The notes under the pieces are model-generated. The model was not told the origin of the DNA and did no database searches. It saw nothing but the letters and a program-made list of their open reading frames with translations. The position numbers and the translations under genes are program-made. Shown piece by piece: positions 1 to 48,661 of a stretch of DNA of 48,661 nt (its first letter is position 1; each line of letters begins with the position of its first letter). Origin of the DNA: an uncultured Methylococcaceae bacterium (GTDB taxonomy: Bacteria > Pseudomonadota > Gammaproteobacteria > Methylococcales > Methylomonadaceae); contig CAIPPE010000220.1 in NCBI GenBank assembly GCA_903866825.1, positions 1 through 48,661 of the forward strand, in the 5' to 3' direction.

Positions 1-210
1 GCATATATGCATCGTAGCTTCGGATACATGCAATGCAGCATTCTTGGGTAAGAAAGTTCAGGGATGGCTGATTTCTGCAGCATCCATTCAACCTCTAAGC
101 TACTGAAAATATGACAATCCTATCTTAATCATAAGCAGTAATACAGTTTGGTGCTTTTATTTGATTAACCTAATCAGTAGAATGGCAGTTTTAATTTATT
201 GGCCCTCATA
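1..210. other. Left-edge intergenic sequence, no gene seen
   Basis: No convincing reading frame or RNA gene is visible between the window edge and the YecA-like gene. The stretch is AT-rich and may hold the promoter of that gene, but I see no clear -35/-10 pair. Anything upstream is cut off by the window. Confidence 0.5.
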
Positions 211-813
211 ATGACTAGTCCTGCTGATACCAACCTATTATTACCCTTGTCAGAAGAGGAGATAGAAGAACTTGATGGGTTTCTTATGTCTGGTGCTATT
301 TCTTTTGAAACCATGTCGATTGATGAACTGGATGGGTATTTAACGGCTATTGTCATCGGGCCAACCCGGTTGAATTTTGATCAATGGTTTCCGGGTATCT
401 GGGGGGGGGATGATGCTCCAGACTTTGATTCACCAGAAGAAGCGAAGCATATCATTGAGCTAATCGTTAGACTAATGCATGGTATTGTCACGGAGTTTAA
501 TGATGATCCTGATGATATTGCCCCGATTTTTGTGACTTCAACTTATCCCGATGATACGCGTGAGTACACCGATGCCATTATGTGGACGCATGGTTTTTTG
601 AAAGGCATAGCGCTGTGTAGAAATAATTGGCAGCCTTTTTTTGATGATCCAAACGGTAAGGACGTATTGCGGCCTATCTATTTGCTGGGTTCTGACGATG
701 TCACTTTAGAGGAAGAAGCGCTGACAGAAACCCCCGAACAAAGCGAAGCGCTTGCGCAACAGGTCATTGAAAGTCTGGCCTGGATTTACCGATTCTGGCT
801 CCCATTCCGATAG
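211..813 (+). CDS. YecA/YgfB family (UPF0149) protein
   Basis: A 200-residue acidic protein of the UPF0149 (YgfB/YecA) family. Visible family features are the N-terminal LDGFL segment, the repeated ELDGYLTAIVIGP segment about 35 residues later, a WFPGIWGG motif, and the WTHGFLKGI helix near the middle. The YecA branch often ends in a SEC-C zinc-binding tail; none is present here and the protein ends at WLPFR. The biochemical role of the family is poorly defined. I chose the ATG at 211; a TTG at 199 in the same frame would add four residues. No strong Shine-Dalgarno sequence precedes either start. It stands alone on the plus strand with about 150 bases on each side. Confidence 0.75.
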   Translation: MTSPADTNLLLPLSEEEIEELDGFLMSGAISFETMSIDELDGYLTAIVIGPTRLNFDQWFPGIWGGDDAPDFDSPEEAKHIIELIVRLMHGIVTEFNDDPDDIAPIFVTSTYPDDTREYTDAIMWTHGFLKGIALCRNNWQPFFDDPNGKDVLRPIYLLGSDDVTLEEEALTETPEQSEALAQQVIESLAWIYRFWLPFR

Positions 814-967
814 GAGACAATGGAAACTTGTTAGCGTTTTATCCAGATAAACATTCCATTTGGAGCGTTACTTGTTCATCTATCATTAAGATTGAATCGT
901 TATACTGAGACAAATTATCGCAATAATTAAACTCTCTTAATAACTCATCATTTAATGGTTCTCGGAA

Positions 968-1150
968 ATGGATAATCAAATTCTTGTAAATCAGGCCCAA
1001 CACCTTTTGGTTAGATTACAAAGCAAGCATGTTGAATCACCGATTGAAAACGATATGGGCTTTAATCGTCTTTATCCCATATTAAGAAAGGCTTTTCGCA
1101 GATATAGACGACGATTAAGAAGTCTTGAGCGGACTGGATATATTTACTAA
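968..1150 (+). CDS. Small basic hypothetical protein
   Basis: A 60-residue open frame whose C-terminal half is rich in arginine (RRYRRRLRSLERTGYIY). I do not recognise a family. The ATG at 968 has only a weak purine stretch upstream. The composition is not that of a random frame, and the basic helix could bind nucleic acid, but that is a guess. It lies alone between the YecA-like gene and another unknown gene on the same strand. It could be a spurious frame. Confidence 0.35.
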   Translation: MDNQILVNQAQHLLVRLQSKHVESPIENDMGFNRLYPILRKAFRRYRRRLRSLERTGYIY

Positions 1151-1293
1151 GTGACTTTCGGAATTGACATTGCTTTTCGTGTCAAGATTTGACGTCAGTG
1201 ATTGGGGCTTTATTAAGAATTAAAGAACGAGCTTTCAATTTAGCGTAATTCCTGTCATTGATCCAAATGTCAGAAATGGCTAGTAGCACTTAT

Positions 1294-1316
1294 CATTCTT
1301 CATTCTTCATTCTTCA
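1294..1316. repeat. Short tandem repeat, 7 bp x 3
   Basis: Three consecutive copies of CATTCTT, followed by a partial fourth, in the roughly 280-base gap between two hypothetical genes. Nothing else was recognised in that gap. The repeat could vary in copy number by slippage. No function is suggested. Confidence 0.7.
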
Positions 1317-1433
1317 CTAATCAGTATATGTTTTTCTTTGCAATAATTTTCTACTTCAGTATAGTTTAAATAGTATGCATCACAAAAACTATCCAGTTCT
1401 TTTTTTTCTCGTTAAATCATCATTAGGCTTGCT

Positions 1434-1967
1434 ATGGATTTTGTCAATTTAACCGTCGGTGGACATTTTGACCACGGCATCCCTCCCGAAGCGATGAGTA
1501 TTGTGCTGATGAACGGTGTACCGATGATAGCGTTTAATTTCTCTTTAAGTGCTAAAAATATCGAAGACTTCCAGAACGGTGAATGTTCATTTGGTTTGTT
1601 TACAGAAAACAATAGTCTGTTTTTCTTATTTAAGATAGAGGACTTTCTTGATTGGTCTGACCTAGCTTTTACTATCCATTTGGCACAGGATGAAAAAATA
1701 GAGGATAACGAGGGTTACCTGCCTTTTGCATTGGTTCTGATTGATTCAAAGACCAGTATTATAAAAGGATTACGCATGGTGACTGTCTCACCCACTTTTC
1801 GTTCTGTCCTTACCGGGATTCTTCAGAAACAAGCTCAAGAGCGTTTTGATACCATCGCTTACTACAAGACGATTGGTGTACTTTATGACAAGTTTCCTTC
1901 TGCTACAGACATGCTCAATAAAGCTGTTATTGTTGAAAGGGGCGGTATAAATTTACCGTCGATCTGA
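1434..1967 (+). CDS. Hypothetical protein, 177 aa
   Basis: An intact frame of 177 residues starting at an ATG in a GCTATGG context. I do not recognise the family. The sequence looks like a soluble mixed alpha/beta protein: no signal peptide, no membrane segment, no cysteine motif. It has regular hydrophobic strands (LTVGGHFDHG, SIVLMNGVPMIAFNFSL) in the N-terminal half and a helical C-terminal third. The codon usage resembles the neighbours, which supports it being real. It is monocistronic, with 120 bases before htpX on the same strand. Confidence 0.6.
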   Translation: MDFVNLTVGGHFDHGIPPEAMSIVLMNGVPMIAFNFSLSAKNIEDFQNGECSFGLFTENNSLFFLFKIEDFLDWSDLAFTIHLAQDEKIEDNEGYLPFALVLIDSKTSIIKGLRMVTVSPTFRSVLTGILQKQAQERFDTIAYYKTIGVLYDKFPSATDMLNKAVIVERGGINLPSI

Positions 1968-2087
1968 ATATTTAGTAATGTGATAAAATGTAAATCCTTG
2001 AAAGAATTTAATCAGCTAAGGCTTGGAATGTACATTTTCGTCACCATATAGCTGCAATGTTAAATTTAATTGATTGAGGTTAGTACC

Positions 2088-2963
2088 ATGATGCGAATTC
2101 TTCTTTTTTTAGCGACCAACGTGGCCATTATGGTCGTGGTCAGCATTATTTTTAATGTATTAGGTATAAGCGGTGCTTTAGATGCGCAAGGGGTTGATCT
2201 TAATCTAAACGCCTTATTATTGATGTCGGCCATTATTGGTACGACGGGTTCTTTGATTTCGTTGGCGATGTCTAAATGGTCTGCCAAGCAGGCAATGGGC
2301 GTTCATGTGATTGATCATCCACAAAATCAAACTGAACAATGGTTGCTGGATATTGTTGCAAAACAAGCGCGTTTGGTGGGAATTGATATGCCTGAAGTAG
2401 GTATCTTCCAGGCACCCGAAGCGAATGCTTTTGCAACCGGTATGAATAAGAACAGTGCTCTGGTAGCGGTCAGTACTGGCTTGTTGCACTCTATGACAGC
2501 GGATGAGGTCGAGGCGGTCGTGGGGCATGAGATGACCCATGTGGCAAACGGTGACATGGTGACTATGGCCTTAATGCAAGGGGTGGTTAATACGTTTGTT
2601 TACTTCTTTGCCACTATCATTGGTCATTTTGTTGATCGTGTTGTATTTAAAACAGAACGCGGTTACGGCCCTGCTTATTACATCACTCAATTGATTGCTC
2701 AAATCGTGTTAGGTTTTCTGGCCTCAATGCTGGTGATGTGGTTCTCTCGTTATAGAGAGTTTAAAGCCGATGCGGGCGGTGCTCAATTGGCGGGGACACC
2801 CAAAATGATTGCCGCTTTACGTGCCTTGCAAAGAGCCCATGAAGTGCCTGAGTTGCCGGGGCAATTGGCCGCTTTTGGTATAAATGGCGGAGGTGTGGGA
2901 CGGTTGTTTATGAGTCACCCGCCTTTAGAAGAACGCATTGCTGCTCTGCAAAATAGCCGTTAA
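2088..2963 (+). CDS. htpX: Membrane zinc metalloprotease HtpX
   Basis: HtpX is an M48-family inner-membrane endopeptidase that degrades misfolded or unassembled membrane proteins alongside FtsH. The 291-residue product shows two N-terminal membrane segments (about residues 4-26 and 42-60), the HEMTH zinc-binding motif at 147-151, the paired C-terminal membrane segments, and the downstream REFKADAGGAQLAG segment carrying the third zinc ligand (Glu). The length equals the usual 285-295. The frame is open 18 bases further upstream, but the ATG at 2088 follows GAGG with good spacing and gives the typical MMRI start. In enterobacteria htpX is controlled by CpxR and heat shock; no such site is obvious here. 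A terminator follows. Confidence 0.95.
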   Translation: MMRILLFLATNVAIMVVVSIIFNVLGISGALDAQGVDLNLNALLLMSAIIGTTGSLISLAMSKWSAKQAMGVHVIDHPQNQTEQWLLDIVAKQARLVGIDMPEVGIFQAPEANAFATGMNKNSALVAVSTGLLHSMTADEVEAVVGHEMTHVANGDMVTMALMQGVVNTFVYFFATIIGHFVDRVVFKTERGYGPAYYITQLIAQIVLGFLASMLVMWFSRYREFKADAGGAQLAGTPKMIAALRALQRAHEVPELPGQLAAFGINGGGVGRLFMSHPPLEERIAALQNSR

Positions 2964-2998
2964 ACCATCATTATTCAATTTTAAACACTTATCTACGA

Positions 2999-3027
2999 AT
3001 GGGAGTCTCAATAGGCTCCCATTTTTG
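2999..3027 (+). terminator. Rho-independent terminator after htpX
   Basis: Seven-base perfect stem ATGGGAG / CTCCCAT (2999-3005 and 3016-3022), directly followed by a run of five T. It sits 36 bases after the htpX stop. Confidence 0.8.
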
Positions 3028-3194
3028 TAGCTTATGAGTTTATCTTCTTTTTAAAAAGGTGATTAGTTACCATTTTTAATCAGTTCGCGTAAAATCACCG
3101 TATCTTAACGGGGCTTCCCATTTTAGGCATCACTTTAAAGTCGCCAATTTTGGATGATAGCTTTACATCCTACCCTTATAACTACAGGAATATC

Positions 3195-3572
3195 ATGAAA
3201 AAGATTTTTTTCGCCAGCCTATTATTGTTCGCTGGGATTGTATTTGCGGATGATGCTAAAAATGAATGGCATAACACCGTTTTAACTGATGCAACCATTG
3301 AAAAAGTGCAAGCCGCTAAATATGAATACAAGAAGTGTGTCGGCGATGAAATGCAAAAGTCGTCTTATCAGGATCAGGATTCTCGCAAGGCAACGGACGC
3401 TATTATGAAGCAGTGTGAGTCTATTCTGGCGAAAATGCGGGTGGTTTATACCGAGGCGAAAGTGCCTGAGGTTATTTCTGACCGACATTTAAAACAAATT
3501 CGTATGCAGACAACACGTGAAGCCTTACAAGGCATGATGTTCTCTGAAGCTAGTCGTAAAGCGGGTAAATAA
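3195..3572 (+). CDS. Small exported protein of unknown function
   Basis: A 125-residue protein with a clear Sec signal peptide (MKKIFFASLLLFAGIVFA, cleavage likely before DDAKNEW). The mature part is about 107 residues, helical and charged, with two cysteines about 30 residues apart (KKCVGDE and KQCESIL) that could form a disulfide in the periplasm. An earlier in-frame start at 3150 would bury the signal peptide. The ATG at 3195 follows CAGGAA at good spacing. It is the first gene of a likely three-gene operon with the DUF2760 and Hsp70 genes (28-base gap, then 4-base overlap). The family is not recognised. Confidence 0.7.
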   Translation: MKKIFFASLLLFAGIVFADDAKNEWHNTVLTDATIEKVQAAKYEYKKCVGDEMQKSSYQDQDSRKATDAIMKQCESILAKMRVVYTEAKVPEVISDRHLKQIRMQTTREALQGMMFSEASRKAGK

Positions 3573-3600
3573 ATAATAACTAAATAGAGGTTCTCTCTCA

Positions 3601-4266
3601 ATGAATATGATGTATGCAATTGATTTATCTTTAAAACCGACTACCTTTGACCTGTGGCATGTGTGTCTGGCTGGAACGGTTGTAGTTTTGGCTTTTATGC
3701 TGATTATGTTGCTGCTGGTGATGTTGATCAGTGCAATGCGCTCTAAGAACCCCCCCGTTGAGCGTGTAACTCAACCGGTTGTACCTGTAACACCCCCCGA
3801 ACCTGTTATTAAAATAGTTGAGAAGATTGTAGAGGTTGAAAAGATAGTACATGCACCTGTACCAGAACCCGTTATTTTAAAAGAGTCCACACCGGATGCT
3901 GCACTACAACTGTTGGGACTGTTGCAAAAAGAAGCCCGTTTCATTGATTTTATCAAAGAAGATATAACAAGCTATGCCGATAGTGATGTGGGGATTGCTG
4001 CCAGGGTTGTGCATGAAGGTTGTAATAAAGCGATTAATGAACATTTTACTTTAACCGCTATTCGTACTGAGCAAGAAGGTAGCAAGGTGACTTTGCCGGC
4101 TGGCTTTGATGCTTCATCTGTACGTTTAACCGGTAATATTGTCGGGTCTGCTCCTTTTACTGGCGTATTGGTTCATAAGGGCTGGCAAGTAACGGATGTC
4201 CGGTTGGCAAAATTAACACAAGGTCATAATGCGAATATTATTGCCGCTGCTGAGGTTGAACTATGA
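3601..4266 (+). CDS. DUF2760 membrane protein, Hsp70-associated
   Basis: A 221-residue protein with one N-terminal membrane segment (about residues 20-45). It is followed by a Pro/Val/Glu-rich linker with repeated PxxPV(I/V) and VEKIVE units (about 48-95), then a globular domain from about residue 100 to the end (LLGLLQKEARFIDFI to AAAEVEL). I recognise the C-terminal domain as DUF2760, a domain found next to DnaK-like genes in several proteobacteria. Its last codon overlaps the start of the Hsp70 gene (ATGA), so the two are translationally coupled and probably work together. I infer a membrane-tethered partner or substrate-delivery factor for the Hsp70; the molecular role is unknown. Confidence 0.75.
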   Translation: MNMMYAIDLSLKPTTFDLWHVCLAGTVVVLAFMLIMLLLVMLISAMRSKNPPVERVTQPVVPVTPPEPVIKIVEKIVEVEKIVHAPVPEPVILKESTPDAALQLLGLLQKEARFIDFIKEDITSYADSDVGIAARVVHEGCNKAINEHFTLTAIRTEQEGSKVTLPAGFDASSVRLTGNIVGSAPFTGVLVHKGWQVTDVRLAKLTQGHNANIIAAAEVEL

Positions 4267-6320
4267 GTTTGTTCGATCATATTAAAAAAATTCAGGACGT
4301 TAAGACTGAGGCTGTTCCAAACCAGCCTGAAGAAACCGTTACTGCAACGCCTGAGCCTTTAAATTCAGCGCCTGAGTATCAACAAGATAATGAGACTGTT
4401 GCAAGTGATACAGGTGATAGTGCTCACTATTCCAATACGTTTCCAGGCACAAGCTTTAACCAGACTAATCAAGTGCCCTCTCCAGGTGTTGGTAAACGTT
4501 ATTCAGTTGGTATCGATTTAGGGACCACTCACTGCGTTTTGTCTTATGCTGATATTACGGACATTGACAGTGATGAGTTTAATCAGCAGGTCATGGCTAT
4601 CCCACAGTTATTTAATCCTGGTCTGGTTGAAAACAGTTTTCAGTTGCCATCCTTTCTTTATCAGGCGCATGAAGCAGAACTTGCGGAAGGTTCTACGTCG
4701 TTACCCTGGACGGTAAAGCCTGATTATCTGGTCGGTGAGATTGCCAGAAACCTGGGTAGCAAGACGCCGATACGTTTGGTATCGAGTGCTAAGAGTTGGT
4801 TGTGTCATGCCGGAGTAGATTGTAAGGCGCCAATACTGCCTGCTGAGGCACCTGATGAAGTTGAACGTATTTCGCCTTTTCAGGCGACGACGGCTTATTT
4901 GCAACATATTCGTGATGCATGGCAAAGTTTGCACCCTGATGCCCCTTTAAAAGATCAGGATCTGGTGATTACTGTACCCGCTTCTTTTGATCCGGCTGCG
5001 CGTGATTTGACTGTGGAGTCTGCTCGTGAGGTTGGGTTGGGTCAGGCCATCTTATTGGAAGAGCCTCAGGCGGCTTTATATAGCTGGATTGAAAGAAGTC
5101 ACGGTGACTGGCGTAAACAGGCGACGTGTGGCGATATAATCCTGGTGATTGACGTGGGTGGGGGTACCACTGACTTATCGTTGATTGCCGTTACTGAAGA
5201 TAATGGTAATTTAGAGTTAACTCGTATTGCGGTCGGTGATCATATTTTGCTGGGCGGTGATAATATGGATTTAGCGTTAGCGTATACCGTTAAGGCTAAG
5301 CTGGAAAAAGAGGGTAAACGTTTAGAGCCTTGGCAGGTTCAGGCATTGACGCATAGTTGCCGTGAAGCAAAAGAGAAAATATTCACGACGCCGTCCCTGG
5401 AAGTCATTCCTTTGGTTATTGCTAGCCGTGGCTCCTCTTTTATGGCGGGAAACATACGTACTGAGTTAACGCGTGAAGAAGTTGAGCGCGTGTTGATTGA
5501 TGGCTTTTTCCCCAGAGTGGCAGTCAGTGAAAGACCGATCAGTCGTACCCGTACTGGTTTAAGAACAACCGGTTTACCTTATGCGCAAGATGCGGCGATC
5601 ACTCGTCATCTGGCTGCTTTCCTGGCTAAGCAACAAAATGCAACCGATGATTTTAAGGATATCAACTTACCTGAACATGCGACCTTTTTGCATCCTACGG
5701 CAGTTTTATTTAACGGCGGGGTATTAAAAGCAGACGGTTTGGGCAATCGTTTAATGGAGGTATTAAATTCCTGGCTGGCGGCTGAACAGGCACCCGAAGC
5801 GCGTTTATTATCGGGTGCTGATCTTGATCTGGCAGTAGCACGCGGTGCAGCTTATTATGGGTTTGTGCGTAAAGGTAAGGGTGTGCGTATTAAGGGCGGT
5901 ACAGCCGCTTCTTATTACATCAGTATTGAAAGCTCTATGCCTGCTGTACCGGGTATGGCCCCAGAGATTGTGGCTTTGTGTATTGCTCCTTTCGGAATGG
6001 AAGAAGGTACGCGTGAGGATTTACCCGATGATGAGTTTGGTTTAGTGGTGGGCGAACCTGTACGTTTCCGTTTCTTTGCTTCTAACACGCGTCGGGATGA
6101 TAAAGTCGGTACTCGTTTAGACTATTGGACGGACGATGAATTGACCGAGTTAAATGAACTGGATATTACATTACCAGAAGAAGGTCGTAGAACCGGTGAA
6201 GTTGTCGGTGTTCATTTAGGCTCAGCGGTGACTGAAGTAGGTACTTTAGAAGTACAAGCAGTGTCTTTAAAAGACAGCAGTCGCTGGAAAATTGAGTTTG
6301 ATGTCCGGGCAGGTGATTAA
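4263..6320 (+). CDS. Divergent Hsp70-family protein
   Basis: A 685-residue Hsp70/DnaK-like ATPase. The actin-fold motifs are present: phosphate-1 GIDLGTTHC (83-91), VITVPASFDPAARDLT, LLEEPQAALYSW, phosphate-2 DVGGGTTDLS, and LFNGGVLKADG. The first 78 residues are an extension rich in Pro, Thr, Glu and Asn with no obvious fold. The C-terminal 150 residues do not look like the canonical DnaK substrate-binding domain and lid, and there is no EEVD-like tail. It is therefore not the housekeeping DnaK and belongs to the YegD/HscC-like divergent group. It overlaps the DUF2760 gene by four bases. No J-protein or GrpE gene is adjacent. Client proteins are unknown. Confidence 0.85.
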   Translation: MSLFDHIKKIQDVKTEAVPNQPEETVTATPEPLNSAPEYQQDNETVASDTGDSAHYSNTFPGTSFNQTNQVPSPGVGKRYSVGIDLGTTHCVLSYADITDIDSDEFNQQVMAIPQLFNPGLVENSFQLPSFLYQAHEAELAEGSTSLPWTVKPDYLVGEIARNLGSKTPIRLVSSAKSWLCHAGVDCKAPILPAEAPDEVERISPFQATTAYLQHIRDAWQSLHPDAPLKDQDLVITVPASFDPAARDLTVESAREVGLGQAILLEEPQAALYSWIERSHGDWRKQATCGDIILVIDVGGGTTDLSLIAVTEDNGNLELTRIAVGDHILLGGDNMDLALAYTVKAKLEKEGKRLEPWQVQALTHSCREAKEKIFTTPSLEVIPLVIASRGSSFMAGNIRTELTREEVERVLIDGFFPRVAVSERPISRTRTGLRTTGLPYAQDAAITRHLAAFLAKQQNATDDFKDINLPEHATFLHPTAVLFNGGVLKADGLGNRLMEVLNSWLAAEQAPEARLLSGADLDLAVARGAAYYGFVRKGKGVRIKGGTAASYYISIESSMPAVPGMAPEIVALCIAPFGMEEGTREDLPDDEFGLVVGEPVRFRFFASNTRRDDKVGTRLDYWTDDELTELNELDITLPEEGRRTGEVVGVHLGSAVTEVGTLEVQAVSLKDSSRWKIEFDVRAGD

Positions 6321-6356
6321 AGCCTGGATTTATCTCTTTTTGTTTCAACTCTTTTC

Positions 6357-6402
6357 TGTAGGAGTGGCTTTAGCCGCTGTTTTATAAAGCGACTCCTACT
6401 GT
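6357..6402. repeat. REP-like palindrome
   Basis: An imperfect inverted repeat: GTAGGAGTGGCTTT on the left and AAAGCGACTCCTAC on the right, with one mismatch. It resembles intergenic REP elements of the GTAGGAGCGGCTTTAGCC type known in pseudomonads and relatives. It lies between the Hsp70 gene and hrpA and might also act as a weak terminator. I saw no second copy in the window. Confidence 0.55.
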
Positions 6403-6431
6403 AAGTTATTTCATTTTATCTGTCTGTTTTA

Positions 6432-9400
6432 ATGTCTTCTTTTGATCTTGTTAAGCAACTCACCCAACAACTCCCTCACTGTCTGAATCAGGATAGGCAC
6501 CTTTTAAAACGTCAGTTAGACCGTTTACGAAGTGAGCTTAAAAAAGGTAAAGCCGTTGAGGCTTCTTTAAGTACCCTGGCTGGCCGTATTGAGCGGTCGG
6601 TAGCGACCAGAAATAAACGGCTTGCCAGTATTCCTCCGATCAACTTTCCTGATTTACCGGTAACGGGTAAGAAAGATGATATCGCCCAGTTAATCAAAGC
6701 GCATCAAGTGGTGATTGTTTGTGGTGAAACCGGTTCGGGTAAAACCACTCAGTTACCAAAGATTTGTTTATCGCTGGGTTTAGGAGCGGCTGGTTTTATT
6801 GGTCATACCCAACCAAGACGTATTGCTGCCAGAACAGTAGCTGATCGTATTGCCGAGGAGTTGGGTGAGGGGATTGGTAAGTCGGTTGGCTATAAGATTC
6901 GTTTTAATGATAAGACCCATGCGGATTCTTTAGTTAAATTAATGACGGATGGGATTCTATTAGCTGAATCTCAGCATGATCCGTATTTGAGTCAATACGA
7001 AACCATCATTATTGATGAAGCGCATGAGCGCAGTTTGAATATTGATTTCTTATTGGGTTATTTAAAGTGGTTGTTACCGAAGCGTCCAGATTTAAAAGTG
7101 ATTGTGACGTCGGCTACGATTGATACCCAACGTTTTTCTACGCATTTTAACAATGCACCTATCATTGAAGTTTCGGGTCGAACTTATCCCGTTGATATGC
7201 GGTATCGACCCATTATCACCAAAGAACCACTGGAAGGTGAAGAGGTTGATGAAACGATTGATGAATTGCAAAACGCCATTCTGGATGCGGTTGATGAACT
7301 GTATCGGGATTTACGGGGAGATATTTTAATCTTCTTAAGCGGTGAGCGTGAAATCAGAGAAACGACTGAATCGTTAAAAAAACATCATCCTACCCAGTAC
7401 GAGATTTTACCGCTGTATTCCAAGTTAAGTGTGAGTGAACAGGAGCGGGTATTTAATCCTAAGGGGGGCAAGATTCGTATTGTTCTTGCTACCAACGTGG
7501 CAGAGACATCCTTAACAGTACCGGGTATCCGGTGTGTGATTGATACCGGTCATGCGCGTATTAGTCGTTACAGTCATCGTAGTAAAATTCAGCGCTTACC
7601 GATTGAACGCATTTCTCAATCCAGTGCCAATCAACGGGCAGGACGTTGTGGGCGTGTGGCTGAAGGGATTTGTATTCGCTTATATTCACATGATGATTAT
7701 CTGGCCAGACCGGAGTTTACCGAACCCGAAATCATGCGAACCAATTTATCAGCGGTCATTTTACAAATGATTGCCTTAAATTTGGGGGATATAGAAGACT
7801 TTCCTTTTATTGAACCGCCTGAAGATAAGATGATTCGGGATGGTAAAAATGTCTTGCATGAAGTCAATGCCTTGGATAAGTCAGGCAAGTTAACAGAGGT
7901 CGGTAGACAGTTAGCCAAGTTGCCGACTGATCCCAAGTTAGCCAGAATGTTATTAGCGGCTGCAGATGAGCATTGCTTAACGGAAGTCGCTATTATTGTG
8001 TCAGCCTTGAGTGTGCAAGATCCTCGTGAAAAACCGGCGGATAAAATGCAACAAGCCGATGCCAAGCATGTCGCGTTTCGACATCCTGAATCAGACTTCT
8101 TAACACTGTTGAATATCTGGAATACCTTTGAAGTACAGAAAAAGCATTTATCGAATAGTAAGTTAAGAAAGTATTGTACAGATAACTTTTTGTCATATAT
8201 TCGGATGCGTGAGTGGTTTGATATTCATGCGCAGATTATGCAAGTTATTAAAGGGGATTTAAAGCTGCATCCCAATACTGATGATGCGAGTTACGAAAAG
8301 ATTCATCGGGCTTTATTAACGGGTTTGTTATCTAATATTGGTTTTAGGCATGAACCTTATGAATATTTAGGGGCACGTGGCCTTAAGTTTTTTATTTTCC
8401 CGGGTTCTGGATTACATAAACTCAAACCCAAGTGGATTATGGCGGCTGAACAAGTCGAAACCAGTAAGGTGTATGCACGTAATGTAGCTCGTATTGAACC
8501 TGAATGGGTTGAGCATTGTGCAGGTCATTTAGTTAAACATAATTATTATGATCCACATTGGGAAAAGAAGTCGGCACGTTGTATGGTGTCGGCGAGGACC
8601 TTGTTATATGGCTTAACGTTACAGGCGGGTCGCAAGATTCCCTATGATCATGTAGACCCTAAAGCAGCACGTGAGATTTTTATTCGTTCGGCCTTAGTGG
8701 ATTACGACTATCACAGTAATGCGCCTTTTTATGTGGCGAATAAAAAACTCTTGGAAGAAGTCGGGATTATTCAGCATAAAGGCCGACGGGTTGATCTGGT
8801 TGAAGATGAACAGTGGTTGTATCAGTTTTATGATCATAAGCTGCCTGCAGAGATTATCAGTGGGGTAACCTTAGATACCTGGCGTAAAACGGCTGAGCGG
8901 GGTAATCCTAAGTTGCTCTTTTTAACGAAAGAAGATTTAACCCGTGAAAAGGATGAAGACTATGTTAATGAATGGGATTTTCCGGATAGTAAAAAAATAG
9001 GTAACTTAACGATCAAACTACAATATCGGTTTGAACCGGGTCATGATGAAGATGGGGTGACGGCATTGATTCCTGTGCATCAATTAAATCAAATGACTCA
9101 GGAGCCTTTTGATTGGTTAGTGCCGGGGTTGTTAGAAGAAAAGTGTGTAGCATTAGTAAAAGCCTTGCCTAAGAACATCAGAAAGCATTTTGTGCCAGTC
9201 CCACAAATGGTTAAGCAATGTTTAGAGATAGAGCCGGACTTTAAGGGCTTATTGCAGGAGTGGTTAGGTTATCGTTTAAGAAAGCTGACCGGTGAAGCCA
9301 TTCCTTTAAATGAGTGGAGTTTTGAAGGGCTAACTGAGCATTTAAAGATGAACTTTAGGGTCATTGATGATCAAGGTCAGTTACTGGATTATGGTCGGGA

Positions 9401-10361
9401 CTTAAAGAAGCTCCAGCAGAAATATACCATTAAGGCAGAGCATAGTTTTGATCAAATCGCGACGGATGAGCTTAATTTCACGGGCTGTATTCAATGGGCT
9501 TTTGATGATTTGCCAGACACCTATCAATTTATCCAGAAAGGCCAAACGTTTATTGGTTTTCCGGCGATTATTGATGAAGGTGATAGTGTTGGGGTGCGTA
9601 TTTTTGATACCCAACAAAAGGCAGCGTTACAACATCAACAGGGGTTGATGCGTTTGTTTCAACTGCGTTTAAAGAAAGAATGTACTTATATCCTTAAGAA
9701 TATGCCGCAATCTGCTGTGGCTGAATTAACCTATAACCGGTTACCCAAGCACCCATTAATTCCAGCATTATCAAACGGACAATTAAGTGAGAATGCCTCC
9801 TATAAAGAGGATATGTTGTTTTTAATTTTTTACAGTGTATTTGTAGAAGGTAAAAAACTACGAACTCAAGAGGCTTTTGAAGCCTGTTTACAAGAAGGTA
9901 AGCCAGGTTTATTGGGTTTGGCTAATGAGTCAGGGAAGTTAGCTTTAGAGATCATGGCGCAGTATGGTGATATCAAAAAGACGGTTGAGCGGATATTAAA
10001 GCCTACTGACCCTTTGGCTAAGGATATAAATCAACAAGTAGATTTGTTGATTTATAGAGGCTTTATTCATCATACGCCTTATTATGCCTTGAAAGCGATG
10101 CCGCGTTATCTTAAGGCAATTCAATACCGTTTGGATAAGTTTGATAATAATGCTCAAAAATGTCAGGAGGTTAATCGCTATTCAACGCGGTTTTGGAATG
10201 ATGTTGAGAAGAAATCCAAGAAGAATCAGATTATCCCGGAGCAAGACCCGTTTCGATGGGCATTGGAAGAGTTCAGGGTGTCCCTGTTTGCCCAACAACT
10301 AAAAACAGCTTATCCAATATCGGTTAAACGAATGGATAAGCTGTGGGATGAGCGTGGATAA
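6432..10361 (+). CDS. hrpA: ATP-dependent RNA helicase HrpA
   Basis: A DEAH-box helicase of 1309 residues, the usual HrpA length (about 1300). Motifs in order: I GETGSGKTT (98-106), Ia TQPRRIAA, II DEAH (near 195), III TSAT, V ATNVAETSLT, VI QRAGRCGR (near 400). These are followed by HA2 and OB-fold regions and the long HrpA-specific C-terminal domain (DUF3418 type), which ends in the conserved YPISVKRMDKLW. HrpA resolves stalled ribosomes and takes part in mRNA processing in E. coli. The start ATG has no strong Shine-Dalgarno sequence. The last 60 bases double as a terminator for the convergent lnt transcript. Confidence 0.96.
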   Translation: MSSFDLVKQLTQQLPHCLNQDRHLLKRQLDRLRSELKKGKAVEASLSTLAGRIERSVATRNKRLASIPPINFPDLPVTGKKDDIAQLIKAHQVVIVCGETGSGKTTQLPKICLSLGLGAAGFIGHTQPRRIAARTVADRIAEELGEGIGKSVGYKIRFNDKTHADSLVKLMTDGILLAESQHDPYLSQYETIIIDEAHERSLNIDFLLGYLKWLLPKRPDLKVIVTSATIDTQRFSTHFNNAPIIEVSGRTYPVDMRYRPIITKEPLEGEEVDETIDELQNAILDAVDELYRDLRGDILIFLSGEREIRETTESLKKHHPTQYEILPLYSKLSVSEQERVFNPKGGKIRIVLATNVAETSLTVPGIRCVIDTGHARISRYSHRSKIQRLPIERISQSSANQRAGRCGRVAEGICIRLYSHDDYLARPEFTEPEIMRTNLSAVILQMIALNLGDIEDFPFIEPPEDKMIRDGKNVLHEVNALDKSGKLTEVGRQLAKLPTDPKLARMLLAAADEHCLTEVAIIVSALSVQDPREKPADKMQQADAKHVAFRHPESDFLTLLNIWNTFEVQKKHLSNSKLRKYCTDNFLSYIRMREWFDIHAQIMQVIKGDLKLHPNTDDASYEKIHRALLTGLLSNIGFRHEPYEYLGARGLKFFIFPGSGLHKLKPKWIMAAEQVETSKVYARNVARIEPEWVEHCAGHLVKHNYYDPHWEKKSARCMVSARTLLYGLTLQAGRKIPYDHVDPKAAREIFIRSALVDYDYHSNAPFYVANKKLLEEVGIIQHKGRRVDLVEDEQWLYQFYDHKLPAEIISGVTLDTWRKTAERGNPKLLFLTKEDLTREKDEDYVNEWDFPDSKKIGNLTIKLQYRFEPGHDEDGVTALIPVHQLNQMTQEPFDWLVPGLLEEKCVALVKALPKNIRKHFVPVPQMVKQCLEIEPDFKGLLQEWLGYRLRKLTGEAIPLNEWSFEGLTEHLKMNFRVIDDQGQLLDYGRDLKKLQQKYTIKAEHSFDQIATDELNFTGCIQWAFDDLPDTYQFIQKGQTFIGFPAIIDEGDSVGVRIFDTQQKAALQHQQGLMRLFQLRLKKECTYILKNMPQSAVAELTYNRLPKHPLIPALSNGQLSENASYKEDMLFLIFYSVFVEGKKLRTQEAFEACLQEGKPGLLGLANESGKLALEIMAQYGDIKKTVERILKPTDPLAKDINQQVDLLIYRGFIHHTPYYALKAMPRYLKAIQYRLDKFDNNAQKCQEVNRYSTRFWNDVEKKSKKNQIIPEQDPFRWALEEFRVSLFAQQLKTAYPISVKRMDKLWDERG
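10301..10344 (-). terminator. Terminator of the parA-lnt transcript, inside hrpA
   Basis: A perfect 12-bp inverted repeat (10305-10316 and 10333-10344; ACAGCTTATCCA against TGGATAAGCTGT) with a 16-base loop. Read on the minus strand the stem is followed at once by TTTTTAG, the form of an intrinsic terminator. It lies 30 bases beyond the lnt stop codon and entirely within the last codons of the convergent hrpA gene. Confidence 0.75.
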
Positions 10362-10373
10362 AATGGCGAGCTT

Positions 10374-11933
10374 TTAATGGCGCTGTTTTTTAAATCCTAT
10401 GATTAGCAGGATCACTAAACTGCTCCACAGTAATCCAGGCACTAACCAGAACCAGGACTGGTAAAAGGTTACAGGCGGATTCTTGAGATAAGGCACTTGA
10501 TAGATATCTGCCCAGGGTTTATGAATGGGGGATTGTTTAAGTATTTCCCCTGAAGCCAGTGAGACGGTTGAAATGCCCGTGTTTGTGACTCTTAACACCG
10601 GTCTACGAAATTCTATGCCACGAGCAAGCGTCATATACATGTGTTGATAAGGTTCTTGCCAAGAGCCATACCAGGAGTCATTAGTGACATTAACGATAAA
10701 TTCGGCACCTAGTTGAGCTAATGAGCGAGAGAAAGCAGGAAATAAACTTTCATAGCATATCTGTGCTCCCATTTTATAACCATTCCATTGAAGTAGCTCA
10801 GTGGGTCCTTTTCCTCTGGCGAATTGACCTGTATCTGGTAACCAGTCCCTAATTTGAGGGAAAAACTGTTCACCCGGTATGTATTCGCCAAAGGCTAATA
10901 AAATGGTTTTACTGTAATGAGGAGGAACGATCTCTCCGTCTTTATTTAAGACAAATAGGGAGTTAGTGATGAGTCGTGTGCTTTCTTCAACGCTGTAAGC
11001 ACCCGTGATTAAAGCCAGTTGTCTAGTACGAAGGAAGTCACTGAGAGCGGCAGGCAATGCATTGTTTTTAAATTGTTCACCCAGTAAAGCGGGGAAAGCT
11101 GTTTCTGGCCACAGCGCAAAGTCAACTTTCCTGTCACTGTTATTCTTAAGTGTTGCATCCGTTAGGGTAATATAACGATTCAATATTTCCCTGCTATAGC
11201 CTTTACCTAATTCAGCGGCCATCTTTTCTGAATTCTCAGTGCTGGCTTGCACTAATAAGGTTGAAAAGGCCGCATCCGGTTGCGGGAGTCTGGCTTTAAG
11301 CCATAAACCACCGACATTTAAAAATATGAAGCCGGTAATGACAGCAGCGAGAATGGCTTGTCCTTTGATCTCTTTACGTTTCTGCCAGGCAATGTAAAGA
11401 GGCAAGTTACAGAGTAAGGTAGCGGCACTGAGTCCACTAAAACCAATAAACTCGGCCCATTGATAAACGGGTATATTGGCTCCGTACCATGAATAGCCAA
11501 AGTTCCAGTCAAAGAGGGTTAAGGAATAGGTTTCACTTAAAATGGTTATAACGGCCATTAAGCTCAGTGAAAGACGATCTGACCAGTGAAACTTCTTGTG
11601 GCCGAGACACCATATTAAACCGGCTAAAGGAACATATAAATGCGCTATTAGGGCATATACGATCATGCCCACAACTGCAAATCCCCAATCTAGATGGGCA
11701 AATTCATGCAGTAGATAGGTAACCCAGTTAAAGCCAATTAAGGTGAAGACAAAAGAAGTGAGTAGTCCCCCCAGTAATACATTTTTTAAACTGTTTTGTT
11801 TTTTCCAGAATATCCACAGAGGGACGAAGCAGAATAACGACGCCCAAGGTGGAAAAGGTATATAGCTGGTCCCAATAAAAATGCCTGAGAGTAAGGGGAG
11901 TAGCCAAGCAAGTTTAGGGCTATTTTGGTTCAT
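10374..11933 (-). CDS. lnt: Apolipoprotein N-acyltransferase Lnt
   Basis: Lnt attaches the third acyl chain to the N-terminal cysteine of lipoproteins in the inner membrane. The 519-residue product has about seven hydrophobic segments in the first 210 residues, then a periplasmic nitrilase-type domain with the catalytic triad Glu277 (LWPETAFP), Lys342 (YSKTILLAFGEY) and Cys393 (AQICYESLF), then a last membrane helix at the C-terminus. I chose the ATG at 11933, giving MNQNSPKLAW. It overlaps the end of the parA-like gene by 14 bases, so translation is probably coupled. In E. coli lnt follows ybeX and lies near leuS; here it is separated from leuS by the parA-like and ybeL-like genes. Confidence 0.93.
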   Translation of the reverse strand: MNQNSPKLAWLLPLLSGIFIGTSYIPFPPWASLFCFVPLWIFWKKQNSLKNVLLGGLLTSFVFTLIGFNWVTYLLHEFAHLDWGFAVVGMIVYALIAHLYVPLAGLIWCLGHKKFHWSDRLSLSLMAVITILSETYSLTLFDWNFGYSWYGANIPVYQWAEFIGFSGLSAATLLCNLPLYIAWQKRKEIKGQAILAAVITGFIFLNVGGLWLKARLPQPDAAFSTLLVQASTENSEKMAAELGKGYSREILNRYITLTDATLKNNSDRKVDFALWPETAFPALLGEQFKNNALPAALSDFLRTRQLALITGAYSVEESTRLITNSLFVLNKDGEIVPPHYSKTILLAFGEYIPGEQFFPQIRDWLPDTGQFARGKGPTELLQWNGYKMGAQICYESLFPAFSRSLAQLGAEFIVNVTNDSWYGSWQEPYQHMYMTLARGIEFRRPVLRVTNTGISTVSLASGEILKQSPIHKPWADIYQVPYLKNPPVTFYQSWFWLVPGLLWSSLVILLIIGFKKQRH

Positions 11934-12702
11934 GAATTTCAGCGTATAAAGCTCGGAATTCATCACTCAATTTATGGGTTGGTACATAGTGAATTAAGGG
12001 TTGGGATACGGTGTGCGATTCCCTGACTTTAACAGAAGGTGAAATCATTGCGGCAAGTACGGGCAAGCCTTCAGCAATCAGTTCTTCAACGAGTTGTCGT
12101 GGTAAGTTAGCTTGTTTTTGGTATTGATTGACAACAATGCCTTCAATTTCCAGCCCCTGATTATGGTCTGCTTTAACTTCACTCACTGCTTGCATTAAGG
12201 TATACAGCGCTTCTCTGGCAAAGGTATCGCAGTCAAATGGGATTAAGCATTTGTTTGCTGCAATCAATGCAGATTGGCTATAAAAGTTTAATATCGGTGG
12301 CGTGTCCATATAGATGGCATCAAAGCCTTCCAGTTTATCTAACGCTTCTTTTAATTTAAAAATCTTAAAGCGTGATTCTAATCGTCCTTGTAAGGGTTCA
12401 AGGTCTGGGTGTGAGGGAGCAACAAAGAGATTGGGAAAGGGTGTTTCATGGATGATACTGTCGAGTCCACTCGTGTTGTTGCTTCCAAACAGAGAAAGAC
12501 TTAAGCAATCTTTGAAGAATAGGGCAATGGTCTTATCACTTTCAGTGACTTTGTGACCGAGTAAATATTGCGTAGAATTACCTTGAATATCCAGATCAAT
12601 GACCAGGGTTCGTTTACCCTCCATCGCACTGATAGCGGCTAAATTACAGGTAATCGTTGATTTACCAACACCGCCTTTCTGGTTGAAGATGACTCTGCGC
12701 AT
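11920..12702 (-). CDS. ParA/Soj-type ATPase (stand-alone)
   Basis: A 260-residue deviant-Walker P-loop ATPase of the ParA/MinD superfamily: KGGVGKST at 9-16, the second motif DLDIQGNST, and DTPPILNF as Walker B/switch II. The C-terminal part (LVEELIAEGLPVLAAMISPSVKVRESH) matches plasmid-type ParA proteins. No ParB gene or parS-like repeats lie nearby, and the partner gene is lnt instead. It may position some cargo other than the chromosome; its target cannot be read from sequence. The start has a good GAGGAA Shine-Dalgarno. It is transcribed together with lnt. Confidence 0.85.
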   Translation of the reverse strand: MRRVIFNQKGGVGKSTITCNLAAISAMEGKRTLVIDLDIQGNSTQYLLGHKVTESDKTIALFFKDCLSLSLFGSNNTSGLDSIIHETPFPNLFVAPSHPDLEPLQGRLESRFKIFKLKEALDKLEGFDAIYMDTPPILNFYSQSALIAANKCLIPFDCDTFAREALYTLMQAVSEVKADHNQGLEIEGIVVNQYQKQANLPRQLVEELIAEGLPVLAAMISPSVKVRESHTVSQPLIHYVPTHKLSDEFRALYAEIHEPK

Positions 12703-12761
12703 GCTATTCCTCGTTAAATCAATTAGATTAAAATATTATTATAAGCCTTGGGATACTAATA

Positions 12762-13247
12762 TCAAATGCGTATGAAAGTTTTAGCATGACACGCAGGGCA
12801 TTCAGGGATTTCACTGGCTGTTTTAAAAGCTATTTCTTTACCACATGCGTCACAAATGAAAGTGCCAGGTACGGTAATGTCGCCACTGTGATAGGTGTGT
12901 GTTTCTGCAAGTTGTTCTATTTTTGCTAATTCAATTCGGGTTTTGTCAGCAACACTCAAAAAGGCATCCAGGGTAAAGTTTTCTATCAGTTCAACATCAA
13001 ACTTGAACCATTCTGAGAGTGAGTTTTTATCTTCTTTAGCGGTTAACCCATTTGCAGCGTGTTCAACATCGCGTTTAACATAACCGGATATTTTATCCAG
13101 GTCTTCTTTGGATAAGTCACTTGATTGACTGGTTTTTTCTTTTGAAATTTCTAGGGCTTCAGCAAAAGAATGTAAGGTATCTTCCATAGTTTCATGAAGA
13201 TGTGTCATGAAATCGGAATAGGCAGCGATGAGTTTATTTTTATTCAT
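12762..13247 (-). CDS. YbeL-like zinc-ribbon protein (DUF1451)
   Basis: A 161-residue protein with a helical, acidic N-terminal two-thirds and a C-terminal zinc ribbon with two CxxC knuckles (CDACGKE and CPACHAK). This is the layout of the DUF1451/YbeL family. In E. coli ybeL is also divergent from leuS, which supports orthology. An upstream start at 13286 is in frame, but the ATG at 13247 follows CAGGAG at ideal spacing. The function of the family is not established. Confidence 0.8.
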   Translation of the reverse strand: MNKNKLIAAYSDFMTHLHETMEDTLHSFAEALEISKEKTSQSSDLSKEDLDKISGYVKRDVEHAANGLTAKEDKNSLSEWFKFDVELIENFTLDAFLSVADKTRIELAKIEQLAETHTYHSGDITVPGTFICDACGKEIAFKTASEIPECPACHAKTFIRI

Positions 13248-13330
13248 TGTTAGACTCCTGAAAAATGGCGCTTTAGATTTAAGCAACTGTGAGGTATTCT
13301 AACGCTTTTGACTGGTAAAAGACGAGAAGG

Positions 13331-15781
13331 ATGCAAGAAAATTATCAACCGCTCTCAATTGAGCAAGACGTTCAGGCCGCCTGGGAAACATCAGGGGTGT
13401 TTAATGTGTCGGAATCTTCTACGCAGGAAAAGTATTACTGCTTGTCCATGTTTCCTTATCCCAGTGGTCGATTGCACATGGGACATGTGCGTAATTACAC
13501 CATTGGCGATGTCATTAGCCGTTACCAGCGGATGCTGGGAAAAAATGTCATGCAACCGATGGGCTGGGATGCTTTTGGTTTGCCTGCGGAAAATGCGGCC
13601 ATGCAACATGGCGTGCATCCGGCTGACTGGACTTATCAAAATATCGATTATATGCGTGATCAGCTCAAGCAATTGGGTTTTGGTTATGACTGGAGTCGTG
13701 AAGTTGCGACCTGTGACCCTGATTATTACAAATGGGAACAATGGTTTTTCCTTAAGCTATTAGAGAAAGGTTTAGTTTATAAAAAGACGGCGCCCGTTAA
13801 CTGGTGTCCTAATGATATGACTGTTCTCGCAAACGAACAGGTTATTGATGGTTGTTGCTGGCGTTGTGATACTAAAGTTGAACGTAAAGAAATTGCTCAA
13901 TGGTTTTTAAAAATTACAGCTTATGCCGATGAATTACTGACCTCATTAGAAACGCTTGACGGTTGGCCTGAACAAGTTAAGACGATGCAAGCCAATTGGA
14001 TTGGCCGTTCTGAAGGGGTTGAAATGGATTTTCAGGTGCCTGAGTTATCTCAGCCCTTACGCATTTATACGACACGCCCTGATACTCTCATGGGGGTTAC
14101 GTATTTAGCGGTTGCTGCTGAACATCCTTTAGCGTTAAAAGCATCAGAGGGTAATCCGGCAATTTCAAGCTTCATTGAAGAATGCAAGACCATGGAAACC
14201 TCAGAAGCGGCTATGGAAACCATGGAAAAGCGTGGGATTGATTCAGGCATTAAAGCATTACATCCGATTACCGGAGACTCAGTTCCTGTTTGGATCGCCA
14301 ACTTTGTCCTAATGGGCTATGGCACAGGGGCTGTTATGGCAGTTCCGGCTCATGATCAACGTGATTATGAATTTGCCAATAAATACGGCATTGCTATCAA
14401 GCAAGTAATCTTCTCTAAAGACGGTGGTGCGGATGACTGCTCAGAACAGGCTTATACTACGAAAGGTATTTTAGGTCATTCAGGCGAATTTGATGGCTTA
14501 ACCTCCGAGCAAGCATTTGTTTCAATTTCTGAAGCATTAGAAAACGCTGAAAAAGGCATTCGTAAGGTTAATTTCCGTCTACGTGACTGGGGTGTTTCTC
14601 GTCAAAGATACTGGGGTGCGCCCATCCCAGTCATTTATTGTGATGATTGTGGTACTTTGCCCGTGCCAGAAAAAGATTTACCGGTCACCTTGCCTAGAGA
14701 TGTTGTGCTTGATGGCTCACAATCACCTTTAGTGGCGCATCCGACTTTCTCAAAAGTAGATTGTCCTTGTTGTGGTAAACCTGCTCGCCGTGAAACAGAT
14801 ACCTTTGATACCTTTATGGAGTCATCATGGTATTTTGCCCGTTTCGCCAGCAGCAAAGCAGAAAGTATGCTGGATGAAAGCGCGAAATACTGGCTACCGG
14901 TTGATCACTACATTGGAGGTATTGAACATGCGATTCTGCATTTATTGTATGCGCGTTTTTATACCAAATTATTACGTGATGAGGGCTTAGTTGTTTGTGA
15001 TGAGCCGTTTAAACGTTTATTAACGCAAGGCATGGTTTTAAAAGACGGCAGTAAAATGTCTAAGTCTAAAGGCAACACTGTTGACCCCCAAGAGTTAATC
15101 GCTCAATACGGTGCAGATACCGTTCGGCTGTTTGTTATGTTTGCAGCTCCTCCAGAGCAATCGTTGGAGTGGTCTGATAGTGGTGTTGAAGGTGCATTCA
15201 GATTTTTGAAAAGACTGTGGAGACAAGCCTACTTACATAATGAGGCAGGTGGTTCTTCGGTTGCTCTTGATAAGTCAACCTTAACTGAAGAACAGCAAGC
15301 TGTTCGCCGTCAGGTGCATCAAACGCTTCAAAAGGTGACTCATGATATGGGTGTTCGGATTATTTTTAATACGGCTATTGCAGCTAATATGGAGCTGGTT
15401 AATACTTTAACCAAGTTCACTGATGATTCAGATAATGGTAAGGCAGTTCGTCAAGAAGCGCTCGAAGCCATCGTTTTAATGTTAGCGCCGATTGTGCCAC
15501 ATATTTGTCATCAATTGTGGTTAGAATTGGGACATCATGAGGCCTTGGTTACTGCAAGCTGGCCTCAAGTTGATGAATCCGCTTTAGAGCAGGATTCAAT
15601 AGAATTGGTGATACAGATTAATGGTAAGTTACGTAGTAAAATCTCTGTATCGGCTCAAGCGACTTCAGAAGAAATTCAGGCACTAGCCTTGAACGATGAA
15701 CAGGCTATAAGGTTTATTGAAGGAAAAACTATCAGAAAGGTGATTGTTGTTCCTAACAAACTAATTAATATAGTGGTTTAA
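13331..15781 (+). CDS. leuS: Leucyl-tRNA synthetase
   Basis: A class I aminoacyl-tRNA synthetase that charges tRNA-Leu. The 816-residue protein shows HMGH at 49-52 and KMSKS at 575-579, the CP1 editing domain with the threonine-rich TTRPDTLMG segment, the zinc-like insert [10 protein letters not shown] ... [10 protein letters not shown], the MESSWYFAR segment, and a C-terminal domain ending in [14 protein letters not shown]. It is somewhat shorter than the E. coli enzyme (860). A GAGAAGG Shine-Dalgarno precedes the ATG. It heads the leuS-lptE-holA group conserved in gammaproteobacteria. Confidence 0.97.
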
Positions 15782-15858
15782 CCTGGGTTCTCACGTTGTT
15801 TTAAAATAGATTATTGGGAAGTATTTGCCAATAATCGATGGCTTTAATGGAGTGGTTT

Positions 15859-16356
15859 GTGCGGATAAAAAAGACAGTTTTTTTGATAATGGTGTTTCTT
15901 TTAAGTGCGTGTGGTTATCATTTGCGCGGGCCATTAACCTTACCGTCGGGTTTAAAAAGTATCTATTTAGAGAGTGCGTCGCCTCAGTTGCAAGAGCAAT
16001 TTAATGCATCGATGAAGATATCTTCGATACCGGTTGCTAACTCTCCAGAGAACGCCGGTTTAATTATTAGAATTTATAATGAAAATAATGATCGTAGGGT
16101 CTTGTCTCTAAGTTCGAGTGGAGTAGCGAATGATTTTGAATTAGATTATAACCTTGAGTATGAGCTTGTCGATTCTAAGAATAAGGTCTTGATGGCTAGA
16201 CAGCCACTGAGTATTAAACGGGAATATTATAATAATCAGCAGGCTGTTATCGCTAAAGACAACGAAGAGCAAATCATCCGTCACGAAATGTACCAGCAAG
16301 CTGTGCGATCAATTGTGGGTGGCGCTAAAGTTGCCTTAGACGCTAACTCAAAATAA
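15859..16356 (+). CDS. lptE: LPS-assembly lipoprotein LptE
   Basis: LptE is the outer-membrane lipoprotein that plugs the LptD barrel and delivers LPS to the cell surface. The product has a lipoprotein signal ending in the lipobox LLSAC, followed directly by GYHLRGP, the family hallmark. It then has about 145 residues of alpha/beta fold with the family YNLEYELVDSKNKVL-type strand pattern. I prefer the GTG at 15859, which follows GGAG and gives a normal MRIKKTVFL signal peptide. ATG codons at 15838 and 15847 in the same frame are alternatives without a clear Shine-Dalgarno. Only one base separates it from holA. Confidence 0.88.
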   Translation: MRIKKTVFLIMVFLLSACGYHLRGPLTLPSGLKSIYLESASPQLQEQFNASMKISSIPVANSPENAGLIIRIYNENNDRRVLSLSSSGVANDFELDYNLEYELVDSKNKVLMARQPLSIKREYYNNQQAVIAKDNEEQIIRHEMYQQAVRSIVGGAKVALDANSK

Positions 16357-16357
16357 G

Positions 16358-17383
16358 ATGCGTATCAAACCTGAGCAATTGAGTGGTTTGTTGCAAAAGG
16401 GTTTGATGCCTGTTTACTTTATAACGGGTGACGAGCCATTGCAGTTAGGTGAATTAGCCGACGAGATAAGGAAAGCAGCCAGGAAAAATGGCTATGACAA
16501 CCGTGAAATAGTCTCTGTTGAAACGGGGTTCGAATGGAATCAGTTAGCTTTCATGGCCGATTCCTTATCTATTTTTGCGGATAAAAAAATCATTGATTTA
16601 AGATTACCTTCAGGGACTCCAGGTGCAGAAGGTTCTAAAGCATTAATCAAGTATTGTGAGCGCCTATATGAAGATACGATCTTACTGATCACTGCAGGAA
16701 AAATAGATACTAAAGCTTTAAAGAGTCGTTGGGTTGAAGCCTTGGATAAACAAGGCTTGGTGATACAGGTGTGGCCACTGGAAGGGCAGGATTTAATTCG
16801 ATGGATACAGAATAGAATGCAGCGTCGGGGTTTGGTAGTTCAGCCCGATGGCGTACAGCTATTAGCAACTCGAATTGAAGGTAATTTATTGGCAGCCGCA
16901 CAGGAGATCGAAAAGCTTTATGTACTGTATGGGACTGGAAGCCTTAGTGTTCAGATGATAAATGATGTGGTGGCTGATAGCTCAAGATATGATGTTTTTA
17001 AGCTCATGGACACGGTGTTATCTGCAAACGTCAGTCGTATTTTTAAGGTCTTGTCTGGTTTACGATCTGAAGGGACCGCGGCTCCGATTGTGTTATGGGC
17101 GTTGACGCGGGATGCCAGACTTTTAATCAAACTTAAACTGGCGTTGGTTCAAGGCCAACATCAAGACACAGTATTCAAAAATAATAACATCTGGGATAAG
17201 CGTAAATCGTTGATCAGCCATGCATTAAAAAGATTGAGTGACCATGATTTGAATCATATATTGGTGACAAGCGCTATCGCAGATAGGCAAATTAAAGGGC
17301 AGCAGCCAGGTGATGCCTGGGAAACATTGCTGGCAATTTGTTTAACGTTTGCATCTTCTCCAGCAATGGTTAATATAAACTGA
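16358..17383 (+). CDS. holA: DNA polymerase III subunit delta
   Basis: HolA is the delta subunit of the clamp loader; it opens the beta sliding clamp. The 341-residue length matches the family (about 340). Visible features are the N-terminal PVYFITGDEPLQLGE segment typical of delta proteins, a degenerate AAA+ fold without a Walker A motif, the VWPLEGQDLIRWIQNRM segment, and the three-helix C-terminal collar with ALTRDARLLIKLK. It is probably cotranscribed with lptE and leuS. In many gammaproteobacteria nadD follows; here the rhamnose operon does. Confidence 0.93.
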   Translation: MRIKPEQLSGLLQKGLMPVYFITGDEPLQLGELADEIRKAARKNGYDNREIVSVETGFEWNQLAFMADSLSIFADKKIIDLRLPSGTPGAEGSKALIKYCERLYEDTILLITAGKIDTKALKSRWVEALDKQGLVIQVWPLEGQDLIRWIQNRMQRRGLVVQPDGVQLLATRIEGNLLAAAQEIEKLYVLYGTGSLSVQMINDVVADSSRYDVFKLMDTVLSANVSRIFKVLSGLRSEGTAAPIVLWALTRDARLLIKLKLALVQGQHQDTVFKNNNIWDKRKSLISHALKRLSDHDLNHILVTSAIADRQIKGQQPGDAWETLLAICLTFASSPAMVNIN

Positions 17384-17413
17384 GAATTCTCTTAAATTCA
17401 TTAGGATACATCC

Positions 17414-18313
17414 ATGAAAGGTATTATTTTAGCAGGTGGTAGTGGGACTAGGCTTTATCCTATTACCAAAGGTATTAGCAAGCAGTTAACACCGATCTAT
17501 GACAAGCCCATGATTTATTATCCGTTATCCGTATTAATGCTGTCAGGTATTACGGACATTTTAATTATTTCTACCCCTAAAGATTTACCTCGTTTTGAAG
17601 AGTTATTAGGCGATGGCTCTGATATTGGTCTTTCGTTTACTTACATAGAACAACCCTCACCCGATGGTTTAGCACAAGCCTTTATACTGGGTGCAGACTT
17701 TATTGGTGACGATGATGTGTGTATGGTGTTGGGTGACAATATCTTTTACGGTCACGGTCTGGTCGCCATGTTGAATCAAGCAGTAGCGAATGTTGCTGAA
17801 CAGAAGAAAGCTACAGTATTCGGTTATCATGTTAAAGATCCTGACCAATATGGAGTGGCTGAATTTGATGCCGAGGGGAATGTACTGTCGATTGAAGAAA
17901 AGCCTGCAAAGCCCAAGAGTAACTATGCGGTAGTGGGGCTGTATTTTTATCCCAATAGTGTCGTTGAGATTGCCAGAAACATTAAGCCGTCTGCACGAGG
18001 TGAGTTAGAAATTACCACGGTTAATCAAACTTATCTTGAACATGGCGACTTAAAGGTTGAATTAATGGGTCGTGGCTTTGCCTGGTTGGATACAGGGACT
18101 CATGAGTCATTACTGGATGCCTCTAATTTTATTCAAACGATTGAAAAGAGACAGGGTTTAAAAGTCGCTTGTATTGAAGAAATTGCTTATGAAATGGGCA
18201 ATATCTCGAAAGAACAATTAATCAGCCTAGCGCAGCCATTACTAAAAAATCAATACGGTCAATATTTGTTACGCCGTGCCGGTGAAGAAGAGAGTATCAA
18301 TGAAATTTATTAG
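17414..18313 (+). CDS. rfbA: Glucose-1-phosphate thymidylyltransferase
   Basis: Catalyses the first step of dTDP-L-rhamnose synthesis, glucose-1-phosphate plus dTTP to dTDP-glucose. The 299-residue protein has the nucleotide-binding [11 protein letters not shown] near the N-terminus, the [17 protein letters not shown] segment, the LGDNIFYG catalytic loop, VEEKP-like [11 protein letters not shown], and [15 protein letters not shown] Shine-Dalgarno-like AGGATA precedes the ATG. It opens a four-gene operon in which the genes overlap by 14, 8 and 1 bases. Confidence 0.97.
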
Positions 18314-18872
18314 AACGGCTATCTCGGATGTCATCATCATTGAACCCACTGTGTTTGGTGATGAACGGGGTTATTTTGTCGAAACCTTTAGGCAGGATAA
18401 ATTAGAAGCCTTTTTAGGATTCTCAGTTAAATTCGTTCAGGATAATGAATCAAAATCCAGTCAGGGGGTTTTAAGAGGTTTGCATTATCAGTTGGCACCC
18501 GCCGCACAAACCAAGTTAGTGCGTGTGATTAAGGGTAAAGTGCTGGATGTGGCGGTGGATATAAGAGCCGGTAGTCCGACCTTTGGTCAGCATGTAAGCG
18601 TGGAACTGTCTGAGTACGATAAACGGCAATTGCTTATACCCCGTGGATTTGCACATGGTTTTGTGGTCTTAGAAAATGACACCATCTTTGCTTATAAGGT
18701 CGATAACTATTATTCACCAGAAAATGATAGGGGCTTAGCATTTGATGACCTTTCTATCGGTATTAACTGGGTAGTTGATAAACAACAATTGCAATTATCC
18801 GCAAAAGATCTGCATCAGCCTACGCTTGATAAAGCCGAGTTATTTGATTTTGCGAGTCCGCTTTATGTCTAA
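18300..18872 (+). CDS. rfbC: dTDP-4-dehydrorhamnose 3,5-epimerase
   Basis: A 190-residue cupin enzyme that epimerises C3 and C5 of dTDP-4-keto-6-deoxyglucose. Family signatures: [35 protein letters not shown] (with the catalytic His), [11 protein letters not shown], and [14 protein letters not shown]. The ATG at 18300 gives the normal N-terminus and overlaps the end of rfbA by 14 bases. The frame is open further upstream inside rfbA, but that would add non-family residues. Confidence 0.96.
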
Positions 18873-19746
18873 ATCCATACTGGTTACTGGCGCAAATGGA
18901 CAACTGGGTAGTGAGCTATACCAATTAAGCGCTTTGGAAAGTTCATTGACGTTTACGTTTGTTACTCGGAATGAATTGGATTTGAGTGATCCCTTATCAC
19001 TGGAGACCTGGTTTGAGGACAAACGTTTTGATGTCATTGTTAACTGTGCTGCATATACTGCGGTCGATAAAGCCGAGTCGGAACCTGAACTGGCAGCCGT
19101 GATTAATGCCACAGCTGTGGCAACATTAGCGGCACTAACGAAAAAGAGTCATAGTGCGCTGATCCATATTTCTACCGATTATGTTTTTAATGGTAAGAAC
19201 TTTAAACCTTATGTCGAATCCGACCCTGTGCAACCACAGAGTGTTTATGGACAATCCAAGCTGGAAGGCGAACAAGCACTATTGGCCGTTAATGCCCCTA
19301 AAAGCCTAATTATTAGAACCTCTTGGGTCTATTCGCAATTTGGCAATAATTTTGTTAAGACTATGTTACGCTTAGGTAAAGCGCGTGCAGAGCTGGGTGT
19401 TATCTATGATCAAGTCGGGGCACCAACGTCAGCACGCGATTTGGCTCAGGCTATTTTGGCAATTATCAAACATCCAGAGTTAGATGAAATAAGTGAGCCA
19501 GAAATTTATCATTTTAGTAATGAAGGCGTTTGCAGTTGGTATGACTTTGCCAAAGCTATCTTTGAATATTCGGGCATAAACTGTCATGTTAAGCCCATTG
19601 AGACTAAAGATTATCCAACACCCGCGACTCGTCCGCACTACAGTTTGCTGAATAAAGCAAAAATTAAACAACGCTTTGATTTAACCATTCCTTACTGGAA
19701 GGACAGTTTAAAAGACTGTCTTGATCACTTAAACGGAAATAAATAA
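18865..19746 (+). CDS. rfbD: dTDP-4-dehydrorhamnose reductase
   Basis: An NAD(P)H-dependent SDR-type reductase, the last step to dTDP-L-rhamnose. The 293-residue product has the Rossmann motif TGANGQLGSEL, VNCAAYTAVDKAESE, the STDYVFNG strand, and the catalytic YGQSKLEGE (Tyr-x-x-x-Lys). The ATG at 18865 overlaps rfbC by 8 bases. An upstream in-frame ATG at 18775 lies within rfbC and would add 30 unrelated residues. Confidence 0.96.
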   Translation: MSKSILVTGANGQLGSELYQLSALESSLTFTFVTRNELDLSDPLSLETWFEDKRFDVIVNCAAYTAVDKAESEPELAAVINATAVATLAALTKKSHSALIHISTDYVFNGKNFKPYVESDPVQPQSVYGQSKLEGEQALLAVNAPKSLIIRTSWVYSQFGNNFVKTMLRLGKARAELGVIYDQVGAPTSARDLAQAILAIIKHPELDEISEPEIYHFSNEGVCSWYDFAKAIFEYSGINCHVKPIETKDYPTPATRPHYSLLNKAKIKQRFDLTIPYWKDSLKDCLDHLNGNK

Positions 19747-20750
19747 TGACCTCTCTATTAGTAACTGGCTGTGCCGGCTTTATTGGCAGTAACTTTGTTC
19801 CGTATTATTTAGAACAGTATCCTGACGATCATATTATTAATCTTGATTTACTGACCTATGCGGGTAATTTAGATAACCTCAAAGAAATCGCCGATCACAA
19901 GCGGTACACTTTTGTAGAAGGGGATATTTGTGATCGTGCATTATTAGAACGTTTATTCGCTGAGCATGATATTCGCGGTGTTATTCATTTCGCCGCTGAG
20001 AGTCATGTCGACAATTCTATTAAGAATCCCGGCGTATTTGTGCAGACTAATGTGATTGGGACCTTTACCCTGATTGATGTTGCCTATAAATACTGGATGG
20101 AAAAATCGTTTTTATTTAAGCCCGGCTATGAAGTCTGTCGCTTTCATCATATCTCGACAGATGAAGTTTATGGCACATTGGGTGAGACAGGTTTATTTAC
20201 TGAAGCAACCGCCTATGCTCCCAATTCTCCCTATTCTGCCAGTAAGGCAGGCAGCGACTTAATCGTGCGCAGTTATTTTCATACCTATGGCATGAATACA
20301 GTGATCACTAACTGTTCGAATAATTATGGTCCTAAACAGCATAATGAAAAATTGATCCCTACCATTATTCGTAAAGCGATCGGTAATGAGGCAATTCCTA
20401 TCTATGGGGATGGTAAAAATATTCGAGACTGGCTATATGTGCTAGATCATTGTAAAGGCATTGCGCTGGTGTATCATAAAGGTAAGGTCGGAGAGGTCTA
20501 TAATATTGGTGGTCGTAACGAGCGGAATAATAACTATATTGCCGATAAGGTTTGTGAAATTTTAGATACCTTACGTCCCAAAGCGCAAGGGAGTTATAAA
20601 GAGCAACTGCAATATGTAGAAGACCGGGCTGGGCATGATAGGCGCTATGCGATTGATGCAACTAAAATTGAATCGGAACTGGGCTGGAAAGCGGATGAAA
20701 ATTTTGAAACAGGGATCGTTAAGACGGTTGAATGGTATTTAGGTAGATAA
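19746..20750 (+). CDS. rfbB: dTDP-glucose 4,6-dehydratase
   Basis: An SDR enzyme converting dTDP-glucose to the 4-keto-6-deoxy intermediate, the second step of rhamnose synthesis. The 334-residue protein has GCAGFIGSNFV, the HFAAESHVDNSI segment, HISTDEVYG, and the catalytic YSASKAGSD. It is slightly shorter than E. coli RfbB (361). It overlaps rfbD by one base (TAATG). The gene order A-C-D-B differs from the common B-D-A-C order, but all four activities are present. The product probably feeds O-antigen or exopolysaccharide synthesis elsewhere. Confidence 0.96.
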   Translation: MTSLLVTGCAGFIGSNFVPYYLEQYPDDHIINLDLLTYAGNLDNLKEIADHKRYTFVEGDICDRALLERLFAEHDIRGVIHFAAESHVDNSIKNPGVFVQTNVIGTFTLIDVAYKYWMEKSFLFKPGYEVCRFHHISTDEVYGTLGETGLFTEATAYAPNSPYSASKAGSDLIVRSYFHTYGMNTVITNCSNNYGPKQHNEKLIPTIIRKAIGNEAIPIYGDGKNIRDWLYVLDHCKGIALVYHKGKVGEVYNIGGRNERNNNYIADKVCEILDTLRPKAQGSYKEQLQYVEDRAGHDRRYAIDATKIESELGWKADENFETGIVKTVEWYLGR

Positions 20751-20811
20751 CGTTTTGCTTTGTGTGTTTGCAGTATAATTATCAGTTTTCTTTTTAGAAG
20801 GTTATAAATAG

Positions 20812-21576
20812 ATGTCCATTTCGCTTGCAGAGCTGGAAAGTGTGGTCCGAGAAGCAGGGGTTATTGCATTATCGTATTTTAAAGATTTAAAAAATGTAGG
20901 GCTTGATAAAAAGAGTCCAAGAGACTTTGTGACTGTTGCTGATATTGCGGTAGAAGCTTTCTTAAAGAAAACATTGACAGCAAGCTATCCAGAGTTTGGT
21001 TTTTGGGGTGAAGAAAGTGGCCAGTCAGCTAACCAAACCAATCGTTGGATTGTAGATCCTATTGACGGAACGCATTCTTTTTCAAGAGGACAATACTTTT
21101 GGTCTATCAGTGTGGCGCTTGAACTCAATAATGAAATAGTGATAGGTGCAGTCTATGCACCAGCTCTCAATGATTATTACTGTGCAGCACTGGGTAAAGG
21201 GGCGTTTAAAAATGGTCTGGCAATCCAGGTTTCGGACGAAAGTGATTTAGAAGATGCAATGGTAGCAACAGGATTTGCCTGTCTAAGAGCTTATTTAACA
21301 GATAATAATCTGGCTCGTTTTGGAAGAATTGCCCAGCATACAACCGGGCAACGTCGTTTTGGTTCTGCTGCGATGGATTTATGTCTGGTGGCTGATGGTC
21401 AGGTTGATGCCTTCTGGGAACAGGAATTAAATCTTTATGATGTAGCAGCTGGTGCTTTAATAGCCAAAGAAGCGGGTGCGACAGTCACTGATTTTAAGGG
21501 TAATGAAGGGATCTTTCCAAAGCAAATACTTTCGACTAATGGAAAAATCTTAAGTCAAATTCTTGCCCTTATGTAA
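20812..21576 (+). CDS. Inositol monophosphatase-family phosphatase
   Basis: A 254-residue Mg-dependent, lithium-sensitive-type phosphatase. Metal-binding motifs are GEES (66-69) and DPIDGT (82-87); the C-terminal motif is LYDVAAGALIAKEAG, where the Asp is kept and the usual Trp is replaced by Tyr. Family members include SuhB, CysQ and histidinol-phosphatase HisN. The short length, DPIDGTHSF and FWSISVAL are closest to the HisN type, so histidinol-phosphate is a possible substrate, but no his genes are nearby. Possible substrates remain inositol phosphate, histidinol phosphate or another sugar phosphate. Confidence 0.85.
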   Translation: MSISLAELESVVREAGVIALSYFKDLKNVGLDKKSPRDFVTVADIAVEAFLKKTLTASYPEFGFWGEESGQSANQTNRWIVDPIDGTHSFSRGQYFWSISVALELNNEIVIGAVYAPALNDYYCAALGKGAFKNGLAIQVSDESDLEDAMVATGFACLRAYLTDNNLARFGRIAQHTTGQRRFGSAAMDLCLVADGQVDAFWEQELNLYDVAAGALIAKEAGATVTDFKGNEGIFPKQILSTNGKILSQILALM

Positions 21577-21660
21577 TAATTCCTGAAGAAACTATATCAT
21601 AAAAGGCTTTATTTTAAAGGCTTTTGATATAACGTAAGGGTTTTCCTGTATTTTTGTCTC

Positions 21661-21918
21661 ATTTGTAGGTTAAAATAGGCGGCTTTCGAAGCTGTACGAG
21701 TGAGCGGCGATGGTGACTGATAAAGGCCACCTCACTTGGCTTGAGTTACCTAGCAGTATCCGACATGATTCATCCATGCCTTGCCGCTACGGTCATAGGT
21801 TAATGTGACTGTGTTTTAAGTGTAAGGACTCTCATGGCCCCAGTACGAACCCTCCTGAGTTGATACTCAAGTGAGGTCACCAAAAAGTTTTTTATATGTC
21901 CAACTTTAGAGTAAAAAC
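21661..21918 (+). promoter_or_regulatory. Candidate structured RNA leader of the EF-G gene
   Basis: The 342-base gap before the EF-G gene has no reading frame but strong pairing potential. A 10-base segment ACCTCACTTG (21729-21738) is perfectly complementary to CAAGTGAGGT (21868-21877). GGTGAC (21712-21717) is complementary to GTCACC (21876-21881), which overlaps the same 3' arm. A small hairpin TGAGT-TGAT-ACTCA lies at 21856-21868 inside this domain. A T-run (21888-21893) follows the 3' arm, so competing structures could control readthrough. I tried known classes (fluoride, lysine, M-box, cobalamin, hammerhead) and none fits. The first part of the gap (21577-21660) shows only a direct repeat of AAAGGCTTT. 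Confidence 0.35.
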
Positions 21919-24006
21919 ATGACAGATTTAGCGCTTTACAGAAACATTGGTATCTTCGCTCACGTTGATGCTGGTAAAACAACTACTACCGAGCGAATTT
22001 TAAAGCTTACTGGTAAAATTCATAAAATCGGTGAGGTTCATGATGGTGAAACGACTACCGACTTTATGGATCAAGAACGTGAGCGTGGCATTACCATTCA
22101 GTCAGCGGCAACAACCTGTTTCTGGAAAGATCACCGTTTTAACATTATTGATACCCCAGGTCACGTTGATTTTACTATCGAAGTTTATCGTTCTTTAAAA
22201 GTATTAGACGGTGGTATCGGTGTTTTCTGTGGTTCAGGTGGTGTAGAACCGCAATCAGAAACTAACTGGCGTTATGCGAATGACTCTAAAGTTGCCCGTG
22301 TTATCTATATCAACAAACTAGACCGTATCGGTGCTGACTTCTACCGTGTTGTTAAACAGGTTGAAAATGTATTAGGTGCTGTACCTGTCGTAATGACTCT
22401 GCCTATCGGTAGAGAAGACGAATTTAGTGGCGTTGTTGATTTATTAACTGAAAAAGCATGGATTTGGGATAACTCAGGTGACCCAATGAACTATGTGATT
22501 CAGGATATTCCAGCTGATTTAGTTGAAACAGCTAAAGAATGGCGTGAAAAATTAATTGATCAAGTGGCTGACCAATATGATGACGTTATGGAAGCCTATC
22601 TGGAAGGTGAAACACCTGATATTGAAACATTAAAACGTTGTTTACGTAAAGGTACTATCAATCTTGACTTCTTCCCAACTTTCTGTGGATCATCTTTCAA
22701 AAACAAAGGTGTACAGTTAGTTCTTGACGGCGTTATCGATTACTTGCCTTCACCAACAGAAGTTAACCCACAACCAGAAGTTGATTTGGAAGGTAACCCA
22801 ACCGGTAATTTTGCAATTGTTGATGCAGATAAGCCTTTACGCGCTTTAGCATTCAAAATTATGGATGACCGTTTTGGCGCTTTAACTTTCTTACGTATTT
22901 ACTCTGGTAAGTTAGAAAAAGGAACGTCTGTACTCAATACCTTTACGGGTAAAACAGAACGTATTGGTCGTATAGTTGAAATGCATGCGGATACACGTAA
23001 TGAATTAGAATCTGCTCAAGCAGGTGATATTGTTGCTGTATTAGGTATGAAGAACGTACAGACAGGTCACACGTTATGTGACCCCAAATTCCCTGCAACA
23101 TTAGAGCCAATGGTATTCCCTGATCCCGTTATCTCTTTGGCGATTACGCCTAAAGATAAAGGTGCTTCTGAAAAGATGGGTATTGCTTTGGGTAAAATGA
23201 TCCAGGAAGATCCTTCTTTCCATGTTGAAACTGATGAAGACAGTGGCGAAACCATTTTGAAAGGAATGGGTGAGTTGCATCTTGATATTAAGGTTGATAT
23301 CTTAAGACGTACGCATGGTGTTGACGTTATCGTAGGTAAACCACAAGTAGCTTACCGCGAAACGATTACCAAGTCGGTTGAAGATGAATACACCCATAAG
23401 AAACAATCAGGTGGTTCTGGTCAATACGGTAAAATCAACTACATTATCCAACCAGGCGAGCCAGGTTCAGGTTTCGTATTTGAGTCTGCGGTTACTGGTG
23501 GTAACGTTCCTCGTGAATATTGGCCAGCGGTTGAAAAAGGCTTTAAGAGCATGTTGGATAAAGGTGTGCTTGCGGGCTTCCCTTGCTTGGACTTTAAAGT
23601 TATCTTGACTGACGGTGCGTTCCACGCGGTTGACTCATCTGCGATTGCTTTCGAAATTGCAGCTAAAGCTGCTTTCCGTCAATCTATTCCAAAAGCGGGC
23701 CCACAATTAATTGAGCCTATCATGGCGGTAGATACCTTTACACCATCTGATCACGTAGGTGATGTTATCGGTGATCTTAACCGTCGTCGTGGTATGATCA
23801 AATCACAAGATCCAGGTGTAACCGGTGTACGTATTAAATCGGATGTACCGTTGAGTGAAATGTTTGGTTATATCGGTGACTTACGTACCATGACCTCAGG
23901 TCGTGGACAATTCTCTATGGAATTCTCACACTACTTACCTTGTCCAAAGAACGTAGCGGACGAAGTCATTAAAGAAGTCAACGAACGTAACGCTAAAAAG
24001 AAATAA
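21919..24006 (+). CDS. fusA2: Elongation factor G, stand-alone EF-G II type
   Basis: A translational GTPase of 695 residues with all five EF-G domains. G motifs: [12 protein letters not shown] (G1), [14 protein letters not shown] (G2), DTPGH (G3), NKLD (G4). Later segments include GMGELHLDI (domain III) and [21 protein letters not shown] (domain IV). The sequence around [18 protein letters not shown] matches the second EF-G paralogue found in Vibrio and related gammaproteobacteria rather than the str-operon copy. No rpsL/rpsG/tuf genes flank it. The codon choice is noticeably more biased than its neighbours (frequent GGT, CGT, AAA), suggesting high expression. A long leader precedes it and a strong terminator follows. 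Confidence 0.93.
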
Positions 24007-24024
24007 TCAAGCTTAAAACAAAAT

Positions 24025-24062
24025 AAAAAAGCTGGGCAGATAGTATCTGTCCGGCCTTTTTT
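24025..24062. terminator. Bidirectional terminator between EF-G and recN
   Basis: A near-perfect hairpin: A-run, GCTGGGCAGATA, a short loop, TCTGTCCGGC, and a T-run of seven. Because it has an A-run on one side and a T-run on the other, it can stop both the EF-G transcript and the convergent nadK-recN transcript, whose stop codon is 10 bases away. Confidence 0.9.
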
Positions 24063-24071
24063 AAATTAATT

Positions 24072-25754
24072 TCAATGAGCACAGGAAGTCGCTTGATCTA
24101 ACATCTCTTTAGCATGAGCCAAGGTATTGGCTGTGATCGTCACCCCGCCTAACATGCGGGCAATTTCTTCTATGCGTTCATTTTCAGTCAATAAGCGGAC
24201 ATTTGAAGAAGTTATATCTGTTTTATTATTTTTTTCTACGTAGAGGTGATGATGTGCCTGTGCGGCTACCTGTGCTAAGTGAGTCACACACATGACTTGT
24301 CGATTTAGGCTCAAACTACGTAATTTTTGCCCGACAATTTCAGCAACGCCCCCGCCGATGCCCGAATCCACCTCATCAAAGATGAGAGTGGGTGTGGTTC
24401 TATCGTTAGAAGTCGTTACCTGGATGGCTAAACTAATGCGCGATAATTCTCCTCCTGATGCGACTTTAGCCAGAGATTTAGGTGGCAGGCCAGGGTTGGC
24501 ACTGATTAAGAATTCGATTTTATCTTTACCATTCATTTTGGGTGTATCACTACCAAAATCACTTAACGAAACCACAAACTCACCTTGCGGCATGCCCAAT
24601 TCCTTGATCATATCAGAAATTTGTATTTGTAATCTCTGACCAGCCAAGCGTCGTTGTTCTGTCAGTTGTGCGGCCAATTGATGATATTGGGCTAGTAGTC
24701 GAGCAGTATCAGCGGTCAATATCTCAATTCGCTCACCACTATGGGTCAATGCATCTAGCTCGGTTTCTAGTTTATCAACCAACTGGGGCAGTTCATTAGG
24801 GCTGATGTGATGTTTTCTGCTTAAGTTTTGAATAACACCCATTTGGCTTTCAATGACATCCAAGCGTTGAGGATCGACTTCTTGAGACTTTAAAAAACGT
24901 CTTAACTGAATCGCTGCTTCTTCGGTTTGAATTTGGGCCTCAGTCAGGAGATTACAAATCTCTGTCAATTCGGGTGCAAATCGGGCCAGATGGTTTAAGT
25001 CATGTATACAATGATTCAATAGCTGGTTAACAGACGCATGATCATTCTCGTACAGGATATCAACCTGGGCTTGTCCTGTACTTAAAATCTGCCCAAGATT
25101 AGCTTGTTTACTGTGTTCTTCCAATAAAGCCGCATAATTAAAGTTGGCTAAATCCAGTTGTTGTAACTCTTCAATTTGATATCGTAATAATTCCTCACGT
25201 TCAGATTGATCTGTACTGGCTTTAATCAAATTAGCCAACTCTTTTTGAGTCAATTGCCATTCTTTACAACAGGTATTAACTTGATCTAACAGCACCTGGT
25301 CTTTCGCAAAGGCATCTAATAGACGGCGTTGCTCATCACTATTAAGCAGTGTCAGATGGGCATGTTGACCATGAATTTCTACTAACTGGGCACTGAGTTC
25401 CTGTAAAAAGGGTAAGGTAACCGGGCGATTATTAATATAGGCTTTAGAGCGCCCATCCTGATTGATAATCCGGCGAATTAAACACTGTTGCTCATCATCG
25501 AGTTCACGATCAATCAGCCATTGCTGAACCTTGGGAGCAAAGCTTAAATCAAATTCAAGATTAACCTCAGCCCGTTTACTTTCGGGACGAACATAACCAG
25601 AATCAGCTCTATCGCCGAGAGCCAAGCCTAAAGCGGTTAACAGGATAGATTTACCCGCACCGGTTTCGCCCGTTAATACTGACATACCTTTATCGAGATC
25701 AAGGTTTAAAGATTTAACAACTGCAAGGTCAATGATAGTTAGATTTAATAACAT
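24072..25754 (-). CDS. recN: DNA repair protein RecN
   Basis: An SMC-like ATPase of 560 residues that takes part in double-strand break repair. Walker A GETGAGKSIL is near the N-terminus. It is followed by a long coiled-coil middle (about residues 150-360), the ABC signature ASGGELSRISLA, Walker B PTLIFDEVDSGIGGGVAEIVG, and the H-loop VTHLAQVAAQAH. I chose the ATG at 25754 because it gives the conserved MLLNLTIIDLAVV start; a GTG at 25775 would add seven residues and overlap nadK. The nadK-recN adjacency (4 bases) is conserved in gammaproteobacteria. In E. coli recN is LexA-controlled, but no LexA box is visible in this tight junction. Confidence 0.96.
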   Translation of the reverse strand: MLLNLTIIDLAVVKSLNLDLDKGMSVLTGETGAGKSILLTALGLALGDRADSGYVRPESKRAEVNLEFDLSFAPKVQQWLIDRELDDEQQCLIRRIINQDGRSKAYINNRPVTLPFLQELSAQLVEIHGQHAHLTLLNSDEQRRLLDAFAKDQVLLDQVNTCCKEWQLTQKELANLIKASTDQSEREELLRYQIEELQQLDLANFNYAALLEEHSKQANLGQILSTGQAQVDILYENDHASVNQLLNHCIHDLNHLARFAPELTEICNLLTEAQIQTEEAAIQLRRFLKSQEVDPQRLDVIESQMGVIQNLSRKHHISPNELPQLVDKLETELDALTHSGERIEILTADTARLLAQYHQLAAQLTEQRRLAGQRLQIQISDMIKELGMPQGEFVVSLSDFGSDTPKMNGKDKIEFLISANPGLPPKSLAKVASGGELSRISLAIQVTTSNDRTTPTLIFDEVDSGIGGGVAEIVGQKLRSLSLNRQVMCVTHLAQVAAQAHHHLYVEKNNKTDITSSNVRLLTENERIEEIARMLGGVTITANTLAHAKEMLDQATSCAH

Positions 25755-25758
25755 AGCG

Positions 25759-26643
25759 TTAACTGTGGTAACCACTGCTCCAGTTTAATTTATTTCTAAG
25801 GATTTGAAAGAAGTCATGATCTTCAGGATGTAGAATTCGAATAGGTAAGGGTTCTTTCTTTATCAAAATTTTATCACTGATCAATACGTCAGGAATTTCA
25901 ATATGATCACAAGTGACCAAGGCATTAATTTGTTTGGTTTGTAAAAAGCTAATTTCAATCTCAGCCGAATCGTGTATTACGATTGGACGATTCGATAAAG
26001 TGTGGGGATTAAGTGGTACCAAAACAAGTGCATTTAAAGATGGATACAAAATAGGTCCACCCGCAGATAAGGAGTAGGCCGTTGAACCGGTTGGCGTTGA
26101 TATGATTAAACCATCAGAGCGCTGAGAATTTAAAAAAACGCCATTTATTTTTGTTACAATTTCAATCATGCTAGGAGTAACCCAGCGCAGAATTGCGACT
26201 TCGTTGACGGCTGTTTCTTCGTGGATAACCTGATTGTCGCGGATGATTTTGGCACGTAATAAATACCGTTGTTCTTCAGTATAATGCCCTTTCAATATCC
26301 GATGTAATTTGGCGGGTAGCTCATTCGGGGAAATATCCACTAAAAACCCCAGACGCCCCAGATTGATTCCGATTAAGGGAATGTTGTAATTAACAATGGC
26401 TCTAGCCGCAGCTAAAAATGTACCATCGCCACCAACGGCAATAACCAAATCACAATACCGGCCTAATCTGTCCAGTGAACAGGCGGTAACGGTATGATTG
26501 GGTATGAACTGGGCACTGTCTTCAGCAACATAGATGTTATATTGTTCTTGTTTAAGGTAGGAGTACAGTGCTGATAGCGTCTCAGTAATTTCTGGATTGC
26601 TGGGTTTTCCTACAATCCCTATATTTTTAAAACATGCTTTCAT
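25759..26643 (-). CDS. nadK: NAD kinase
   Basis: ATP-dependent NAD kinase that makes NADP+. The 294-residue protein has the GGDG motif at 71-74 (GGDGTFLAAAR), NLGRLGFL, an NEVAI strand, and the glycine-rich SDGLIISTPTGSTAYSLSAGGPI segment. Length and motifs match the bacterial family (about 290). It is the first gene of the nadK-recN pair. The start ATG at 26643 is the only sensible one for the MKACFKNIGIVGKP N-terminus. Confidence 0.97.
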   Translation of the reverse strand: MKACFKNIGIVGKPSNPEITETLSALYSYLKQEQYNIYVAEDSAQFIPNHTVTACSLDRLGRYCDLVIAVGGDGTFLAAARAIVNYNIPLIGINLGRLGFLVDISPNELPAKLHRILKGHYTEEQRYLLRAKIIRDNQVIHEETAVNEVAILRWVTPSMIEIVTKINGVFLNSQRSDGLIISTPTGSTAYSLSAGGPILYPSLNALVLVPLNPHTLSNRPIVIHDSAEIEISFLQTKQINALVTCDHIEIPDVLISDKILIKKEPLPIRILHPEDHDFFQILRNKLNWSSGYHS

Positions 26644-26882
26644 TATCGAGTGATAGTTAGTGAAAGGTTAATTATACAAATAGTCCGTTTGCTTGATGAT
26701 ATTACAGGTTTATAAGGCTCTATTTACTTTACAGGGTATCAGCTTAAGCCACTTCTAGAGATAAAACCATTATAATTATTAATTTCAGGTACAAAATACC
26801 CAATACGCTTGTGATTAAGTTATTTTGGGTTAGTGTATTCAATTTATTGGACTGAGTGGTGAACTTTTGAGCAGCTATAAAC

Positions 26883-28061
26883 ATGATAGAAGTTGATGTC
26901 ATTATCATCGGAGCAGGTGCCTCGGGTTTGATGTGTGCTATCGAAGCAGGTAAGCGGGGGCGAAAAGTTCTGGTACTGGATCATGCGAACAAAGCTGGAA
27001 AAAAGATCCTGATGTCTGGAGGAGGGCGGTGTAATTTTACCAATTACACGATAGAACCGAATCATTACCTGTCCAATAATCCGCATTTTTGCAAGTCTGC
27101 GCTCAGTCGCTACACACAATGGGATTTTTTAGCACTAATCGCCAAATATCAAATTGCCTTTCATGAGCGTGAACATGGACAGCTATTTTGTAATGAGAGT
27201 GCAAAAGATATTCTTGGACTCTTGCTGCAGGAGTGTTTAGAAGCTGGGGTCGTTATTCAATTGAATACAACCATAGACACTATTACATTAATAGGAGATC
27301 AGTTTCATCTTAAGACGTCTCAAGGCATTTATCAAAGTCAGTCCTTAGTTGTAGCAACCGGTGGCTTATCAATTCCTAAAATAGGGGCAACACCACTGGG
27401 CTATAAAATAGCGCAGCAGTTTGGGATTTCTGTGCTTCCTACTCGCGCCGGCCTGGTACCTTTTACCTTGCAACCCAGCGATAAAGAGCAGTTTTCTGCG
27501 CTATCAGGCATTGCCGTGCCCTGTATTGTCAGTAATGATCGTCAGCAATTTAAAGGAAATGTGTTATTTACTCATCGCGGCTTAAGTGGTCCGGCGATAT
27601 TACAGATATCCTCCTATTGGCTAGCCGGAGAATTTATCGAGATTAATTTGCTGCCTGATATTGATTTAGAAACCCATTTAAAAGAAACCCGCCAGCAAAA
27701 AGTGAAGAGCAGTTTAAAAACGATTCTGGATCAACATTTACCTAAGCGTCTGATTACCTGTTTAATACCAGAGGAGTTGCTGAATCTGACTATGCCTGAT
27801 TTATCAGATCGGCTGATCCAGTTGGTGGCCAGTCAATTACATCAATGGACGATTAAACCTAATGGTACAGAAGGCTATCGAACTGCTGAAGTAACTTTGG
27901 GGGGAATTGACTGTAATGCGTTGTCGTCTAAAACAATGGGAAGCAAGCAAGTACTTGGTTTGTATTTTATAGGTGAGGTTGTGGATGTCACTGGCTGGTT
28001 AGGGGGCTACAATTTTCAGTGGGCCTGGTCATCTGCTTGGTGTGCAGGACAGTATGTGTAA
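26883..28061 (+). CDS. HI0933-family FAD-dependent flavoprotein (YhiN-like)
   Basis: A 392-residue protein of the HI0933/YhiN/BaiN family. N-terminal FAD-binding motif IIIGAGASGLMCAIEAG, then GKKILMSGGGRCNFTN, the family signature with the GGGRCN loop. Further features are VVATGGLSIPKIGATPLGYKIA, FTHRGLSGPAILQIS, and the C-terminal FIGEVVDVTGWLGGYNFQWAWSSAW that closes the FAD site. BaiN was described as a bile-acid reductase in gut bacteria; in free-living proteobacteria the substrate is unknown. It is divergent from nadK across a 240-base gap in which I see no clear operator. Confidence 0.93.
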   Translation: MIEVDVIIIGAGASGLMCAIEAGKRGRKVLVLDHANKAGKKILMSGGGRCNFTNYTIEPNHYLSNNPHFCKSALSRYTQWDFLALIAKYQIAFHEREHGQLFCNESAKDILGLLLQECLEAGVVIQLNTTIDTITLIGDQFHLKTSQGIYQSQSLVVATGGLSIPKIGATPLGYKIAQQFGISVLPTRAGLVPFTLQPSDKEQFSALSGIAVPCIVSNDRQQFKGNVLFTHRGLSGPAILQISSYWLAGEFIEINLLPDIDLETHLKETRQQKVKSSLKTILDQHLPKRLITCLIPEELLNLTMPDLSDRLIQLVASQLHQWTIKPNGTEGYRTAEVTLGGIDCNALSSKTMGSKQVLGLYFIGEVVDVTGWLGGYNFQWAWSSAWCAGQYV

Positions 28062-28650
28062 TGCAATTTACAGCATTTAAAGCTTCTGTTATGCTTATGG
28101 CAGTGCGACACGAAGGCGGAATAGAGCAAGAAGTCCTGCTGCATAAGTGATGAGAGAGGGCCTCTAGAAATAACCCCTACTTGGCATAGGTTTCTACACA
28201 GCTTAAAGTAGGGAAAATGGTATTATGTGCCATGAATAAAAAAATCATTAGTAGAGAAATCGGTCCATGCTTAGCAAAACGTTACCAACAGTTGCTAGCT
28301 GGCTATACACAGACAACAGAGAGATCTTAAACAGGTTCTAAGGTTCGGAGGTGAATGTTAGCGGGTGCTTATTTGCGGGGTGTGAGTTGATCCCCTGGCT
28401 GGTTTGATTATAGAGGTTATTGATTTAAAACCCGATGAAGATGTGAATTAAATATTTTTATTTTAGTGATTCAATAACTGGATCGTGCTGATATTTTAAA
28501 GTCACCTGATTTGATGAAATAGTACGTGCTAAATGCCAACAATACTTAGAAACATGTTGTAATGTTTATGCTAAATTTTTTGGCAGAGCTTTACTCAACT
28601 GATTTTTTTGGGATTATATTAAAATTCTCTACTTTAAAATGTACTCATCT
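28062..28650. other. Gene-poor, degraded intergenic region
   Basis: About 590 bases with no convincing gene. A 32-codon frame at 28232-28330 has no recognisable homology in my reading and is probably fortuitous or a relic. The paired segments CCCTACTT and AAGTAGGG near 28168-28215 could form a weak hairpin. Together with the deleted IS element that follows, this looks like a decaying insertion hotspot. Confidence 0.5.
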
Positions 28651-29072
28651 GCTAAGGTGTCAGGGCAAGCGCATATAAATTGACTTAAAAATCAGCGATA
28701 CTATAAAGACATTAAAAGTATCAGCATGATTGAATGCGAACGAATCGTCAATGTTCAAACCAGCATTGATCGCCGTTACATTTGTACATTAGCTCTTCGC
28801 CCATGCGACACGAGCGCATTGGGGCGTGCAGAACTCATTGCATTGGGTGCTAGATGTGACTTTTAGAGAAGATGGATCGCGTATTCGAACTGGATACGCT
28901 CCGGAAAACTTTAATATTGTGCGTCAAATTGCTATTAATCTGCTTAAAAAGGAACCCTCTAAAATGAGCATTAAGAAAAAACGCTTTCAAGCCCCTTTAA
29001 TGATGGTTTCAGAGAGAAAGTCTTGTTTTCTTAACTGAGATTTATATGCGCTTGCCCGGGCTAAGGTGTCAG
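28651..29072. mobile_element. Internally deleted ISAs1-family insertion sequence
   Basis: A remnant of about 395 bp bounded by perfect 18-bp terminal inverted repeats: GGGCAAGCGCATATAAAT at 28663-28680 and its exact complement at 29040-29057. Outside the ends lie matching 12-base direct repeats, GCTAAGGTGTCA, at 28651-28662 and 29060-29071 (two extra bases on the right), which look like a target duplication. Inside, only the C-terminal third of the transposase remains, joined almost directly to the left end. It could still be moved in trans by an intact ISAs1 relative, like a MITE. Confidence 0.85.
28684..29038 (+). pseudogene. ISAs1-family transposase, C-terminal fragment, frameshifted
   Basis: The frame from 28684 reads DIKSISMIECERIVN, then VQTSIDRRYICTLALR, matching the region before the last catalytic part of ISAs1 transposases. 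Near 28800 the reading must shift by +1 (probably with loss of a few codons) to continue as AHATRAHWGVQNSLHWVLDVTFRED, the most conserved ISAs1 segment with the catalytic Glu region. It ends at KSCFLN with a stop just before the right inverted repeat. The N-terminal two-thirds, with the first catalytic residues, is missing. It is not functional. Confidence 0.88.
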
Positions 29073-29101
29073 TTCAATTTTACTTACTCAATTATTAAAT
29101 T

Positions 29102-30022
29102 ATGCTCATTCAGTGGTATCCTGGTCACATGCACAAGGCCAGCAAAGAAATAAAACAAACATTGCATCAAATTGATGTGGTGATTGAAGTGCTTGATGCT
29201 CGTATTCCTTTCAGTAGTCAAAACCCGATGCTAGCAACTCTACGAGGTGATAAACCTTGTATTAAAATATTGAGTAAGAGCGATCTGGCAGATCCAGAAA
29301 GAACTCAAGAATGGCAAGCTTATCTGGAGCGAGAGCAAGGGGTTAAAACCCTAGCAGTGACCGTTGAGCACCCTGACAAAATAAGACAACTAGCGGATTT
29401 GTGCCATAAAATGCACCCCGATAAAGCTCCAAGCGGGAGGTTGATCAACGCTCTGATTGTGGGGATACCTAATGTGGGTAAGTCAACATTGATTAATATT
29501 TTAGCCGGCAGAATGATTGCCAAAACAGGTAATGAACCAGCGATTACAAAAATGCAGCAACGCATAGCAATCGGTAATGGAATTGTATTAATGGATACAC
29601 CAGGGGTTTTATGGGCAAATGTAGAGAATAAAAATAGTGGTTTTCGGCTTGCTACTACAGGCGCTATCAAAGATACTGCGATTGATCATGAACAGATAGC
29701 TTATTTTGCGGCCGAGTTTTTATTACAACACTATCCAGAGCAGGTAAAAGAACGTTTTCAGTTAGATGAACTGCCGTTGTCAGAGCAGGCCTTATTGGAG
29801 GCCATCGGAAAAAGTAGGGGATGTCTCAGGTCAGGGGGGCATGTTGATGCTGATAGAGTGTCGAAAATTCTATTGGCAGAATTACGTGCGGGCATGATAG
29901 GTCGTTTGACACTTGAAACACCCGCAATGATGGAAGAAGAGCTGGTTGAATTAACACTTATTCGCGCAGAAAAGGCCGCCAAAAAGGAAGCCAGAAAACA
30001 GAAGTTTAAAGGCTCCAAATGA
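29102..30022 (+). CDS. ylqF: Ribosome-assembly GTPase RbgA/YlqF
   Basis: A circularly permuted GTPase (YlqF/RbgA family) needed for large ribosomal subunit maturation in Bacillus; the gammaproteobacterial homologues are presumed to act on the 50S subunit too. In the 306-residue protein G4 comes first (SKSDLAD, about 58-64), then G1 GIPNVGKST (121-129) and G3 DTPGVLW (165-171). This is the hallmark of permutation. The MLIQWYPGHMHKA N-terminus is diagnostic. The lysine/arginine-rich tail (KAAKKEARKQKFKGSK) fits RNA binding. It is convergent with the next gene, 5 bases apart. Confidence 0.93.
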   Translation: MLIQWYPGHMHKASKEIKQTLHQIDVVIEVLDARIPFSSQNPMLATLRGDKPCIKILSKSDLADPERTQEWQAYLEREQGVKTLAVTVEHPDKIRQLADLCHKMHPDKAPSGRLINALIVGIPNVGKSTLINILAGRMIAKTGNEPAITKMQQRIAIGNGIVLMDTPGVLWANVENKNSGFRLATTGAIKDTAIDHEQIAYFAAEFLLQHYPEQVKERFQLDELPLSEQALLEAIGKSRGCLRSGGHVDADRVSKILLAELRAGMIGRLTLETPAMMEEELVELTLIRAEKAAKKEARKQKFKGSK

Positions 30023-30027
30023 TCCAA

Positions 30028-31560
30028 TCAGCCGTCTGAGCAAGCTGTTTTAAAGCTGGCAGATGCCCCCAAGAGGCCAACTACGAAGAAAGCAGTTCCA
30101 ACAAGGTTAAATCGCAGATCTGTCTCTTGGATGCTCAGATCACCGGTAGCATAAAGCATAATAATGACGGCAACGAATCCCCACCCTAGAAAACGTAACA
30201 CAGCTCCTAAAATAAGCTTACCCAGATCTTCTGACTCGCTCACTGGCGTATCCATTCGATAAGCGACAAAACCGGACATCAGGGCTGGCAAAATTCCCCA
30301 TCTCATATGTCGAATAAAACTATCCACAAAGATGAAGCTATCTTTATAGTAAGTTAGTTCAAGAATAAGTGCCGATACCGACGTACTTACAATGAACCCT
30401 GTAATCATCATTGCCATATAGAAACCATAGTATCGATCAGATTGCTCACGATGTTGCCTGAAAGTGAGCGTCCGGGCAATAAAAACCAGTACTATAGGTA
30501 GGACATATATCAGAATAGCGTAGGCGATCCACCGGAGTGTAGTGTAATCAAAGTGCGTTAGCGGTTTATCGGGAAATAGGAATGTATTGTGGAGAAAAAC
30601 TGAAATCTCCCTGCCTAGCATGACTCCGACGGTCGTTGCTGCTGTAAACAGCAGAATATATTTATAGGTATGTTTAAGGCGAGATTCATGAATACTGCCA
30701 CCCAGGCGCTTTACAGTTACCCATATATCTTTTTCGTTTACACTTCCGAACACAACCAGAGATGCCAACAACCGACAGAGAAGACCTGTAAGATGATCAA
30801 GCTCCTTGATCAATTTGACTGTTTTGGTATAGTGAGGTTCTGCTTCTTTCCAGACTACAACTTTCTCTGACATTGCATTATAGGAAATGCAGATCTCTCC
30901 CCACTTAAGAGAGGGTTCGTTGAAAAAACGACGAAATGAAGATTGATTGGCAAAGTTTTGAATTTGATCAAAAAGAAGGGAGTTATGAGCCCATTTGTAT
31001 TCTACTGTAGCACTGGATTTTTCAAAGTCACCGTTATCAATGCTGGCTACTAGCAAACGATTGGCAATTTGGGTTTTTAATTTATCATCAACTGCAGATA
31101 ACTTTGATGTAATTAGAGCGTTATAAACTTCTACTGCTTTAGTTGGAATTGCGAAAGCATCGTGGATACTGTCTCTCAAAATAAGTAAAGGGTTAAACTT
31201 GCTTTCCCAGGAAATAAGAAAAAGAAAAAGCCCGGCAGCCATCAAAGGTATAATTGTTTTTCCATCTAATCCATTAAGAAGATTAACCAGTTTACCGGGT
31301 TGGAAATTATTTACAACGAGAATGACAAACGGCTCCAGCGGTTGCCATAGCAAAGTAAGCAACAAATAAAATCCAGCCATAAACAAGCAGTAGGATACAG
31401 TCCCAAGCCAGTAAGTGCTTTTACGACTGAAGTACTGAGGTAAGGTAGGTTCTTCACCTAACTCAATGCGGCGTTTTTGAAATGATCTATAAGCAAGGAG
31501 GAAAACGAGTCCTGTGCCAAGAAACTGTACTATAAGGTATATTAATGGTTCGGAAGTCAT
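30028..31560 (-). CDS. Large multi-pass membrane protein, unknown
   Basis: A 510-residue protein with about nine hydrophobic segments: two or three near the N-terminus (about 8-25, 50-72, 105-120), then a soluble region of about 170 residues (about 125-300), then five or six segments in the C-terminal 200 residues. I do not recognise a family, and there are no catalytic, nucleotide-binding or transporter motifs that I can name. The soluble loop contains AHNSLLFDQIQNFANQSSFRRFF. It is followed on the same strand by nothing else and preceded (upstream) by the DUF3581 gene 35 bases away, so the two may be one transcript. Confidence 0.7.
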   Translation of the reverse strand: MTSEPLIYLIVQFLGTGLVFLLAYRSFQKRRIELGEEPTLPQYFSRKSTYWLGTVSYCLFMAGFYLLLTLLWQPLEPFVILVVNNFQPGKLVNLLNGLDGKTIIPLMAAGLFLFLISWESKFNPLLILRDSIHDAFAIPTKAVEVYNALITSKLSAVDDKLKTQIANRLLVASIDNGDFEKSSATVEYKWAHNSLLFDQIQNFANQSSFRRFFNEPSLKWGEICISYNAMSEKVVVWKEAEPHYTKTVKLIKELDHLTGLLCRLLASLVVFGSVNEKDIWVTVKRLGGSIHESRLKHTYKYILLFTAATTVGVMLGREISVFLHNTFLFPDKPLTHFDYTTLRWIAYAILIYVLPIVLVFIARTLTFRQHREQSDRYYGFYMAMMITGFIVSTSVSALILELTYYKDSFIFVDSFIRHMRWGILPALMSGFVAYRMDTPVSESEDLGKLILGAVLRFLGWGFVAVIIMLYATGDLSIQETDLRFNLVGTAFFVVGLLGASASFKTACSDG

Positions 31561-31595
31561 TTTTTATCTGCTCCTATATGTTTTACAAGGTATAT

Positions 31596-32327
31596 TTATA
31601 GATTGTTTACAATCGCCAAATTACCTAGATAGCTATTCTTTCTGTCCAGATATTCTTCAACAAACGCCTGCATCGGTTCAGCCTCGTAGTTTGTCGGCAC
31701 GCTGATTGCGAGCTTTTTAAAGCCGGAACCTACCACATTTCCCCCTGATTTCATCTGAAAGTGTAAAAATGCGCTAGCACGTTTTCCGTTAACTTCTATC
31801 TCCGGCTCTTGCATTTCAACTGAAGTAGTCTGAAAATCAAAATGCTGAAAAGACAAGGTCATGCTTTCGTAAATAACCAGAGGTCGGTTAATGTTAAACA
31901 TTACGTTTTCTTTAGCTAACAAAGGCACTAATACGTAGGGGAAATTCTGTCCTGAGAAGGCAACATAATCGCGAGTAAAGCCTTCGATCAATGCTGAATC
32001 TAAGCTTTTAATCCCGGAACGTTCAATCTGTAAATAGGTTTTTCCTTGGTTATCATTTATATCAACCAGATCTTCATCAGTCTCTGGAAAATTTAGCCGA
32101 ATGCCATGACCCACCATACCAGAAAAAATAAAATGCATATTTTGGCTAAGACCATATTTCATTAATGCCAATGAAAACAACAAATCTCCCGGGATACAAA
32201 AGCGTTTGGCATCTACATCGTGTAAAGGATTGAAGTCATGAGCTACTTCTTTAGCAAACTGGCTGGCTTGTTCAGCGGCAATAATAATATTCCCTCCATG
32301 GGTATCATAAAATTTATTTAAAAACAT
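31596..32327 (-). CDS. DUF3581 family protein (hotdog-like)
   Basis: A 243-residue protein that I recognise as the DUF3581 family of gammaproteobacteria. Its N-terminal part reads AEQASQFAKEVAHDFNPLHDVDAKRFCIPGDLLFSLAL. This resembles the MaoC-type hydratase signature (D-x-NP-x-H) with Asp31, Asn33 and His36, and suggests a hotdog fold acting on acyl thioesters. That enzymatic role is inference; the family is uncharacterised. The start ATG at 32327 gives MFLNKFYD, the usual N-terminus. It is divergent from the cytochrome gene. Confidence 0.75.
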   Translation of the reverse strand: MFLNKFYDTHGGNIIIAAEQASQFAKEVAHDFNPLHDVDAKRFCIPGDLLFSLALMKYGLSQNMHFIFSGMVGHGIRLNFPETDEDLVDINDNQGKTYLQIERSGIKSLDSALIEGFTRDYVAFSGQNFPYVLVPLLAKENVMFNINRPLVIYESMTLSFQHFDFQTTSVEMQEPEIEVNGKRASAFLHFQMKSGGNVVGSGFKKLAISVPTNYEAEPMQAFVEEYLDRKNSYLGNLAIVNNL

Positions 32328-32615
32328 ATTGTTCGTTACTAATTTAGTCTGTTTGTTAATTCTACCATACTAATTAATTGGCCTCACTTAATGGGGGATG
32401 GGGTGTATGAAAATACTTTGCAGCTTTCACTTTCAAATGATACTTATTGATAGAGGAATAATAATAGTTTCATAATCCTTACTAAGGAAATCGGAAATAT
32501 ATTAGTTGTGCACTATTATTTTGTTTACAACATTTTATTTTTTGCAGATACTTTTGTAACAGTTAACACTGTACCAACCCAAATATCATTCAAAATAATT
32601 AGAGAGACAAAATTA

Positions 32616-32942
32616 ATGAAAACTATCATCTCAGTGGTCGTATTAGCGCTTACCAACTTTGCTGGTTTTGCTATGGCAATAGACGTTGATAAAGGAAAAG
32701 AGGTATATTCAGCTAACTGCACGACCTGTCATCCAGGCGGTAAAAACATTATGGCACCCGGTAAGTCTTTATCAAAAGAAGATTTAGAAACCAATAAGGT
32801 AAACTCAGAAACAGCAATTATAGAGCTTGTTACCAATGGTAAAGGACCTATGCCGGCTTTTGGCAAACTAGGTGTTCTATCTGCTACCGATGTTGAAAAT
32901 GTAGCTGCTTATGTATTGAAAAAATCAGGGGCTGGTTGGTAA
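32616..32942 (+). CDS. Cytochrome c6-like periplasmic c-type cytochrome
   Basis: A 108-residue secreted monoheme cytochrome. The signal peptide MKTIISVVVLALTNFAGFAMA is followed by a mature domain of about 87 residues, with the heme motif CTTCH at 35-39 and the axial Met79 in GKGPMPAFG. Segments after the heme (GGKNIMAPGKSLSKEDLETN, NSETAIIELVTNGKG, VAAYVLKKSGAGW with a C-terminal Trp) match cytochrome c6 of cyanobacteria and algae more than the usual proteobacterial c5 or c4. A longer frame starts at 32508 but would destroy the signal peptide; AGAGAG precedes the ATG at 32616. A soluble electron carrier is likely; its partners are unknown. Confidence 0.85.
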   Translation: MKTIISVVVLALTNFAGFAMAIDVDKGKEVYSANCTTCHPGGKNIMAPGKSLSKEDLETNKVNSETAIIELVTNGKGPMPAFGKLGVLSATDVENVAAYVLKKSGAGW

Positions 32943-32989
32943 TATCGGTGAAAATCTGCTGATTCTTGGACCTTTTTAGACTCTTATCA

Positions 32990-33015
32990 GAGTGCAGATA
33001 ATATTGTCTGCACTC
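32990..33015. repeat. Hairpin after the cytochrome gene
   Basis: A perfect 9-bp inverted repeat, GAGTGCAGA and TCTGCACTC, with an 8-base loop, 47 bases after the cytochrome stop codon. There is no T-run, so it is not a classical intrinsic terminator. It might stabilise the 3' end of the mRNA or be a protein site. Confidence 0.6.
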
Positions 33016-33136
33016 ATACCACTACCAGATCAATTAAATATTTATTCCAGAAACAAATTAGATGCGATTTAGAATGTTGTGCAAGAATAGCTAACAGAAC
33101 TCGGAATGAGATCTCTAGCCTTTAGGAATTATAAAG

Positions 33137-34012
33137 ATGCGACGTTTGCTAATAAAACATGTAACAACTTACCAATTTACAGAGCCCGTAACTCTGCTGG
33201 CTCATAAATTGCTCCTGAGTCCCCGAGAAGGCCACGATATTAGAGTGGAATCAAGTGAGTTGATTATTTTTCCTCCTCATCATCATCTACAATGGAAGCT
33301 CGATGTATATGACAACACGATGGCTGAGGTAACTTTTACTGAGACGAGCAGTCTACTTTCGATCGATAGCCGGGTCATGATTCAACATTATGATGATGAA
33401 CCGTTAAACTTTCTAGTGGCAGACTATGCCATGATGTTTCCCTTTCAGTATAATCATTCTGAGAACGCTGATTTGGGGCTTTATCTATCAGTAATCTTTG
33501 AGCAAGACCAAGTTCTCTTGAGAGCCTGGATGAATCAATTCTGGCATTCCGGTCAAATAGTAGAAACTTATCTATTGCTAGAATGGATCAATAAAGCTAT
33601 TGCGACTGAATTCACATATTATCAACGCGAAGAGCCAGGAGTTCAATCACCGGCGACTACATTGACTAGTCGTGCCGGTTCTTGTCGAGATTTTTCAACC
33701 TTGTTTATAGAGGCCTGTCGGTCACTAGGTTTGGCAGCACGTTTTGTGAGTGGCTATTTATATTCACCAACGCTTAGCCAATGCAAAGGTAACACCCACG
33801 CCTGGTCAGAAGTATACATACCAGGCGCTGGATGGAAAGGATTTGACTCTACATCTGGTCTGGTAGTGGGTAACCAACACATTGCCGTAGCTGTCAGCAG
33901 ACATCCTGAATCTGTTCCCCCTGTCTCTGGCTCATTTACAATCGCCCAAAATGCTGCCCCCCAATCACCGATAATGAATGTTATGGTGGGTGTATCGGAA
34001 ATGCCAATTTAA
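33137..34012 (+). CDS. Transglutaminase-like family protein
   Basis: A 291-residue protein with the bacterial transglutaminase N-terminal beta domain (about 1-100; the YQFTEPVTLLAHKLLLSPREGHD segment is diagnostic) and a papain-like transglutaminase core. The catalytic triad is visible: Cys183 in AGSCRDFSTLF, His221 in GNTHAWSEVYIPG, Asp237 in GFDSTSG. Relatives are often encoded with circularly permuted ATP-grasp (DUF404/DUF407) and alpha-E proteins, where they are thought to act in peptide modification or degradation. None of those partners is present here. Predicted cytosolic (no signal peptide). Confidence 0.88.
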   Translation: MRRLLIKHVTTYQFTEPVTLLAHKLLLSPREGHDIRVESSELIIFPPHHHLQWKLDVYDNTMAEVTFTETSSLLSIDSRVMIQHYDDEPLNFLVADYAMMFPFQYNHSENADLGLYLSVIFEQDQVLLRAWMNQFWHSGQIVETYLLLEWINKAIATEFTYYQREEPGVQSPATTLTSRAGSCRDFSTLFIEACRSLGLAARFVSGYLYSPTLSQCKGNTHAWSEVYIPGAGWKGFDSTSGLVVGNQHIAVAVSRHPESVPPVSGSFTIAQNAAPQSPIMNVMVGVSEMPI

Positions 34013-34074
34013 CCAGTTATGATTCATATTAAAGCCAATGCAGGGTAGATTAGGGTAATAAGATGCCAGAATGG

Positions 34075-35097
34075 TTAAATATAGTCTTTAATAAGTACTT
34101 CAGCGATTTGCACACTATTTAAGGCGGCGCCTTTTCTCACATTATCACTAACAACCCATAAATCAATACCTTGTGGATGGGAAATATCTTCTCTAATACG
34201 CCCAACAAACACATCGTCATGACCTGATGAATCAGTCACTGCAGTTGGGTAACTACCATTGACTCTTTCGTCAATGATTGTAACACCTGCCGCTGTTGCC
34301 AGTAATGTACGAACTTCGTTTGCAGTAATTTTTAAACGTGTTTCAATGTGTACAGCTTCTGAATGACCATAAAATACGGGAACCCTAACAGCAGTGGCAT
34401 TAACTAAAATACTATCATCGCCCATTATTTTTTTAGTTTCCCAAACCATTTTCATTTCTTCTTTGGTATAACCATTATCCATAAATACGTCTATTTGCGG
34501 TAACACATTAAACGCAATTTGTTTTGGGTAAACAGTTGCTGAAATAGGCTGAAGGTTGAGAAGATTAAGGGTTTGTGTGCCTAATTCTTCAATTGCTTCT
34601 TTCCCGGTACCAGAAACAGCTTGGTATGTACATACATTAATCCTAGTGATGCCAACGGCATCATGGATAGGTTTTAATGCAACTAACATTTGAATCGTTG
34701 AGCAATTGGGGTTTGCGATAATCCCCCGATTTTTATAATCTGCTATTTTTTCAGGATTAACTTCTGGAACAATAAGAGGAATGTCATCCTCATATCGAAA
34801 TTGTGAGGTATTATCAATAACGATACAACCTGCCGCTGCTGCAATAGGTGCATATATTTCGGATACTGATGCGCCCGGTGAAAACAATCCAATTTGTACT
34901 TTAGAAAAGTCAAAAGTTGCTAAGTCTTCAACTCTTAAAGAGCCCCCTTTAAAAGGAATTCGTTTACCCACTGAATTGCTACTTGCTAAGGCGTATACTT
35001 CGCCAACTGGAAAATTACGTTCTTCCAAAATGGATAACATAGCTTCACCTACCGCCCCCGTCGCACCCACAACAGCGACGTTATAAACTTTACTCAT
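34075..35097 (-). CDS. asd: Aspartate-semialdehyde dehydrogenase
   Basis: Makes aspartate-4-semialdehyde from aspartyl phosphate, the branch point to lysine/diaminopimelate, threonine and methionine. The 340-residue protein has the NADP-binding VVGATGAVGEAML (9-21), the catalytic Cys132 in NPNCSTIQM, and the EAVHIETRLK and NVRKGAALNSVQIAE segments of the short Asd class. It lies 153 bases downstream of adk on the same strand. Confidence 0.96.
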   Translation of the reverse strand: MSKVYNVAVVGATGAVGEAMLSILEERNFPVGEVYALASSNSVGKRIPFKGGSLRVEDLATFDFSKVQIGLFSPGASVSEIYAPIAAAAGCIVIDNTSQFRYEDDIPLIVPEVNPEKIADYKNRGIIANPNCSTIQMLVALKPIHDAVGITRINVCTYQAVSGTGKEAIEELGTQTLNLLNLQPISATVYPKQIAFNVLPQIDVFMDNGYTKEEMKMVWETKKIMGDDSILVNATAVRVPVFYGHSEAVHIETRLKITANEVRTLLATAAGVTIIDERVNGSYPTAVTDSSGHDDVFVGRIREDISHPQGIDLWVVSDNVRKGAALNSVQIAEVLIKDYI

Positions 35098-35250
35098 TTA
35101 TAAATACCTTCTTATTAAAATTTAAATAACGACATTATTTAAGCTAATCTTCTTCAGATCCAATAAAAAGCTGATGCAAATAAAATCAGCTAAATTAAAT
35201 TACCTTGGGGCTGGAGATATAAAACGACGAACCGTGTTAAAAATATATAA

Positions 35251-35889
35251 TCAACCAAGAATTTCAAAAACTTTGCTGGTGATTTCATCCACAGTGCCAA
35301 CACCTGAAATTGAATTAAATTTTACTTGTTGTTCAGGATTTGAATAAAAATTAACGAGTGGTTTAGTTTGGTCATGATAAATAGCGAGTCTTTTACGCAC
35401 AGTTTCTTCTTTATCGTCATCACGTTGAATCAATGGCTCACCCGTTACGTCGTCAATTCCTTCTACTTTAGGCCCATTAAATTTAACGTGGTAAGTACGA
35501 CCTGATTGGGGATGAACCCGTCTGCCTTCTATGCGCGTTACGATTTCTTCATCAGCGACGTTTATTTCAATCACATTATCTATTTTCACGCCCATATTTC
35601 TAAGCCCTTCTGCTTGAGCAATAGTTCTTGGAAATCCGTCAAGTAAAAAACCATTTGCACAATCAGGTAAGGTAACACGTTCTTTAATTAATCCTAAAAT
35701 CAAATCATCAGAAACTAAGCCTCCCACATCCATTATTTTTTTTGCTTCAATTCCAAGTGGAGTACCATCACGAACCGCTGCACGTAACATGTCACCGGTT
35801 GAAATCTGTGGAATTGAATATTTTTCCGTAATAAACTGAGCTTGGGTACCTTTTCCAGACCCAGGACTTCCTAATAAAATGATGCGCAT
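35251..35889 (-). CDS. adk: Adenylate kinase
   Basis: Interconverts ATP + AMP and 2 ADP. The 212-residue protein has the P-loop [10 protein letters not shown] (7-16), the AMP-binding [16 protein letters not shown], and a long LID ([16 protein letters not shown], about 122-137) without zinc cysteines, as in gammaproteobacteria. I chose the ATG at 35889, which gives [10 protein letters not shown] and follows GGAG at good spacing; an ATG eight codons upstream is less likely. Confidence 0.97.
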
Positions 35890-36094
35890 ATAATGACTCC
35901 TATGTGTCGCCAAATCCTGTGTTATGTAATTATTACAATCACTTACGTGGCTACAAAAAAATAAAACCCTTCGCTTTTATGACTAAACATAAAATGTGGA
36001 TGCTTATTTTATAACACAACATGTTTAATCACTTGTAAAAATATGAATATTTCTCTACGCTTATATAGTTAATTAGGATTCAGGAGAATAAAGT

Positions 36095-36571
36095 ATGCGC
36101 GTAGAAGATTTAATGAAGACAAAAGTCTTTACTGTGGAACAACACGATCTTATAGATCGAGTCTTTTTTTTAATTCATTATGAAAAAGTGAGGCACTTAC
36201 CTGTAGTCGAAAAAGGCAAAGTTATTGCCATTGTTTCTGACAGGGATTTATATAAGGCGCTAGGGCCAAAAAACAATTCTAATGCCATTGAAGCCGTAAA
36301 TGAAAAAAATTCTGCGGAGCTGCATGTTGTGCCACAAAAGGTTCAACATATCATGCGTCGTGGTGTTATTACGGTTAACCCAGACACTTATGTGTCTGAA
36401 GCTGCAGCGTTGATGGCTGATCATAAAATAGGGGCTTTACCCGTCGTCGATAAAGATAACAAGCTGGTAGGTATATTGTCTGCTACAGATATACTAAGAG
36501 TTTTTTCAAAAATAGAAAAATCAAGTGAAAAAAGAGAGCAACGTATAGCTTCGGGTACAAGCCACACATAG
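36095..36571 (+). CDS. Tandem CBS-domain protein
   Basis: A 158-residue cytosolic protein made of two CBS domains (about 1-65 and 78-145). The first begins with VEDLMKTKVFTV and ends with AIVSDRDLYKAL; the second begins with VQHIMRRGVITV and ends with GILSATDILRVF. Such stand-alone CBS pairs bind adenine nucleotides and act as energy sensors or regulatory partners. No catalytic domain is attached. An AGGAG-type Shine-Dalgarno (TCAGGAG) precedes the ATG, and an intrinsic terminator follows, so the gene is monocistronic. Confidence 0.88.
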   Translation: MRVEDLMKTKVFTVEQHDLIDRVFFLIHYEKVRHLPVVEKGKVIAIVSDRDLYKALGPKNNSNAIEAVNEKNSAELHVVPQKVQHIMRRGVITVNPDTYVSEAAALMADHKIGALPVVDKDNKLVGILSATDILRVFSKIEKSSEKREQRIASGTSHT

Positions 36572-36582
36572 CATTTGATAGC

Positions 36583-36608
36583 AAAAAAGTCCCGTATGGG
36601 GCTTTTTT
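36583..36608 (+). terminator. Intrinsic terminator after the CBS gene
   Basis: Stem AAAAAAGTCCC against GGGGCTTTTTT with a short loop (one G-T pair) and a terminal T-run, 11 bases after the stop codon. Confidence 0.85.
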
Positions 36609-36825
36609 GTAATCATCAGGTTTGAATCTGTCATTAGTCAACAATGCGTTTATAATTTATTTATTACTTTTTGCAATGACATTAATGTAGCTAATATAGT
36701 ATTCTTTCCACAAGCAATCAAAGCGCTTTAGCAAGTAGCGAACGATTTTTCTTAGAATGTTGGCAAGAAACTTTGTCAAGACTTAAATATACAATTGTAT
36801 CCCGTAGAATAACTGGAAATCCCAA

Positions 36826-39654
36826 ATGAGTAACCTGATTCAACTTTTTCAAGACTCTTCATCCTTACAAGGTAGCAATGCCAGTTTCATTGAAGATTTA
36901 TATGAACGGTTTTTGGAAGATCCTGAATCAGTAGAACCCAGTTGGCAAAAAAAATTCAAAGAAATTCAACAGGGAGCATCTTATGAAACGGCTCATACGC
37001 CGATTGTTGAACGTTTTGCTCAACTTGCTATTAAATCGCCAGGAAGACTAGCCCAGTTACAGGGTTTTACTGAAGAAAGTGTAAAAAAACAGGCGGCCGT
37101 ATCTCGACTAATTAATCATTATCGGGTGCGAGGTCATCAAATAGCTAACAATAATCCCCTTGGTAAAAGTGTACAACCACAAGCAGACATGGATCCTTCA
37201 TACTATGGCCTGTCTGAGCTTGATATGGATACGCTTTTTGACACAGGCGCTCTTTTTGGGGGCATTGATCGATTGCCCTTGCGTAATATTATTGCAAATT
37301 TAAAAGCAATTTATTGCGGCAGTATCGGTTCTGAGTATATGCACATTGCTGATACTCAAATAAGACGCTGGTTGATCAATCGACTTGAAACAACTCAAGC
37401 CAAGTTAAATCTGGATGCAGAAAAAAAACACTGGTTGCTAAAGCTTTTAACCTCAGCCGAGGGTATTGAAAACTACTTACACCATCGTTTTGTGGGTCAA
37501 AAACGATTCTCGCTTGAAGGAGGTGAATCGCTTATCCCAATCCTTGATGAGCTTATACAGGTATCAGGACAAAAGGGCGTAAAAGAAATAGTTATAGGGA
37601 TGGCACATCGTGGTCGTTTAAATGTACTTGTTAATATCTTGGGAAAGAGCCCCGCAACTTTGTTTGATGAGTTTGCAGGAACCTCTACTTTATTACCTGG
37701 GGCTCGATCCGGCGATGTAAAATATCACATGGGATTCTCATCGGATGTATCAACACCGGGCGGTCCTGTACATTTAACACTCGCTTTTAACCCCTCACAT
37801 CTAGAGATTATTAATCCAGTCGTTGAGGGTTCAGTAAAAGCCCGTCAGGATCGTGCAGGAGAAGACGGTGTAAATACCGTAGTTCCAGTTTTAATTCATG
37901 GGGATGCAGCATTTTCAGGACAGGGAATTGTAATGGAATCTTTAAATATGTCACAGACCCGGGCATTTTACACGGGAGGTACAGTACATATCGTCATTAA
38001 TAATCAAATTGGTTTTACGACTAGTAATCCATTGGATGCCAGATCAACATTTTATTGTACAGATGTTGCCAGTATGATTCAGGCTCCAGTTTTCCATGTT
38101 AATGGTGATGATCCAGAAGCGGTTATTTTTGTAACCCGATTAGCCCTTGATTACAGAATGACTTTTAATAAGGATGTTGTTATTGATCTTATTTGCTATC
38201 GTCGTCTTGGACATAATGAAGCGGATGAACCAGCGACGACTCAGCCGGTCATGTATAAAAAAATTCGAAAACATAAAACAACCCGGAAGCTTTATGCTCA
38301 AAAACTAATCAGTGAAGGGGTTCTTAGTACACAACAATCAATTGAAATGGAGCAGGAGTATCAAAAACTGCTTGAAGCCGGCCAAGTTGTTTCAAGGCCA
38401 GTATTAAAAAATCCGGGCTATACCTATACGAATCAATGGAATAAATTTCTCAATAAACATTGGGATACGCCATCTAAGACAGCTATTTCTCTGGATTATT
38501 TGCGCTTTTGTAATGATAAAATGCAAAAATTGCCAACCGGGTTTGAGTTGCACCCTAGAGTAGCCAAGGTTATGGAAAACCGCCGCAAAATGGCTGCAGG
38601 TGCCTTACCTCTGGATTGGGGATTTGCTGAAAATTTAGCTTACGCGAGCCTACTTTTAGAAGGACATCCTATTCGTTTAACCGGGCAAGATGTGGGCAGA
38701 GGAACCTTTGTTCACCGTCATGCTGTGTTACATAATCAAATCCATAATAAAACCTATACACCTATTAAACATTTAGATAAGGAGCAAGCTAGTGCTCAAA
38801 TTTTCGACTCGCTTTTATCCGAGGCAGGCGTTTTAGGTTTTGAATATGGATACAGCACAACAACACCTAATACTCTCGTTATCTGGGAGGCGCAATTTGG
38901 TGACTTTGCCAATGGTGCTCAGGTGGTTATTGATCAGTTTATCAGTTCAGGAGAAACGAAATGGGGACGTTTATGTGGATTAGTCATGTTGTTACCTCAT
39001 GGATTTGAAGGGCAGGGGCCAGAACATTCATCAGCCAGATTAGAGCGTTATTTACAGCTTTGTGCTGAACATAATATTCAGGTTTGTAATCCAACAACAC
39101 CTGCGCAAATCTTCCATTTATTACGTCGCCAAATAATACGCCCTTATCGTAAGCCGCTTATTGTCATGAGTCCTAAAAGCCTGCTAAGACATAAGCTTGC
39201 CGTTTCAACACTTGAAGATCTTACAGCGGGCCATTTTCAACCAGTAATTGGTGAACAGGATAAACTTAATTCAAAGAAAGTAACCCGGTTTATTTTATGT
39301 GCAGGTAAGGTTTATTACGATTTATTAGAGACAAGAAACCAGGATAAGCTTGAGCATGTCGCTATTGCTCGTCTTGAGCAGATTTATCCTTTCCCGGAAA
39401 AATTACTTAAAGCAGAATTAGCAAAATATCCTAATTTAAAAGAGTTTATTTGGTGTCAGGAAGAGCCCAAAAATCAAGGTGCATGGTACCAAACCAAACA
39501 CCATTTTACAGATAATGTATCAGCAAACATAAGTGTTACTTATGCGGGTCGTGACGCATCTGCAGCACCGGCTGTAGGCAAATTTCACGTTCATATAGAA
39601 CAACAAAAAGCTGTGGTACAAGCAGCTTTATATGGCAATCCTTCAGGAAAATAA
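36826..39654 (+). CDS. sucA: 2-oxoglutarate dehydrogenase E1 component
   Basis: Thiamine-diphosphate-dependent decarboxylase of the TCA cycle. The 942-residue product matches the family length (about 935). It has the N-terminal [21 protein letters not shown] segment, [13 protein letters not shown], the ThDP/Mg site GDAAFSGQG ... NNQIGFTT, the [15 protein letters not shown] segment, [20 protein letters not shown], and [24 protein letters not shown]. All key segments are present, so this E1 looks catalytically competent. It is followed at once by sucB and an E3-like gene. A gap of about 215 bases upstream probably holds the promoter. Confidence 0.97.
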
Positions 39655-39655
39655 A

Positions 39656-40918
39656 ATGAGCATTGAAGTCCTAGTCCCTAACCTACCCGAATCAGTTTCT
39701 GACGCCACACTAATTAACTGGCACAAACAAGCAGGGGATTCGGTTACCAAAAACGAAAACCTTGTCGATCTTGAAACAGATAAAGTTGTACTTGAAGTGA
39801 CCGCACCAGAGTCTGGCATTCTTGCTCAAATTCTTAAAGAAAGCGGCGCTATTGTTACTAGTGGCGAGTTGCTAGCCATTGTCGAAGTGGGTGATGCGAA
39901 ACCAGTTGTTTTAAATGAGGTCGAATCTGTTTCTCCTAATAGTTCAAATAATGATGAGGATTTGCCACTAAGTCCATCAGTACGCCGTCTGATCAATGAA
40001 AATGCATTAGATCCTTCACAGATCAGCGGTACAGGGAAAAGTGGTCGTTTAACTAAAGCAGATGTTTTAGAACATCTAAATAAACCGACGCCTGCACCTG
40101 CTGCATCGGTTACCAATACTGCACAAAAAACTGTTTCAGATCCTGAAAAGACAGTAAGTGCCCCTAAATCGGTTATAGAAACGGCAATAGATACCAATAG
40201 CAGTGTCGCCGTAGGTTTACGACCTGAACAACGTGTTGCAATGACTCGCTTAAGAGCAAAAGTCGCAGAACGATTATTACAAGCACAACAAAATGCGGCA
40301 ATGCTAACGACTTTTAATGAAGTCAATATGCAAAATGTCATTGATCTTCGCAATCAATATAAAACTCGTTTTGAACAAAAACATGCCGTTAAATTAGGCT
40401 TTATGTCATTTTTTGTTAAAGCTTCCATTGAGGCTTTAAAACATTTTCCAGCCATCAATGCATCTATTGATGGAAGTGACATTATTTACCATGGTTATTA
40501 TGATTTAGGTATTGCCGTGAGTACGCCAAGAGGATTAATTGTTCCTGTCTTACATGATGCTGACCAACTGGATTTTGCAGGCATTGAGAAAAGTATTGCT
40601 TCGTTTGGAGAAAAGGCGAGGGCAGGTACATTAAGCTATGATGACTTGAAAGGAGGTACATTTACGATTACCAATGGTGGTGTTTTTGGTTCAATGCTAT
40701 CAACTCCAATACTTAATCCACCTCAATGTGCTATTTTAGGTATGCATGCGATTAAAGAACGCCCAGTAGTTGAAAATGGTCAAATTGTCATCAGGCCTAT
40801 TATGTATCTGGCTTTATCTTACGATCATCGCTTAGTTGATGGCAGAGAAGCAGTACAATTCCTAGTCACAATCAAAGAATGCTTGGAAGCTCCTGCTCAT
40901 CTTTTACTTAACATTTAA
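39656..40918 (+). CDS. sucB: Dihydrolipoyl succinyltransferase E2
   Basis: E2 core of the 2-oxoglutarate dehydrogenase complex, 420 residues. Domain order: lipoyl domain (1-78) with lipoyl Lys43 in [11 protein letters not shown]; a flexible linker; the peripheral subunit-binding domain [35 protein letters not shown] (about 104-140); an Ala/Pro/Thr linker; and the catalytic domain from about 185, with the active-site [10 protein letters not shown] (His and Asp) near the C-terminus. The ATG at 39656 is one base after the sucA stop codon. The presence of a normal peripheral subunit-binding domain means it should bind an E3. Confidence 0.96.
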
Positions 40919-40922
40919 TATT

Positions 40923-42356
40923 ATGTTAAAAAAGCAAACGCATTATGATGTCATAGTAATTGGTGCTGGACCAGCAGGTTTCTCAAGCGCAGTTCGTTGT
41001 GCTGAACTTGGTTTAAAAACCGCTTGTATTGATAATAAGCGCGATAAAAATAACCATGGACGCTTAGGTGGTTCTCACCTAAATACTGGCGGTGTCGCCT
41101 CTATGACATTGTTAGATTCCGCTAAGATATTTTATCAATTGACTCATGAAGCAGCAAAGCATGGTATAGGTGCAGAAAATATTTCAATTGATATGCCTAA
41201 GATGATTCGAAGAAAAGATAAAATCATTGAAGACATTAATCATAAAATGATTGGGCAATTTGCACATCATAAGGTTGACCATATTTTGGCAAAAGCCAAA
41301 CTTTTGGGTGACCGTCAAGTTGAAATAACTACAGAAGACTCACATTTAAAATCCATACTTAGGGCTACACATATAATTTTGGCTTCTGGGTCAATACCAA
41401 TTAAATTGTCCTGTGCACCAATAGATAATGAGTTTATTATCGATTCAAAGACTGCTTTAAATTTAGAAGTCATACCTAAAAAACTGGCAATTATTGGTGC
41501 CGGAGTAGTTGGGCTTGAGTTAGCAAGTATATGGAATAGGCTGGGGGCGGAAACCGTATTGCTTGAGGCACAAGAGAACTTTTTATCTTTACTGGATCAG
41601 CAAATATCTGGTGAGGCTTATCGAATATTTCAAAGCCAAGGCTTTGATTTACGCTTGGGTGCTCGCGTGATTTCAGCAAAAAAAGGTAACAGAAAAGTCA
41701 CTATTGAGTATCAAGATCAGGAAGGCATCCATACTCTACGTATTGATAAGCTAATCGTAGCTTGTGGACGAAAACCTAATACTGCAGAATTAGCCGCCCC
41801 TGAAGCTGACTTATTGTTAGATGATAATGGTTATGTTTATGTTGATGAAAATTGTAGAACGAATTTACCTGGAGTTTATGCAGTTGGTGATTTGACATTA
41901 CTGGGGCCAATGTTAGCTCATAAGGGAATAGAAGAGGGGATTTTCGTCGCTGAGAGCATTGCTGGAATAGATAATGTAATTAATTACGATAATATGCCCA
42001 GTGTTATTTATACCGAACCTGAAATTGCATGGGTTGGTCAGACTGAACAAGCTTTACGTGCTGCTGGTGAATCGATAAAAGTTGGAATCTTTCCCTTGAG
42101 TTCAACTGTTCGTGCTTTAGCTTTAGATAAAGCTGAGGGCTTGGTTAAAATAATTGCTCATGCAGAAACTGATAAAGTTTTAGGTGTTCATATTATTGCT
42201 ACGCAAGCATCAGAACTCATAGCGGAGGCAGTATTGGCAATTGAGTTTTCTGCAAGCAGTGAAGACTTGGCAAGAACTATCCATGCCCGTCCAACATTAT
42301 CCGAATCGGTTCATGATGCAGCTACGATTCTTGGTGGTAGAGCGTTAAGTAAATAA
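40923..42356 (+). CDS. Dihydrolipoyl dehydrogenase-like flavoprotein lacking the redox disulfide
   Basis: A 477-residue member of the class I pyridine-nucleotide disulfide oxidoreductases, placed 4 bases after sucB as E3 should be. FAD motif IGAGPAGFSSAVRCAELG (13-30), NAD motif IIGAGVVGLELASIW, second FAD motif GVYAVGDLTLLGPMLAHKG, and the C-terminal dimer domain with the catalytic base region HARPTLSESV are all present. However, where E3 has the redox-active CLNVGC, this protein reads HLNTGG (His52 and Gly57): both cysteines are gone. The frame is uninterrupted and the rest is well conserved, so it is not a decayed gene. It cannot perform the standard disulfide chemistry on dihydrolipoamide. 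It may be a structural E3, or use a different electron route. Confidence 0.9.
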   Translation: MLKKQTHYDVIVIGAGPAGFSSAVRCAELGLKTACIDNKRDKNNHGRLGGSHLNTGGVASMTLLDSAKIFYQLTHEAAKHGIGAENISIDMPKMIRRKDKIIEDINHKMIGQFAHHKVDHILAKAKLLGDRQVEITTEDSHLKSILRATHIILASGSIPIKLSCAPIDNEFIIDSKTALNLEVIPKKLAIIGAGVVGLELASIWNRLGAETVLLEAQENFLSLLDQQISGEAYRIFQSQGFDLRLGARVISAKKGNRKVTIEYQDQEGIHTLRIDKLIVACGRKPNTAELAAPEADLLLDDNGYVYVDENCRTNLPGVYAVGDLTLLGPMLAHKGIEEGIFVAESIAGIDNVINYDNMPSVIYTEPEIAWVGQTEQALRAAGESIKVGIFPLSSTVRALALDKAEGLVKIIAHAETDKVLGVHIIATQASELIAEAVLAIEFSASSEDLARTIHARPTLSESVHDAATILGGRALSK

Positions 42357-42422
42357 AATTCACCATTAAATTAGCAAGCTTATTTAATTAAAAATTATTG
42401 TAATTTCATTTAGGAGTGAAAG

Positions 42423-43439
42423 TTGAAAGTTTTAGTAACAGGAGTTGCAGGTTTTATTGGCTCAGCTCTTGCCTTACGTTTATTAGAACGTGGTGATGAA
42501 GTTATCGGGATAGATAATATTAATGACTATTACGATATAAATTTAAAACTTGCTAGATTAGAAAAATTAAATGTTTTTGAAAACTTTAAGTTTATAAAGT
42601 TAGATATATCTGAACGATCTGAAATCGAATTACTTTTCACGAGAGAAAAGTTTGAGAAAGTCATGCATTTTGCTGCTCAAGCTGGAGTTAGGTATTCAAT
42701 AACAAATCCTCATGCTTACATAAATTCTAATATTGTTGGCTTTATTAACATCTTAGAAGGTTGCAGACACCATGCAGTCGAACATTTAGTTTATGCCTCT
42801 TCCAGTTCAGTTTATGGTGCTAATACCAAAATACCTTTTTCTATTCATGATAATGTAGATCATCCGGTTTCATTATATGCTGCGAGTAAAAAATCAAATG
42901 AACTGATGGCGCACACTTATAGTCATCTTTTTGGCATTCCTACAACTGGCTTAAGGTTTTTTACTGTATATGGTCCTTGGGGAAGACCTGACATGTCACT
43001 TTTCATGTTCACAAGAAATATTCTTCAGGGTAAACCAATAGATGTATTCAACTATGGTAATCATCGTAGAGACTTTACGTATATAGATGATATTGTTGAA
43101 GGTGTTATAAGGGTTATCGATAAGCCTGCTAAAGCAAATAGTTCTTGGGATGGTCATAATCCTGATTCTGGATCAAGTTTAGCTCCTTACAGAATATATA
43201 ACATTGGCAATCATAATCCTGTTAATTTGCTAACTTTTATTGAAACCTTGGAAAAATGCCTAGGCAAGCAGGCTATAAAAAATTTTATGCCTTTGCAAGC
43301 TGGAGATGTTCCAGACACTTACGCCGATGTATCAGAATTAGTCAATGATTTAGGTTACAAACCAAATACAGAATTGGAACATGGAATTAATAATTTTGTT
43401 GAATGGTATAAAGATTTCTATGGTGTTAATAGTAAATGA
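42423..43439 (+). CDS. NAD-dependent nucleotide-sugar epimerase (UDP-glucuronate 4-epimerase type)
   Basis: A 338-residue extended SDR enzyme. Rossmann motif [12 protein letters not shown] (6-17), [14 protein letters not shown], the catalytic SSSSVYG, and Y152-x-x-x-K156 in [13 protein letters not shown]. The segment [17 protein letters not shown] and the DNINDYYD loop are characteristic of UDP-glucuronate 4-epimerases (CapI/LpsL type), which supply galacturonate for capsule or LPS. The start is a TTG at 42423, chosen because AGGAG lies 6 bases before it and the product then begins exactly at [10 protein letters not shown]. It is the last core-type gene before the dif-like site. Confidence 0.88.
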
Positions 43440-43466
43440 CCATTACAAGAAGCATTAAAGCAACTA

Positions 43467-43494
43467 ATTTAACATAATATACATTATACGAAGT
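43467..43494 (-). other. Xer recombination site, dif-like
   Basis: On the minus strand the 28 bases read as XerC arm ACTTCGTATAA, central hexamer TGTATA and XerD arm TTATGTTAAAT. The centre and XerD arm are identical to E. coli dif (17 of 17), and the XerC arm matches at its inner half. This is the site at which XerCD resolve chromosome dimers, at the replication terminus, and which integrative phages and elements of the IMEX kind exploit. It lies 27 bases after the epimerase stop codon, at the boundary to the accessory region. I found no second copy in the window, but I cannot exclude one beyond the right edge. Confidence 0.88.
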
Positions 43495-43523
43495 TATATT
43501 ACCTGAGCAACCTGCCATCATTT

Positions 43524-43700
43524 ATGGAACAACAACAGGCTGAACTAAAGACTCTATCAGAAATGCCGAATGAATCCATCGACTACAGCGACATTCCTCT
43601 GTTAGCTGAAGCCTTCTGGAAAGATGCGGTGCGTAAAACATCTATAAACATCCAATTCATCTTGTCTAAGAATTTATTCCGTCCTTTATGCATACATTAA
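43524..43700 (+). pseudogene. Truncated BrnA/CopG-like antitoxin fragment
   Basis: The frame starts MEQQQAELKTLSEMPNESID and continues YSDIPLLAEAFWKDAVRK, which is the N-terminal signature of antitoxins in the BrnA-like group (EMPDESIDYSDIPELDEAFWKNAV). After VRK the sequence no longer resembles the family (TSINIQFILSKNLFRPLCIH) and ends; the DNA-binding ribbon-helix-helix half is missing. The 3' end overlaps the convergent HicB-like gene. It looks like the stump of a toxin-antitoxin module cut by a rearrangement. Confidence 0.65.
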
Positions 43701-43901
43701 CTTTCCTCGTGGCTCTGGAATGTTTCGCCCTAACATGTGTGCGGTTTCGATCCATTCTGCAATAACTTGCTCAGCATTTAAAACCGCTTCAGTATACGTT
43801 ATACCATCTGCCATACAACCTGAAAGCTCAGGTACTTCAACTAAAAAACAGTTATCATCCTGGCTCCAGTAAATAATCAGTTGATATTTATTCGTCAACA
43901 T
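43686..43901 (-). CDS. HicB-like antitoxin, orphan
   Basis: A 71-residue protein with the partial RNase-H-like HicB fold: YQLIIYWSQDDNCFLVEVPELSGCMADGITYTEAV, then a helix with NAEQVIAEWIETA. HicB proteins neutralise the mRNA-cleaving toxin HicA. No HicA-like frame is adjacent (it would be expected directly upstream or downstream), and the C-terminal DNA-binding domain of longer HicB is absent. It may be an orphan antitoxin. It lies 27 bases beyond the RelE-like gene on the same strand. Confidence 0.8.
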   Translation of the reverse strand: MLTNKYQLIIYWSQDDNCFLVEVPELSGCMADGITYTEAVLNAEQVIAEWIETAHMLGRNIPEPRGKLMYA

Positions 43902-43928
43902 CTAAGCTCCCTAATTAATCTCTATCCA

Positions 43929-44198
43929 TTAAGGGAATTTCTTATAAAAGCTTTCTCGACTACCCACACGCAAAAACTGAATCGTATCTTTTTCATAGTA
44001 AATACCAATGCGGTAGCGATAGTCGAATTTAATACGATAAAAACCTGAGAAGCCAGATAATTCTTCAAGATTCGCTAATTCAGTTAAACTTCCAATCTGT
44101 TTGCTCTCAAGCAAAATCTTTTGTATTTTTTCAAGAATACGTTTGTCAGTGATTTTTTGAGTGTCTTTAACAAAGCTTTTACTGATTTCGATATTCAT
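43929..44198 (-). CDS. RelE/ParE-superfamily toxin
   Basis: An 89-residue small basic protein of the RelE/ParE fold: N-terminal EISKSFVKDTQKITDKRILEKIQKIL helices, then ELSGFSGFYRIKFDYRYRIGIYYEKDTIQFLRVGSRESFYKKFP, with the typical YRIGI strand, an arginine-rich centre and the RVGSRESFY C-terminal motif. RelE members cut ribosome-bound mRNA; ParE members inhibit gyrase, and I cannot say which applies. It overlaps the upstream antitoxin-like gene by 4 bases (ATGA), the usual coupled arrangement. Confidence 0.85.
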   Translation of the reverse strand: MNIEISKSFVKDTQKITDKRILEKIQKILLESKQIGSLTELANLEELSGFSGFYRIKFDYRYRIGIYYEKDTIQFLRVGSRESFYKKFP

Positions 44199-44413
44199 TG
44201 GCCCAAGCTTTGTATAAAAGCCTTGGCCTCTTCATCACTTATAAACTCACTTTCTTCTTTAGCTTGCTTACAAGCTAGAGCAAAAACTAAATCTTCTAGT
44301 TGATCCTGTTTTTTTTGCAACAATTCTTCTAGAAAAGCCTGTTGAACCTCATTGGGTAAAGTGTCGTACAGTGCATAGAGGCTATGAGCAGTATTAGCTT
44401 GTTGTGTAGTCAT
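44195..44413 (-). CDS. Antitoxin partner of the RelE/ParE-like toxin
   Basis: A 72-residue acidic, helical protein: LYDTLPNEVQQAFLEELLQKKQDQLEDLVFALACKQAKEESEFISDEEAKAFIQSLGQ. It lies directly upstream of the toxin with a 4-base overlap, the classical antitoxin position. The sequence resembles the small DUF2281-like or unclassified antitoxins rather than a clear RHH or HTH protein, so it was called by position and size. It may neutralise the toxin by wrapping helices around it. Confidence 0.7.
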   Translation of the reverse strand: MTTQQANTAHSLYALYDTLPNEVQQAFLEELLQKKQDQLEDLVFALACKQAKEESEFISDEEAKAFIQSLGQ

Positions 44414-44561
44414 ACGGTTTTCCTAAATATTTCTTGAAATTGCATTTATCAAAGTTAACGCTTCCTTAAAGCCTTTATTGCTTGAGCTTAATGATGGATA
44501 ACTTTGCGTATACTTTACACAAAAACAGTCTGATTTACTTAATCTTTACTGCTTCAATCAG

Positions 44562-45902
44562 TTAATATTTCGACCAAAACGCTGTCTTGCGTTTATGATT
44601 CTTCTGTAAGTTAGCCCGATAGGTATCATGAGTTATCCAACTTTGCCAATCGGTCACTCGTGGAGCGAGTTGATCCAGTTTTTTTAGATAGTTCACGCCA
44701 TGATGATAATACTTTGACTTTGCACGCGCGAGGATAGAGTCAGTCAGCGCACGATAAATAAGACTACTCATTAAAAGCTTGCCACCGGCCTCTAACCCTT
44801 CAGCTATGGGTAACAGCCAGTAGTATGATTCCCCGTTTATTTTATCAAACCGCTGTTTAAGATAGCGCTCCAACTCATCAAGCCGCTGTTCCTCCAATAA
44901 AAACTCAGCGTCGTTGTATGAAAGCTGAGGATCTAGAACGATCTTTTTAATCGTCTCGTTAACCACCACTTCGCGCTGATCATGCCCTATACAGTCAAGC
45001 AATGGGGTAAGAGTCGATTGACTATGATGAGCATTAAACAACTGCCAGAGTATTTTCGTTTGAGCTTCAGTGTCACCCAACTCACGATAAACCGCCAACA
45101 GTAATAATTGACGCTCATGTGACCTAAAGCTTTCGGTATCATCAGGAATCAACTGTAATTTGATTAATGCCGTTTGAGGGTCTCCGCATTCCAGATAAAC
45201 CCTTGCAATATCAAACCACGGCACATCAGTAGGTCGTACATGTACCAGCCTCGCTTTTTCGAACAATGGCGCATCCCGCAATTGCTTGGCTAAGCCTTGA
45301 ATCGCCTTGAGCCAACGGCTCGCCTTATAAGCGTTATCCGCCTGTGACGCTCTTATCCAAAGCTCATCAATCAGGGTTCGAAGAGTCGCTTCTGGCAAAT
45401 ATTCGCCAGCACGCTCAAACAAGTTATCTCGAAGATCATAGTCATTCTCTTCATTAAGCTTAATCAACCGATCAGCGATGACCTGTTTATTATTACATTG
45501 ACTCGCAAACGAAACGAAAAGGTCAGTTGCCGAAGAAAGAAATAGATCGGTTGCTGATCCACCTGAATCGTCACAACGATGAACAATGACTTTATCTATT
45601 TCGAAAAACTGGGCGAGTAAGTCAACGCCTGCACAAGGATCCTTTACGCCCCTTTCCAAATCGTTTAACAGTTGCTGTAATTCAAACGCAAAATCATCTA
45701 ATTCTTGCCAGGATACAAAGTCTTCACACTGTTTAAGATCCGCCAACTTGGCTTTATAACGTTCAATATTTTCATCCGGTGTCGCTAATAATCCCTCTAT
45801 AATTTCAGCGACAGCCGGATACCTATCAGATAACTCCAATAGTGCATCCGCTAATTGTTCAGGGCCAAGTTCAATTAATTGAGCACGCAGAGAGTCAGTC
45901 AT
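44562..45902 (-). CDS. DUF6880-like helical repeat protein
   Basis: A 446-residue soluble protein, mostly helical, that I place near DUF6880. Its N-terminal LRAQLIELGPEQLADALLELSDRYPAVAEIIEGLL is typical, and the later part (WFDIARVYLECGDPQTALIKLQL ... LLLAVYRELGDTEAQTKILWQLF) reads as TPR-like hairpins. A short tandem SATDLFLS/SATDLFVS occurs near residue 115. DUF6880 proteins often carry or accompany SWIM zinc fingers; none is seen here. The function is unknown. The TAA stop is followed by C, giving TAAC as in other genes of this region. Confidence 0.65.
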   Translation of the reverse strand: MTDSLRAQLIELGPEQLADALLELSDRYPAVAEIIEGLLATPDENIERYKAKLADLKQCEDFVSWQELDDFAFELQQLLNDLERGVKDPCAGVDLLAQFFEIDKVIVHRCDDSGGSATDLFLSSATDLFVSFASQCNNKQVIADRLIKLNEENDYDLRDNLFERAGEYLPEATLRTLIDELWIRASQADNAYKASRWLKAIQGLAKQLRDAPLFEKARLVHVRPTDVPWFDIARVYLECGDPQTALIKLQLIPDDTESFRSHERQLLLLAVYRELGDTEAQTKILWQLFNAHHSQSTLTPLLDCIGHDQREVVVNETIKKIVLDPQLSYNDAEFLLEEQRLDELERYLKQRFDKINGESYYWLLPIAEGLEAGGKLLMSSLIYRALTDSILARAKSKYYHHGVNYLKKLDQLAPRVTDWQSWITHDTYRANLQKNHKRKTAFWSKY

Positions 45903-46450
45903 AGGTGAATATTTTGATTAAGTGAGTTAGGAATCTATGGCTTTTCCAACTAAATGACATTATAAAGCGTGATCACGTTTGGTCGTTCGTTTGTTTAGCA
46001 ATGACAGAAGTAACAGTTCCGATTGCATCTGACTATTCAGGTTAGAAGGCTGAAGCAAATATAAATAGCTTGAATTATACTGTAAAAGTATGGATTCAAT
46101 TTGTCCTTCCTGTAAATTGGTCGATACAAAAGCAAAAACTGAAAGACAATTATCGGCCATAAAGAGATGAACATCGTTTTCAAATAGATGTCACGGTCGT
46201 TCATTCTAAAGCAGCCATTCAGAAACCCCTAGGAGACTAACCGAGAACTAACATGCCTATCCATAGCTATCAATATTAAAGTGTCACCTAATCCTTTCAA
46301 ATCACTATATACAGTATTCGAATGAGTTAAACGTTAGTTATCGAGTAGACTCTTAGCCTAGCATCTAAGCCGAAAATGTAAAAATATACAAGCTACTCCC
46401 GACGAGATTTTCGGAACATAGCAAGTAAAATTTCAGCGTGCAGTGGTTTG
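45903..46450. other. Gap without a convincing gene
   Basis: A 66-codon frame on the minus strand (45960-46160) has no Shine-Dalgarno and an odd leucine/serine-rich composition, so I do not call it. The rest has an imperfect inverted repeat: GACTAACCGAGAACTAAC near 46230-46250 and a related complement near 46340-46365. The region begins right after the HNH gene's TAA stop, which sits in TAACAAACC. Confidence 0.5.
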
Positions 46451-47149
46451 TTATCTTTTGGTAGGGTCATTCCAGTCTTTTGCTTTACATAGCGCTGAAA
46501 ATTCTGCTGGTGATTCTGCGCCAGCCTCATGTATTTCATCATGAGGTTCAGGGTTCACAACTGCGATATTACTTAAATCTAAAGCTTGATCTGGATTATC
46601 TGCTTTTCTTGAAATGTGATGGGCATGGGCATTCAGTTGTAATGGCTGGGATGTAACTTGGCAAGCAGTGACACTTTCAGCTTTAATCTTTTTCTTTTTC
46701 AAACTAGGGAGTTCTTTGCGAATTCTTGATTCTTGAACTTCACGATACTTTTCTAGTTCCGGCGCATCACGTAAAGTTACCACACAATTTTCATTATCCT
46801 TAAGTTTCTCTCTTTTTATCGTATCAATAGGCCACTGAATTCTTTTCGATATTTCTTCCATAACAGCAGGAACTGAAACAAGTGTTTCTTCGCCATTTTG
46901 CATCTTTTGTTCATCATCAAGGTCGTTGACAAACCTGTTAGCCCCATTGTTATCTGTGGCGAGTATTCTTGGAATTGCCTTCTTGTTAATAAAGGCCTTT
47001 CCGTCAAGCGTATATGCTCCTTTTTTGCGTATTGCTATCCTTGTTCTATTGGCATCTTCTTCAGAAATGTGTGGATTAGCTTCGGGGAAGTTGAGCGTTA
47101 GCTCTGAAGCAGAATGAACTACCAACTCATTCTTTTTGTCATCGCTCAT
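46451..47149 (-). CDS. HNH-nuclease-like protein
   Basis: A 232-residue protein whose C-terminal 70 residues carry an HNH signature: CQVTSQPLQL, then HAHHIS (His177/His178), Asn194 in LSNIAVVNP, and His203/His207 in EPHDEIH. This is the beta-beta-alpha-metal type with one Cys in place of a full zinc pair. The N-terminal 150 residues form an unrecognised, charged region (LTLNFPEANPHISEEDANRTRIAIRKKGAYTLDG...) that may hold the target-recognition or sensor part. Translation starts at the ATG at 47149, with GAGGA 5-6 bases before it and an 11-base overlap with the preceding small gene, so the two are coupled. A nicking or DNA-cleaving effector is likely; whether it is active cannot be seen. Confidence 0.7.
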   Translation of the reverse strand: MSDDKKNELVVHSASELTLNFPEANPHISEEDANRTRIAIRKKGAYTLDGKAFINKKAIPRILATDNNGANRFVNDLDDEQKMQNGEETLVSVPAVMEEISKRIQWPIDTIKREKLKDNENCVVTLRDAPELEKYREVQESRIRKELPSLKKKKIKAESVTACQVTSQPLQLNAHAHHISRKADNPDQALDLSNIAVVNPEPHDEIHEAGAESPAEFSALCKAKDWNDPTKR

Positions 47150-47573
47150 TTTCGTCCTCAAAATTATCATCCACTAGCGCATCGTAAATACGAAATAATA
47201 CTTTTAAAGCTTCATCAGACCCACCTTTGTCACTAGCTACTTTCTGAGCCAAAGATTTCTTCCATTTCTTGGCTAGACTTTTGTCGTCGTAATGTTTATC
47301 TGTTAGTCCTAAAGCCTTATTCCTATGCTTGCCTTCTAGTTTTGTCAAATAGAAAATGTATTCCTGTTGTTCTGAAATGAATGGCCCAATCATTAAGTCC
47401 GCCCATTTATTTTTGAGAATCTTAATTACAGCCAGAAGCTCTTCATCAGTGCTAGCTTCAAACTTTAAAGGAAACACTAGCTTTTGAAGATCCCGCATCA
47501 AATCGGATGATTTCCTATACTCCTGAATATCATCCAGAGAATTTATTTCTGATATTTTCACCTTCATCTCCAT
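47139..47573 (-). CDS. Small helical protein, coupled to the HNH gene
   Basis: A 144-residue charged, helical protein (SDLMRDLQKLVFPLKFEASTDEELLAVIKILKNKWADLM ... KKWKKSLAQKVASDKGGSDEALKVLFRIYDALVDDNFEDENER). I do not recognise the family. It overlaps the downstream HNH gene by 11 bases, which strongly suggests that the two proteins act together, as nuclease and partner or inhibitor. Two start codons (47573 and 47567) are possible; the second has GGAG just before it, but too close. Confidence 0.6.
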   Translation of the reverse strand: MEMKVKISEINSLDDIQEYRKSSDLMRDLQKLVFPLKFEASTDEELLAVIKILKNKWADLMIGPFISEQQEYIFYLTKLEGKHRNKALGLTDKHYDDKSLAKKWKKSLAQKVASDKGGSDEALKVLFRIYDALVDDNFEDENER

Positions 47574-47588
47574 AAGTAATTCAGAAAG

Positions 47589-47672
47589 CTAATGTTATAA
47601 GTCATCGGCAGCAAAAGCAGAGCGAAGAACGAGCGCTGTATTTTAGCGTACGAATGCATTTGTCTTGTTATA
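47589..47672 (-). other. Candidate attC-like spacer
   Basis: The 106-base gap between the Lit-like gene and the next gene starts (minus strand) with TATAACAAG and ends with TATAACATTAGC. The beginning matches the RYYYAAC side of integron attC sites; the end would need GTTRRRY and has ATTAGC instead. The arms share only a few bases of complementarity. Called as a possible, degenerate cassette boundary, not as a proven attC. Confidence 0.2.
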
Positions 47673-47679
47673 TACATTT

Positions 47680-48621
47680 CTAATTTTTGACCTTTTCCAA
47701 CTCATCAAGGTAAGAAAAAAATGCCTCCTGAGCTGTATCATACTCACGAGCAGGGGATTCTATATGGTGTTTTAAAAGATAGAATCTAACTGCAAATGTA
47801 CAAAGGTACCAACAATAGAACTGGGCCTCATCAGTTTTTAGATCCATCTTTAGAAGTATATTGAGAAGCCTGTTGTCTAAGTCAGGGTGGGTCAATTGTT
47901 TAACACTCGTTGCTCGCGGCGTTATTAAGAGCGCAGAACACATAACAAACAATACAGAAAGGCCATTTACCCATTTCTGTTTCTCACCATCAGTTTCTTT
48001 TACTAGCATACTAAATGCAAACTGATCCGCTTCATTTTCCATCTGTATTCTCTCGCAAAGTTCAGCTTGACTTAACTTACCGACATCAATACCCAAAAAA
48101 AATGATTCGTGATTTTGCGTTAAATGTGCGAATTCATGAAACATAAGAAATGTAACTGCATTTTGAAATATACTATTAACTTTTTCCGAGTAGAATTTCT
48201 CTCTTTCATTTTTATGTGTTCTAGGGTTTGGTAAATCCTCAACCCAATCTGAATATTCATTTGTTAATAACACGGACCAATCAAATAGGCTTTTCGCTCT
48301 TTTGAGTAATGGTGTATCAAACTGCAACGCGCCATCAAAAGTGTTATTAATTAATTGCTTGTGCACTCCCTCTTCATACATCACAAAAACAGAGTATATA
48401 AATGACCACAAATGACACAGATATGTTTCCTGTATGTTGATTTCCTTGGTATTAAGGTCAGCAAATGGCGTTCTTACTTTTTTTTTGCAGTTATCATATG
48501 CTATTGATTTTGCCAATTTCCCTGATTTTGTTGCTTGTATATGCATATCCAAAGCAGATTCATCTGCATTTTCAAATGCATGAACGATGTTTCCCCATAG
48601 AACCTTTATTGGTGATTCCAT
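47680..48621 (-). CDS. Lit-like metalloprotease (peptidase U49)
   Basis: A 313-residue protein with the zinc motif HEFAH (162-166; LMFHEFAHLTQNH), a downstream ENEAD (195-199) giving the third ligand, and a THPDLDNRLLNIL segment. This is the layout of E. coli Lit (HHEISH ... EREAD ... THPAAYER), the phage-exclusion protease that cleaves EF-Tu when it meets the T4 Gol peptide. The N-terminal LCHLWSFIYSVFVMYEEG also fits Lit. Length is close to Lit (297). Lit-like genes are usually carried on prophage-like elements; here it heads a group of accessory genes on the minus strand. Its substrate and trigger are not known. It could also be an M78-like protease, but the motif order argues for U49. Confidence 0.75.
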   Translation of the reverse strand: MESPIKVLWGNIVHAFENADESALDMHIQATKSGKLAKSIAYDNCKKKVRTPFADLNTKEINIQETYLCHLWSFIYSVFVMYEEGVHKQLINNTFDGALQFDTPLLKRAKSLFDWSVLLTNEYSDWVEDLPNPRTHKNEREKFYSEKVNSIFQNAVTFLMFHEFAHLTQNHESFFLGIDVGKLSQAELCERIQMENEADQFAFSMLVKETDGEKQKWVNGLSVLFVMCSALLITPRATSVKQLTHPDLDNRLLNILLKMDLKTDEAQFYCWYLCTFAVRFYLLKHHIESPAREYDTAQEAFFSYLDELEKVKN

Positions 48622-48661
48622 AATTCAGTACCTTCTTTTTGTATAACTCACGTTATGATTA

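Follow-up and report, generated by a model that had tools for sequence, protein, structure and literature searches.

The catalytic roles of the two redox-active cysteines, the base histidine and the flavin-side lysine of dihydrolipoyl dehydrogenase (E3) are established. By analogy, LpdA of M. tuberculosis is an earlier example of an E3 homologue that does not act on lipoamide: according to the accessible part of PMC2440308, it has no lipoamide dehydrogenase activity and displays transhydrogenase and quinone reductase activity. The E3-like gene described here bears on a standing dispute, that over a full oxidative TCA cycle in gammaproteobacterial methanotrophs. For 2-oxoglutarate dehydrogenase in these organisms, an excerpt of PMC5023229 describes the genes as present and the activity as "never demonstrated", and in M. 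alcaliphilum 20ZR the activity is entered as N.D. while pyruvate dehydrogenase (PDH) was measurable (PMC5802761, in the portion available). Later work cited in the available portion of PMC10602362 gives a complete cycle for M. buryatense on methane, and a complete cycle was suggested for Methylomonas DH-1 in the sections available of PMC6373157. A word search for "dihydrolipo-" found no occurrence in the texts of PMC5802761, PMC10602362 and PMC6373157, and at the level of titles and abstract openings the open-licence PMC literature yielded no account of an E3 without these cysteines from a methanotroph.

The stretch analysed, hereafter the window, is a contig of 48,661 nucleotides from an uncultured Methylococcaceae bacterium with a draft genome of 4.28 Mb. 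It carries sucA, coding for the E1 subunit of 2-oxoglutarate dehydrogenase (36826..39654, + strand, 942 aa, apparently intact), and sucB, coding for E2 (39632..40918, +), which overlap by 23 bp. SucB contains an 11-residue lipoyl motif, the peripheral subunit-binding domain and the catalytic motif YDHRLVDG. Only 4 bp past sucB lies a single, uninterrupted E3-like open reading frame of 477 aa (40923..42356, +), so that, as expected of the E3 subunit of the 2-oxoglutarate dehydrogenase complex, the gene is encoded together with sucA and sucB. We refer to its product as the pseudo-E3. Further along, on the opposite strand (43929-44198, -), an 89-aa open reading frame resembles, by eye, a RelE/YafQ-type toxin-antitoxin component.

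Residues 52-57 of the pseudo-E3 read HLNTGG, where E3 enzymes have the redox-active disulfide motif CLNVGC: H52 (codon 41076..41078, +) replaces the first, interchange cysteine and G57 (41091..41093, +) the second, charge-transfer cysteine. The lysine of the CLNVGCIPSK motif is replaced as well, by M61 (41103..41105, +). In an alignment with the Pseudomonas fluorescens E3 (1lpf, HPTLSE), the position of the catalytic-base histidine is occupied by R456 within HARPTLSE (42288..42290, +), whereas the histidine is present in all seven Cys-bearing sucB-linked orthologues and in all six PDH-type E3s aligned; the glutamate of the His-Glu dyad is retained at position 461. Thus, four catalytic side chains are missing rather than two, and the window protein has neither the CxxxxC disulfide nor the complete dyad of the HPTLxE motif. 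The Rossmann motifs for FAD and NAD(H), by contrast, are all there: GAGPAG at residues 14-19 (40962..40979, +), GAGVVG at residues 192-197 (41496..41513, +) and the second FAD motif at G322-D323 (41886..41891, +). The initial annotation of this DNA had rightly reported the clean frame, the HLNTGG sequence and the intact nucleotide-binding motifs; it had recognized the loss of both cysteines but overlooked those of the histidine and the lysine, and its description of the HARPTLSE base region as intact was mistaken. Judged by these residues, the window protein would be devoid of dithiol-disulfide chemistry, and dihydrolipoyl dehydrogenase activity has almost certainly been lost.

The initial annotation had allowed that resequencing might restore CLNVGC. 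The window is indeed one contig of a draft in 345 contigs, but the identical HLNTGG occurs in independent assemblies, including that of the isolate M. psychrophilus Z-0021, and CLNVGC reappears in none of them, which leaves a sequencing or assembly artefact as a negligible prospect. We rejected sequencing error since independently assembled relatives and named isolates lack the first cysteine, and close relatives lack both.

The predicted fold is that of a normal E3. An AlphaFold2 model built from a 22-row alignment has a pLDDT of 88.4 and a pTM of 0.86, and its best match among solved structures is Pseudomonas aeruginosa LpdG (5u8v), with a TM-score of 0.96, an RMSD of 1.6 and 45% sequence identity. 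The protein also passes the E3 model TIGR01350 with 434.5 bits against a cut-off of 408.8, so in both sequence and fold it belongs to the E3 family. Because it passes this model, automatic annotation would name the gene a normal lpd, and metabolic models built on such an annotation would be wrong about it. We do not class the window protein as a functional E3, because the disulfide and the dyad, two defining features, are absent; it appears instead to work like an E3-fold pseudoenzyme.

The losses extend far beyond this genome. Our family sample comprised 141 genomes of the window's GTDB family. For residue counts we used 137 aligned rows from 136 genomes, 133 of which reach residue 52 while four fragments fall short (G010 contributes a pair of fragments, and a single one of them reaches the site); four duplicate loci (L017, L035, L036 and L047) and four PDH-type rows were not counted. 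The first cysteine is present in 0 of 133 rows, its place being taken by Tyr (56), His (48), Phe (27), Val (1) or Asn (1), that is, by Tyr, His or Phe in 131. Lys61 is likewise found in 0 of 133 rows, all of which have Met, Ile, Leu, Val or Phe. The second cysteine, on the other hand, is retained in 85 of 133 rows, and the base histidine in 93 of 132. Arginine replaces this histidine in 30 rows, all within the 33 rows of the window clade (genera g1 and g33) that reach the base; Asn (1) or Ser (2) stands there in the remaining three. Forty named loci (L057-L096), many of them the same records as genomes in the family sample, were tallied apart. Thirty-nine bear the name Methylobacter, Methyloprofundus, Methylococcaceae or Methylococcales and one the name Acidobacteria, and isolates among them include M. 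psychrophilus Z-0021, M. luteus IMV-B-3098, M. tundripaludum SV96 and M. marinus A45. The window thus probably stems from a methanotroph resembling Methylobacter. All 38 named methanotroph loci that extend as far as residue 52 lack the first cysteine (Tyr 24, His 12, Phe 2); L092 stops short of the site, and L095, the acidobacterial locus, at 40% identity, has the cysteine. An alignment of homologues, as proposed in the initial annotation, thus shows the first cysteine lost in 133 of 133 rows and the second retained in 85, and what had been treated as a feature of one genome is a loss that is clade-wide and stepwise.

Two groups of loci show further changes in the active-site region. In seven loci of a g1 subclade (L028, L030-L034 and L051), three to four residues (LGGS) are deleted immediately before HLNTG, which shortens the flavin-side loop. 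In two g28 loci (L194 and L195), the pseudo-E3 evolves very fast, with about 48-50% identity to the query, long branches and a further scrambled active-site loop.

Outside the family, seven sucB-linked orthologues come from two other families of the order, f7 and f8; every one of them retains CLNVGCIPSK and HPTLSE, and each lies in the gene order sucA-sucB-E3. Families f2, f5 and f6 each contribute one orthologue without the first cysteine, and the f2 and f5 copies adjoin sucB. The f6 protein (L046, genome G052) is distant and reads TSLLNGC in place of CLNVGC; it keeps Lys61, and in the stretches read around its locus no SucA or SucB match was found. Across the class, the pattern Tyr/Phe/His-[LIVM]-N-[A/G]-G-C was found in one of 369 genomes, itself a member of the window's family; as this pattern misses other spellings, including that of the window itself, it is weak evidence of restriction.

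In a 76-row tree, in which the placement of the long f6 row is unsure, a single branch with 100% support (200 bootstrap trees) has every row with both cysteines on the same side. This split fits one ancestral loss. Parsimony on a 144-row FastTree computed with the active-site columns removed places the change from Cys to Tyr at residue 52 once, followed by 11 later changes: eight exchange one of Tyr, Phe and His for another, and three lead outside this set (to Asn, Val and Ser). The loss of the first cysteine was thus most likely a single event at the base of the clade. The second cysteine and the base histidine appear to have been lost later and several times, Cys57 about eight times (to Ser six times, to Gly once and to Thr once) and the histidine about seven times (to Tyr five times, to Arg once and to Phe once), although these counts are rough, as the same reconstruction contains one reversal from Ser to Cys and two from Tyr to His. 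The aromatic residue at position 52 looks to be under selection, since drift should have yielded more Ser, Gly and Arg there, and Ser and Gly are indeed seen at position 57.

The selective constraint on the gene is relaxed and yet strong. IQ-TREE codon models gave an omega of 0.069 for the window clade (12 rows); the M. tundripaludum type (16 rows) has 0.105, compared with 0.021 for the Cys-bearing outgroup, which has only five rows and, like the other groups, a dS near saturation. The values for the pseudo-E3 are therefore 3-5 times that of the outgroup, while SucA (0.044 in the window clade, 0.032 in the outgroup) and SucB (0.074 and 0.045) themselves exceed their outgroup values in the window clade, by factors of 1.4 and 1.6. 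Pairwise counts within the window clade gave medians of 0.064 for E3 (32 pairs), 0.064 for SucB (42 pairs) and 0.039 for SucA (45 pairs). The ratio of E3 to SucA protein divergence is 1.59 in the family (700 pairs) against 0.79 in the outgroup (10 pairs), and this ratio and the raised omega together argue for relaxation. Of 137 core positions, defined as identical in all Cys-bearing (7 rows) and PDH-type (6 rows) E3s examined, the 31 rows of the window clade keep 81 at ≥95%, and the other 97 family rows keep 68. The protein is thus under purifying selection in its clade and mostly maintained, although the gene is broken or absent in some genomes. The initial annotation had named a substitution confined to one strain, with dN/dS near 1, as the result that would overturn its interpretation; neither the omega of 0.069 nor the family-wide pattern agrees with this, and we rejected neutral decay of one strain on both grounds.

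Conservation is strongest around the nucleotides. The FAD residues Gly14 (132/132), Gly16 (131/131), Gly322 (136/136 rows reaching the site) and Asp323 (136/136) and the NAD residues Gly192 (133/134), Gly194 (134/134) and Gly197 (134/134) are virtually invariant in the family. The same holds for Glu199 (131/134), for an acidic residue at position 215 (Glu or Asp, 134/134), and for His333 and Lys334 (both 136/136). These patterns suggest that the nicotinamide side has been conserved and the thiol side remade.

We consider it unlikely that the gene is a relic in slow decay, whose E3 duty has moved to a PDH-type Lpd and which lingers in the operon until it is lost. Such a history would account for the relaxed rate, the repeated losses of Cys57 and His456, and the long branches in g28 and g35. 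It would also suit the patchy distribution: the gene was not found in 29 of the 141 family genomes, six of them scattered and 23 in three genera, where it is missing from every sampled genome (g22, nine; g23, nine; g31, five). A copy 3' of sucB in G066 (g19; L196, 1259-2667), a genome of five contigs, is split over three reading frames and represents either a broken gene or read errors. Against decay stand omega values of about 0.07-0.1, the near-invariant FAD and NAD motifs, the aromatic residue held at position 52, and the presence of an orthologue in 112 of the 141 genomes (in G066 and G119 by partial match). Moreover, single stops flagged in rows of g16, g25 and G075 still leave open reading frames of 474-478 aa. 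In G073 (g26), a full-length pseudo-E3 is encoded on the contig of sucA but at least about 0.4 Mb from it by the shorter way, with no sucB within the 4.7 kb read around it, and the gene is hence not merely carried along by the operon. Full-length copies with sucB missing from the stretch read occur at two g26 loci, L140 (G073) and L125 (G121), which indicates that the gene can persist outside the operon. Overall, the pseudo-E3 probably retains some function.

If the pseudo-E3 is inactive in lipoamide chemistry, SucAB has to obtain E3 activity elsewhere. The initial annotation had proposed a search for a second lpd with CLNVGC, and the window genome holds two, one directly after the PDH E1-E2 genes (on contig C255) and one on contig C342. 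Using the C255 Lpd as query (E < 1e-120), we found a PDH-type E3 in 134 of the 141 family genomes but not in G113, G128, G151, G158, G159, G168 and G172, of which three are less than 80% complete and four are drafts 90-97% complete. The cysteine motif is intact in all 30 PDH-type E3 loci read. A SucA match is present in 139 of the 141 genomes, including 22 of the 23 in g22, g23 and g31, the genera without the E3-like gene, and in all six g22 and g31 genomes read, sucA-sucB has no adjoining E3 gene. Given the two intact Lpds and these 22 sucA-bearing genomes, an intact PDH-type Lpd probably supplies E3 to SucAB in trans. A dedicated 2-oxoglutarate:ferredoxin oxidoreductase was considered as an alternative route and rejected, as the window genome has two weak matches to TIGR03710, both below the cut-off. 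In the two g23 genomes read, sucA has neither sucB nor an E3 gene beside it (L204 and L205). Two g31 loci (L206 and L207), whose genomes have no E3-like gene, have a sucB with YNHCL[IV]DG at the E2 catalytic motif, in contrast to YDHRLVDG.

These findings also bear on the initial suggestion that the protein, sitting where the functional E3 should be, might cause an incomplete TCA cycle. In its simple version, this idea is opposed by the intact E3s; the motifs looked for in SucA and the lipoyl, subunit-binding and catalytic motifs of SucB are kept, and the sucAB genes without an adjoining E3 gene in the six g22 and g31 genomes counter it further. The pseudo-E3 alone probably does not break the TCA cycle. 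The same annotation had offered a non-catalytic E3 or one with a new activity, and here it had the right short list; its extension to a cause of the incomplete cycle is not supported.

Our preferred reading, towards which we lean with some reserve, is that the pseudo-E3 is the operon E3, vertically inherited, which lost its first cysteine, most likely once, and has been kept as a flavoprotein that binds NAD(H), has no dithiol and is tied to 2-oxoglutarate dehydrogenase. In the ancestor of the group, the dihydrolipoyl dehydrogenase of the sucAB operon would have lost the first redox cysteine, most likely in one event, and the gene would then have been retained without dithiol chemistry while SucAB drew E3 activity from the PDH-type Lpd in trans. 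NADH would approach the flavin from the conserved side, and two residues, one hydrophobic and one aromatic (Tyr, His or Phe), would shut the thiol side. With the thiol side closed and the NADH side open, the protein would either pass NADH electrons to a non-thiol acceptor or be a non-catalytic subunit that binds NAD(H) and SucB. We are slightly inclined to think that the job of the protein uses NAD(H) at the flavin, with two close rivals, a brake and an NADH:acceptor reductase, within that reading.

As a brake or scaffold, a pseudo-E3 dimer would occupy the subunit-binding domain of SucB, exclude active Lpd and thereby lower the flux through 2-oxoglutarate dehydrogenase both in vivo and in extracts; NAD(H) might tune this effect. 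We consider this a tentative possibility. It agrees with the 4-bp distance from sucB in the window and with the closeness of the two genes elsewhere, as 123 of 137 family rows have sucB within 100 bp. Near the C-terminal interface, on what we take to be the face that binds E2, Glu431 is kept in 128 of 132 rows and Glu435 in 129, and the SucB binding domain is kept as well. This domain, however, also persists where there is no pseudo-E3, in the genomes of g22 and g31 that were read, and conservation on the nicotinamide side exceeds what a pure plug would need. The brake would further fit the reports cited above of an activity not demonstrable despite the genes (PMC5023229) or entered as N.D. 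(PMC5802761), as far as those excerpts go.

Equally tentative is a dithiol-free NADH:acceptor reductase with a putative acceptor site, acting on a quinone, as a diaphorase or on oxygen, in the manner of LpdA and perhaps only co-expressed with the complex. The kept NAD and FAD sites, a thiol side blocked by aromatic and hydrophobic side chains, and the full-length copy that G073 keeps away from sucAB are what such an enzyme would lead one to expect, and LpdA, with the activities given in the excerpt of PMC2440308, offers a parallel. On the other hand, the closest proteins in both sequence and fold are E3s such as Pseudomonas LpdG rather than LpdA, and the NCBIfam model for NAD(P)H-quinone dehydrogenases of the LpdA type (PRK07845) is matched with only 234.7 bits against a cut-off of 479.

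A residual or mixed E3, reducing lipoamide through a monothiol or through a heterodimer that combines, for instance, the cysteines of an Lpd with the base of the pseudo-E3, would fit the persistence of Cys57 and His456 in many genera outside the window clade. It is nevertheless highly improbable, as the window protein has neither residue and an intact Lpd only about 33% identical makes a mixed dimer unlikely.

The pseudo-E3 is of note in being clade-wide, mostly kept in the operon and tied to the standing TCA question. More speculatively, it may have replaced E3 clade-wide as the partner that the operon supplies to the core of 2-oxoglutarate dehydrogenase, acting on the complex as a brake that responds to NADH or as an electron side-exit. 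If true, this would help to explain the elusive activity in type I methanotrophs with intact sucAB. In any event, the pseudo-E3 gene is a concrete, deletable target for testing E3 supply and the regulation of 2-oxoglutarate dehydrogenase in methanotrophs.

Among known systems, E3s of the Pseudomonas/Azotobacter type (LpdG 5u8v, 1lpf and 3lad) share fold, length and FAD and NAD motifs with the window protein, which differs from them in the replacement of both redox cysteines, the base histidine and the IPSK lysine. The sucB-linked E3s of f7 and f8 are its orthologues in the same operon order, but with their catalytic motifs intact. The two intact Lpds of the window genome belong to the E3 family too and, at about 33% identity, keep the GGVCLNVGC motif. 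M. tuberculosis LpdA (Rv3303c), like the pseudo-E3, is an E3-like flavoprotein, which, as described in the accessible part of PMC2440308, performs other NAD(P)H chemistry; it belongs, however, to a separate subfamily and is encoded with glpD2, outside a 2-oxoglutarate dehydrogenase operon, and its resemblance to the pseudo-E3 may be one of analogy rather than orthology.
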